Source: Rhea pennata
Lineage: Eukaryota; Chordata; Aves; Rheiformes; Rheidae
Direction: 5' to 3'
Length of the DNA stretch: 64,000 nucleotides
Assembly (NCBI RefSeq): GCF_028389875.1
Contig: NC_084678.1
Coordinates: 13,608,899 to 13,672,898 of the forward strand
A model generated the notes under the pieces. That model had not been told where the DNA came from, searched no databases, and saw only the letters and a list, made by a program, of their open reading frames with translations. Shown piece after piece: positions 1 to 64,000 of the stretch. Each line of letters opens with the position of its first letter. The first letter of the stretch is position 1. A program made the translations under genes and the position numbers.

Positions 1-507
1 ACCAACAGATTGCTAGCTATTTTTAGATGACATGCCTATTGGAATTAATGAACATCCAGAATTTTGCAGTAGAGCTAAGCAGATTGCAAAGAACTATCCT
101 TGTTTATAAACATTTATTAGAGAAACTGTAGCCTAGGCTTTGTATTGATTAAGAATCTTGTCAAATAGATGTTTTTGGTTTAATGACAAATTCTTTTATA
201 CTATTACACCAGCTAATAATATGTAATGTCAAATTTCCCCCCAAATATGGGAGTTACATACTTACCACCCAGATAGTTAAGACAATACCACTGGCTATGT
301 GCCAAGAGAGAGTATTACTCAATTTATTTTCTATTCAGTATTTTAAGCATACCTTGATTTTACACTACAGCAAAATTAGTTTTATCTATTTATACCACTA
401 TAACTCATAGTTTATAGAAAATAGGTATTTTGATAACAAGGTTATCCCTGATTAACAGCCATCAAGCACAGCACGAAAACATACTGGCTTTCAAATTTCT
501 ACTTTAC

Positions 508-560
508 CTTCTGTTGTCTCCAAGCATGCCATTCACCTGGTTAAGAAATTTTCTGCAGTC
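508..560 (-). CDS. SYCP2: SYCP2 coding exon 10 (last visible)
   Basis: 53 nt, residues 260-276, [17 protein letters not shown], plus two bases of the next codon. Acceptor TTAATAG, donor GTAAAG. The following exon (human RVFTFPCLS...) is not found in 1-500 and must lie outside. Confidence 0.92.
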
Positions 561-3500
561 CTATTAAAACATAGAGAAATTTCTTGAAGAAATGTAACAC
601 TGAAGTTTAGCTCCTTGGAAACAGATTGCACATGACTTACTGTTTCAAACTCAGAATCTTTAATTCCTTTAAATGCATTGGACACAAACTCCATGGAAAA
701 CCACTGGCATGCCAGTTCTCCTCTTTGTTTTTCTGATGTCATTCTGCACAACGCTTCTGTAATGGCTACTTGCAGGTCATAGTCTGCAGGTTATAATACA
801 TTTTACAGAAACAGGAGCCTTAGAGATGGCTACAGCGTAAAACATTTTACAGAAACAGTACTTTCAGAGATGCTACCGATGTGGAAAAAAATTGTATAGA
901 AGAAAGCAGTATTAGCAGCACCGGATTTTTCATATTACATATCATATATCCAGATATGTAACCCATACTAGATAAATAAAGAATTAAAGGAATAAAGATG
1001 ACTAAACAATTTATTTTTCAGAAATAAATTTCAACCTAGCTATGAAGGAATGTTAAAGTAACACTACATATATAACAGTTAAGAAGTTTCCAGCTTTCCA
1101 ATCCCTGAATTTGGAAATTGTTGGTTACCACAGTGACTCCTTACAGAAATTACAGTATCACTAAATTAGTCAGCAGTGTGCTGATCTCAAAGACTAACTT
1201 CTTTCTGATCTTCTGTTTTAAAACCTCTATGTTTGAGAAGAAAAGGAGGAAAAGCTCAAAGCTAGCCATACTCTACAGACATCTGAAGCATTCCAGATAG
1301 CAGATTATTTCCATGTAATATTTGCATTTTTCAAAGGACTATAATTACAACACTCTCCAACCTGAAGTGTCTTTTCAGGCTTTTTAATGAATGAGAAAAG
1401 CAGCTCACTACTAAATTGTTTGTTAAATCCCATGCTTACCTCCAGCATCTAAAATTCTTCTCCCCATATCACTCCTGCAAATAAACAACATGCTCAATCA
1501 ATATACAACAGCAATACAAAGCACAGAGAAGTTCCAAGTACAACCTAAGTACAAGGAGGAAACCCTGATTCCAGTAAAATAACAAACTTTAAAGAGGGTA
1601 AGTTTTTTTACCTGCTACGCAGCAGCAGTATTTCTGGTTCAGGACATAAGCATTTGAAAAAGTATAACAGTAATCATCCCAAGAAATACATAGATGGTTT
1701 TGGGGATGCAGTTTAAAATAACCCTGCCTCCTTTCTCTTCACAAACAGCATAGTCTGTTAATATATACAATAAGTATTAAAAAGAAAAGGGAGATCTTCA
1801 TTCCTATTCCTTCCCTTTCACTCACATTAAGTGTTAGGACCCCAGTAAATCACCAGTTTCGTGTCCATTAGAATGACCTCTTGGAATTAAGAAAAACTCC
1901 TGGAATTAAGAAAAACTCAACAAATCACAAGTTAAAAGGAAACCTTCACATGACAGGAAGAGGAATGCATATCCCAAGTTCATGCAAAGCCTCCTGGAGT
2001 CAACTGACCCAAAAGTAATTGTAATAACTTAGTTCATTGAGATGGCCTCCTGGTACCAGTGTTCTGCCTGGCTCCTTTTTGCCCACATTTCATATATCTG
2101 AAAGCACCTCTGGGAAGTAAATCATCTGATATATACAAATATAAACAAATGCTATCAAAACTTTTCCAAAAAATTCTGTAAACAGCCTGTCCTTCCAGTA
2201 GGTGATTCACTGTGCCTTACCAGAAGTTCTTAATAAGTGTTCAATAATTTTAAGACAACTCAGATCAGGTGAAGCCTAACTCAGATTGAGAAAGAGAAAA
2301 TTCAGGTCTGTAAGTGAGAATAACCTCTTTATAAGAACAACTGCCGCAAGGCAACACCACCGGCTACACAGCTACAAATGCAAAAATGTGTTAAGCAGCA
2401 ACCTACCTGCAATCATTATAAATAGCCTCAGTCAAAACTGTCTTCCCAGCAACATAAACAACATAATCATACAAAAATTATACTGAAAATTATTTACATG
2501 ACAAGCAATATTTCCTTTGCAGAAAATATCTTTTTCCTCGCATCTCGAGGCATGTTGTCAAGCATTAAATTAAGTTTTCTTACTACCTAAGAAAAAAATG
2601 AAAAAAGAGAGTAGATTAAATATAATGTAAATTGTTACAGTTTAAGTTCTTCTCTAACTAGATATTGGGTCCATGTGGCACATTTGATGAATATCAAGAA
2701 AGTAACATGTTTAAATAATTGCAAGGCAAGAAAAGATAGCAAGAGGTAGACTGATCTTAAATTGCAACTACCTTAATAAACTACCTCAACTAATGTCAGT
2801 AAATTACTTTAATGTAAATATAAGTTATTAACAGGTTGTATTTCTTACTTGCAGATACAAACATGGAAACAAACTTTCAGTGCCAGAGTTTTATCTATGG
2901 TTGATTGCTGGACTAAAATGTACCTTAAATTTCCATCAAAATGCCTCTGCTTTGAACATGTAGCCCTTATTGAAGACTTTTTTTGTAATTTTACCTTCCT
3001 TAAAGGGGAACAAAGACCTGGAAATGTGATGTTACTAAAGTAAATAGAATAAATTCACAGTATGCTAGAGGTGTAGGAATTTTTAAGGAATTTATACAAG
3101 TCTTAAAGCTATTCATAGCAATTGTAACAGAGCATATAGATAAATAAAAGCATTGGAGATTATCTCCCCAGAATCTGTTCTATCAGTGTTACGTTATTTA
3201 CTGTCCAAAATGAAAATTCAGGTCAGTGAGCTAAAAATAGTTACAAACATACAAAGGACAACAAAAACACTCCCAGAGAAACATTACTAAATGTTTCTCT
3301 AAATACTAAAGCACTAGAATATTCTTCTTTCTGTAGCAACAGTACAATTAAAATATTAACCAGCTTTATAAAAACCCATTAGAACACCAAAAACTGCTAG
3401 AATCAAAACACTACTGCTTAGAAAAAGGAATTATTTACCTCCTGCTGAACGTAAATATTAATTCTTACATCAGCAATGAGGGTACATGCTCTCAGTACAA

Positions 3501-6500
3501 ACTTTTCTAGTATTTGCATTTTACCTAGTGAATAGTGAGGGAAAAAAAAAGTTATCAAAAGTGCATGAAGGGTAATTCCTCAGCAGTGCTTGCAAACACA
3601 AATTCATCTTCATTTAGAAATAAAAGAGTATGTTTTCCTTTCCATATGCAATTACTGATATTTAAAAAAACAAACATTTTGAACTTCATGGCTCATCTGT
3701 AAACAGAATGGTTACTGCAAATCATATTCTGAAAGCACAAGTCCCCTGTGCATGAGATCACCTTTAAAAGACACTCAAATCAATTCTGCAACTAAGCTCT
3801 CTGAAATATGATTCAGATCCTGGAAATGTACCTTGCCAAGGACAAGGAAATAAAACTTTCATTTTGATTATGATAGCATAAAGGTCTGCAGTGACTTTCT
3901 ACCACCAGTGCTATACTGAAGAATAACAAGATTAAGATCTTACAATAACAAGGTCAAAAAAGATCAAGGACTACTGTGCTATGGCTAGCTACCGCAGTAG
4001 GTTAGAAACACTGTACTTTTAAAGAAAAAAACGATTTAATCGCTGTCACTGAGGAGACTAGACTCTTTTATACTGATATAAGCAAATTATTTTTAAAGAA
4101 AATCTATCAGTACAGAACTCGAACAATCAAAGGTACACTTGATAATCAAGCTTGTTTCATATGAATCCGAACTAGCATAGTCCTTGGGCTTGCGCATAGA
4201 TTAAGCCTTCTTAAGAATAAGCCTTTTTCTATCATCACCTATTAGCTGAAGCACACAGATCTGGTATATCTACATTAAATCAAGAAACTTTGTACCACCC
4301 TCCATCATATACGTAGAACTGTTCTCAAAACTAGCTTGCTTTTAGACAGCTCCATGAGCATTCTTGCACCACTTGGGCATTCCCACAACAAATCTGGTAG
4401 CTTTAGAACACTTCAAGGTGTTCTAAAGAGACATTTTTAATACCATATCTAGTGTAAACATTTTTAAACTCACCTTCAGGACTGGTATCACATATAATCT
4501 ACGATAAAAAAAAACAACATAAAAATCAGGTAACGCACATCTAAAACAAATAATCTAAATGCATTTAATATTCTAGTTTTGTCATCCCTTAATGAGGGCT
4601 GTAAGAATCCTCTTCTAATACCAAGGCTAGTTGCCTGAAACTGTATTTCAGTTAAACTTGCGGGAATATTTTCCTCCAATAATAAAAACATTTATGCATA
4701 GACTTTTGTTTAGAAACATAAGAAGTCTCATGGACCTTATAAATTTTAGACAAAAACTTGCAGAATTAGGATACAGCATACCAACAACTATGCAACAAAA
4801 ATTAGACTGAAATTTTTTTTAAATTAAAGTTATTATTATTCATATTCATACACATCAGATGAGTATGAATACGAATAATAATGACTATGAATACAGGCAA
4901 ACTATCCAAAAAGACTTGCAACATATTTCAGAACTCAGTGCAACATTAACTATAGAAAGAAATTAAATTGAAATACGTTTGAAAGTCTTTTTGTTGCTCA
5001 ACTACTAATAATTTTCACAAACATACGCTTAATGTATTTTATTATCAACATATTTTTACCAGTAACACGTCGAAGAAATCTTCAGCTAAACTTGTAAGCA
5101 CTTCATTTTTCTCATTTCCTCTAAGAATCAGAACTGTTTTTACCTTTTCAAACCAATTCACCATGTAAAAGGAAAAAATAAAAGCAAATCAGTGTCTTAA
5201 TACCATGAAAAAAGAACAATGGTTTGTAATATACTTAAGCAAACTTATGCAAAGTGTATAAAGATTAGAAAACTATGGTTATCAGTCTCCTGAGTGTACT
5301 TTAGTCCCAGACAGAAATTTCACACATTGACTAAGCAAATGTACGTGATCTTAACCTGAGTCACTTGCACAGCTGACTTCTGAAAACAAAAACTGTTTTT
5401 AACAAGATTGGAAGAAAATCTTAACTTAGAAATAACTGAAGACTAAACTGCATACTAAGCTATTCAGCACTGAAGTATTACTTAGGTTTGCTTCATTATT
5501 TTTTATTTTTAAGTTACATATGCTTTATGGTTATACTTATCCTTTCAACAAGACCGTATTTCATCATTGCTGGGAGCCCATCTTCGCCTGCTATGCTGAT
5601 TTTTTTCCCACATTTCTGAAAAGAACTTAGTAAAGTTGAAATATTTTTGACTTCTTGTTTGTCAAGTTCCTAAAACAGAAGTTATATTATAAGCTTTAAT
5701 GTATGATTCTAGAAGAATCTTTACTTAATCAACTAAATGCCTTTTTGTTCTCAAAAGTCACCTTAATTACTCCTTGAAATAGAAGTTTCATTCTTAAATT
5801 TTATGTACTTTTTTCAATTAACTGCTGGTATAAACCAAGCCACCTGAAACATTTTTTTTTTTTGGACTATTACAATAACAGCATAAACCTCTGATGTAAT
5901 GACTACATTACCCGACACAGAAGCTTGTCTAATTTGTTGACAAATTGTTTGCTGCATTTATGAGAGAGATTTTCACAGTCCTTTGTTTGCAGAAAATGTT
6001 CTAATAATTGGAAATCTTTTTTCCTTGTAGCTTCATCAATTAGCTTTTCCAACTGTCAGAGTAAAAAAAAAAAAAAAAAAAAAGTAACTATTTCTGTATG
6101 GTCAAGATTTTGATGTAAGCTTTTATGTATTATCTGCTGGACTTTAAGTGAACATAGCAAATTACAAAACCATTAAATGTAAAAACTGAAGTACAGAACA
6201 CCGTATTTAATGTATTAATCATAACAAAAACTCAGTGAAGAAGTATTTGTATTTGCTAGCTTTCCCAAACTGGACAGTTATTTTCTCCTCATATTACAAA
6301 TAGGTACTTGTTCATTGTATTAACATCCCTTCCTTAGTACATTTAATATTTTGCATTTCTAAGTTATCTGTGACTTTAAAGATACTAAAATATTTAATAA
6401 TGACTCCTGTCTTTCTCATATATTTTGCTACTCTATTCTTTTTAGAGCAGTTATAAACTGATTCTAAAATTTTTGATCCTAGGTACCATCCCAATTAATT

Positions 6501-6743
6501 CATGAATATCAATTGCATATCTTTATTTTTATCAATAACTTCCAAATCCTCTTGCTCTTTATCCAGCTTATCACCGATACAGTCAATGAAAAAAATTTTC
6601 TTATCACATTCTTTTTCATACTGCAATTTTCCCCTTCTACTTAAATACTAGAAGAGGTTCTTTAAGTTAGTAGTAATTAAAATAACCAATACTCATTTTC
6701 TTACTTTAAAAGTACATACCTTCATCTCATTCCTTGCTGCCAT
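508..6743 (-). CDS. SYCP2: SYCP2, synaptonemal complex protein 2, N-terminal part (10 coding exons, continues off the left edge)
   Basis: Lateral/axial-element protein of the meiotic synaptonemal complex, acting on chromosome axes with SYCP3 and HORMA-domain proteins (family knowledge). Coding exons on the minus strand, in transcript order: 6743-6720, 6052-5912, 5669-5541, 5164-5060, 4498-4474, 3524-3439, 2586-2498, 1474-1440, 783-641, 560-508. They total 830 nt, 276 complete codons plus two bases, and every phase joins cleanly. The translation begins [20 protein letters not shown] and covers the armadillo-like N-terminal domain and the start of the following domain. Recognisable stretches against the human protein (from memory) are [30 protein letters not shown] and [12 protein letters not shown]. 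Nine exon joins are conventional except the intron between coding exons 3 and 4, which reads AT...AC. The paralogue SYCP2L is the alternative; the PPP1R3D-FAM217B-CDH26 neighbourhood favours SYCP2. Confidence 0.93.
641..783 (-). CDS. SYCP2: SYCP2 coding exon 9
   Basis: 143 nt, residues 212-259, [20 protein letters not shown] through [12 protein letters not shown]; the most conserved exon in the window. Acceptor CCTGCAG, donor GTAAGT. A 44-bp tandem duplication lies just upstream of the acceptor. Confidence 0.95.
798..876. repeat. 44-bp tandem duplication next to a SYCP2 acceptor
   Basis: ACATTTTACAGAAACAG occurs at 798 and again at 842, followed in both by related text (TTAGAGATGGCTAC / TTCAGAGATGCTAC). 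The first copy ends up 14 bases upstream of the exon 9 acceptor on the minus strand, so the likely branch-point and pyrimidine region is duplicated. Confidence 0.8.
1440..1474 (-). CDS. SYCP2: SYCP2 coding exon 8 (35-nt)
   Basis: Completes Met200, encodes [11 protein letters not shown] (201-211) and the first base of Asp212. Acceptor TTTGCAG, donor GTAAGC. Aligns with SSMGERILDAGD in human SYCP2. Confidence 0.9.
1882..1918. repeat. 19-bp direct tandem repeat in a SYCP2 intron
   Basis: TGGAATTAAGAAAAACTC is present twice in direct succession. No function is apparent. Confidence 0.85.
2498..2586 (-). CDS. SYCP2: SYCP2 coding exon 7
   Basis: 89 nt, residues 171-199 ([20 protein letters not shown] then FSAKEILLV) plus two bases of Met200. 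Acceptor TTCTTAG, donor GTAAAT. One residue longer than the recalled human sequence at DARK(K)I. Confidence 0.92.
3439..3524 (-). CDS. SYCP2: SYCP2 coding exon 6
   Basis: 86 nt, completing Gly142 and encoding residues 143-170, [20 protein letters not shown] to INIYVQQE. Acceptor CACTAG, donor GTAAAT. Matches human KQVVESFVPRICSL...IQQE (recalled). Confidence 0.92.
4474..4498 (-). CDS. SYCP2: SYCP2 coding exon 5 (25-nt microexon)
   Basis: ATT ATA TGT GAT ACC AGT CCT GAA G: residues 134-141 (IICDTSPE) plus the first base of Gly142. Acceptor CGTAG, donor GTGAGT. It aligns with VIHDVSDEG of the human protein and supplies exactly the phase needed by the next exon. Confidence 0.85.
4832..4882. repeat. 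20-bp inverted repeat (one mismatch) in a SYCP2 intron
   Basis: ATTATTATTCATATTCATAC (4832-4851) is the reverse complement of GTATGAATACGAATAATAAT (4863-4882) except for one position; the loop is 11 nt. It sits in the intron between coding exons 4 and 5. Confidence 0.85.
5060..5164 (-). CDS. SYCP2: SYCP2 coding exon 4
   Basis: 105 nt, residues 99-133, [20 protein letters not shown] then [15 protein letters not shown]. It is preceded by TTCCTTTTAC, so the acceptor dinucleotide is AC. Donor GTAAAA is normal. The human counterpart, from memory, begins MVAWFEK. Confidence 0.9.
5541..5669 (-). CDS. SYCP2: SYCP2 coding exon 3
   Basis: 129 nt, residues 56-98, [14 protein letters not shown] through KYGLVER. 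Acceptor TTTTAG is normal. The 3' boundary is followed by ATAAGTATAA, with no GT at the point where homology ends; see the AT-AC finding. Confidence 0.9.
5912..6052 (-). CDS. SYCP2: SYCP2 coding exon 2
   Basis: 141 nt, residues 9-55, from [15 protein letters not shown] to KLDKLLCR. Acceptor CTGACAG, donor GTAATG. A 21-T run (minus strand) sits just upstream of the acceptor and serves as an unusually long polypyrimidine tract. Confidence 0.93.
6063..6083. repeat. A21 homopolymer
   Basis: Twenty-one A on the plus strand, read as poly-T just upstream of the SYCP2 coding exon 2 acceptor. Length polymorphism here could influence splicing. Confidence 0.9.
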
Positions 6744-6764
6744 TTTGGCATTTCATCTATTCAG
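6720..6764 (-). CDS. SYCP2: SYCP2 exon with start codon (coding 6743-6720)
   Basis: Acceptor TATGCAG ends at 6765, so the exon runs 6764-6720 with about 21 nt of 5' UTR. ATG at 6743-6741 gives MAARNEMK (residues 1-8), then donor GTATGT. Two other ATGs upstream in the same exon run into stops within ten codons. The next exon continues directly as LEKLIDEA, matching the SYCP2 N-terminus, which decides this start. Confidence 0.85.
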
Positions 6765-7854
6765 CTGCATAACAAAGGAATAATCATCACTTGACTAAAA
6801 ATCAATTCATTAACATAGACTTCCAGACAAATTTCGAATCAGTTTCACAAACATGGTGTCAAAAATTAACCAGGCAAAATATATTACAAATTCCAGAATT
6901 TTTCAGGAGTGGGAATTAACCTACTATGGCATATAAAGGAACATCCTCAAATGCAATTGGTTAAAATAAGAAAAGACAAAGTGAATGATCAGCTTCAACA
7001 GTGGAGATGTGGGAGGTTCTGCAGTGGACTCTCGTTATACAGAAATAGGGCAAGTAGCAAGATAGCAACGCCAACTGCCAACTTGAGGTAATTCAGAAAA
7101 GGTAAATTAACAGCCAAAAGTGAAGAATAGCAGAAGGGCCTCATTATAAAATGGCAGATGAAATCGTTGAAGAAAAATATGATGAAGCATATGGAGGAAA
7201 AATCACCCTAACTACAGCTATAGCGATGGGCTCTGAAGTGACTATTACCAGTAAAGAGCAAGATCTTGGGATGACAGTAGTTTTCTGAAAACATCAGTTT
7301 AATGCTCAGGAGCAGATAAAATTTAGTTTTCAAAATTAACAAAGCAAAAACATTTTTATGCTGTGTATAAACTCATCTACATCTTGAATATGTCATGCAG
7401 TTCTAGATTGCCCATCCCACAAACTCTATAGAAAAAGCACAGAAGAGAGAAATAATGATTAAACATGCAGCGCAGCTCCCAAACACGTGATGGGGGAACT
7501 CAGAATAGATGCAACATTCCAAAGTAACACAAAACCAAGAAATACAAGGTCGTTTTTCATGCTTTCCAATGCAAGAATGCAAGTCTTCACTGAAGCCTTT
7601 ACTATCACCTCACAATTCTCTTATCTCCTGCCTAGTCAGGGAAATCAGGAAAGGAAAAACAAAGACCCCATTTCCAGGCACCTCCTGGTTCTTGAGGCAG
7701 AGACACACCTGCCCTCAAGACACACAGTCACCGACACCTTCCCTGAGAGCCTGGCTCCTGAAAGGAAAACTCTCCATCACACCTCCCCAGCGGTGTCACG
7801 CTCCGACAGGAGAGCAACAGGCCGCAAATGGTCCCTGAAGGACATAACGCACCT
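6765..7854. other. SYCP2 first intron and 5' region, no coding exon seen
   Basis: This stretch separates the ATG exon from the CpG island. A noncoding first exon of SYCP2 should end near its right side, but I could not fix its donor. A 45-codon open frame at 7151-7288 (+) begins MADEIVEEKYDEAYGGK; I do not recognise it and it has no supporting context. Confidence 0.5.
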
Positions 7855-8290
7855 CACCTCAGCGCACCTCACGACACGCTCCCCTCCCCTCCCCGCCGGA
7901 GCGAAAGAGGCGCCAAATCCCGACAGCCAATCACGTCCAGGCACGAAGACCTTCCAGCCAATCAAGACCCCTAGAGCGCTTTCCGGAGGCGGGACGGCGG
8001 TGTGGAAGCGGCTGCTCCTCCTCCCGCCGCTCCCTCGTGCGCCACTCCCAGCCAATGAGCCGCTGCGGAGGGGGCGGTGCGTGGCCGAGGCGCGGCCCCA
8101 CAGCTGCTCTAACCGCCGAAACGCCCGCAGGGGCAGAGCGCGCGCGCGGCGCCGCGGCTGCCTGGCTGCGCAAGGGCCGGGACGCCTCTGCCCCCTCCCT
8201 CAGAGGAGAGGTGCCCGTCGCGGGGCTTCACTAATGCCCGGTACGGCCCTCCCGGGGTTGTGCTAACGCCCGGTGCGCCCTCGTGCCCCG
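7855..8290 (-). promoter_or_regulatory. SYCP2: CpG-island promoter of SYCP2 (possibly also firing rightwards)
   Basis: GC-rich, CpG-dense block in otherwise AT-rich DNA, about 1.1 kb upstream of the SYCP2 start codon. It holds three CCAAT boxes on the plus strand at 7927, 7958 and 8052; the first two are 31 bp apart, a typical NF-Y spacing. There is an ETS-like TTTCCGG near 7980 and a CACCTCAG at 7855-7862 matching the CNCCTCAG motif described for STRA8/MEIOSIN targets. Open frames across the island in several phases reflect base composition. In human, FAM217B transcription starts close to SYCP2 (recollection), so rightward activity is possible. Confidence 0.75.
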
Positions 8291-10594
8291 CGTTATCCAA
8301 GGGCTGTGTGTAGGAGTGCTCATGTTCTCCCTGTTTTATATTCCAGCGTGTCTTCATCCACAGTCAGTATTTAAACCACGCTCGCGTCATTGCTCTGTGT
8401 AGACAAGAGTTACCGGACATGCATTTGATAAACCAGTGTACATCAATCAAAACTCCGTAATTCAAAAACATTTTCACTACCATCAAGCATGCGAACAGGT
8501 AGAACAGTTAACCGAAGCCACAAAACTTTAAAAATTAGGGGCCTGTATTGACATCCATGGTCTTTATTATACACAGGGAATTAAATCCAACAGTTTTTAA
8601 ATAAACAGTTTTTTAATCCAACTGTATTTTAAATAAAATAATGCCATTAATTTTCTAAAAGAAAGAACGACAAAGAAGCTGTTTTTTGTCATTTAAACAA
8701 GAAATGGTTTAAAACACCACCAGATGTCACTGTAACTCAAGTAAATGACAACTGCTATGAGAATTTTAAGTATGTGCTGAGGAGTCGACTTAATAGGAGA
8801 GACGAGTGCTGAGAGTTTTACTGGTTAATCTAAAAAGATCAACTATAACCTTAACTGCTATCACATTTTCTATCGAGAAAGCTTTATTAAAAGATAAATA
8901 GGTGGTTTGAAGCACATCTCTAGAAATACAGCTTTACTGAGAAACCTACCAGGGACAAAATTTTGCATGAGAAACTTGGAGCCTCAGAAGTTTTCTATAA
9001 AACTGTACTGAATTCTCTTTTCACCGTATGAAGCATAAGTAAATAAAAGTTAATTTACATTTAATGCTTTCCCTTATGGGTCACAGCAGAGTACACACCC
9101 GCTCAGACTGTCCGCAGATTCGTATCTTTTAAAGCAACCAGCCTTCCTCATTCCACAACGGAAGGAGAATCAGGCATAAAGAAGGGCAGAACGCCATCAT
9201 ACACTTTCCTTCCTGCACCAGGTACTTACATCTTTGCTATTATAATCACGTCTGACATGATTAGGAGGCTACTCTACATTCTTTGCTAATTCTTTAGCAT
9301 ATGTTTTGTGCAGCAGAGAGAGATAAAAGGTCAACAGACTTTTCATACAGTTTTGCATTAAACAGACTGGAGAAAGCAACAAAAGCCATCAGTTCTCTGC
9401 ACATACATCTGCTAGGATTTACAGAAAATGCTGGGAAATACTTTTCAATTCCCATATCCCAGCATTCATATTGAAAATACATTTTTTCATCTCTGAGGCT
9501 ATTTATGAAAAATACAAAGGTTGAAACATTTTATCACTTCACATGCAGAGTTCCATGACCCTTCTGCAGACAATTCCTTTGGAAGGCATTCTTTGATTAT
9601 AAAAAATGCTTAAGAAGTGCAGAGAAAAAGGAATCAAAATTGTTTTTAGGACTATATACAGGAACTCTTTCTTCACTATAGTAGCACAAATGTTTAACTT
9701 CATTAGAGATACTGAAAAACATCATAAAAGTCAATATAATCAGTCTTTGGTGCAGCTGCTCTTGTATGTAGAACTAAGAAGGGTCAAAAGCATTTATGCC
9801 AAACAGATTTAATATCAAGTATCAGCAGAAATAGTTGCAGGTCTGAGATTACAAGCAGAAGGCCAAATCAGGAAAGAAGCTAGTTCTAACATTAGACTCA
9901 TGTTGACAAATGACTAATCACTTAGACTTGCCCTTCTGGGCCTTTAACAGGCAAAGCTGGAAAGTACATGCAAGTATTAAGCACTGATAAAACACTAAAT
10001 TAAGTACTGTAGCTACAATAGAGTATTAGCATGCTACTATATGCTAGAATCTTTTTTTTTGTAAGATAAAAACAAACTATGACTTTGAAGTTAAATGTAA
10101 AAATAACATCTGTATCAGAAATAACACTATCTGTAAGATAAACCTATTGGATGCTCACAGCTGAAGCCATGCCGAAGTCTTGAAAAACCAGCTCAGCAAA
10201 ATAGTATCGATATTTTTATTGCTGGTTATCTAGATACAGGGAGATTTCAGATGAAATAAAGAAACTAGAATATCCTGCCCCTAAGTATTCTGATTTGTGA
10301 TGTTTCTTTGATATGTGTGCCTGCACACTGACACAATATACACTAAAGTAAGTTCACATTGTTTTAAAGTAATTTGTTAAAATCAAAGATCACTATCCCT
10401 TGCTCGTCTCCTGGTTAGTCTAAACAATGATTACCATATTTAGTTCTAGGTGATGCTTAATATTGTATTTGAGTGGATAATGTAAGGACTATGAAGGTGG
10501 TACTGCTAGTTCTGACTGAGATCAATAGCATAGGAAAAGGGGAAAACAAGAGTGGCACTCTCCTTTATGCATCAACATGCCCGTACATTTTTTT

Positions 10595-10626
10595 TATATA
10601 CATATATATATATATATAGTATATAT
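10595..10626. repeat. (TA)n microsatellite
   Basis: Alternating TA/AT dinucleotides with a single C and G interruption. Confidence 0.9.
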
Positions 10627-12072
10627 CACATTATCTGCATACTTTATAATGACACTGAATAAAATGAATGACACTGAAATTCTGAAACAATATAAACACT
10701 CCTGTGTATTTAATCTGTCATTTGCAATAACTATTTTTATCCCAAACAAACTTGACAATGAAATGTCAAAGACACTAACACTGATTAAAAAGTAATTGGT
10801 AATATGCCTGTATTAATTATGTCTTCTAATGAAATATCTCAATTTTCCATTAAAAGAAACCTCACAACAGGTTATTCAGTCTTTGAACTGTATCAAATAA
10901 CTGCTCAGTGCTGAAGGAGATGCATCTCAGATGAGGATAAATCAGAATTCACATTTAAGAATTACTACAAGTTAGAATCAGTTACTATGGTAGATATGTA
11001 GATATGAACAGTCTTATAACATGCCCTATTTTGATATATTTTAATGAAACCTGTAAGTGAAAACAACAGATCTGAAGGAAGACAAAGAATTCAGCAACAG
11101 AAACAAGAAAAACAAAATGAGGAAAGAATAACGCAATTGAACTGTGAGCCTTTGAAATTAAAGAGTAAAGACGACTATCTGGTACAGCTTTGGGATGTGT
11201 TACTAGAAGAGAGACTCTCTTTTTCTTGCAACCACATTAAAATCAACAGGCAGATTGCCTTTTCCCAGTATCAGATTTTAATCCTATAGCTGCTATCTAC
11301 ACAGAACTCCTAGGTGAAATGACAACAAGTTCCATGTAAGAAGCAGCAGCATGGTCATTTTTGTGGTTATACAGACTAATCACTGTAATTTTTTCAAGTG
11401 CTGGTCATTTTTTAGCAATTACTGAACCCACCCATCATATTTTCTAACCTGTATGTTACTCTGTGAGCAACAGCTCAGCACTGAGTTGCCTGATGACCAG
11501 TACTGTCTAACAGTAGTACCACTAAGCAAATACAACAGAAAAGTGGAACAATTTTATGACAATCTCCCATATTAAAGTAGCAATAATTTTATTATTTCAA
11601 AATGAATTAAGCACTTCACAATTTTACAACTCTCTATTAAAACAAAATGACCTTTTGCCTATTATATGTGCTTTATTGACATAGTGCATAATGTATTTTA
11701 TTCTGGACAAGACATTTAATCAGGAAAGACAACTCCTTCTCATTTACACAGATTCCACGTTTGTGTAAAAAATATGCTTGAAAGAGCCCCAAAATTGTGG
11801 ACTACTATACATTCATTTATATCTGTAATAAATACAGGGCTTTTTTTTAAAGTGCATTATATGACAGTAACCTCTGTGAAGAATCAACTATTACAAAAGC
11901 CTGGTTATAAGGGAAGTGCTCCATCTGAACACAATGCAAGAAGTCAAGTTGCCCTGAGAATTTATAAAGGTGGTCATAAGTTTACCATCAGGATAGGTAC
12001 CCGTTAATACTACTTAATGGCTTAGTATCTTTTTCATCAACTAGAATCCTTTTGATTTTCACCGGTGAGTAT

Positions 12073-12089
12073 GGGGGGGGGGGGGGGGG
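12073..12089. repeat. G17 homopolymer
   Basis: Seventeen consecutive G following GGTGAGTAT. It could fold into a G-quadruplex and is prone to sequencing error. Confidence 0.9.
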
Positions 12090-14809
12090 AAATGAGTGCA
12101 AATTTCATCTTCCATACGACAGGAGTCAGTTCTAATGTGTGAATATTAGCAATTTAAGAACATCGTAAAGAAAAGCTTCTTCATACACTGAATTGAGAGA
12201 TTGCCCTCAGTTCTTTTATAAGTTAGGCCTGCTTAACTCAGAGTCAGCAATGCCAAACAACTGATTTAGTAACAGCTACTTTCAATTCTTCTCCAGCAGT
12301 GCAAGACAAGCAAAGGGATAAAAGGCAATCTTGTAATAGTACTTTAATACTCAAGATTTTGCATGTGCAAATACGCTAAGAGGTTGCAGAAGGAAGACAA
12401 TACAAGCTGAATTCATAGTGCTGAGCCATTCAGTTCTGCCCTCTCTCTGATACTGTGAGATATGCGGCATTAACCTTTAAACTGAGAGCCTTAGCTTTAC
12501 AAAATCTGACTTTGCAGTAGCACTGAGATTTTTACGTTTGCTAGCACACGAATGATTGTCTCCCAGATGGCAGCCACGAGGTATTTCTACCAGTAAGTCA
12601 AATATTATATTGGGTTCCAGCAACATCCAGATTAACTGGTATTTGATACTAGTCTCAGAAAGAGATTTTTAATGGTGTGCTGGGAGGCAATTCAATGTTC
12701 TCGCAGCCAATTCAGTGTTCAGTGACTGGAGGAGGAACAACACTTTAAAACAGTGCCTTTTAATCAACACAAGTGCTTCTATGTGTGTTTTCACTGTCTT
12801 CTTTTCTGAAAAAAATATATAACTCCACTTCTATAGACTTTACCAGTACTAGGTCAACTTAAGTGAGCAAGTTTCAACAAAGTAATGCAACAAAATTCAA
12901 TTTATACCAAGATTTTTCTGCAGGCACTTAAGGTGTGATTCATCTCACCTGACTTTATGTCTACAGAACATGCTTGGCATTGCATGGTTTATACTAATGC
13001 TAAGGATTACGTTATGTCTGAACTAGTCCCCCAATGTTATCCCAGCATTCAGTGGAGACAACAGCTTGTCTACTGACTACACTGACTACATCTCCATTGA
13101 TTGAGTTTAGGATGATGAGTTTATAGATATATATGTCACATATGTTCATACATTATTTAGTCATATGAAGCCTGCCATAGGAGGCAACAGACCTTATAAC
13201 CTGATAGTGCCCCATCTTACAGAGCTGCTTATTTTTTCTGTGGTATACAAGGAAGATCAAACTTCTCAATTCCCTGTACTTATTCTTCCAGGACACAAGT
13301 TGTGCTTCCAGATTGCTTATGGCCACTCCTGTGATCCAGATGCAGAAAACACTGCGGGTGGACTGAAAAGTCTATAGCAGCCCTTCAATCTGTGCAGTAG
13401 GCAATCACACCTCATCCCAATCTCAAAGCGCTCTACCTGCCATTAGGTTATGAAATATCCTAATAGAGCAGTTGTATTACTCCTTCAAAACCGTATCAGC
13501 CTAAACTTGCAACCTCAGAATGCTCCAGTACAAAATGGAAGTATTAACAGCATTCACTGTCTCTTAAATGGACTAACCACTAACAAAGAAATGACTATTT
13601 TTACCATTCTCTAGTAATAGATAACCACTGACACACACATAACCGAACACTACATATACAAGCAATAAAACCTATTGTTACTGCAAGTAGGGGGGCTTAC
13701 AATAACAGCAATAATCAGAACTTGACTTTCAGAGGCAGAAAGTACTTGCAACTCAAACTGAATTAAAGTCCCAACAAATGCCTACTACAGCTGAAAATAA
13801 GACATTCAAAATACATCTTGTATTTCCTGCTATACTGAGTAACTATGTAACTTACATAAATTGGTTCTGTGAGTTTTAGATGGTTGACTTAGTTTAGAAA
13901 TGAAAAAGGCATATAAGCAGCCACTCTGGTAACAGCAATTGCTAACAGAAATGACTATTCAAATTAGAGCAGGAAAAAAACCCATGATTTTCAAATTTTA
14001 TCACAAGATTTTTTTTGGAATAAATCTCCCATGTACTGAGACAACATCCAAGTAAAGAATACAACTTCCCTAGAAGGCTGGCTAACTACCCTAATACATG
14101 GAAAGTATTTCTAATTCAAGAATTTTGTTCTGAAATCAATTTCAGAGCTGTCTAGGTTAGACAGCAGGTATGAAATGAACTAAACATGTTGCAATTCAAA
14201 ACAGAACTTCAAAAAGTAGCATAGCAATAAACTATGTATTTGGCAGACTGTTCTCAGTTACTTTGCTCTCACTGCTGCAAAACTCTATTTGTGGAGCCAT
14301 GTAAGCATCAATTTATCAGTAAAATCACCATTTTCCTTTGAAGTTTTGTGTTCATAGGACGGTCCTGGAGTTGAACTACTTTATAATCAGTAGCAGTTGA
14401 TTAGAGAATGCAAAATGCTACTGCAATAGTACTGAGACACTAGGAAACAGGGATTCAACGTTCTATTCAAAGGTTCTGTGACCAGCTCACTGCACTGTCT
14501 TTATAGTTTGTCTTTCATACCCTTGTCTGGATTTATAAATTTACCTGTTCCCAGTATTGGTGTAAGATCATTACTATTCACGTAGTGCTTTGAGATCTTC
14601 CGAGTGCAACTGCAACACAAGTGCAAAATTGCTCTAGTTTCCCTTAACAAAAAGAGTTGCACAAGGAATGAACAATTCCATTTCCCTGGAGAAAAAGTCT
14701 ACTTGTACATCATGGCAAAAAAATGAGACCTTGCCCATGGTCAGCCTTATATACACTTAAATCACTCCTGCTGCCTACAGCAAACATTGGAGATGAGAAA
14801 AGGCACATG

Positions 14810-14833
14810 TTTTTTTTTTTTTTTTTTTTTTTT
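14810..14833. repeat. T24 homopolymer
   Basis: Twenty-four T on the plus strand, i.e. an A24 tract on the transcribed (minus) sense of PPP1R3D. No retroposon body was recognised next to it. Confidence 0.9.
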
Positions 14834-15452
14834 AAGGGAAATAGGAAGAGAAGCCGGGACATTTTCATGTTGTTTTACCTCATAATTAAATTCAATTAAC
14901 CCAAATATTAATAGAAACACTTAACATGGTTAAAACATTAAAAAAATATACTTGTATGAATACAAATACTTCCCTATAGTGGCTGCCATCCAAATTTTGC
15001 TAAGCTGGAATAGTGCCCAGACTTGCTGAGATAATATAAACAAAAATAGAAATAAAAACAGTAAAGCTACACTGTCCATTTAAAAAAACAGACAGTACAA
15101 AATGGTAAAATAAACTGGTTACAAATATTTTATGCAGTCCAGAATACTATTAGCAACATAAAAGTCTCTCTCTTTGCTGACAACATCCCTTTGAACTATT
15201 CTGCACTGATTCACACACTACAAGAAATCACATGGGCTTTCAACGGATGTAACTCAGCAAACATTTTGGCCCTTTATACTTTTTGAGAGGTTTAGAACAG
15301 TTTGTACACATCACTGGCTATTTTCCTGTGCTGAAACACTTTGCCAGGTTTGGCAGGCTTCAAAAAGAAGCTTTAGGCCATAGGAGCACAGAGCAATGCA
15401 AGGGAGGAGAATAAGGCTGTTCAAAATCTGCTCTGCATCCCGTTTCTTTTGC

Positions 15453-16367
15453 TCAGATGAAGTGGATCCAGCTCTCTTCACATTCTCTAGGCATCTTAAG
15501 AGGGTAATTCCGGCAGGTAAAACTGTAGTTTTTGCCTCTGTTGTTATCCCAATACTCCTGGCCGTTGACTTGGTATCTTGCTGCAAATTGGACTACAGAA
15601 CACAGTTGAAGGAGGAAAGGAGGTACAGGGAGAAAAAAAGTGAAAACATCAATGTGAGCCTGTCCATTTTTCTCAAGGATGCTATTATGCCAATGAGCAT
15701 ACACTTCATGGAGGCTTTTCCACTGATTGAATGTGTATCGCACAGATACCTGCTTCTCAAAAGCAATATTACAAACTTGGATGTTGCCACTGAGCCCCAG
15801 ATCTGAACTGGTCACTCGTTCAAGACACACCTGCTGCTCCTGAAGTCGGGCAGAGAAATCCACACAATCCGCGGGCTGCTGGAAGTCAGGCACCAAGCAT
15901 TGCATGGTGAACTCCAGGTCCAAGCTGTTGCACCAGAGGTCTGAGTTTATGGAGAGCCTGGAAAGGACATGCAAGGGGACTGATGGATCCTCTCCAGTTT
16001 GGAAGACTTTGACTTCAGTCAGCTCTAAGCCCAAAGCATCAGCAAATCTCACCCTGTTCGTACGACCCTTGCATCCTGGAACTCGGCACTGAACTCCTGC
16101 TCGCTTTCTTCTTTCAGGCGATGTAGGCAAAGACCTTGCTCGGCGGCGTATGATAGGCCGTAAAGCCGGATCGCAGCTGGTGGCGGTGCTGCTCTGAAAC
16201 TGATTTGGCTGCGAGTCGCCCTTGGCTGGGATACCGCTCAGAAGATTCATGCTGCTACTTGTGTGAACCGCCCGGGGCTGCTGCTGCCCCTGACCCGGCG
16301 CTGCCTCAGCTCTCCAACAGAGATCAGAGAGGTAGCTGGGACTCCTCCGAGGAACACGTACCTCCAT
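15453..16367 (-). CDS. PPP1R3D: PPP1R3D, protein phosphatase 1 glycogen-targeting regulatory subunit 3D (R6)
   Basis: Single-exon coding region of 304 aa. The family anchors PP1 catalytic subunit to glycogen and promotes dephosphorylation of glycogen synthase and phosphorylase. Visible: a 14-3-3-type site RARSLP with Ser79; the PP1-docking RVxF motif RVRF at 105-108 followed by ADALGLEL; DPSVPLHVLSRL at 127-138; and a CBM21 glycogen-binding domain at roughly 170-285 with FEKQVSVRYTFNQW and the substrate-contact block YWDNN (272-276). The C-terminus CEESWIHFI is nearly identical to the human protein as I recall it. Start choice: ATG at 16367 has A at -3 and G at +4, and an in-frame TAA lies two codons upstream. 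Length is close to human (299 aa). The gene is transcribed away from FAM217B. Confidence 0.97.
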   Translation of the reverse strand: MEVRVPRRSPSYLSDLCWRAEAAPGQGQQQPRAVHTSSSMNLLSGIPAKGDSQPNQFQSSTATSCDPALRPIIRRRARSLPTSPERRKRAGVQCRVPGCKGRTNRVRFADALGLELTEVKVFQTGEDPSVPLHVLSRLSINSDLWCNSLDLEFTMQCLVPDFQQPADCVDFSARLQEQQVCLERVTSSDLGLSGNIQVCNIAFEKQVSVRYTFNQWKSLHEVYAHWHNSILEKNGQAHIDVFTFFLPVPPFLLQLCSVVQFAARYQVNGQEYWDNNRGKNYSFTCRNYPLKMPRECEESWIHFI

Positions 16368-16579
16368 TCTTTACCGATGACAAGGAGCTGAAGTTGCCAC
16401 TGCAGATACTGAGTACTGCCTTTCTGAAGCACGTAACTTGGGAATGGCGGCCAGAGCAGGAGGGTACTGGGGGTGGTTGTGCTGGTGGCGGCAAGAGCCC
16501 ACGGGAGCAACGCAGCCTTCTGCAACTTGGAAGAAACTTGGAAGCTCTCGCAGTAGCTGGCAGCTCCTGCATTGAAGGG

Positions 16580-17330
16580 GAAAGATGAGGGCGGCCTCAC
16601 TGGCTGGTGAACTCGAGGCTGTTACCTTGGCTGGCGGAGCCGGTGCTCAGGCTGGAAAGGGCACGAGCTGTATCACAGCTGCTGCTGGAGGACCCGAAGT
16701 TCTCCCGCGGGCTGGAGACCGACTGGAGGCTGTCGTGCGGGGCGCCGGCGGGCTCCAGGCTGCCCCAGGGGCTGCGGGAGGCCGGGCGCGGCCGCTGCAC
16801 GGCGCGGCGCTGCGGGCTGTCCCCGCAGCGGCCGCAGGGACGCTCGAGGCTGCCACACCGCCCGGCTACGGGCTGTCGGGCGGCGCGGCGGAGCGGGGAC
16901 TGCGGCCTGAGGGGGAGCGAGCCGCGCTCGGGGGCTTCGCGGCCCACATCGGCTGCCGGCGGAGCGGCCCCCTCAAGCCCGGCCCGGCGCCCGCAGCCGG
17001 CCGCCGCCCCGCCGCCCCTGCGCGCCCGAGCCGCCGCCGCCGCCCGGGCCAGCAGCGCATGCGCAACCCACCCCCCCGCAACCAATCAGAGCGAGCCGCC
17101 CGTGCGCTGCCACGCGCATGCGTCGCCGCTCGGCGCGTGCGCACTAGCCAGATTGACGCCGACTTGCCCTTAGCTGTCGGCGGACGCAGGTAGCGGGCAG
17201 GGGCTGGCGGGACCGGGGCGGGGGGAGCTCGAGGGGCAGAGGGAGGGGAGCGAGGGGCGCCCAGGAGACGGGCCGGGGTCGCGCAGCCGCAGCCGCAGCC
17301 GCGGCCCGGAGCAGCGCCGCGGGGCGGGGG
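16580..17330. promoter_or_regulatory. CpG island, probable divergent promoter of PPP1R3D (-) and FAM217B (+)
   Basis: Very GC-rich block directly upstream of the PPP1R3D start. Clustered sites: NRF1-type palindrome GCGCATGCGC at 17055-17064, GCGCATGCGT at 17114-17123, GCGCGTGCGC at 17133-17142, and CCAAT at 17082-17086. The motif cluster suggests transcription starts near 17.1-17.2 kb on the plus side. Rightwards, at about 17189-17260, the DNA is strongly G-rich on the plus strand, and a GCAGCC hexamer repeat lies near 17283. Long open frames on both strands across the island (up to about 220 codons) are compositional. Confidence 0.75.
17145..17189 (+). other. FAM217B: Candidate FAM217B first exon, 3' boundary at 17189
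   Basis: CGGACGCAG followed by GTAGCG gives a plausible donor just downstream of the NRF1 cluster. The 5' limit is a guess. Joining this end to the exon at 19261 keeps an open frame (…GGR then SGGKSH), but no start codon lies within the presumed transcript. Confidence 0.4.
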
Positions 17331-19260
17331 GGACGATTCGGTGCTGCTCATCTGCACCTCGAGAAAACTGCGCATCTCCGGGAATGCAGCTGCTGGAAGA
17401 TAAAGGAATATTGCACGTTGCGCTTGAAGTATTTTTAGTATGAGCTTAAGGGTAGCGAGGGATTGTTTTGGAAGAAGAAAGCGAAGCATTCGATATAAAA
17501 CTTGCGTGTCGGTCTGCACCAAGAGTGCATTTTCTGACACAAAAAAAGGAGAACGCAGCCCGCACGGAGCGGAGCTGGCTGAGCCTCTGTTCTTGCTAAA
17601 TTAAGAGCAGAGACACCCACCAGCCATTTGTCTGTGATACTTGGCTCTGGTCAATGCAGGCACCATAGTGCAAGGAAAGAAGGGTGAGGAGCACGCCATA
17701 AAATGCAATATAACTCTTCCAGTGCTGCTGTGCCCTCAGATGTTACTGTTTTTTTCGGTATCTTCACCAAGCATCTTCTCGGATGCCTGTAAGCCCTTAG
17801 CCCGGGAGGCGGCTGGCCCGATTCCCGGAGGCTCGGGCTGCCCACGCGGGAGGCCGCCGCGCTCCGCGGCCCGGACCCGCGGCTCCGCGAGGATCTGCAA
17901 CAGCAGGGTGAATAATGCCGACTGCCGTTAAACAAGCAAGTGCCGGGGGTGGCAGAGTGGCTTCCAGTACCGTCTGGGAGCTGATTACGTTACTGCTTTT
18001 TTATGTTATTTTATTTTTTAAGTCACACGCTGGGAGGAATTGCATGGTGTTTGTTTACTGTATCTCTAGGACGTGGTGATGTTTGCGTTTGATATGCTGT
18101 GTCTCGTGAATGCAAAACACTGGAGTCCTTTGAAGATTATGTAAAAATAAAGGTGCAAGGTACTCTTCAAAGAGAGTAATAATGGGACCAGGCATTCAAG
18201 AATATCCTTTATTACTGCCCAGAGAGACACAGCAAAAGGAAAGCCAAATCAATGAAAACCACAAAGGAATGGTAAAGTAAGGAAATCATCTTCTCTCTTT
18301 ATAGTTAGAGAAGTCTCTAAGTGCCCTAAAATGGTTAATAAACGCATGGCTGTGTACTGTTCAGATTCTCATCCTCCTCTCTGATCCGCAGCAACGCAAA
18401 CGATTGCGCTGTACGATCTCGCAGGTTGCAGCGACAGAGACGACTGCGCAGTGCTGGAGGCACAAGACTTGTTTTCCTTATTTTATAAGCTCTTAAAGTG
18501 ATGACATTTTTTGTTTTAAACAAGATCAAACTAAACTGACACCAGAACTATGAAGAATATGTACTGCCTGGCAAAATGAGCTGCACTGCACTCGATCTAA
18601 AGTAGTCTGGGAGGGTACAATTTGTTTATTCCTGCTCTAAAATGATATTTTAAAGCTTTCCTTTTTGAAACAGTAATATTTTGTATTGCAGAACAAACAT
18701 CATTTTTTTGATTCTTACAGAATACACTATTTTAATGATTCTGTGTGGGGGTTTCTTTTAATATTATAAAAAACTATATGCTACCTGCTCACTTTGCTCA
18801 TTATCTTCATAAAAATATTTCTTTAAATTTTGTTGAGACTATGCAAATGAGATAGTGAAGCAGAATTTGAATTGCAGTGGTCTTCATATTTTATTTAAAA
18901 ATTACTTTTGTTAAATTGCAAGGGTCCACAAGTACCAGGTACTACAAAAATTAGTAGTTAAATATACAGTCTCTGATATTTACTATGCCCAAAATAACTT
19001 TGGTTTCCTCTGACAGAATAATCTATTTAAGGACCAAGTTCTCTTATTATATTTTCTATTGGAATTATGCAATTTTGTGTAGTATAAAAATAAAAAGTGA
19101 CCAGAGCATAGTTCTGATGAACATTAAGTCTAAGTATAATTGAAGCCAACTCTGTCTTTTAAACTGACTTGCACTGTAAAATTTTACTGTATTTCTGTTC
19201 TGATGATGAAATATGTTAATATTCGAGTGTGATAATCTGTTTAATCCTTTTTAGTTACAG
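17331..19260. other. Probable FAM217B first intron
   Basis: No coding exon recognised. A second small GC-rich patch lies at about 17800-17890. The remainder is AT-rich. Confidence 0.5.
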
Positions 19261-19363
19261 CGGTGGGAAAAGCCATCTGAGTACCAAAGGACTAAAGAAT
19301 CAAATATCTTATCTGAAATCTTCTGGAAGATTAGGCAAAAATATAGCAAATACGATTGAAAAG
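19261..19363 (+). other. FAM217B: FAM217B upstream exon (UTR, or N-terminal extension)
   Basis: 103 nt between acceptor TTAGTTACAG and donor GTAAAT. One frame is open throughout, reading GGKSHLSTKGLKNQISYLKS and on to NTIEK, and it ends in phase 0. There is no Met in this frame. A second acceptor, TTTTTAG, lies six bases upstream. Confidence 0.6.
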
Positions 19364-19465
19364 GTAAATCATTCCTGATCCTTGTTCCTTTACAAAATGG
19401 GTACTTAGTTTCTATCAGCTTTCTTGATCACAGTAACAGTATCACATACTTTCCTGTCTTTTCAG

Positions 19466-19551
19466 ACTTCCCATGACACTCAAGATGATAAACAACCAAG
19501 TATTTTTTACAAGGAAAGAAACCATCTGGATGACAATATTCAGCCAAGCAG
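19466..19551 (+). other. FAM217B: FAM217B upstream exon (UTR, or N-terminal extension)
   Basis: 86 nt between acceptor TCTTTTCAG and donor GTAATT. In the phase set by the previous exon it reads TSHDTQDDKQPSIFYKERNH then LDDNIQPS, ending with AG that joins the A at 21048 to give Arg immediately before the MMSAC start. Confidence 0.6.
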
Positions 19552-21048
19552 GTAATTTTATGTTAAGATACCCTGCTTAATTTGTAGACCTTTCAAACCA
19601 GTATATAAAATGACTGTGATGAAATCATGGCTTCATTAATTTCCATGAGAATTTTGCCTTTGACTTCACTGGCCCCATAATTCAGTATTTATGAGGAAAA
19701 CAAACTTAGGTTATCAATATGGAAACTTGTTATCCTGCTTCAATGATCTTCCAAGCAGAATCAGAAAAAAAAAAAAGACAAAGAAACCCCCCCAGAAAAA
19801 TAATTACTTTTGATAGAGGCCCTGAGAATTAAGAATCAACATAGGAGTTTTCACAGTGAAAGTACCTTTAAAAGATCCATTTGAGGGAAGAGGAGAATTC
19901 TGGATCTAAGAAGTTTTCAAGAACAAGTTGAGGGGCACACAAAACATAATGCAATGTGTGAGAGAAGAAAACTGATGCTGGGAGGGAAATGCAAACAGGG
20001 CAAAAAGACTGAAAAATTAAATGACTATGTTATGTAGAGTTTTAATAGTGGATTAAAACAAATTCAGAGAGGATTCATGCTTGGGCTGAGGAAATAGATC
20101 GGAATAATATTGCCAGATATATAGATTCCTGGCAAAAGAATGGAGTGGATACAAGCAAGTATTACGAACCTATATTTAATTTTAGAATTCTGTTTTTGGA
20201 TCTTACTACTTCTTTAACAAGCAGGTGAGAAAGATCTATTTAAACTAGTGTCCGCTACAGAAATGGAAGCTATTTTGGATAAATGGTTAAGTTTGGTGGC
20301 ATACCAACATTATTTTTACTGCTGAATCTTGACTCTATCCACAGTGATGTCTCTGTAAATAGAGACCGTTGTTCAAGAGCTCTTTTTGTGCTTCTCATTA
20401 TATAAAATTTTATATCTGTTGTCCGCTAGTCCCTCCAAGTTTGAATGCAGACGCTCACAGTTCGTTGTATTTATAAGGTACTGTTTCTGACATTTTCTGT
20501 TATATTTCCTCTTTTAAGACTTAGTAACATCTTATATTTAGGACTATACCTCAGGATATTTTGAGGTGAATGCTGCCTTTAATTTATGATTGATGAGCAC
20601 AATGGGAGCTATACACAGCAGTAAGTTTTTATTTTTAAACTATTCAGCATTCATTACAGAGAGGGCCGCATTCTCAGCTGCCATGAATGAGTGAAGGGAG
20701 TTACCGTCAGTTTATACCAGTAGTGATTTGACCATGAAAGCTTGATTGTTTTGTTGTATATCCTAACTGTTCATTCTGGCAATGGTCTCCGTTTTTAGAC
20801 TAAATTTTTATTTCATATGTAACATGCACTGCAATGTATATCAAATAAGTCAAACCAGAAAATAGGGTAGCAGACAGTGTTCTTTCTGTCAGCAAATATT
20901 AACCTTACCTCATCAGTAAATTTTCATGCCAATTTTAGCTTCATTCATGTATATTCAAATTCCTGAAGACACTAGCAAGTCCTTTTTAACTTACTGTTTC
21001 AAAGACATTGATCATTTTACTTGTATATGACTTTTCTTTCTATCTAGA

Positions 21049-22239
21049 ATGATGAGTGCTTGCACATCGTTGCACAGAGTACAAGGATCAAAGGGGAGTA
21101 TCCCAGAAAGAAAGCAAAGTGGATCTGTACTACACAGGATCCCTCCTAGCATTAAGGGCAGCTCACAAGGTAGCTTCAATAGGGTAAAAGATGTCCCAAT
21201 GCAACATTTTTATTGCAGTGAAAAAGAACAGTTGGAAAACACTCATAAAGAACATAATGCTGAAGCTAGTCCATGTTCTTCTAAATGGCAAGAAGCATCT
21301 GTAGGTGAGATGCTTCTCAATTTTGAATCAGTACGAATTATTAAAGAAGATGCTGAAGACGATAGTGCCAGTGACCTTTCCGATTCAGAAAGGATTCCCA
21401 TTCCCCCGTCTCCCTGCACACCACCAGAACTCATTCTCAGAGCCGAAGAAATTGATCCGGTTTGTCTGGAACATGTCCTAGATACAGGGTTCAAAAAATC
21501 AGAGTATTATTACCCCGACTTCCTCCCACCCCCTTTCAACTCTTGGGATTTGAAGCAGCTGTCTATTTTTGTTAATGTAGAGGGTAAATCTGAATTTCAA
21601 CCAAAGCCAGCAGGATTTCTTGAGAAATACATTGATCGTCTTTTGCAGCTAGAATGGCTGCAAATGCAGACTGTACAGAATGAGAAAGGAAAGGCAGCAA
21701 AAGCCAGACCTCAGACTGCTCCCAGCTCCATCCGTCCCCTAAAAAGCCCTGGCAAAGGTAAAGCATTGCACAGCTCTTTGCCTAACAAGCAAGGAATTCC
21801 CCAAGAAAGCATTACAAAGCAACCCACAAGCTATTCATGTCACAGGAGAGACTCATACTGTGAAGAAAACCGCCAATTACATGCACATCCAGGTCACTTT
21901 AAAGTTTCTGAGCGAATGGGATGTGCACTGTCATCTGAGAGACAATCTGGTGAACTAAGGAGTGAGTTGAGAAAGAGACCAACTGCAAAGCAGCAGCTTT
22001 TCAATATGCAGCCCTCTGAGAACAGTTCTAAAATACAAGGCATTAGTAACATCAGATCCCCTAAGCAGACCCCTCAATACCATAGTTCAGCTGCTTCCGT
22101 TAAAAGCTTAAAAACATATACATGTACAAATCCGAAGAAAAATGGCAATGCTAGTAATTATGTTCCTTCCAAAAAAGCAACAGGAGACAGGAAAATGAAA
22201 ACAAATGGCACGATGCAAACATCACGTAAATTTAAATGA
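21049..22239 (+). CDS. FAM217B: FAM217B, family with sequence similarity 217 member B (last exon, 396 aa)
   Basis: Large coding last exon starting after acceptor TATCTAG at 21047. The protein is largely disordered and basic at the C-terminus. The conserved core is IIKEDAEDDSASDLSDSERI with PIPPSP (97-122), TPPELILRAEEIDPV (124-138), SEYYYPDFLPPPFNSWDL (151-168) and the helical FLEKYIDRLLQLEWLQMQTV (190-209). These match human FAM217B as I recall it, including the N-terminal spacing (human starts MNAGPSW), so MMSAC is the likely conventional start. Molecular function is not established; human expression is reported in testis and elsewhere. No membrane segment or catalytic motif is seen. Two in-phase upstream exons leave open an N-terminally longer form. 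Confidence 0.92.
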   Translation: MMSACTSLHRVQGSKGSIPERKQSGSVLHRIPPSIKGSSQGSFNRVKDVPMQHFYCSEKEQLENTHKEHNAEASPCSSKWQEASVGEMLLNFESVRIIKEDAEDDSASDLSDSERIPIPPSPCTPPELILRAEEIDPVCLEHVLDTGFKKSEYYYPDFLPPPFNSWDLKQLSIFVNVEGKSEFQPKPAGFLEKYIDRLLQLEWLQMQTVQNEKGKAAKARPQTAPSSIRPLKSPGKGKALHSSLPNKQGIPQESITKQPTSYSCHRRDSYCEENRQLHAHPGHFKVSERMGCALSSERQSGELRSELRKRPTAKQQLFNMQPSENSSKIQGISNIRSPKQTPQYHSSAASVKSLKTYTCTNPKKNGNASNYVPSKKATGDRKMKTNGTMQTSRKFK

Positions 22240-23168
22240 AAAAATCAGTAAATGTTGATGCTTCTTGACTGCTAGAAAGCATTTGGCCATGTAGAAGGAT
22301 CATGTTTTCCTTGTAGGAAAACCTTGAGGAAAATATGTTCTTGATGCATTGTTCTAAATCACCACTGTTCAATCCAATATATTTGATCATAAACCAGCAA
22401 GGCCATCAGGAATCTTTTCCTTTAAGGCAAATGTCTTCCACAGGTCTTTCCTCAAAAATATTTACAATTGCTAAATGAAGATAAGATTAGCTAAATAAGC
22501 AAGTTTAGAGAAATATTTAATTAAAAATTTTCTTATTAGCACCACTCTAACTCCATTGAAGTTTGTGATGTTTCTTCTGGTTACTTTGGTGTATTTCAGA
22601 GACGAACAAGATCTATGCTCTTTTTCTTGAGCACATTTGCTATTTTGTGAGATGGGTATGATGGTGGGGTTGGTATTTTTTTGATGGAAAAGGGCTGAAT
22701 TGTTTTTATAAAATAATGAAACAGGCCAGGCTTATCTATGCAAAGTTAATCTCTCTAATTCTTGATAGAAGATAATAAATTGGATTTTTTTTAGATAGGA
22801 AGAAGAATGGAGAGAATGTTTTGAAATGTTTTAATGCACAAAGGTTTCTATTAAAGAAAATTATGAGGGAATAGATAGCTTCAGTAGTGAAAGATGAAGA
22901 ACATGGAATCCATTTTTTTTTATCCAGAAACCTTCACTGTGTTTATAAACTGCTTTCCTTCAAGTTCATTTTTTAAGTCTTGATGCTTATTGTCATTTAG
23001 AACAAATAATCAGATTCCTGGTTGTTGTGACAAAGGTCCCAATCTTGAAAGATTTTTTATACTGTCAGCTTGTAGTGATGGCAATGCAAGTTGAAGCTGT
23101 TCTTTATTTTCCTTGACCACTCTGCACCAAGTTCTCCTAATATTTGGTATGTGCTCTCTTTACTGCAT

Positions 23169-23228
23169 GTGTACGCTTGCTGTGAAATGTATACACTTGC
23201 TACACTGTATACACTTGCTGTGAAATGA
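23169..23228. repeat. Tandem repeat, about 20-bp unit, three copies
   Basis: Units of the type GTATACACTTGCTGTGAAAT; the middle copy is shortened to GTATACACTTGCTACACT. Confidence 0.75.
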
Positions 23229-26200
23229 CATCTTGATTTTGTTAAAATCCAATCACAGTCTCTTACAAGCTACATCAAGAGAATCAATGAATACTTCGCA
23301 TTTTCTTCACATTTGGGAAGCAAACTGAGTTCAGTAGAGCAGTTTGATTATTTCCCAAGACAAGGTATGCATAAAATTTACACTAATTCAGATTCTAAGG
23401 TTCCTATTTTAGTTAGATTATTTCTCTGCTTCAGAAAGAGGAATGTGAATGTTATAGAAGTGAACTGACAGCTGATCACCTAGGCAATATGTGCAATACG
23501 TCCTGTTCCTGGATCCCCTGTTCGTTCTTCTGCCTGTGAGATACAAGAGAATATGAAAGATAGTTTCATGAGTACTGTGAATTCAAGTGGCAGTTTGTCT
23601 GCTACAATTTCTATTTAACTACAGCAGCTAGGGACCTGGTCCTATTAAAATAAAGAAGAAATGCTAAAGAATGTTTTGCACTTTCATTTCTTAAATGAAA
23701 TATTTATTGAGCAGCATTGACTTCATTCTCAGAAACCTATCACAGTGAACTATTTATGAGAAGTGAGCTGAGGTCTGACAGACCAGACTTTTCAAGTGGA
23801 TCCTTCCCATTGTGTTGTAAAATGAAAAAGTAGTAAATATTAAATTCTATATATAGTTAAATTGCACTTTTATTGGTTGATCTCATCTTGATTGTAAGAT
23901 ATTTAGCTGTTTCTATTCTTTCATTGTGCCTACCTGATCTTCAGCTTTGTAAAATTTCAAAGCATGGATTTAATGTAATTTAAAATGTGATAATATTAAT
24001 AAATACAGTAATAAACTAGAGTATTTTACAGTACATTAAAAAACCAATGCTCAGGAATAGTTTAAGAAATATTTTTAGTGGCTTTTTTGAGACCAAATGT
24101 GAAATTTTAAATTGTTAAAGAAATTTAATATATAGTATTATATTTACATATCCAGTGTTTGTTATATTACAGTTAAAAAAAAAATTGTAGTTGCATGTAC
24201 ATTCTGTTCTATGCAATTAAAGTGAAACTTAATCTGACGTGCTCAACGATCAAATAAATTGGCTGTGTCAGAGGTGTGGTGACACTAAAGTGGTCGGCAT
24301 TCAGTTACCAGCAACTGCAGAGCAGTAGCACATGCTTCTGTTTGCTTGTTTCAGACTCATCGTGTAGGTCAGCTTTTTGGGATCAAAGGGTCCTGCATCC
24401 AATGCTTGAATTTCAAATTTTGGCCAAATTCTGCAAGCTTTTATTACGTGAATTTTCCTGATTCAGTAGTGAAATTTAGTAGAACTGCTGTTGCTAATAA
24501 GTACTGTTATCAGTGCACTATTCTGGCACACTATTAAGCATCAAAAGCAAAGTGACCAGGATCAACTCCATAATCAACGTGGCAAGTTTTTCTAAACAAA
24601 TTCTGTTAGAAGTTGTAATTAATTAGCATGTTATTATAGCATTGAGTATTAGTGTATACTGAATTTTCTTCTGAGAATTTGTTGCATATTGGTGTTTCCC
24701 TAAGTTACAAGGAAAGCTTGTAGATACATGCACATTTTGCATGGTCAATTCCTAAAAAATAAGTAGTGTTTCAATTTGCCTTGAACAGAGCAAAAGTGGC
24801 AAAAAGAGAAGGAGATTGGAAAGTTTTATTTTAATGTGCTTGTAGTCTGAAGGACATGAATCTGTTCTTGGGTGCTGAAAAGTTAAGTAGGCAAAGATGT
24901 TGATGCCACTTAAATAAATCTGAAAACTTGTTAAACATTGAGCTCTGATCTGGTAAGTTTGTCTCACGTGGTAATCACACAAGTATAATTTCTGTTCATT
25001 GATGATTTAGTACTTCTTACACAGTCCCTCTGTTCCTACACAGAAATGCAAACTTTGTGTTAGCCTTAATAAACAGCTCTGAAACTAAGCAGGCTCACAA
25101 GGATTGGATTTTATCCTGCAGTACTTTTCATTCTGTTTTAAGTTGTACAAATTCTGGCTTTATAGATGAAAAGAGTTCCTTTTATGATGAGGACTAAGGT
25201 TTACATTTCCTTCATTTTGTATTTATGGATATTGTCTTTAAAAGCACCTCTAAACAGAGCAGAAAAGTTTATGACATCAAGTACATTCTGTTTGGAATTA
25301 AAATACGTCCACAGGACGTTTGTGTGGTTATATATTTTTCTTCACTGTACTTAGCAATATGATGATACATTCTTGTGTGTCTAACCCTATTCATATATTC
25401 ACGGTATTTTTGAAGAACATTTTTTCTATGATTTGAGATATTTAAATGGGGCAATTCTCTTTTCTAGATAATTTAAACATTTAATGTTCTGTAGTACTAT
25501 CTAGAGAGCTAATACACTCAGGTTGCATTTTAAATAAAATAGCTAGATTCTACTTCAGTTACACTAGTATAAACTTTGAATAACTATTTTCAGTGAAAAT
25601 ACCCTGTAACAAAGCTGTAACAAAACCGAATTTTGCTCCCACCATTTTCCTTACTAATGGTGTACCCTATTATTAATGCTTAACACTAAGAATTTTAAAA
25701 CAATAGAGTTCTCTTTACATGATTCTTTTCTCTCTATTGCCTGTAATCATCTGCAGTGAAATACTGTGGTCACTTAGAGAGTTGTTCCCCACCTTGTGGT
25801 AGCTTTCAGTTAAAGACTGATGTTTACGCACAATGTCTCCCAATCCTCATTTTGTAAGAAATCGAGCTTTTGCAGCTATTCACTGAGAAGTTATGCACCA
25901 AAGAGGGAGCATTTGTGTGAGTGATATTTAACATCCTGGGAAAAGGAGGTTCATGTATGATGTGGAATCATCTTCCTCATGTGGAAGAGACTTGCAAGGC
26001 AGACTCAGATCAGTCTCTACCACTGGTTCACTATCCTAAATCGGGGTGTCCACCTCTAAGGCTGATAAAAGTTCAGCAGTAGTGGGGTGACACTGCTTCT
26101 GGAAGAAGCAAAAGGCCCAGTAATCTTTGCAAGCAAGACAGGAGGCCCCAACTCCTGTGAGTTTAGAGCAAATGGGTTGCCACAGCTTGGAAGCTCTGGT

Positions 26201-27091
26201 CTCCCACGACTGCCTCTCCCAACATGCTGCAACTAGCTCCTGGCCCTACTATTAATCTGTGTGCTAACTCTGCCTCTGCTGCTTCCTGCTGACCTGTGGC
26301 CAACGTGATGGAACAGGGGTAATAATGTTGCACACTTTTATTTGGCTTCAGACTTCTTAATTATGCCTTAATCTTGTCCCTGCACACTCCCTTTCTGTGC
26401 ATCATTTAGTGTTGTTTGAGGTAATTTATACCTTGCATTTGCTGTTTAAAGAATCTTGTTTTATGAGATAGAGAATATTTTGATGGGAGTTTCTTCAGTT
26501 ATTGTGTGATATTAGAATTCTACAGTATAAACTGCCTATGGTGTAATTTTTTGGCTTATTTTTCAAAGGTGTTGAGCCTTTGCTGATCTCATTGGAGTTG
26601 GTGGATTTTCTTGCAGAAGGAAACCACCCTGCCCAGAAAGAATGGAACTTTGTTGACTGGCAATTGTGTGGCTCAGTTTTTGATGTCTGGTAATCATGTG
26701 TTCTTATTTATTCGAAGTTTCTCTTCCCCCCCCCCCTTGTAATTTCATTGGAAATCATCTTGTACCCTATAAGTTACTCTTTACTTTATTAATAAAGTGA
26801 GATACTGCATTTTTGTTACTTGTATTTTTTTGGATCTTCCACAAGATGGCACCTGTGAATTTTTCTTTTAAAATTTTTCTGTTACAGCAGCCTAGGAAGC
26901 TGAGCTCCAGGGTATCTCAGCTATATTCCTACTGATAGGCAAGCTAGCTAGTTAAAAGCTACATGATTATTTCTGTTCATGGCAGTAATTCTGCACAGTA
27001 ACATGGCAGTTACTTCTGTAATTGCTGTTTTAAGGCATCATAATACATGAAAATACAGACCATACTTCATCATATTGATATCCCTCATTCT

Positions 27092-27131
27092 TCCTCTCTC
27101 CTCTTCTCTCCTTCTTTCCTTCTTTCTCTCC
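27092..27131. repeat. CT-rich low-complexity tract
   Basis: Polypyrimidine run made of CTCT and CTTT blocks ending in CTCTCC. Confidence 0.7.
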
Positions 27132-27974
27132 AGAGAGAGATTTAAAAGAAAGTAATTAATAAATTTGACATTCTCTGTTACAATCTCCAGGATACTTAGA
27201 TCCTGATCCAATGAACAGCAGAGACATGGATAAATGCTTGCATCACTGGGGTGTTTACCACTTTCTCATTTTGCTTAGATGGACAAATGCATTTTACTTA
27301 ATTTCAAACGTTTCACAGTTCATATATTCAGCTCTGACTAATCAAGGGGAAACAGGGAGAAAGGTTCAAATGGAAAAATGGTATTATTATTTCTGAAAAT
27401 CCCTTTGCTTTCCTATTCTGAAACACTGTTCCATAATTTAAGAATTAAACAAGACAAAACTCCTTCGTGAGGTATCACACAAGAATTTGACAATCAGAAT
27501 GAAAGAGAGGATACAGCTTTTCCAGGGAAAATGTAACCAACAACCCAGAACAGGCTTTTTCAAGTGTGCTATTGATCAACTCAATCACTGTGTTCAAGGA
27601 AATTGCGCTAAGTATAATGAAGCTTCAGGTTATAAATTTTACTTACTAGTTTTCTTTTCAGCTTACTTAGGCAAGTATCAGTTTGCCCTGGACTGAAAAG
27701 GAGCCGCTCTCCCGTTTGAACCTCTGGAGTGGAATTGCTAAGTTATCTATGTTCCATAATGCCCATGTCCTTTGTCTTTGCACTCACGCTGCATTGGGTA
27801 TTTAGCTTTAGACGTTCATATAGAAGTAGGGTTGTGGAAAAGAAGTTCCTGACCCATATCCATAAAGCACCCTTGGTTAGCAGCCACTGATAGTTAATGG
27901 CCCAGCTTCCACGTTGTATCTCTGAATTTCATTCACATGTTCTAAATTATTGATTCCATTTACTTCGGTGTATT

Positions 27975-28215
27975 CATAGAATCACAGAAAATACTCCAGA
28001 GGGAGTTTTCCTGGTCAACTCATCTGTTCACTTGGAGGCAGAATATGGATAAACCATCTTTGGCAGCTGTTTGTCTGGGCAGTTATTAAGAACTTCCAGC
28101 AGTGGAGAATTTCTCCAGTCTTTCATGATTCTTACTATTTGAGGTTTTGCTGATGTCTAACCTTCATATCTTCTACTATTTAACCCTGTTATTTCTTATC
28201 CTGTTAAAAGTCAAT
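27975..28215 (-). mobile_element. Degraded CR1 LINE 3' fragment, minus orientation
   Basis: Starts with TCATAGAATCACAGAA, the reverse complement of the CR1 3' terminal repeat. It is followed by text resembling the avian CR1 3' region, e.g. a diverged version of the 'failed to... TTTTCCTGATGTCTAACCT' segment around 28145. It is much more diverged than the two other CR1 copies, so older. Confidence 0.6.
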
Positions 28216-29689
28216 CAGTGAAGATTTCCTTCCTTCCTTATTTTCTCCTCCCCACTCATTTTTATTCAAAATATTGTGGCCTATTTGACATCACCTATTG
28301 CTAGTTTTTCTTCACTGAATTGAAGACCAGTTCTTCCCCTAGTCTTCCTTTCACAACTTCCACATCCCCAAATAATTTTTTCCCAATTCTGAAAGGAATA
28401 AACCTTGTGCTCAGTAAGAGTCATACAGAAGGAGTAAGGGAAACCCTGTAATAAATTGTTTTCATAGAAACAATGACATTCTCCACTTTCTCTGTGACTC
28501 AAAATCTTCTTTTTACACAATGTTACAAAACTTAATTTTTAATTCTCTTTTTTATTTATAATAGTTCTCAAGTTGTGCATAAACTTCAGCTTCAGGTATG
28601 CAAGTTCATACTTGCTCAAAGGGTTGCACAGAACAATCTGGTGTTTAAGTAACCTTTTCAGAACCTGTTCTTGGTTCAAAGTCTTAAGTAATATAAAAGT
28701 AACTGACATGGTAATGACAGATAAGAATTGTTCAGGGTACTGCATATATCAGAAGTATTTGTAATAGCATGTCACCATTAAATACGAAGTAGTATGTTTG
28801 CATTTTTGTAAACAACTGCAAAGTTACCAGGAAATCGTATTTCCAAATAACTACTCTTTAATGGAAGCTGCCCGTTTTAGTATAGCTGTATAATGGCTAT
28901 AAAAGTGCAGTAATGACACATTTGATTTGAATGATACTGGAAGTGTCAATTATAAAGCAACCAGAGAAGGCAAAAAAAAAAAGCCTACCAAAGTGGAGTT
29001 GAGCTTTCCTTTGAGTCATTTCAGTATTACAGAACAGAGTTTCATTTTGTTCCTGTTCTATCAGCCAGGCAGAAAGAGCCGCATTTCTCTGGAGCAACTC
29101 TAATGCCTGTGGAACCATAGGCAACGATATAATAAAAATAGAAATAGTGAGATACTGAGAACAGTGAAGAACAGTGGAAACAGATTATGCTATAATAAGC
29201 CATTGTACACAATTCCTAGGCACAACTCAATTGAGAGCATCCAAAATCCTAATCTGTGCCCTCTGAACTGGCACATGGAAGATGGGAATTGTCTGAAAGG
29301 TTCCCTCCTTCAGCAGGGCAGAACAGAAGCTCAGCGTCCTCTGCTCCCACCTCTGCGTTCCAGCCAGCTGTGGTGGGGCAGGGGGTTGTCACTATGCCCT
29401 GCCAAGGGGAACAGCTGAGCTGAGAGCATCTCTGAACAACTGAGACCGATGCTACCTCAAAAAGGCATTAGTACTAGAGGAGATACATTGCTGTGGCTTT
29501 TGTGAAGAGAACAGACACAGTTCCCATGTATGAAGCACAGTTTGGTGTTGCCTAACCTGTTTGAAATAGGAAACCCAGGCTTGCAAGACTCCCGTGGATA
29601 CCGGTACGGTCAATGTACCCTGAGAAGCGCCATTGGGGTAGCCAGCTTGTGCACCAGCACCGACGTAAAACATCATCAAGGCAGACAGG

Positions 29690-29919
29690 AGGGGAGCGGG
29701 GCCGGCTGAACGCTGCTGTAGGCCTGGGATTCACGGAGGAGCCGAGGAGGAGGTGCCCTGAGGAGCAGGTGGCCCTGGCACAGCCCCAGTCCCTCCTCCC
29801 GTGGCTCCAGTGGCTCCATGCTGCCCAGGGGCGGGCGGACGCTGGGGTGCTGCCGGGCCCTCCTGGGGCTCCGCAGCTGGTGGGCGCCTGCCCAGCTCCG
29901 AACCCGGTGCTGCGCCCTT
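29690..29919 (+). promoter_or_regulatory. CDH26: GC-rich promoter region of CDH26
   Basis: GC content rises sharply from about 29690 and stays high to about 30130, bracketing the proposed first coding exon. No TATA box is evident. Open frames up to 249 codons on the minus strand here are compositional. Confidence 0.55.
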
Positions 29920-29952
29920 ATGGAGCAACTCGCTGCGCTGCTTCTCCTGGCG
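29920..29952 (+). CDS. CDH26: CDH26 proposed exon 1 (signal peptide start)
   Basis: ATG GAG CAA CTC ... encodes [11 protein letters not shown] followed by GTAGGT. The short hydrophobic run suits a signal peptide, the phase (0) fits exon 2, and it lies in the GC-rich island. Weak points: the core is short, and an extra exon between 29953 and 31687 is possible. Without the splice the frame continues as a 68-aa open frame. Confidence 0.5.
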
Positions 29953-32900
29953 GTAGGTGTGGGCGCGGGGTGCAGCGCTTGGCTCCCTCCAGGGACGAGA
30001 CCTCTGGCCACCAGGCGAGCTACTGGGCTGCAGCCCCAAGGGTGCAGTGTGCCCCTGAGCGCAGCGCCCTGGGGAACAGTAGCGGCTCTGCTCCCAAATG
30101 CTGGGCTCAGGCCTCGCGTAAAGGGTTGATGGGGAAATGGCCCCATGGAGCTGAGGCCTTCGGCTCCTGGTGAGGATCCTGGGGCATTTGTCCCTGGTGT
30201 CCTGTGGTGTCTCTGCTGCATTTACGATCCCCCATGGTAATTCAGCGGCATTTCCATGCATGTTTCTGTGGGGTTCATGGGTCTGAAGCAGGTTGTTCCT
30301 TACTAACAGTGGCCAAGGCTGGAACGGATACGGCAACAGCTGCTGCCGTGCAGTTGATGCACACAAAGGAGTGTAGAAGCCATAAACCGCATGATTAAAG
30401 CTCTTAGTATACTTAAGAGTGGTTATACACACATGGGGAGTGTGTGCCTGTGTGTGGGAGGTGCTGCCCGGCACAGACAAGGATTAACAAAGTCCACCAG
30501 AGCTGAACCTAGAGCCAAGCTAATAAATGCTACCGTTTGAGTGCTAGGATAAAGCCTTGCTTGCTGTTTCTACACCACAGAGGCTCAGGTCACACAACAC
30601 ATAACAACACAACACACAGCAGCTTCGCAGAATAGCTCCAAAGCATTACTCAGGAGCACCCATTGCTTGGGGGGTGAAGTTAATAACCATGGCAATTCCA
30701 TTAGCCGTTTGTTGCTCCCAAAACAGTTCTGGAGATAAAGGCCTGACCTTTGCCCAGCCTAGGTGGGAATGGCTCTGCTCCATTCTTTAAAGGACACTGG
30801 AGACATTTGACAGAATAGGCTGGTAAAAAGCAAGTGCTCACAGGAATGTGAGAATGAGGAAAAAGAGTACAAGCTATCTTTGAGCAAACGCCAATAGTGT
30901 AATTTGAGTACTATCACACTAGTGGTGGAAGGAAGATTTTAAGTAAAAAGTAATGATGTTTGAAGTTTGTGCAAAAAGTTTGTGCTTATAACAGGACAAA
31001 TCCTGCTAATTAGGGTGGAGTCCCATTCTCAACAATGTATTTTACTCTGGATTACAGACTTTGGTTCAGTTTGGGACACAGAGTAACATGATAAAGTTTT
31101 TGAGAACCTGAAATACTCTCCAGACTTCTTATTTTTTTCAGCAGAAAGTTTACAGTCCTGTCAATACAAATTGTAAAAGCAGGGAGAGACACAGAGGAAT
31201 ATTTCAGAATTTCAATTACCAGGAGCTGATTTGAGAAGAAGCCATAGAGATAACACTCTGGAGAGTGAGATGCAGTGTTTGCATGTTTGTGGGACTGGCA
31301 TCAGCTAACCAAAAAAATCAGTGTCCAAGGTCTCATGCCAATTCACTTGCAATGGGAAGGATGATATCTCTGGAATTTCTATAATTTTCTAGCATTAACA
31401 ATTTAATACAGTGCTGTCAGAACTGAATCAATACATTTCTGTGAAACCAAATTCCTCCTATGCAACATTCATACCAATGTTTTCTAGCTAATCACACTTC
31501 TCACTCAGGACTTCTCTTTTATAAGGTTACTGCTGCCAACACTTTTTCTCATGAAGTTGAAAATTTCCATTTAGGACAAGCTATCCAAAAGAAGACTACT
31601 CAGGTTTGTAGTCAGTGTTATTTAGTAACACATACACAACCACTAGTAGTTAAAGTACAACACTAAATGCACTTCTTTATCCAATAGTGGCTAGATCCTT
31701 ATCAATTGGATGGTCTACATCCTCTACGGCGTACAAAAAGGACATGGGTTATCACCACCATTGTTGTTCAAGAGGAAGAAAAAGGACCATTCCCAAAATA
31801 TGCTGGACAGGTACCAACAAGCTTTTAGTACAAGCTCTTCTCGAACCTCTGTAGAGAGGGTCGTCATCAGTGGTGTGGTGTCTAGTTGGAGGCCTGTGGC
31901 TAGTGGCGTCTCCCAGGGCTCAGTTCTGGGTCCCATCCTGTTCAACTTCTTCATCAATGACCTGGATGAGGGGACAGAGTGCCTCCTCAGCAAGTTTGCT
32001 GATGATACCAAGCTGGGAGGAGTGGCTGGGACACCCGATGGTGTGCTGCCATTCAGAGAGACCTGGACAGGCTGGAGAGCTGGGTGGAGAGGAACCTCCT
32101 GAGGTTCAACAAGGGCAACTGCAGAGTCCTGCACCTAGGGAGAAATAACTCTAGGCACCAGTACAAGCTGCGGGCTGACTTTCTGGAGAGCAGCTCTGCA
32201 GAGAAGGACCTGGGAGTGCTGCTGGATGACAAGTTGACCAGGAGCCAGCAATGTGCCCTTGCGGCCAGGAAGGCCAATGGTCTCCTGGGGTGCATTAGGA
32301 GGACTATTGCCAGCAGGTCAAGGGAGGTGATCCTGCCCCTCTCCTCAGCCCTGGTGAGGACTCATCTCGAGTCCTGCATCCAGTTCTGGGCTCCCCAGTA
32401 CAAGAGAGACATGGAGCTACTGGAGAGAGCCCAGGCTACGAAGATGATCAGAGGGCTGGAGCTTCTGCCCTATGAGGAACGGCTGTGAGAGCTGGGCCTC
32501 TTCAGCCATGGGGAAGAGAAGACTGAGGGGAGATCTTATCAATGTGTATAAGTACCTGAAGGGAGGGTGTCAAGGGGACAGGGACAAACTCTTTTCAGTT
32601 GTCCCATGTGACAGGACAAGAGGTAATGGGCAGAAATTGAAGCACAGGAAGTTCTGCCTGAACGTGAGGGGGAATTTCTTCCCTGTGAGAGTGACGGAGC
32701 ACTGGAACAGGTTGCCCAAAGAGATTGTGGAGTCTCCTTCTCTGGAGATCTTCAAGGCCCGCCTGGATGCAACCCTGTCTACCATGCTCTAGGTGACCCT
32801 GCTGAGCAGGAGGGTTGGACTAGATGATCTCCAGAGGTCCCTTCCAACCTTACTGATTCTATGATTTACCACCAATTCTGCAACAAAATATGAAGGCTAG

Positions 32901-35900
32901 GAGAGGACAAGGATATCACTGTGTATCAGACACTTTTTTTTGACTTCTTTTGATCAAAATTGTTGTATTTAAACAGAACTGGATGGAATCATGTAGTGGG
33001 TAGGGGAGATGATTGCCCCTTTCTTTGGGAAGCTGTTGGCACACTCGGGAGAAAGAAGAGAATATAGTGTAGCAGAGGGGAGAGTCACTGCACAGAGCTG
33101 TGAGCCTGCACAGTGTGCAGAGAGCGTAAAGAATGTAGTGGGCTGCCAGCTGTGCCTCGGAGGAGACAGAGAAGACTGGAAGGAATGTGTTACAACTCAA
33201 AAAACGTTGAATGTAAGCCTGTAAGCAAGATCCTGTCTCCAAAGGCAGAGTAGACAGGAAGAGAACTGGTCTAAAATCTTTTACTTCTGTTCTGTCTTCC
33301 CTACTCACACTGAATTGTGCTATTTCTCTTTTCCAAAGCTGTTCAATAACAAAGCATTTAATGCATCAGTACGATATTTAATCAGTGGACCTGGGGTAGA
33401 TGAATATCCAGAGATTGGATTGTTTTCTATAGAGGATGATGTAAATGGACATGTATATGTACATCGTACCATTGACAGAGAAAAGACTCCATCTTTTCAG
33501 GTAAACACACTTTAAAAGAATACATTCAGCAAATATTTATTGCTTTCTCATTGCCAAATGATATATACCAGCAAGAATCTGAAGGGGGTATTTTTTTGAC
33601 CTCCTTTTCTTATTCTGAATCTCTAAATAAATGCAATGGTGATTGTTTCAGCAGAAACCAACAGGTAACTCCTGCATCACTATCGATTCTATAACTTCTG
33701 TGATATGTTTAGTGTTTTACAGATATCAGTACACTTCTGTTCTGTTGTGTTTTTCATATGACCTAGATCATGGCCTAAAAATGAAAAAAATTGTCCTGAA
33801 GTTCTAAACAGTTTGCAGTTGTAGTGGCCAGAATGTTGGAGTTGTAAACCCCAAAACTGCTATGAAGAGAACAGCACTATTTGGAAGCAAAAGGTTATAT
33901 ATTACAAAAGAAATATAGATAATATTGAAGGAGCTGCAAAGGCAGATTACAATGACTTTACAGATGAGTAAACATATGCTTGTCCTTAAAAAGCAGAAAA
34001 TGGTCATAAGCAGTAAGTGTAATGAATGAAATGCAGTAATGAGTGCATGAATGAAATATGGGAGCGTGGGTTTGTTTTCTTCTTGCAAAAGACCTTCAAC
34101 TGTCCTCTCCTTATGCCTATTCTATGATATGCTTGTGTTCCTGCAGATTGTATATGCTGGAAATTCACAGTTCCATGTGGTTTTCTGTAATGAAAAGATA
34201 AATTTTGGAGTCTTCTCTTCTACTTTACTGGACATGTTGATGTTCCAGTGCAGATACTCAATGCTTGGTTTTAAAACAGAAATAGGTGTAGCAAAGCAGA
34301 CCTCAGCATTCAGAATTTAATTCCCTGCACATGCATGAGGAGGGAACCAAAAAAATCTTAGAAATGCAGCTACAGAAAACTGAGCATACTAGTCAAATGA
34401 GTACTTTAGAATTGGGAAGGAAATGTGAAAGGCTACTCCCTGATCTGGTTTCTGCCCCCGAAGATACTTACAAATTTTATGTTAGGCAGTCATTACAAAT
34501 AATCCAGCTCCATATACTGATTTTAAGTATTGTTAATGCAAAGGATGACCAGTCACGAACCTTGGATGACATTTGAAAGGGCTATCCTTTCAAATGATGG
34601 TCTTTGGGAAGTGAAACAATGGCTTAGCTATGCAATTCAAAGACCTAACCAAATATTTCTGAGCCAGCTTCAACATTAAAAGTGTCTTGTTCCATTCTAT
34701 TCTCTAAACAGATTTCTGTGTTGCTGCTCATTTAGGTACGTTTCGATGTTGTGCACAGAAAAAATGCTGAACTATTGGACCGACCTTTATTTTTCAAGAT
34801 TAAGGTTAAAGATGTTAATGATAATGCACCTGAGTTTTCCAAGAAAGAATTTAACATTACAATAAGAGAGAACCACAGTAAAGGTACGTGTAAGCCAAAA
34901 AAGGGATACTACTGGTTTGTGCACAGGTGCTCTCTTTTTAATTTGTCTTGCATTTTCCTTTCTTGCTAAATCTGTTCTCCTTTTGTATCACTTAAACACT
35001 CATGGATTTAGGGGATGAAGGACTATTTACTACTTCATTTGTTGTCTGATTAACTTCAATGTAGATAAGCATAACGTTGAAGATATTTCGGAAAAACTTT
35101 GAAGTCTTTGTTCCTACCTACAAGCAAAGACTTTAGCAGAATAATCTGAACTGTAGATCTGGAACCTGCACATACACACTGCTTCACGGGATATGGTCAG
35201 ACACACTGTTTGAGAAACATAAAAAGATCCTACAAATACTTTAGCTAGGTGTGCTCACCTAGACAGACATATAGACACATGGAAGTGGTGCCAACTCCTT
35301 AGGAGCTGGCTGAGAGTTGACTTAAATACTGTTGAACATTTCTGATAAGGGAGCTGAGGAGTGCAATACCCCTCTCCATCAGCCTACAGTACTTTAGGCA
35401 AATCTGCCACTCAGATGAGGTGGAGGCCACAGTCTTTGCAGAGATAACCAGAGGTGGGAGAAGATGCAGGAGTTCTGAGGACATAAGTGTCCAAGAGCTT
35501 GCAGCTGTGTCTGAGAAGCTCCATGACAATATTGAACACTTCTATTAATGTCTCAATTCTTCATCGCAGATGAGCCAGTCTTCCAAGTTACTGCCTCGGA
35601 CAAAGATGAAGGAGGCACCGATAATTCTCAAGTGTCCTATTCTCTAATTATGCAAATGCCCATTCTAGATGGATTCACATATAATATTGACCCTACCACA
35701 GGTTTGATACTCCTGTCTGGATGCCTAAATTATGAGGTGATGTAAATATGACAGTTTCTTATCATTTAATGTATGATACACATCAAACAGATACAAGGGG
35801 AGGGGGAGTCTCAAATCCAGCTTTAGAGCTGTGATTGACAAAATCTGGGAATTGCTTCTGAATAAAGTTGGAAATTCTGTTGTTGTTTTTCAGATTGCTA

Positions 35901-38900
35901 GTTTTTTTAAACTTCTGGTTGAAGCCAGTGACCACGGAGTCCCCCAGCAGTCATCTACGGCAACAGTGAATGTAGCTATTGAAGATGCAAACAACCACCT
36001 CCCTGTATTTATTAACGATCATGTGAGAAGAAGCATCATTACTTTACTAAGACTTCCTAAACACAGTTCAGTCTTTCAAACTGCTGAATGTGTTCAGTGG
36101 GGGAAGTAGGACCCCTCAAACTCTGCAGGGTCAGGCCAAAATAGGATATAATGGCACAGTATTAGAAGAAAAACCTCTTTAAAATGCAGACAGAAATAGA
36201 GTGCTTGACTAATGACAGTGATAAACTTTGTTAGATTTCCATGTACAGCACTACAAGGTTTTTGTCTTGCCATCTGCAAAGCTGCCAGACTAGCCTATTT
36301 TAACGTATTTGAGAAGCTGAGGTACTGATTACAGTCTACCCTTGAAAGACGCCAGCATTGATTCATGAGGGCCTCAATGGCTCTAGACCTGCCTGCCTAC
36401 AAACTCAGTACATCTTAAAGTGGCAGTCAGGTCTGGTGGTAATGTGTCTGCTGTCACATTCTGTGATGGGATTGTTTGTAATACCGGCGATGGTGCTTGT
36501 AGAGCATGCACTGCAAGAATGGGAGCAATCAAACTTGCTAGTAGGAAGAGGGCTCTGAGGAGTTAAGAGCTCTGAATGAGTAGACAGCTACACTTGAAGT
36601 CAGGTAACAGCTCATCAATTTTCAGGTTCAGGCCTAAATAACAGGACAGAAAGCCAAAAACTGGTTTTGTGATTTGTATGTTGACACATTCAAAGTATAG
36701 AGGCTTGTCAAGCTCAGGTATATGTAAAGATTTGAAGATGTGAACAGTAAGGATAGATGCTGTGTTACAGCAGTGGGTACAAAGTAACCTGCAAAAGCAA
36801 ACAGTGGCCTGAATGTTACTGTGGTAGGTTATAGTAGGTTTTCTGCCTGCAGAATGGTGTTGGGAGACTGGAAGGAGTAAGGATAGATAATCTGTCAAAG
36901 TAAGTTTATACAAGAAATCTGTGCTTCATTATCGTTAACTCCAGCCTAGTAAAAATTCCCATCCTCTCACAGCAACGATTTGTCTCCTCTGTCTAGTACA
37001 TACATTCTTCTTTACAGTACATTTAAACTGTGTAACTGTTTAACATGTGTATGGTTAAAGGTGTGTAACAAGATGCCAGGAGGGGACGGTTTACATATCA
37101 GAAGGTAAGAATTCGAATTTTCACAGTATCTCAAACAATGAGCATCCTATATGAATTAAATAAATCAAATTTTGTCACCTTCTCATCTTTTAAGTTATAT
37201 TTCTACTTTAGGTGACTTAATTGGCATTGCTTAGCTTGTCTATGGAATGCTGTTTAGGCTAGACCGCACCCTTAAAAATTTAAACCATTGTGCAACAATG
37301 AACTAAAATCTCACACATACATTCCTGACCCTCTAGAAAACAAGTAGCATCTGCCAACAAGTTCTGGCTTAAGCTTGTATACACAAAACCCTTCTACAAG
37401 ACAGAAAAAAATGAGGATTCTGTATCACTGAAGGGGGCCTGTGGACCACAGGAGACAATCACAGAGCCAAAAGAAAGTAGTTCCACATGGAGCTCCTGGT
37501 GTTGGAGCTCTGACTCAGAAGGTCAAATGCCTGGCTAACAGGCTCCTTTTTCTTGGGAGAAAATAAGGATTATTTCTTTCTTTTCCCCTCCCAGTACCAG
37601 CTACAGATTTCAGCAGGCCAAGAACATCCAGCTGCATTACGGCTCCAAGTGGAAGATAAAGACTCTGCCAACACTCCAGCTTGGAGAGCAAAATACAACA
37701 TAACAAAAGGCAATGAGAAGAAACATTTTGCCATTATGACTGATCCAGAAACAAACGATGGCATTTTGAGTATCGTTAAGGTAATATTACCGAGCAAGCT
37801 AGAGAAGTAATAGATAAGCTACAACATGGAAATCCATAGCATTGTTATTCTGACTGCAAGACTAATAGTTTAGCAGCTTAGCTGAGTTTGACAGCTCACC
37901 TCTATGTCTCAGGTACATAGAGATGACTGCCACAGCAAAGGTCATAATCACTAATGAGGCTTTTATCTGGGATTTTCAGCCTCTCATCTTCGAAGAGAAT
38001 TCTGAAAAGAGACTTGTCATTTCTGTAGAAAATGAAGAACCTTTCTTCTCATGTAAAAATGGCAAAGTGATGATCTCCAGCACAGAATCCATGAATGTAA
38101 CTGTGAACATCAAGGTCTTAAAATCACAACATGCTCCTCAGTTTCACCCTCCTATACTTGTTGTCCAAAAAGAAGATCCGGTGAAGCCTGGAACAGTATT
38201 CAGAAGATATCTTGCTAAATATCCAGATAATACACCAAGGAAGATAAAGTAAGCAGAGATTTCTCTAAGTCCAGAAATAAGAAATACCTTAGGAAACAAA
38301 GAAGTTTTCAAGTTTAATTTGGCACCTCTACCTATACATATACACATATATATTTAGTGATATGAATATACACATTAGAGCTGCGGGTTACTCCTGATAA
38401 TACAGAACAAGCTATCTGGATCTGCAGTAAAGTACAGTTTTAAAGATCTTCCACTCAATCCCTGATTGCTCAACATTTTTGCTGTCTTCCTAGTAAGAGT
38501 TTTACCTAAAACCAGTTTGCATGATTTATATTTTGATTTCTAACAAAAAAACTTTGATGCTATAGAAAGAATTGGTTCTAAGAATAGTAATTTGGTGTGG
38601 AAATTAGATACCTTCTTAGCCTCTAAGAACAGATTTGACAGGTCTATGCAAGGTCTATTAGCATAGTGTGGGGAAATTTTTCTTTTGGCTATGCTGAAAC
38701 ATACCACTTGTTGTAGAGTCAGCAAAAGTAAGCATCACTAATAAGCAAAAAGACTTAAATAGCTTATAAAAATAAAGACGCAGTAAAATTTTTCTCTGCT
38801 TCAAACTCCATTTAAGAAAATAAAGGCACTTTGTAACTTTTGCTCTTCTTTTCAAGATATGAACTAGCTCATGATCCAGCTGGTTGGGTGAAAGTGAATG

Positions 38901-41900
38901 AAAACTCTGGAGTCCTTACTGTGGCAAAAGAATTTGATCAAGAATCACCTTATGTGAACGATAGTCTATATACCATTATTGTTCAGGCTGTTGATGATGG
39001 TGAGTAGCCACTCAAACAATATTCAAGTAGTACTTGGACTGTTTGAAAAGAGATGCATGGCAGAGGTCTAAAATGACAGCAAGGCTAGGGATCTGAACAA
39101 AGAATTGTAATGCAGAACACTCTGATGTTTAAAACTTAACTGTGTCAGGTGACTAGTAAGATAAACCAGGCAGATGATACTCTGCCAATGGGTTGGCCTT
39201 TATCAATAAAGAGTTATCAGTATTTTTGTGTTTCTTTTGCTCCTGTCTAGGTATTCCACCACAGACTGGTACTGGCACCATCCTCCTTTACTTGTCTGAC
39301 ATTAATGATCGCATGCCAGCATTAGTGACTCCTTCTTTAGATCTGTGTGACCAAAAAGAAAGGACACCTCTCATTATAAAAGCTAAGTCTGCTCTGGTTC
39401 AGAATGTGAATGGACCATTTACATTTGAACTGGCTGAGGACTCTGAAGATGTGAAGCATAACTGGAAATTAGGAAGGAACTTTGGTGAGTGCTTCCTTCC
39501 GTGTGCTTAATGAGAAAATTACTGTCATGTATGTGCCCTCTAGATGTTTTACTGTGCTTTATCTCTATGGTCTGTTAGTTGTTAGTCTCTGGGAATCTGA
39601 AAGGACATGGAAGAACAGCTTTCAAAATGTAAAAGGTTGCTGCAATTTGAAAAAAGCTTTATTGTTCTTCATCTCTGTGAAGGTCAGGACCATAAGAAAT
39701 GTGTTCAAATTGCAGGAAAGGGGATAAAACAGATGAGGAACAGCTTCTGCATTTGATTAAATTCCTAATGAATTCTAGAGGTTATCAGTGCAGTTATGCC
39801 AGAAGAAACTGGGACAGATCCCAAAAGACTCAGCAAGATCACAGAACAGGATGCCATTCTGCCCTGTTAACTTTGGTTCATTGAAGATGGAAAAGTATTT
39901 GACATTGGGGTGCAGATGAGTTTCCCTTGAAACTCAATTGTTGATCATCAACACAAGGGACAACAGAATATCTGACTTCTTTCCTTTAGTCTTGAAGTAA
40001 TTTGCTTATCTTCTTTTTAGGGGAGTCGGTTGAGCTATTAATGTTAAGAAGACTCCCACAAGGTAGTTACTTGGTGCCATTCATTATTCAGGATGGGCAA
40101 GGATTTTCTACAAGGCAGAATCAACATGTAAGGCTCTGTGTTTGCCCAGATGGGTATACATGTGCAGATTCACCACGTTCACAAGTGAGACTTGGAGGCA
40201 ATGCCATTGCAGTAATGCTGATAGCTCTCCTATTATTACTGGGTAAGTGACCTCCTAACTCACACACGCCAGTTAGCTACCATCTGGCTGCATACCTCAG
40301 TGCAGTTGCAACCTATGAACACGTGCTATGATCTCCCAGCCTAATACATTAAGGCAAATAGGAAAGACCATTTGCCTTAATGTATTAGTGTCATCAAGGT
40401 GTAACAAGTTCATTCTCGTGGCATTTCCATGCACTTGTCTTGGTCCATGACCCCTTCCCTCTTTAAATTTTGGAAAGACTAGTTTTGTGACAGAAGACAT
40501 CATTGCCTTTCGCATTTGGTAACTGGAGAGCTTTCTTTTCATTGTTGCTAGCCAAGAAAGCTTTTATACTACTGGCTACTATGATACAGTGTGTAATGCA
40601 GTGGAAGATGGTATCCCAGGCTGGCAATGCAGGGTAGCAGACCCTGAAAAGATTAGTGCAATCTATCTCCACTCATGGCAGGGATGTGAAAAGGTGAGGA
40701 CTGTATATTATAGAGAAGTGAAAAAGGCAAAGATAATATGGTTGTATGGAATACTTACATGTGTATGAACAATAAAACAAGTATGCAACCTAGGAAAAAA
40801 AGAAAGTATCTAAGCGGAAAAGTTAGAAATGTAATGTTGACAAGAGGATTTTTCCAGCTTGCGACCTGTGAAAATCATGATTATATTGCAGACAGACAGA
40901 CAGAAGACAACTTGCAAATTATTTGTGAAAAGTAATAAGTAGAACTCTAGTACAAAGTGAATATTCTTGTTCAGACTGGATGAAACTAGAAGACATGTAA
41001 TTAGTTTGGCATTAGCCAAATGCTCACTACCTGGAAGAGTAAGAACTTTTCCTATAGGTTATGCCACTCAGTGATTGCTTGTTATAGAGCTGCTTCCTCT
41101 GCAACATGTGGCTACTGCTGGAGAGATGGCAGACTAAACTACTGATCCTTTATCTGAAACAAAAATTAACAGATTATCCTCCCACCATGCAGTCCTCAGG
41201 CTACTTGCAAGTGATCTAGTATGCGTGCTTGCTCAATGCAGTGTTCCGAGGCAGTAACAGCTTTGCTTTCGAAGCAGACAGCTCACTCTAGGCCAAGCAC
41301 TGCATCTGCACAGTACATTGCCAGAGGTTTCAGTTCATTCTGAACTGGCTTGGGTACCTCACCAGCCCCTTGTATTGAGCCATACATCTATTTACAAACT
41401 CCATTTCACCATTTCTTTTCTTGTTCCAACAGTTTCCAGTATTCTACTTTGTCGGTTTTATGCATCAGGATCCAAAGGCAAAGCCAGTCTTCCACCTCAG
41501 GAAGGTGAACAGACTTTAATCACCTATAACGAAGAGAACAGAAAGCCTTTGTCTCAGGTAAGTACAAAAGCATGAATTCTCCTCACTCTGTCAGTGCTGT
41601 GTGGTTGAATCTGTGCTAGTCATCCTTTTTCTTATGTTGCCTCTGCTTTTGGTATTGAACAGAATAAAGCCTCTTTTGTCACTAAGTATATCTAGGGAGT
41701 AGTGTTCTTCATGGACTGGATGATGCTACTTTGGTGACAGACTCTATTTTCACTCGTACCATTTTTCAGTATCTCCTAGACCTTCACAGGTGCCTCATCC
41801 TATGATGAATCTGACACATGAGGAGGCACACAATCTCTTGTCACATTGCACACACTAGTGTTTTCAGCTAGGAGGTAAATGGAAGTGAAAAAGCAAAGAG

Positions 41901-44120
41901 TCTGCAAAAGTGTGACCCTTCACAGTCTAGTTCAGTTTGTTATTAACACCTTCCCTTTCCCTGCATGCAGGCTAAGCTAGACACTACAGATTATGTCACT
42001 CTACTGCCTGTGTCTACAGAAGTTGGAAAAGTGACTGTCAAGGTAACTGCCAGTGTCCTCACATTTTACTGTAAATGCCCTTTTTTGTACTGCAGTAAGT
42101 AGTAATCCTGAGAATGAGATATAGTATTAAGAATAGTAGAAAGAATAATGCAATGTAGCTCAATTAGAAAATAAATGCCATTTGATGGAGATGCCAACAT
42201 TATTTTAAATACCAGTGGAAACATTTTTTTTAACAGCTTTCTGTTTGAGATCATCATTTTTTCATTAGTATCTGGTCAAAATATTTGGAAGTGTGATTTC
42301 TTCCTAAGTTCTTATAACAATATCTGAATTGGTATGCAGGAGTTTTTATTCAGTTCTTGATGTAAATGAAATTGAACTATCATTCTCCAGATATCAAAAA
42401 CACATTGGTCAATAGCTTTTACTAAACATACGGTAAAAGTGCGAACACAATTTATGAGTATTTTTCTGACTAGAAATAGCACATTTGGAGGGGGAGTTGA
42501 ATGCTTTTAAGTTTGTTCTGCAGATTTTTGTACTGCCAGTAATTCTCTAACTTGTGTAACAGATCTCTATTTTTATTGTAAAGAATGCCTGAAGGAAATT
42601 CTGGATCTGTATCACTGACTGCCATGTGTTCTATTCATATGTATGCAGTGTTCTCCAAGAGATTCTAAGAATCTCTTCCTGTCTTACAGTAGGCAAAGAA
42701 ACTGTAAAGTATATAGACTTTTTCACAGATGTGAGAACTCAATTCCACCATCCTTAACTCCTTAATTGGGAATTAGGATTACTTGTGTAAGTTTACATCT
42801 TAAAGATGCCATGTTTGGTGCAGTTAATGAAAAAGAATCCAACAAATTTAGAGGAAGAAATGTATTTAATTACTGGAGATTATGAAGAATGCCTATAGTT
42901 TGTGGCTCCATACACTGAGTGATTTACAAACTCCAAAGAAGAAACAGTTCATGACTAGGAAAAGCTGCACTGAAACTGGAGAAGATGACACAGAGAAATA
43001 CAGTTGGATGTATTTGCATTGCAAAGAAATGTTAGTAGGGGCCTTTGGGCTGGTCAACTGCTTAGATATTATGTCTGTCTTTCAGGATGGTTTGTACACT
43101 AGATACAACAAGACCTCCCAAACAAGGTATCTTCATCACACCCTACAGACAGTGGACAAAATACTGGATCAGGTAAGAAACAGCAGCTAGTGAATCTGCC
43201 CTGTGTGAAGTTGACTTACAGGAATAGGAAACAAGAACAGGAAACAAGACTTACAAAACTGGAAGGCTGCTATAGCTTGAGCTACTTTCTCAGCACATGT
43301 CTCAGCGTCTCAGAAAGAAGTATTGCAATTGAAAGGAAGGGATATATTTGATGGAGAAGCAGTCAAGGCTCTTCCTTGTTGAAGATGCCTTGCCTCTTAC
43401 ACATCTTGTTGCCTCTCAGTGGTCACCCAGAAGTTAGCATAAGGCTGGGGTCTGTCAAATATGACAAATTTCTTTTTCAAGATTAGGAGACAGGGCTAAA
43501 ATATTTCCAATTGCAGTGCTAGATTTAAAGATTAAAGTTCAGTTGCCTGCTATTTCACACTGTGTCAGTTGGGAAATCTTAGTTCCTCTTACCACTCCCT
43601 GTCAGGCCACTGAAGGTTCACAGCCCTTTCCTTCCTTCATGCTTCCTTGCATCAGATTGTGTTTTCAGAATACAATCATGTTTACTTGATGGTTCTCTGT
43701 TCCAGTACAGGTCAAATACTCCTTTTTGCCTTATTTGCACTCAAGGGGAAGTTCAGGCTCAAATGCTTTGAGAGCTGAGTGAGAGCTGCAATACAACTTT
43801 TCCTTATCAGAGAGATACTGATACTCTTCCCTGTAGCCTCCTGCCTAATTTGCATACCATGAATCCCATTCCTTTCCAAATGGGCAGTACAAGCTTCCAT
43901 GGTGATTTTTATTGTTTCTTCTCCTCTTTAGAAATTGTGCGACCAAAACAGACTGGAAGATGATGGGCACAGCTATGAACCTTGCATATATGCTGAGGAA
44001 GGAGAACCAGAGAGAAGCAGCTCCTTCCACTCTCTCTCTATTGTCAGTGAGGAATTGCCTTGGGATTTTTTGCAAACTCTGGGGCCAAAATTTTCTGCTC
44101 TGGATAAAATCTGCCAGTAG
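29920..44120 (+). CDS. CDH26: CDH26, cadherin-26 (15 coding exons, about 762 aa)
   Basis: Single-pass calcium-dependent adhesion protein of epithelia. Exons: 29920-29952 (proposed), 31688-31810, 33339-33500, 34736-34883, 35570-35736, 35894-36022, 37595-37780, 37980-38248, 38857-38999, 39251-39484, 40021-40242, 41433-41557, 41971-42042, 43086-43172, 43932-44120. Exons 2-15 sum to 2256 nt including the stop, and all phases agree. Visible: a propeptide with furin-like RTKR (26-29) before TWVIT, which puts the strand-swap Trp at mature position 2; four cadherin repeats; an intact DVNDNAP linker after EC1 (132-138); a membrane segment at about 593-613; and a cytoplasmic end [20 protein letters not shown] typical of catenin-binding tails. 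[16 protein letters not shown] and WRAKYNI match human CDH26 from memory. Linker motifs after EC2 and EC3 are degenerate. A 5'-truncated CR1 sits 40 bp after the exon 2 donor. Confidence 0.93.
29953..31687. other. CDH26 intron 1, no further exon confirmed
   Basis: GC-rich to about 30130, then AT-rich, with CA/GT-rich stretches near 30430 and 30600. A stretch after TTTTTTTCAG at 31141 ([12 protein letters not shown]...) was considered as an exon but hits a stop without a donor. Confidence 0.5.
31688..31810 (+). CDS. CDH26: CDH26 exon 2 (propeptide, furin site, start of EC1)
   Basis: 41 codons, [20 protein letters not shown] then [21 protein letters not shown]. Acceptor TCCAATAG, donor GTACCA. 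Human PLRRSKRRWVITTLELEEED (recalled) aligns across the cleavage site. Confidence 0.88.
31850..32865 (+). mobile_element. CR1 LINE, 5'-truncated, in CDH26 intron 2
   Basis: About 1.0 kb of CR1 in the gene's sense orientation. Three overlapping frames carry reverse-transcriptase text: [29 protein letters not shown] (catalytic box) and [20 protein letters not shown], then [20 protein letters not shown]. It ends with AGGTCCCTTCCAACCT and TGATTCTATGAT. Frameshifts near 32090 and 32480 make it inactive. It begins about 40 bp after the CDH26 exon 2 donor. Confidence 0.93.
33339..33500 (+). CDS. CDH26: CDH26 exon 3 (EC1)
   Basis: 54 codons, [20 protein letters not shown] through [10 protein letters not shown]. 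Contains the calcium-binding DRE. Acceptor TCCAAAG, donor GTAAAC. Confidence 0.95.
34736..34883 (+). CDS. CDH26: CDH26 exon 4 (end of EC1, linker, start of EC2)
   Basis: 49 codons plus one base, [10 protein letters not shown] ... [27 protein letters not shown] is a canonical calcium linker. Acceptor TCATTTAG, donor GTACGT. Confidence 0.95.
35570..35736 (+). CDS. CDH26: CDH26 exon 5 (EC2)
   Basis: Completes the split codon as Asp, then 55 codons, [20 protein letters not shown] to [15 protein letters not shown] is present; LNYE replaces the usual LDYE/LDRE. Donor GTGATG is weaker than its neighbours. Confidence 0.93.
35894..36022 (+). CDS. CDH26: CDH26 exon 6 (EC2 end, EC2-EC3 linker)
   Basis: 43 codons, [20 protein letters not shown] through [14 protein letters not shown]. 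The linker reads DANNHLP where DxNDNxP is canonical; human CDH26, as recalled, is also non-canonical here. Acceptor TTTTTCAG, donor GTGAGA. Confidence 0.92.
37595..37780 (+). CDS. CDH26: CDH26 exon 7 (EC3)
   Basis: 62 codons, [20 protein letters not shown] through DGILSIVK. Retains EDKDS and [11 protein letters not shown]. Acceptor CTCCCAG, donor GTAATA. Confidence 0.95.
37980..38248 (+). CDS. CDH26: CDH26 exon 8 (EC3 end, degenerate linker, EC4 start)
   Basis: 89 codons plus two bases, [20 protein letters not shown] through PDNTPRKI. The LDYE position reads LIFE and the EC3-EC4 linker reads [12 protein letters not shown], so the acidic ligands are missing. Acceptor TTTTCAG, donor GTAAGC. 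Confidence 0.93.
38857..38999 (+). CDS. CDH26: CDH26 exon 9 (EC4)
   Basis: Completes Lys406, then 47 codons, [20 protein letters not shown] to IIVQAVDD, plus one base of Gly. FDQES replaces the DRES-type motif. Acceptor TTTTCAAG, donor GTGAGT. Confidence 0.93.
39251..39484 (+). CDS. CDH26: CDH26 exon 10 (EC4 end, membrane-proximal region)
   Basis: [20 protein letters not shown] then RMPAL ... GPFTFEL ... NWKLGRNFG. Acceptor CTGTCTAG, donor GTGAGT. Confidence 0.95.
40021..40242 (+). CDS. CDH26: CDH26 exon 11 (membrane-proximal cysteines, most of the membrane segment)
   Basis: [20 protein letters not shown] ... [11 protein letters not shown] ... [14 protein letters not shown]. Acceptor CTTTTTAG, donor GTAAGT. 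Confidence 0.95.
40341..40388. repeat. 18-bp perfect inverted repeat with 12-nt loop in CDH26 intron 11
   Basis: CTAATACATTAAGGCAAA (40341-40358) and TTTGCCTTAATGTATTAG (40371-40388) are exact reverse complements. It lies about 100 bp after the exon 11 donor. Confidence 0.93.
41433..41557 (+). CDS. CDH26: CDH26 exon 12 (end of membrane segment, cytoplasmic tail)
   Basis: [20 protein letters not shown] then [20 protein letters not shown] and [11 protein letters not shown] matches the juxtamembrane tail of human CDH26 (QTLVMYNAE, recalled). Acceptor TCCAACAG, donor GTAAGT. Confidence 0.93.
41971..42042 (+). CDS. CDH26: CDH26 exon 13 (cytoplasmic tail)
   Basis: 24 codons, [20 protein letters not shown] then VTVK. 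Less conserved. Accepted because the phase, acceptor GCATGCAG and donor GTAACT all fit. Confidence 0.8.
43086..43172 (+). CDS. CDH26: CDH26 exon 14 (cytoplasmic tail)
   Basis: 29 codons, [20 protein letters not shown] then QTVDKILDQ. Acceptor TCTTTCAG, donor GTAAGA. Confidence 0.82.
43932..44120 (+). CDS. CDH26: CDH26 exon 15 (catenin-binding C-terminus and stop)
   Basis: 62 codons and [42 protein letters not shown] and [20 protein letters not shown]. The Ser-rich LSxL block and the terminal WGPxFxxL-like motif are those of catenin-binding cadherin tails. Confidence 0.95.
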   Translation, partial: KLCDQNRLEDDGHSYEPCIYAEEGEPERSSSFHSLSIVSEELPWDFLQTLGPKFSALDKICQ

Positions 44121-45210
44121 CAATTCCCATCATTAAACTAATTTCAGAAGGCCATGGCTACTTACAATGTTACAAAGGCTTCTGGCAGAAACACTGACAA
44201 AATTCTAAGAACCATCCACATTTGAAAGATTTGCAGTGTGTTTGGACCACCAGTACCTGGCCTTTTTTTCTTCCTGGCTATAATGTTTGCATGTCTGCAG
44301 CCAAGAACATGACATGTATATGACATAGTATACAAAGTTAAAAATAGATCTACCAGGCTAAAAATTGAAGTCAAAGTTCCATATGAAAATAAGACAACTT
44401 TGAAAAGGGAGGGCAATTTTTGGCTATGCCAGGGATATAGTCCTCTCTCCAGGAAGTGGATTCTTTAAATTCAAGGTGGTTTTCAAACAGATTATCTTTA
44501 GTACAACCATGCAGATCTGGCTGGATGATCAGATCTTTTCTTTCCATATGATCTTGAAACATCTAAGAGAAAATGCACCTCTACTCTTATCAAGCTTACA
44601 ACTTTCAAAATATTCTGAGAGGTTGCCACCATCCTTGCCTTACAGCAAAAAATAGGCACTCCTTTAGTCCTTGCACACCTATGCTGGCATCTGGTGGCTG
44701 TTAGTATTATTACACTATCATAAATAACACTAAATGCTAAGAAATTGTTGACATAGGAGAAATTCTTTTCATTTTTTTCCCAAATAACTAGCTTCACTGA
44801 ATTAGCTAAAAGTGATTGTGCTAAAGATATTTATGGACTTCCTCAGGCATCACTGACAAAATGCTGGCATGATAAAGAAAGGATGGTATCATATTTCTTT
44901 ATATGGAAACCACAGATGTGTTACTTTTAAATTGTGTGGTTTGTACACATCTGCATATGTGCATTGGTCTATGTGGCATGATGGCAATCAATGTTACAAT
45001 ACATGAATGAGGAAAGAATGACTCCAGAAGATAGTATTCTGCCATTAGATAAGATATATAAGCAACAAGAGATGGAATTAATCATTTATCCTGTATTTGT
45101 GCTAAAGAAAAATGTTCCACCTAAGGCAAACACTGGATCTGGCATCTAAGGCACTGCTCTTCTGTTTCAAAGTTTACTTAAGCAATAAATTATACTTTTT
45201 TCTGATGTTA
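44121..45210 (+). other. CDH26: CDH26 3' UTR, probable
   Basis: Follows the CDH26 stop. AATAAA hexamers at 45184-45189 and 45324-45329 are candidate polyadenylation signals. Short frames on the minus strand here are not supported. Confidence 0.5.
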
Positions 45211-47400
45211 TTAACCAATAATTCAAGGGTAGAAACTTTCAATCATCAAGTGTGATTAAAGAACCTGGCTGAATGGCAAGGATCTAAATTTTTCTGCATG
45301 CCAGCAGCCAGATCTGTTTCCACAATAAATCACTACTTTGATAAATTGTCCTTAACTTATAATTCCAGATAGAAAAGTTTAAATCAGTCCAGCGATTTTG
45401 CAGCACTGTCAATAACCAAGATGACTTTTTTATTGCAAACTATAACCATATAGGTAAGATTAGAATTGTGCTGTGTTTTGCTATTTCCACTGAAAATGAA
45501 GCAAGATTAAAAACAATAATGGAAGTATTGTGTCTACAGTTTACCATGCCTTACAAACCACTAAAATCATAAGATGTGATCAGACCACTGTTGCTAGTGC
45601 TAAAAAAATTCCCTCTTAAATGAAAAAAAGAACTGTTTCAACTAAAAGCCACCTGTATAGCAAATGAGAACATTTGCTGGAGGTTGTTACCGTCACATAC
45701 AATGTGTCCACGCAGGCAGTGACATCCACTCTTTCAAAGTCTTCTACTCAACGATCTAAAAGACCTTCAAATACAGTAAACTAATGCAGTTTCCCAACAT
45801 GATTGTGATGGACGGATGCTGTGTTTACAGTCTAAACAACAGAAACGAAGGTTGAAAGAGGCACCTTTGCTCAGAACAGTAGAAGATCTTTTACGTATGC
45901 AGTCTTGAAACAAACAATGAAGAAAATCAAGAAATAATTAAAATCTTCATTTTATAGAAAGGGACTGATGCACTGAAATTGTTAAATCAGCTCCAATAGT
46001 CAAAAAGAGACTTGGAAAAGTAGAGAATAGATGCAGATCTTTTTCAGAATCCCATCTTAGCACCATAGCCACAGAACTGCCATTCTATTCACAACTCTTG
46101 TCAAACCTGTCATTTACCTGCCAACTACCCAGACAAAAAGTATTCCTTCTTTTTCTCATTAAGCATTTGTGGTCACAAATTGGGTGATGTCACACTTCTT
46201 CACATCACTATCTGCCTCTTAATAGAGATGAGTACTTTCACATAGGAATCACAAAGCATGCTATAAACAGCGAAATAATTCCTCTCAGATTACTAAACTG
46301 CTATTATCCCTGCTGCCAAACTATAGGTAAGAGAACCGTCACACATTAACTAGAGGTCTCGGCACAACAGCAAACCTCAAGAGAGGATCCAGAAAGTCTA
46401 GAGTTGTTGGCCTGTGTCTCAGCTCCACATGACATTTTCTTCTTTCTACCTCTGTGCCTAAGGTTTGAGTTGACGTTTCTTCTCAAATGGGAGTGAAGGA
46501 AACCTAAATTAGCCTATTAATCTCCCACTGGCTTAAAAACTAGAAACATCTGCTTGAGATACTTTTTTAGTGGAGTTTGGCAGCAGGGAAGCCCAAGCTG
46601 ACGAGGTATGGCTTTGTTACAAACTACTACAACTAAAGAGGATTATTTGGAGGCTTTTAAGAGACATAATAAGCAGTGAAAATGCAGCATGAATCAGAGC
46701 GTATCTCTCCTACATTTCCACCAACTTTTAAAGACTGCTGCAGCAAGCTAGTCAATAAATGGTTCTTCGTTGTGTGAGGCTGAGGGATGCATCTGGAGGC
46801 AGATATGCAGGCAGGTGTCCGAGGCAGCTTGTTTACTTGAGTCACACAATACACCGTGACTATAACCTTACTGGGATGATGTCCCAGGCAGTCTTTGCTC
46901 CCACAAAACTGCTTGCTGTTATCCTGTCTCCACTGAAGGCGACAGCGAACCACCAGGCTCTCAGGCCCTGAGTGTGCTTCCAGATGTCCACGTAGGGGTT
47001 GACACGAGCTCCCAGCCTGACATGTGCCCCTTTTGTGTCTGCAAAAAGGGGAAGGAGCAAACCCAGGCGGAGAGACAGGCCATTCAGCCAGGGCAGCTTG
47101 GCATGTTTCCTCTTAAGGCCTCTCTGCTTGTGCCTGGTGGCCCACACAAGGCCAGGAAGGCAGCTCACAAATTATCCTCACAAGTAACCACACAGAGATA
47201 GCTATTCCTCAGGGGACAGCACCAGGGCATACTGAGCTGGCTTCAGAGCTTTGCCTGATGTGTGAAAAAAGGACACTTTTTCCCTGCATGCCCATCTCCA
47301 TGCATGCTGGCTGAGGCCAGCGTTGCTGCACCTTTGGGAAAGGCACTGGATGCAGGTGTCCACCGGTTGGGAGCAGGAAAAAGCTGCGGCCCTGCAGCCG
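45211..47400. other. Intergenic DNA, no gene recognised
   Basis: AT-rich to about 46700, then rising GC content towards the island at 47.4 kb. I see no exon with homology I can name. Confidence 0.5.
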
Positions 47401-47740
47401 TCCTCACCCTGCCTGGTGGCTCTCAGCCCACAAAATGGCGCCGGGTGCGCCATGTGTTGGGCAGTTGTCCTCCCATTGGCCACGGCCAATGCTGACGTAA
47501 TCCAGTTGCCAGGCAGACTCCAGTTGCCCGGCAACCACAGCCTGGCGCTGCGCAGCACCCGGGGCGCTGTGGCGGCCCGGGGCGGGAAGGCTGGAGCTGT
47601 GCTGGCCCCCGCGATGGCTGGGCCGCGCGGGGCGCGCAGCCCGATCGCCCCCATCGCCCTGCACGCACGAGACTCCCCGTGGGCACGCGCTTGCGGTGAC
47701 ACCACAACTAACCTGGCCCGCTAACAGGCGTGAAACAGCT
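47401..47740. promoter_or_regulatory. Isolated CpG island with YY1, NF-Y, CRE and RFX X-box motifs
   Basis: Motifs in order on the plus strand: YY1-type AAAATGGCG at 47432-47440; inverted CCAAT pair ATTGGCCACGGCCAAT at 47475-47490; CRE-like TGACGTAA at 47493-47500; X-box half GTTGCCAGGCAGAC at 47505-47518; near-perfect X-box palindrome GTTGCCCGGCAAC at 47523-47535. The arrangement is that of an RFX/CREB/NF-Y promoter, seen in ciliary, testis and MHC-class-II-type genes. No annotated-looking gene is visible on either side: a plus-strand frame from ATG 47614 encodes only 36 codons to TAA at 47724, and minus-strand frames run through the motifs. It may start a noncoding RNA or a gene whose exons lie outside. 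Confidence 0.6.
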
Positions 47741-50700
47741 GCGGCTGCTGCCAATTTAGAGGAAGAAACGCACGGGGGCTTAATCCTCCATTCTCCCTGA
47801 ACATGCCCTGGGGATTAAAATTAAAGAGCTATATGCTACTGATGGCCTAAGCTTATGCTTGGATCGTACATAATGGCAGAGGAAGCGTGTGATCCTCTGG
47901 CTTATTCAGGGTCTGCTTTAACTAGGCACCTTCATGGCTTGCCATTTCGTAAATGCTGGTGATGGGCTAGAGTGCTTCAATTACCTGTTCGCAGCGAGAG
48001 GTCTAATCATGATGCCTGTGAATCCCCATTACTTCTGCCCCTGCTGCGCCCAAGTCAGCGGGAGTCCCAGCAGCACAAATGTTTATCTCCGCACAGTCTT
48101 CATCTGTGTCTTTGTTTTGCCTCATTTATAAAAACCTTACTTAAAAGTAAATGACACAAAATCAGCAAAGGAGAAATTAATCACACTGGAACCAAACTCT
48201 TGCCTGTGAGTTTTAAAGGAAAGAGCTTGATCATAGGATGGTCCTGGAGAGAGTGGATGCCGGCATGTTAGTAAAAAAATCCTTTTGTCTCCAAAAGAAA
48301 GCATTTCCCCTGTCTGCTTTATTTCCCCTGCTCTGCTTGAGCAATGGCAGATCCCCTAGGATTTTTACGTTGCCACCGAAGGAGAAGTTTTAATCAAATC
48401 TTTCTGCGCCAGTTTTTAGGGTCATCTTCTCCCTTTTGAAGGACTTGTTTCTCCAGATTAAGGTATTACAAGAAGTCATCAAAGGACAAATAAATGACAG
48501 GAGACTTTTTAAAGTGAAGGGTAAACCACGTGCTGAGTGGGCTATAATTAGTTCCTTCCGTAATGCCTTAGGTGTTGTCATACTTCACAGTCCTAATAAT
48601 TAAATGCTTAGTAGCAGAGTGTTGGATTAGTGCTAAAAAAAAAAGAAGCCCAAGCTGGAGACTTTTTCAAGGTTTGCTGGTAGCAAGCAGTGAACAGATT
48701 TTGTAGCAACTGTGCTAGTGGCAAAGCTTCTCGATTCTGTCCGAAAACCACTGATACCTTTAAAGAAACTGAAAATGGGCTTTTTCTTTCTTACAGTGTG
48801 CTGCTCCTGAAGACTGAGAATAATGAATTATGTTATTCAAATGTGGTCTTCCAGCTTACCTATAACTGCATTTAGATGGGAAAGCTAGTGACTGGCAAAA
48901 AGTGGAGGGAAATGTGCAAAGCACAGGCAAGTGGCTGTTGCACTGTCATTTTCCTTGTGCCGTTTCTCCCTTTCACGCTCCCATGATTTCACCCTTTTTG
49001 AAAGTGTTGAGAAGTCTTCAAAATAGAAATATTTAGCTGAGCACATATCAACTGACTGTCTTAATTCAGTCTCTTCCATCCTTCAGGAACAAATGCTTTT
49101 GCCCTGGCTGAAGGGGCCTCCCTGGATTTGTGGGTCTGACCCGTTCTCAGAGAAGGTGCATCTGGGGCTTCCCTACAGATTTTTTTTTTTTGATCAAGCC
49201 ACCTCTTGCTTTGCCTGAATCTGCTTTTTGGAACTATTTTTCACTGAATCCAGCATTAGGAAGTCAAATGCTGAAGAGAGGGAGAGGGAGAGGAGAGGAA
49301 GATACAATACTCTCGTATTACAGTCCTGGCAATGAGCTACTTAGGACAAGAGAAAGCAATAAGTAATTGCTTTGGTAACCTCCTTTCTCTCCTATGCTGA
49401 TCCTGAACGCTGAGATGTGGCACACTGACCTGGATCTGACTTGGATACTTTCTCAATGTCTAGAATAAGATAATTCAGTGTCTACTGTAATTACTTAATA
49501 CTATCTTGAATGCATTTTTCTTAGGGACTGGTGCATTTCTCAGGAAACAGAAGGCATTTGAAAAACTTACACTAATATTTTAGATGTCCACTTTGTTTTT
49601 CCTAACACCTCTGGTAGGCTATGTAGGTTGTACAGGAGTCCATTTCCAGTTACCCTATGAAGTATGAAGTGAATCTTGTACTCACAAAACATGTTTCATC
49701 CTGAAGAATACATTCCTGCATTTCTTGTGCTCTGCCTGTGCCACCTCTTCCCTGCAGAGGAAAGACACATGGGGTTCCAAGGTATCCACTCCTTATTGCA
49801 GCAACTTAAGACATAAATTTGGGGTGCAAAATTAAGTTAATGAAGTAACAGAAGACACTGGAGTTTCCTTCAGCCTTCTCCCTGTCTTCTGGAAAGAGGT
49901 AATTACTGAATGTGAGATTTTGGCACAGATGGTTAAATGAATAAGCTAAAATTTCCAGAAGCCCATACAACATGATGTGTTCTTTGCAGGGCCTTATTTC
50001 ACCTGCATCAAAATAGTAACTGAGTGTTAGACAGCACAGTAACATATTATACAACACAACAAACATCTATTCCCTCTTTCTACTTATCCTCTAAATGCCA
50101 ATATTTGGAGAAAATGGAGTTCTCACTAGTAAAATGTAACTATAAAACACTATTTTCTCTCAAAACATAACATCACTGAATATATCAATATTGCCTGGAC
50201 CACACTTACGAAGATCTTTTTTGTAAAATGTATTGATTATTCATAAATGCTGAATGCAATGTTGTTAATAATTCAGTAAATTTTGCTTTGTTCTAAATTC
50301 TATAAAATAAAAAAATATATTTCAAGGATGCAGTTAGCAAATTATATCAAGGCTAATGCTTCTGATTGAGGCCTTTTATGTGTGAAGATAGTTCTGTAAT
50401 TATCCAGAAGATGGCGTATATAGGCCAGTTATGTGGGCCCCAGTAGCAGGAAGGAAAAAATAAGGAAGGACCTTTAGTGTAGCTGCTTTCAAAATAAAGC
50501 TCTTTATAAAATTATGTATTTTGATGTGGTCAGTGGAGAGAAAGGGTTTTCTTTCGTATGACATAGCCAATCAAAACAGCATCAAGCGAGGAAAATACCA
50601 TTTAATGGTTATACAGCAGTACTGAGAAAAAGGAATGAGAGAACAGTAATATGAAAATCTTAAGCAGGTGCTTATGTTTTTTTGGATTAGGCTATGTCCA

Positions 50701-52528
50701 TTACAAAAAAAGTTTTTCCACTTCTCCACTTTGTTTCAAGGAAGAGACAGTAAGAATGACCAATAAGAAAGAGTTCTATATTTTCTTTCTAGCTGCATGT
50801 TCTCTGTCTAGCTCATTTCATTCTGTTAGCCTTTCCAAAGGGTTTCATTCAAATGATTTCCAAAAGTACAGGGCATATGGGAGAGTCCATTAACACCAGC
50901 AAATGACCACTTAGGAGCACAAAAAGGAGATTTTTGCTCAAAACTGGCCTTGAATATGTAACTTTCCACGTGAGCAATTTACTTATTCCAAGAGGTATTT
51001 TCAGTATTCAAAAATATAAATTCTATAAACAGAGAAGATATGATAGTACTTTATACACTGCAGTAATTGACCATCGAAAGGAGAAACAAAAGAGGTAGAG
51101 GATGGTTCTCTGCCTTCGCTCAGTGTATTTAAATGCCTAAATCACAGCTCAAGGAGACCTTTGATAATGTCAAGCTGAAGTTCTTGCGAATATGAGTGTC
51201 CTTGGAGATAGTCTGAAATTTGCCAACTTGAAATCTGCTGTCTGCTGCAGTAAGGCTATTGTCCAGGAGCGAAACCATGGAGAAAGGCAATGAAACATGC
51301 AGTCCTCTGGGACCGTGGGTCAAACCCTAATTAAGCAGCTGCTGAAAATGATCTTAATTGTCCCTGTCTTCATCTCTTTTCTCTAGTCATTTGCAAAGTG
51401 CTGCAGCATGTCATAGTTGCAGCCTCTCCTTATGAAAGGCCAAGAGATGGGTTAGTAGGGTTGTTGCAAGTCATCTCTGAGATGACATGCAATGATTCAG
51501 TTATGTAGGGAGATTTGTAAACAGCTCGCAAGGCAACCATCACATTTCTAGGTTCTGAATTAATTCCTCAGAAGTGGGAAAGTAGAACGCCCACATATTG
51601 GAAGAGACGAGCAAGCTGATTTGCAGAAGAGAAAGTAATAAACATACCTATTTCAAAAACTAGAAACCGAGGAAAAATCCTACATTCTAGTAAAAAATGT
51701 GGACCATCACAGGACCATCTTTACTGATGGTCATCTCTGTGTTATATTATTGACAGTATAAAAGTTATTCTCATTTAGAAATTCATATGAAAGTAGCAAT
51801 GACAAGTGAGTTCCTATTTCCATCTACAGTGGAAAGGATTTCTCACTCTGGTGCCTGGTCCTTCTTTCTGTTATACTAGGGCAAATCAGGAATGATTCTA
51901 ATGAAGCCAGTGAGATGAAACGAAGCAAATAAGCAGGGGATGAGGTCTATATATTTCTTGGTCAGAGTGTACATGACTCTGTTAACATAGTCATTCTACC
52001 TACTTCAGCCAGCATTACACAGGAGGAATCCTTGCTGAAGAGAGGATGCTACAGAAAGCAGGTATTTAAAGGGAGACAAAGTTAAGGAATTTGGAAAAAC
52101 AACTTAACTTTGCCAATGATGTCAAAAGCTAGAGAAAACTTGGACTGTAAAATCTGGGCAAAATGAAGAATCTTGGCTTTTTTTGTTCAAATAATCCTAG
52201 AAATCACAACGTAGAACTGTGTCTTTTCAAATGCAAGAAAGAACAGAAAGAATTCTGGAATGACTCAACACTAAAGCTTGAAGGGTTTAATATTGCCTGT
52301 TAGTAGAGCACTGTACTACAGGTGTAATGTAAGCCTAGACAAGCTGTCTCAGAGCAGTGCTGTGTCTCCAGGGAAACTCCATACATGCAAGAGTACTCAA
52401 ATTACAAACAGAACAGTATCGCTTACCATGAAAACCATGACTTTAGGTAGAGGAAACACAAACATGAGTGTCTTGTTACAACAGAGCTGCAAAAGTCCCA
52501 TCTAGTCCAGGAGCTGGTGAGCACTGCC
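47741..52528. other. Intergenic DNA, no gene recognised
   Basis: Unremarkable AT-rich sequence with a purine-rich (GGGAGA)n-like patch near 49275. No exon or recognisable repeat family was identified. Confidence 0.5.
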
Positions 52529-52676
52529 AAGGCCAATAATTAAAGCAGAGTCTAAGTTTCCTTGCTTCGAGATCCAGGTGGCTTATTCCAAAACACAGCC
52601 AGAGAGCAAGCTAACACTACAATATGACTGATAATGGGGAAACCGGGCTCAAACATGAGCTGAAAATGTAAGCTAA
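52529..52676 (+). repeat. Source copy of a ~146-bp segment duplicated at 54.2 kb
   Basis: Begins AAGGCCAATAATTA and ends TGAAAATGTAAGCTAA. No target-site duplication flanks this copy, so it is the likely donor locus. It shares about nine tenths of positions with the second copy, differing mostly by transitions and one deleted T. Confidence 0.88.
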
Positions 52677-54173
52677 TATTGCTGTATACACATAGTTATG
52701 GATAAAGTACTCTCAGAATGAGAGGAAAATCAGGAAACTAGATATCCCAACATGGTGATTGCTAATCTTTAACTCTGAAAATCCTACTTCATGAGACTCT
52801 TTTGTAAACTCTAGCAGCGAGCTTTTTAAAATGTATTAAGTGTCTAACTTCCACTGGAATTAATGGGAATCAAATGGCTAAGTATCATTAAAAATAGTCT
52901 ATTTCCTATGTCTCCCTACTGTAAAATGGAATCAATGGTTCTTCCTATCTCAAAGAAATACTTCTAAAGATTATGAGGTGTTTTGACAGGACAGTAATAG
53001 GAATCATGTAAGTATCCTAGATAGAAATGTGAAGTATTTCTGAATGGATACTATGCTTATATGCTAAATAAATATTCAACAGGATATGAATTTTTTAAGC
53101 TAAAGATCTAATATTATACAGAGTCTGTGCTTTCATGTAGACAAGCTATTTATTTCAGAAATGAGGAAGAAAACTGACACCTTGCTGTGAAGTTGCTGGA
53201 TATTTCCTAACAAGAACATGACGAGGGTGAAACAATTTATGCATGTGCTTGCCTTGAATGGAGAGTGTGGGAGTTCACACAAAAATTCAGGTTTATTTCA
53301 GTATATTGGTGAGCTACAATGGTTAACTTCAGGCACTCAAATAGTTGTCATAAGATACCTGGCAAACATCACAGGACGAGGCATTGACAAAAACAGGGAA
53401 AAAACCCCAAGCAAACAACTTTCTTGATTTAAAATCCCAAACTCTTTAAATGCAGGTGGTTTTACCACTGCTGAGAAGCATTGTTGTTGTGAATTTTGTC
53501 TTAGGCTCAAAATGCTTATGATTTTTTTTTTTTTGCACTTTCTGGATTACTGCTTCCTTACTCGACTACAGTCCAAAAGAAATGTAGACTGATCTTGTTG
53601 AAACAGGTAAGACTGCAAAGGCACTGTAGAATGGCAGAAGGCGGAAATACAGAAAGGAACAAGGAGGAAAGACACAACAGGTTGGCTGGTTGCTTGACAT
53701 TTGAATTACAACAATTACACACCTACCCCTTTATCGTTTTACAGCTCAATTGTGCCCTCCTTACACAGGCAACATGCCAAATGGAAGCCAGTGGGAGTTT
53801 TACCTGAACAGAAAAATTAAGGATTAAATCCCTACTGTGCAATAGCCTACATGCCCTACAAAAAGGCCAAATCAAGTCACTAATCCCACTGATCTCCTGA
53901 ATAGCCACTGTGCCCCAAGAAAGAGAGGAATTATAGCACTAAACAAACACAACCAAATAAAACCTCCGGGCCTTAGCTGCAGGCCTACCTTTCCATAGAG
54001 ATGTTTTGAGAGAGAGCAGTCCTTTGCCACCCCTTGCCCCAGGCAGCTCACTCACTTGCAGTGAAATCCTCTGCTCCTCATCACTTCTCATTGTATTATG
54101 CTTTTCTGTTATGAAAATTAATATTTGCTTCAAACATTGCAGACAGGATATGCCGTTACCTTCCACCTTTGCC

Positions 54174-54359
54174 ATCATTTACATACCATAACAGAAGGCC
54201 AATAATTAGGGCATAGTCTAAGTTTCCTTGCTCGAGATCCAGGTGGCTTATTCCAAAACACAGCCAGAGAGCAAGCTAACACTATGATACGACTGATAAT
54301 GGGGAAATTGGGCTCAAACATGAGTTGAAAAATCTAAGTAATCATTTACATACCATAAC
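54174..54359 (+). mobile_element. Inserted copy of the 52.5-kb segment with 19-bp target-site duplications
   Basis: The direct repeat ATCATTTACATACCATAAC lies at 54174-54192 and again at 54341-54359. Between them, about 148 bp is a diverged copy of 52529-52676 in the same orientation. There is no poly-A tail and no recognisable SINE or LINE body. Confidence 0.88.
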
Positions 54360-55100
54360 CAGTGGAGGAAGAAACAGAACACAGCATTCTACATGAGCTT
54401 GTTTGCCTGGAGATTATGGTTGGTTTTATGGGTTACTTTATTAATAATAAGATGAATTATAATATGTAAATCTGGGGATGAAGACAAAGATGGAATTGAA
54501 GAAGCTATGTAGATATTTTATTGCTGTTAGTACTTGCAGACCATAATCCTGGTCTATAGTCCCACTATATTAGATGCTGTGCACACAAGGACCCAAACAA
54601 GCTTCCATATCAAGAATAAGAGATGCAATAGATGTACCTGTCTGGAGATGTGGTAGCATAAGAACTAATATTGTTTAAAAACAGTATTAGTCAGTTGGAT
54701 AGCCTTCTTCGAGGTCATAGCAGCCTAAGCATTCCTAGATTCCCTTTGTATGTTTTTACTGAAAGTCAGTATTTGTGTGTAGACCTCTTCCCAAGAATGA
54801 AAGGCAACACACGAGAATTCACAAAAACGCTTTTTGGAAATATTAACAAGTGTGTAATGAAGTATTCATTATGAACTGACTGAAAAGGGAGTAGGCTGTG
54901 GAAAGCTTGAGGCCGAACAAAAGTACTTTATTTTGGAGCAAATAGGGGTTTATGCATAAATATCTGTAATTTTGCTTCTCCAATAGAAATGAAGAGTCAG
55001 TTCTATTTTTTTCCAAAGCAATGGAAATGTTTCTACTGAAATAGATGAAAGCAGATCTATCTCCAAATAGGGATGGGAAGGATGCTGGGGATGTTGGGGA

Positions 55101-55133
55101 TGTTCAAGCACACAGGAAAGGTGTGCTTGAACA
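55101..55133. repeat. 13-bp perfect inverted repeat, 7-nt loop
   Basis: TGTTCAAGCACAC (55101-55113), loop AGGAAAG, GTGTGCTTGAACA (55121-55133). Directly upstream is a small GGATGCTGG/GGATGTTGG direct repeat. Confidence 0.9.
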
Positions 55134-57964
55134 GTACATTAAGTGTTCTCTCCTTCTTAGTGGGTGAAGACAAACCTTACTATCAACAAGCGGTAATTCA
55201 CAATGGGAACTTTATTGTTCCCAGTTTTCCTTTTCAGCTGTCATTTAGTTCATTGGCTCAGATGAAAAAATGGATGATTTTTACAACCATATTCTGGGAA
55301 ATACTTAGTTCCTGTACTTAAATTGGAATTCCTAGAAGTCCTCTAAAACATACTTCCAGGTTTTGATTTGAGTTTATCAGGAACGCTTGGATAAAGCCAG
55401 TATCAACAGCATCTCTCCTTCCTCCGTGAATACTTAGAGACCACTCTTAGAGTTTATGCTGCTGTATATATTCCATCACTATGTGTATCTAAAAATGAAA
55501 AATAGGTCAAGAAATTGCAAGGTGAATGAGTTAATACATAGCCTATTATCATATTCAAGTGCTATACAACTGAGTATCTTCTACTTAATTATGAGGCACT
55601 AGAGCCAGTATAGTGTGGTGCCATTAATCATTACAATATTGAAATTTTGTTACTATGATGTGTTTTTTTAAAAAAAGAAACTCTTGTAAGATGTAAATTA
55701 ACTTGGTCTTAGAATTTCCCTCCTCACACCCTCACTCAAGCAGTAATCACTATTTATAGGCACTGTGTCAAAAGGATATGTTGAGCTGCTAGAGCAACAC
55801 AGAGACCTTATTAAGTATTCCCATAACAGCTATGACCATCCTCATTTTGGCCCTATTGCAAAGGCATTCAATTTCCTCCCTGTCTCCTTGCACTTTTTAG
55901 CAGACATTTTAGCAGTCGAGAAATGCTATGCAATGGCAGCTATAAAGTTTAATATCCTTTATCTAACATGAATAATGGGAAAACAGGCATTTGTCCCTGC
56001 CTTTGGCCAGCTCAGCTATCAGGAGAGCAAAATATGGCTCTAAGCTCTGCTTGCTCCTCTCTCCAGATCTCACACCAAGTATAGCTCAGCTGCAGGGGCA
56101 GATTCCCTTTTGTATATATGCAGATATTTATCAGAATTTAGTCCAGCAAAATTTTCCATATAAAGACTACAAAATGGATCTTTACCTGATGCACAAGGTT
56201 CCTCTCTGCCTAAGTCAAGACTGTTTTTCTGTCATAAGGCATAACCTAGAATCTTACAGACAGATAGAAACACCATCCCCAGTGATGAGCTGGGATGTTT
56301 TCTGGAATCACACTGATTCCTGGGCTACGGCAGCTAAGGGAATAAAGTCTGTGGATCAGGCTTCGGATGGAAATGTTGAGGAAGCCTGTATAAAGGCTGG
56401 ACTGAAGGCCTGCTGAAGAGACATGGTCACCAGACAGGAGGGAAAAACTATCTGGATGTGAGAAACTACAGCAGGTGATAACGTACTTGTAAATCTATAG
56501 TAAAGTCAGTAGTCTCACATACACAAAGCCAAATTTTCCACTGGGGTAAATTATGCCAATTTAATAATAAATAACGTCAATAATAATGTCAATTTTTGAC
56601 AACAAAATTTTCCCTGAAGGACAGACAAGACTCTTGCTACAGCTACAAAACAAATACTCTGTTGTTGTAAAGGATGGTCATTTTGTTCTTTCTGAACTGA
56701 AGTCTGTTTTCAAGAATTTCTAGTTAGAATTCATAATAGAGCCTGGGGGAGTCAGACACTCAAATGCCATTGAACTTCATGAACAGCTGAGTGCTTACAT
56801 CCTTTTGTCTCCTCTCGAAAATCCTTCCCTTAAATTATGCATCTGGCCTACAAACAGTAAAATCTATTAGATTGAAGGAAAGGTTTGCAATAAAGTATGG
56901 ATCCATCCTAAATCCTTTGTTCCTGAGATGTTCATCAATATGTATTAAATATACATAGCTGTAATGTGTTAGCTTATCATTTGTAAATTCTTTTGACTTT
57001 GAACTGTTTTTACTTCTCAATTTCATTTTTTTCAGTTTTTCATTGCCAGGCACCTGAATCAAAGCTCTATGAAATACGAAAATACATTTTTTTAATTCTA
57101 TGGTGCTTGGTTCAGACCTTAAACAAGGTACATAAGCTTTCAGCAATCTGTATCTTTTTCTTTAGCTTACAGGGAAATCCTTGCCATAAAAGAGTTGCAA
57201 AGTTTTCTATGTGGTCATTTAAAGCACACCTTCAGCTTCTAAACTCCTACTAGAGTGAAATACAGAAAAAAATGAACCGACTAGAATTCCTTTCTTGAAT
57301 TTGTTTTCATTTCAGTAAAACTTCAGCGCTTCTGCCTTTTCATTGGAACTCCCCTTGCTTTGCCTCATCCCCTCCATCAGAGGAGTCATGCTTATCTCCT
57401 TTTGTTAGACAGTAAAATGTACTGCATGCACAGTAACGTGCATTTGAGTAACCTCTTTGGTAACCATTTGTCAATAAAGCTCTCAGTATTGTTTCTTGAC
57501 ACAACAGGGCTATTTCTAAGGATGCAAAATGATAGTTCTGCCTGGTATACTACAGAATCTTAAAGGCATTATTGAATCCATGTAGCTTCTCTTAATAGAG
57601 TCAAATTTTACAGGTATTCTTCTATCACTTTTCTTTGCACAGTCACTTAACGGCTTGTTGAACTCCTGTAAAGCACTTCTTCTGATAATTACCCGTGAAA
57701 TTCCTCTTGATAAAGAAGTTTTGATAAGTGCCTTATAATCTCTTTCTTCCTGCCTTTGTTCACTGGAATCATTACCAGAAATATGACTATTTTTTATTTC
57801 TAAATATCTATACTAGGAAGTACTTCAATACTTTTACCTTCAGATCTCAGCTAGGGTGTGATCATAACACATCCATGGAGCGTGTAGCAAAAAAGCAATG
57901 TCTTAGTACGGGGAGGTATCACGCTCACAACTTCTAGATTCCTCTTCATCACTGCCTATTGCCT

Positions 57965-57994
57965 ATGCAAGTGGTCATGCCACTTGCATGACCA
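57965..57994. repeat. Two overlapping, mutually exclusive hairpins
   Basis: ATGCAAGTGG pairs with CCACTTGCAT (57965-57989, 5-nt loop). The overlapping TGGTCATGC pairs with GCATGACCA (57972-57994, 5-nt loop). Only one can form at a time. Confidence 0.85.
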
Positions 57995-60629
57995 TGTACG
58001 ACAACCGATGGAAGAACCATTACTCACCAACTTTCTGGAGATTTGCATAAAAATTTCATTCCTTTTTTTAATAATTCATTGCAAAGAATCTGGCCATTTA
58101 CATACCATAGGCCAGAACTAAGACTTCAGCTCTGAAGACAGAAGCACTTTTCTGTATTACTGTAGTGCACTCTCTTTGTTCAGGTGTGCTTGTGTTAAAA
58201 GAAGGAATTCTCGGCAGTTCTGAGACAGAGCATGTACAGTAGGTGGCACTCACTATCTTGAAGAGATAGGATCAGTGCCTCTTTAATTAGAGAAAGAAGG
58301 CAGCCTATCTTATCACTTGCAAAATCAACAGCGCAGAACAGGTGAATCACTAACTGTGGATCAGTTTAATTAGTGTCCTGCCAACATGTGCAGTCACCCT
58401 TTGATCGATATCCGTATGCATATATCGGAAGTATCTATTCTGTGGTTTACAAACTGGGCATTAAGAACCAGATTATCTGACTGAGGCTCGGACTGTGCTG
58501 GGATTAGGGGTCATCATTCATATTAAACTTATTAAGCCTATATGCTATTGATGTTGTATTATTGCTCAGACATTACAGCCATTCTCTATTATGTGTTTCC
58601 CCTGTCAGAGATACTTGCAATAAATTTACACACCACTGGAATATAAAAGGATAAAAGCCCCTCGTTCAATATAAAGTGGGTGCCATTAAGTCATCAGTAT
58701 TTAACAATACACTGTTGGAAACCTGTACAGACAACATTTAGCAGTGTGAAAGCCACTTCTCACTTTAAATCAAAGCTAATACCTCTATATAATAGTTACC
58801 ATTGCATGACAACTCAGAGAACTGTTGCAAAACTGTATCAAATACCAGTAACAAGCTCCAGTTGCTCAAATCAGCTTGACTTTCCAGGAGCCCAATGGAA
58901 AAACTAAGCTGTAGTTTGTTTAATAAGTTAACTGTATGCCAGGTGTGAAAGTGGGTGGCCACAGCCGTTTCGTACAAAGTTGTGATGGAAACTGGTTTTA
59001 CAAATGTTGCACACAGGGTTGGTACAGAAGGAGAGATGATACCAACATTCTGGAATGTAGTATCAGTAAAAATAAAGATGAAATCAGTAGGTATTGTTTC
59101 ATTTACAAGAAATATATATGAAGCTGGTATGATTTTTTTCCCAGGATGGCTTAATGGAAAATGTTGATTTTCAAAAGGATTCAATTGTTCCATGCTCCAT
59201 GCATCAAAATTAGTATGAGCTGAACTAGACCAGCATTAACTGTGTTTAAGAATGCCACTACAGCTGCTGGACATGCCTCAAAGCTAAGCATATCAAAAAA
59301 ACAGCTCAGCAAAAGTACATTTACTTTGCAGCACACTTGTTGGTGGTGAGAATGTTTATCATGCACTGTAAATTTAGTAAATCTAATTTTGTCATTGGCT
59401 TGTACCCTCACGCTCCTGGTTATGAATCTGCAAGCTATGAGAGTAGAGGAAGAAAGGACACGAATTTTCTAATCTCCCTCTTCTCCTACAGAAAAGCTCC
59501 TGTGATATTGGGAGGCCTGTTCCTCTCACTATTTCCTGCATGGTTTTTGAAATGGAAAGGTGGACCAAAGGTATTGTAAGGAAAATGGGATGAAATAACA
59601 GGAGAAAAGAGCTGAAACCTGGCTATCATACAACACACATCTTCTTTATAAGGCATTTGGGAGCATCTTTTTGTGATGAAGCAAATCAGTTGTGTTGCTG
59701 GGGGGGAGAAATCCCTTCGGAGAATACCCAGGTTCTGATGTTTTATGCAAACCTGATTATACTTTCTGACATTATTGATGTTGACAGCAATTGTAAAGAG
59801 AATTTGGGGAGATTAAGTGTATGGGGGTATTGCCTGTAGTTTTTAATAATCCTCTTCTCTTAGCTTCTAAAGAAAAGGAACATGATTGTTGTGGATGTAT
59901 TAATGGAATCTGCCTGTCAAAATAATGAAATTGAAAAAGCTTTTATTGGGTATGTATATCATAGAAATGTTAGCATTATATATGTCCCTTGTGCCAAATG
60001 TATTTCCACAGCAATAAGCAGAGAAGCATCAATACTGTATGTAATGATGCTTAAAAACCCCACATATATTGACACTGACCAGGTCAATGAACCACACTCC
60101 ACCAAATAAGTTGTAACACTTCCTATTAGCATTTCATACTTACTTTTTTCTTTGTTTTAAATATTATTCTAATAGAAAATTACTAGTAAGTCTAGAATGC
60201 AGATTCCAAGTCTTTGCTGTCAGATGCAGAGACATAGGACCCCTTCCCTCCTCACAGCAAGCTTGGTCATGTGAGGTATTACATATTCTGCAGCTTTACA
60301 GACTGAAACTGAGAGATCTTCTATGTTAGATTGGCCGATCAGATATAAGACAAATATAAGATGAAATCCAACCAAATAATTGCTAGGTACTGTAGCCAGA
60401 AAAGCATATAAAAAGCATCATAATGCATAAAGTATGTGGGAGTAATAGTGGACCATAAATTATATGAGAGTCAGTAAGGTCATGCTATGACAGAAAAATA
60501 CAAAATAAATGCAATTTTGTTAAAATACAAGTGGTAATTATTTCTCTCCAACCAGCACTAACTCTTCAGTGAAGTGTATCTCTGGATCTGAAATTCACAC
60601 TTTAGGATAGCTGTTGTTGTTGCTAGGCC

Positions 60630-62094
60630 ACTCTATCATCTCTGAAAGGTCCTGGAGAACAGGAGAGAAGCCTGAGAACTGGAAGAAAGACAGTGTCACT
60701 CCAGTCTTCAAAAAGAGCAAGAAGGAGGACCCAGGCAACTACAGGCTCACCTGCATCCCTGGAAAGGTGATGGAATAGCTCATCCTGGATGGCATATCTA
60801 AGCATTTGGAGGAAAAGAAGGTTATCAGGAGCAGTCAGCATGGGTTCACCAAGCGGAAATCATACTTAACCGTGCGTGATAGCCTTCTATGATGGAATGG
60901 CTGGCTGGTTAGGTGAGGGGAGAGCAGTGGATGTTGTCTACCTTGACTTCATTAAGGCTTTTCACACTGTCTCCCATAATGTCCTCATAGGTAAGCTCAG
61001 GAAGTGTGAGTTAGACGAATGGACAGCGAGGCAGATTGAGAACTTACTGATATGCAGATCTCAGAGAGTTGTGATCAGTGGTGCAGTCTAGTTGGAGGCC
61101 AGCAGCTAGTGATGTACCCCAGGTCCGTACTGAGTCCAGTCTTGTTCAACTTATTCATCAGTGACTTGGATGAAGGGACGGAGTGCCTCCTCAGCAAGTT
61201 TGCTGATGATACCAAACTAGGAGGAGTGGCTGATACACCAGAAGGCTGTGCTGCCATTCAGAGAGACCTGGACAGGCTGGAGAGTTGGAGGGGAACCTCA
61301 TGAAGTTCAACAAAGGCAAGTGCATGGTCCTGCACGTAGGGAGAAAGAATCCCATGCACCAGTATGGGCTGGGGGCTGACCTGCTGGAAAGCAGCTCTGA
61401 GGAGAAAGACCTGGGAGTGCTGGTGGATGACAAGTTGACCATGAGCTAGCAATGTGCTCTTGTGGCCAAGAAGGCCAATGGTCTCCTGGGGTGCATTAGG
61501 AAGAGTGTTGTCAGGAGGTGATCCTCTCCCTCTGCTCAGTCCTGGTGAGGCCACATCCAATTCTAGGCTCCCCAGTACAAGAGAGACATGGCTCTACTGA
61601 AGAGAGTCCAGCGTAGGGCTACAAAGATGATTAGAGGACTGCAGCCTCTGCCCTACGCGGAACAGCTGCGAGAGCTGGGCCTGTTAAGCTTAGGATAGTT
61701 TAGATAGGATAGTTTAGGATAAGAGAAGACTGAGAGAGAAGGGATCTTATCAGTGTATACAAATGTCTTAAGATAAGGTGTCAAGAGCATGGGACCAGAG
61801 TCTTCAGTAGTGCCATGCGACAGGACAAGAGGCAATGGGCACAAACTGAAACACAGGAAGCTCCACCTAAACATGAGGAAAAACGTCTTCTCTGTGAGAG
61901 TGACAGAGCGCTGGGACAGGTTGCCCAGAGAGGTTGTGGAGTCTCCCTCTCTGGAGATATTCAAAACCCACCTGGACGTGATCCTGTGCAATGTGTTCTA
62001 GGTGACCACGTTTGGGCGGGGGGGTGGATGGATTAGATGATCTCCAGAGGTCCCTTCCAACCTCAACCATTCTCTGATTCTGTGATTCTGTGAT
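60630..62094 (+). mobile_element. CR1 LINE, 5'-truncated, intergenic
   Basis: About 1.46 kb of CR1 pol 3' part and 3' UTR. Recognisable reverse-transcriptase text: KSKKEDPGNYRLT, AVDVVYLDFIKAFHTVSH and [20 protein letters not shown]. It ends AGGTCCCTTCCAACCTCAAC and three TGATTCTG-type units. Many stops and frameshifts, a KAFD to KAFH change at a catalytic position, and a GGATAGTTTA duplication near 61690 show it is dead. Confidence 0.95.
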
Positions 62095-64000
62095 AAAATG
62101 AACAGAAAACAGAGGAGAGGGATAAAAATGGCAGGAAATGTTGAAAAAAGACTTGGATTGGTTTATTGAAGAAAAGACTGAAGAAGAGATGAGGATGATA
62201 ATAATTTTTAAATATATTGCCACTGAATTGTTCTATTTGTCTATGGAGACTAGAACAAGAAGTATACCATTTCACTTTCATTAAGGAAAATGATAACAGT
62301 CAGTTTTTCTCATGTGAAGCATGGAAACAGATTACTTATGGATAGAGCAGAATCATCATCTTTGAAGAATTTTACAGATATTTGAGGAGAATGGTAAGAT
62401 TACAGCTTCCCAAACCACGCTAGTCACCTGTGATCTGCAAGGCCATTGGCAATAGTGGGAAGGAACTATGAAAACACAGAGCAAAGATGATTTTTTGAAA
62501 TCCTTTAGCTCAAAGATTATTTTTAACAGAAGTGAAGTTCATGTTGCTGGTGTGGTAACACACGCTGAATAAATGTTAGGAAACGGGAATTGTTGTTAGG
62601 CAGGGAACTGGCAGTAGTGTTTTTATTTTTGATTTTTCTCATGGATTTTTATGAATAGTGACTCGACTGTTCTCTGTCTTCTTTAATGTGCACACAAATA
62701 AACCAGATCATATATCCGCAGGGAATCTGCATCTCTGAAGAGGAAGGATATCATGTCAGTGTTAAATAGCACGCAAAGCATGATACTGCCACCCTTGCTG
62801 TGGAATTTGTGCTCTGATTAGGAATCCTATGACTAGGAAATTTTAGACAAAGCAGGAAGAAATGAAGGCATAACCAGTAAAAGTCGGGTTAATGAGTCCA
62901 AATATTCAGTCTTGGTAGGGTAGGAGATGCTTTTTTTCTCAGCAGACTCTTCTGAGGAAATAAAATCAAAAGTTTGTGCTGCAGCTGTAAATAAACAAGT
63001 CAAATAGTGCAGTAAAGCTGCAGAAATGTTACTGGGTATGCATACAGAAAGGGAGAGGTAGCATCTCTTTCATGACATATCAGGCAGCCCAAGGGCTGCT
63101 TGCAACAAGAACTTGTGTGAAGCACTCAGTAGTGCTTGCAGGTGGATTGGTTCAGAGACTCATTTATTTTTCTCTCCAACCAAGAATGATTAATTTCTGT
63201 CTCTTAAAATATAAAACAGCTGCTGCTCATCTTTGTTAATCATACGATGGCAGAGACCGAGGCCTGCCGTCTCTGTGGGCCAGGCTGTGAATGTGCCTCC
63301 TATCGGTACGTAGCAGTATTCCCGCTGAATCCGAGGAAGTGTGAAAGTCACCGCAATGGCAACATCGCGCTTGACTGACTCTGGCTTCCAAGGAGGAGCG
63401 GATGTGCAGGCAGGTCCTACCGCTTTCCGTTCAATTAGTGAACACTCCTGCTGCTGGCAAGAGGCAAGAACTACAGCTGGTATCAAAGAGCGAAGCTCAC
63501 ATGTCACTTTGCCATCCCCGTATGTCTATAGCGATTTGTTCTTGTGTAGGTGAGTGTATTTTAGTAATGTCCCAGATACTTGAAACAGTTATTCAGCCTC
63601 AGCCTGACTTCAGCTGCTGGCACCATTAGGCTGTTTGTCCGGTGTTTGTTGAGCTGGCATGGCTGGGAGCAGCCCCACCGGCGTGACCACGACTGACGGG
63701 GATGCAGCCGCGCCAGGCGCTAACTGGGTGAAGCGGGAGCAGCAGGCTGCGGCCGGCTGGGCAGTCCTCGGCGAAGGCTCCCAGGCGAGGGGCAAAGGCG
63801 GGGTGTGCGGAGTCAAGAGGTGAAGGAAACTCCCGGCTGAATTTGTAGCCCTGAGGAGCAGCACAAACCTATGTTAGCAAGTCTTTGCTCTGGAAGGAAA
63901 TTATTTTACTGACTGTTCTTTTCAGGTTAAAAAATGAGAATTGCTGTGGTGTCTAAAAGCACGAGAGAGTTCTTTGCAGGCCCTGTCATCATGCCACCTT
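62095..64000. other. Right-end DNA with a GC-rich patch and possible noncoding or first exons
   Basis: A strong donor-like CTTGTGTAGGTGAGTG occurs near 63548, downstream of CpG-containing sequence from 63240. At 63620-63830 the DNA is GC-rich and contains a 54-codon plus-strand frame, ATG 63659 to TGA 63821, beginning MAGSSPTGVTTTDGDAAAPG. Just before its stop AAGAGGTGAAGG could act as a splice donor, so it might be a first coding exon continuing past the edge. I do not recognise the sequence. Confidence 0.35.

Follow-up and report, generated by a model that had tools for sequence, protein, structure and literature searches.

How did a short piece of neighbouring DNA come to lie, without a tail, between two perfect copies of a 19-bp sequence in the genome of Rhea pennata? 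The locus that raises this question occupies positions 54174-54359 of the window, by which we mean the whole 64,000-nucleotide stretch of DNA analysed here. Its answer depends on whether the flanking repeats mark a genuine insertion, on which of two similar segments was copied from the other, on how many further copies the genome holds, and on which of several copying processes would leave this combination of marks.

The insertion, its junctions and its donor

An exact-match search located the 19-bp sequence ATCATTTACATACCATAAC at two sites in the window, a left copy at 54174-54192 and an identical right copy at 54341-54359, both on the plus strand; no further site was found in the window with up to three mismatches allowed, and the shuffled window gives a chance expectation of 0.01 matches at that tolerance. 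Between the repeats lies an insert of 148 bp (54193-54340), and alignment identifies most of it as a copied segment in donor orientation (54195-54340, plus strand, the match extending to 54342). The donor is a segment at 52529-52677 on the plus strand, located by alignment, own-genome search and flank comparison. Aligned on the same strand, 54195-54342 and 52529-52677 share 147 ungapped columns with 10 substitutions, eight of them transitions, and three single-base gaps, for an identity of 91.3% with gaps included, and the homology spans the insert nearly edge to edge and ends there. The original prediction, that about 148 bp resembling a segment at 52.5 kb sits between exact 19-bp copies, is borne out by these alignments. 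From the donor's end to the start of the copy is 1,518 bp, and the shift between the two copies is ~1.7 kb. An assembly artefact is ruled out by the substitutions and gaps that separate copy from donor, differences from which it follows that neither is a duplicated piece of the assembly.

At the left junction 2 bp separate the repeat from the start of the homology, an AG at 54193-54194 (plus strand) that alignment leaves unmatched in the donor and that could be filler or else diverged donor bases (CC). At the right junction the donor homology overlaps the repeat by 2 bp (AT), a possible microhomology of a length that chance can also give; the 2-nt possible filler and the 2-bp overlap are each weak taken singly. 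The repeat itself stands out from its surroundings: over the window and a further 200 kb, 264 kb of uninterrupted sequence in all, no exact repeat spaced 60-800 bp apart is longer once simple repeats are removed, and no other reaches 15 bp, the next longest measuring 14 bp. Because repeats of 15 bp or more also turned up in simulated sequence (0, 0, 1, 1, 1 and 2 in six runs), a repeat of ~15 bp alone would be no proof; the repeat copies here lie within 2 bp of both edges of the homology, and the insertion signature is therefore secure. The insertion with its flanking duplication is thus confirmed as real and well formed, and joining its flanks reconstructs what would be the ancestral empty site.

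The two segments differ in what surrounds them. At the donor edges, comparing 47-bp flanks gives a longest direct repeat of 5 bp, and widening the flanks until they extend into the donor gives 6 bp; when 5,000 pairs of 47-bp stretches were drawn at random from the window, ~86% shared a repeat of at least 5 bp. Since the donor edges carry no repeat beyond the usual, the 52.5-kb copy is the donor and the 54.2-kb copy the insertion, and the direction of copying can be read from the flanks, as had been claimed.

Copy number and retroposition hallmarks

We searched the genome in which the window lies (C16:13608899-13672898; 1,268,942,789 bases in 180 contigs) with 54174-54359 as the query and obtained two candidates, both scored, which were the query itself and the donor. 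Because this search skips very common words, a result of two places alone is no proof of rarity; it did recover the donor, and the words of the query were therefore usable. As a control, the same search with the 3' end of a CR1 element (32594-32866) gave 2,890 candidates, and the 40 that were scored, self included, showed 95-100% identity. Within the window, no other copy of the insert appeared above chance-level matches of 10-14 bp. Searching the 264 kb for duplicate pairs at any distance and on both strands (blastn, E <=1e-5, low-complexity filter on) returned eight, among which the insert and its donor are the only pair lying within 10 kb of each other, direct or inverted. The additional 200 kb surveyed yielded no second local event, and because there is no second local pair and the window was picked for the present event, a rate of such events cannot be given.

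Neither end of the insert carries a terminal poly-A/T tract of at least 5 bp. The longest A run in the insert has five bases and lies 8 bp in from the right end; the donor has four A's at the same place, so the run comes from the donor and is longer by one base. A poly-A of 10-40 and a polyadenylation signal are absent on both strands, and the CR1 octamer ATTCTRTG has no match in the insert on either strand. The insertion site offers no TTTT/A nick site, the left cut (TTTGCC/ATCATTT) and the right cut (CATAAC/CAGTGG) fitting it on neither strand. The insert shows no Pol III promoter: it has one weak A-like site and one weak B-like site, but these lie on opposite strands and so form no A/B box pair. 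The window has no match to any Rfam family at the gathering threshold. The earlier description of the insert as a one-off piece of nearby DNA without a 3' tail holds, with two places in the genome and no terminal poly-A.

Other kinds of mobile or foreign DNA were also considered. A DNA transposon was rejected because the ends of the insert are not mutual inverted repeats and because 19 bp is longer than the usual target-site duplications of such elements. An exact 30-base piece had no matches among viral contigs and a 23-base piece none among prokaryote contigs, results that are expected of vertebrate DNA and carry no weight.

Probable repair of a staggered break and its alternatives

We consider it highly probable that both ends of a break with a 19-nt stagger were filled in and linked by a patch copied from 1.7 kb away. 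The process would have begun with a germline double-strand break at 54174-54192, with cuts on opposite strands 19 bp apart. One of its ends, possibly the right end with its 3' tip ...AAATGAT, would have paired through a very short run of complementary bases with the donor 1.7 kb upstream, whether that donor lay on the same chromosome, its sister or its homologue, and ~146 nt would have been copied from it. The new strand would then have been released and end-joined to the opposite end with a 2-nt filler, and fill-in of the staggered ends would have doubled the 19 bp, which would be kept on each side of the insert because both strands were cut, or copied as if cut, 19 bp apart. Behind the observed anatomy, direction of copying, two genome places and absent retroposition hallmarks we infer the break, its polarity, the invading end, a DNA template and the enzymes; the right end as primer is favoured by the AT overlap, 2 bp that may be chance. 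We take the insert for a repair scar with no evident function.

Events of this kind were described as "repair-mediated duplications" (RDs), proximal where the donor lies <5 kb away, by Pace, Sen, Batzer and Feschotte (2009; PMC2671141). In that report, proximal RDs have a median insert of 147 bp (minimum 50 bp, largest 619 bp), and their donors lie 1.2 kb away on average; none of the 39 proximal cases inspected, in hominids, has a poly-A, and target-site duplications of 4-21 nt occur in six of the 39 (three MH+TSD, two MH+TSD+Filler and one Filler+Del+TSD). Duplications also occur in 7 of 12 untailed interchromosomal cases. The present insert resembles them in its donor, 1,518 bp away on the same chromosome and so under 5 kb, in its length of 148 bp and the lack of a poly-A/T tract at its ends, and in a 19-bp duplication inside the 4-21 nt range, filler and microhomology being among the signatures listed there. 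The insert length, the 1.5-kb gap, the duplication and the possible filler and microhomology, all falling within the ranges of that report, support repair (PMC2671141). It differs in that those RDs were recognised as interruptions of transposable elements, whereas here the duplication itself revealed the insert, in DNA that gave no other copies; and the breakpoints inspected there were compared with empty sites in orthologues or a consensus (PMC2671141), whereas the empty site here comes from joined flanks. We conclude that the event is most likely a proximal repair-mediated duplication, ordinary for its kind and set apart only by its long perfect duplication and its discovery without an interrupted transposable element. 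Such events are already described in vertebrates including chicken, for which the same report lists six, or 0.08 per Mb of transposable-element DNA; the original statement that few are described in birds is fair, and literature term searches found no paper besides PMC2671141 on a local repair duplication in a bird, which is not to deny that others exist.

Several observations count against repair. Flanking duplications are a minority among proximal cases, at 6 of the 39 inspected (PMC2671141), the left junction lacks microhomology, and its AG could be donor bases rather than filler. Human templated sequence insertion polymorphisms fall into two classes with templates described as distant, and in that scheme duplications mark the LINE-1-mediated class 1 and not the repair class 2 (PMC5110952). 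Class 1 insertions carry a target-site duplication of at least 5 bp, TTTT/A, a polyadenylation signal and a poly-A of 10-40; the present insert is likewise templated and flanked by a target-site duplication, of 19 bp, but has none of the other three marks. It may share with class 2 a microhomology and non-templated bases, whereas class 2 has no target-site duplication, and its donor, 1.7 kb off, is not distant as the templates of either class are (PMC5110952).

The long duplication had originally been read as pointing to LINE-type nicking, and 19 bp does lie in the size range of the duplications made by LINE insertions. On this reading, which we judge unlikely, the endonuclease of CR1 or another LINE would have nicked the two strands at staggered positions, and the reverse transcriptase of the same element would have copied in a nascent donor RNA that had no tail; the AT overlap at the right junction would be the start point for target-primed synthesis on a plus-sense RNA, and CR1 is abundant in this genome. 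Moreover, one proposed scenario shows a CR1-mobilised avian SINE between the two copies of a target-site duplication (PMC5729268). Against this, the two CR1-mobilised passerine SINEs, TguSINE1 and PittSINE, carry a 3' hairpin and an 8-bp microsatellite, ATTCTRTG (PMC5729268), and this octamer is absent from both strands of the insert; the insert also lacks a poly-A at its end and a TTTT/A site, its donor is merely 1.5 kb off with no additional copy found, and tails occur in none of the 39 inspected proximal duplications as against 17 of 29 in the other group (PMC2671141). Nor does a long duplication by itself imply a LINE, since six of those 39 also carry one of 4-21 nt (PMC2671141) and staggered-break repair duplicates sequence without a LINE (PMC8355091). 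In the latter report, staggered breaks with complementary 3' overhangs give tandem duplications via Pol alpha-primase (CST), and 5' overhangs give them in 9.8% of wild-type products by a route called unanswered there; the present 19 bp could likewise have been doubled without a transposon, but those copies are immediately adjacent, whereas here a 148-bp patch lies between them (PMC8355091). Because a LINE nick would give the same geometry, with the AT overlap at the expected start, we leave the LINE route some small share of the probability. Of the proposed templated patch at a LINE nick, the local patch is supported; the LINE nick is a step that the explanation does not require, and neither a TTTT/A site nor a CR1 octamer was found. 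A middle case, a LINE-made break mended with a DNA patch, is possible because the rate of RDs in primates tracked LINE-1 activity and LINE-1 was proposed as a source of breaks (PMC2671141).

The template may instead have been an RNA from the same locus. The more general proposal that in birds the untailed nascent RNA of a nearby locus is reverse-transcribed into a CR1-made staggered nick, giving local inserts with long duplications and no CR1 tail, has in our view a still lower probability than the LINE reading of this one event. If true, such a route would bypass the 3'-end requirement that Suh in 2015 reportedly proposed as the reason for the scarcity of avian retrogenes. Replication template switching of the FoSTeS/MMBIR type, in which the polymerase exits, copies the donor and returns 19 bp behind its point of departure, would yield an identical product, with a local donor, the same orientation and short microhomology at the return junction; the exit junction, however, has no microhomology and possibly a filler, and we give this reading only a very slight probability. 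It is a variant of the break-repair explanation, and the data here do not cleanly separate the two. Least credible of all is that insert and donor belong to a low-copy retroposon or SINE family that has gone unrecognised, the alternative that the original prediction had offered. A short unit with a long target-site duplication is SINE-like, but the genome search, though it skips very common words, gave two places and not hundreds, and on the contrast with the 2,890 candidates for the CR1 tail we rejected a SINE or low-copy repeat; the other matches in the window are at chance level, the insert has neither a one-strand Pol III A/B box pair nor a tail, Rfam gives nothing in the window at its gathering threshold, and the donor has no target-site duplication of its own.

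Age, significance and genomic surroundings

Returning to staggered-break repair, the K2P distance between insert and donor is 0.072. We assumed a rate of 1.5-3.5e-9 substitutions per site per year, at which, if the sequence is neutral, the event would be about 10-24 My old. The chance that the 19-bp pair stays identical at that distance is 0.25, so its perfection does not contradict this age. Between 52543-52668 and 54209-54334, six of the 10 substitutions form three adjacent pairs (AA/GG, CA/TG and CC/TT), an excess with P = 0.016 by shuffling in a test chosen post hoc. These adjacent substitutions may have arisen by error-prone synthesis at the birth of the copy; if so, the age is an upper bound and the event is younger.

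The locus offers a scar that is clean and can be dated, most probably left by germline break repair in a bird, and it was not detected as an interruption of a transposable element, the setting that the screen of PMC2671141 covered. Where the duplication of such a scar is intact, a single sequence tells how far the cuts were staggered, which segment was the donor and which way the copying went, and a genome-wide count in birds would bear on whether the 0.08 per Mb given for chicken is real or an effect of method (PMC2671141).

Two CR1-like elements lie elsewhere in the window, at 31695-32866 and 61124-62079, in the same orientation and 79-90% alike over aligned blocks; the former carries a reverse-transcriptase match (a fragment), and both terminate in ATTCTATGATT-like octamers, a microsatellite typical of amniote CR1 according to PMC5729268. 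Together with the genome size of 1.27 Gb, these elements point to bird DNA. A protein-family scan covering 10 of the 39 listed open frames identified a CBM_21 frame at 15453-16370 on the minus strand (E 6.8e-33) and a FAM217 frame at 21031-22239 on the plus strand (E 2.4e-76). A cadherin-like exon at ~35.8 kb fell below the Pfam cut-off (E 0.019) and matched solved cadherin chains with a best E of 9.1e-26; two more frames judged to be cadherin by eye had no Pfam match. We take the CBM_21 frame to be PPP1R3D and the FAM217 frame to be FAM217B, and presume the gene order PPP1R3D-FAM217B-CDH26. The 2-kb step at 16001-18000 has a G+C content of 0.64, against 0.31-0.51 in the other steps, and covers the start of the minus-strand CBM_21 frame together with sequence upstream of it; it is perhaps a CpG-island promoter.
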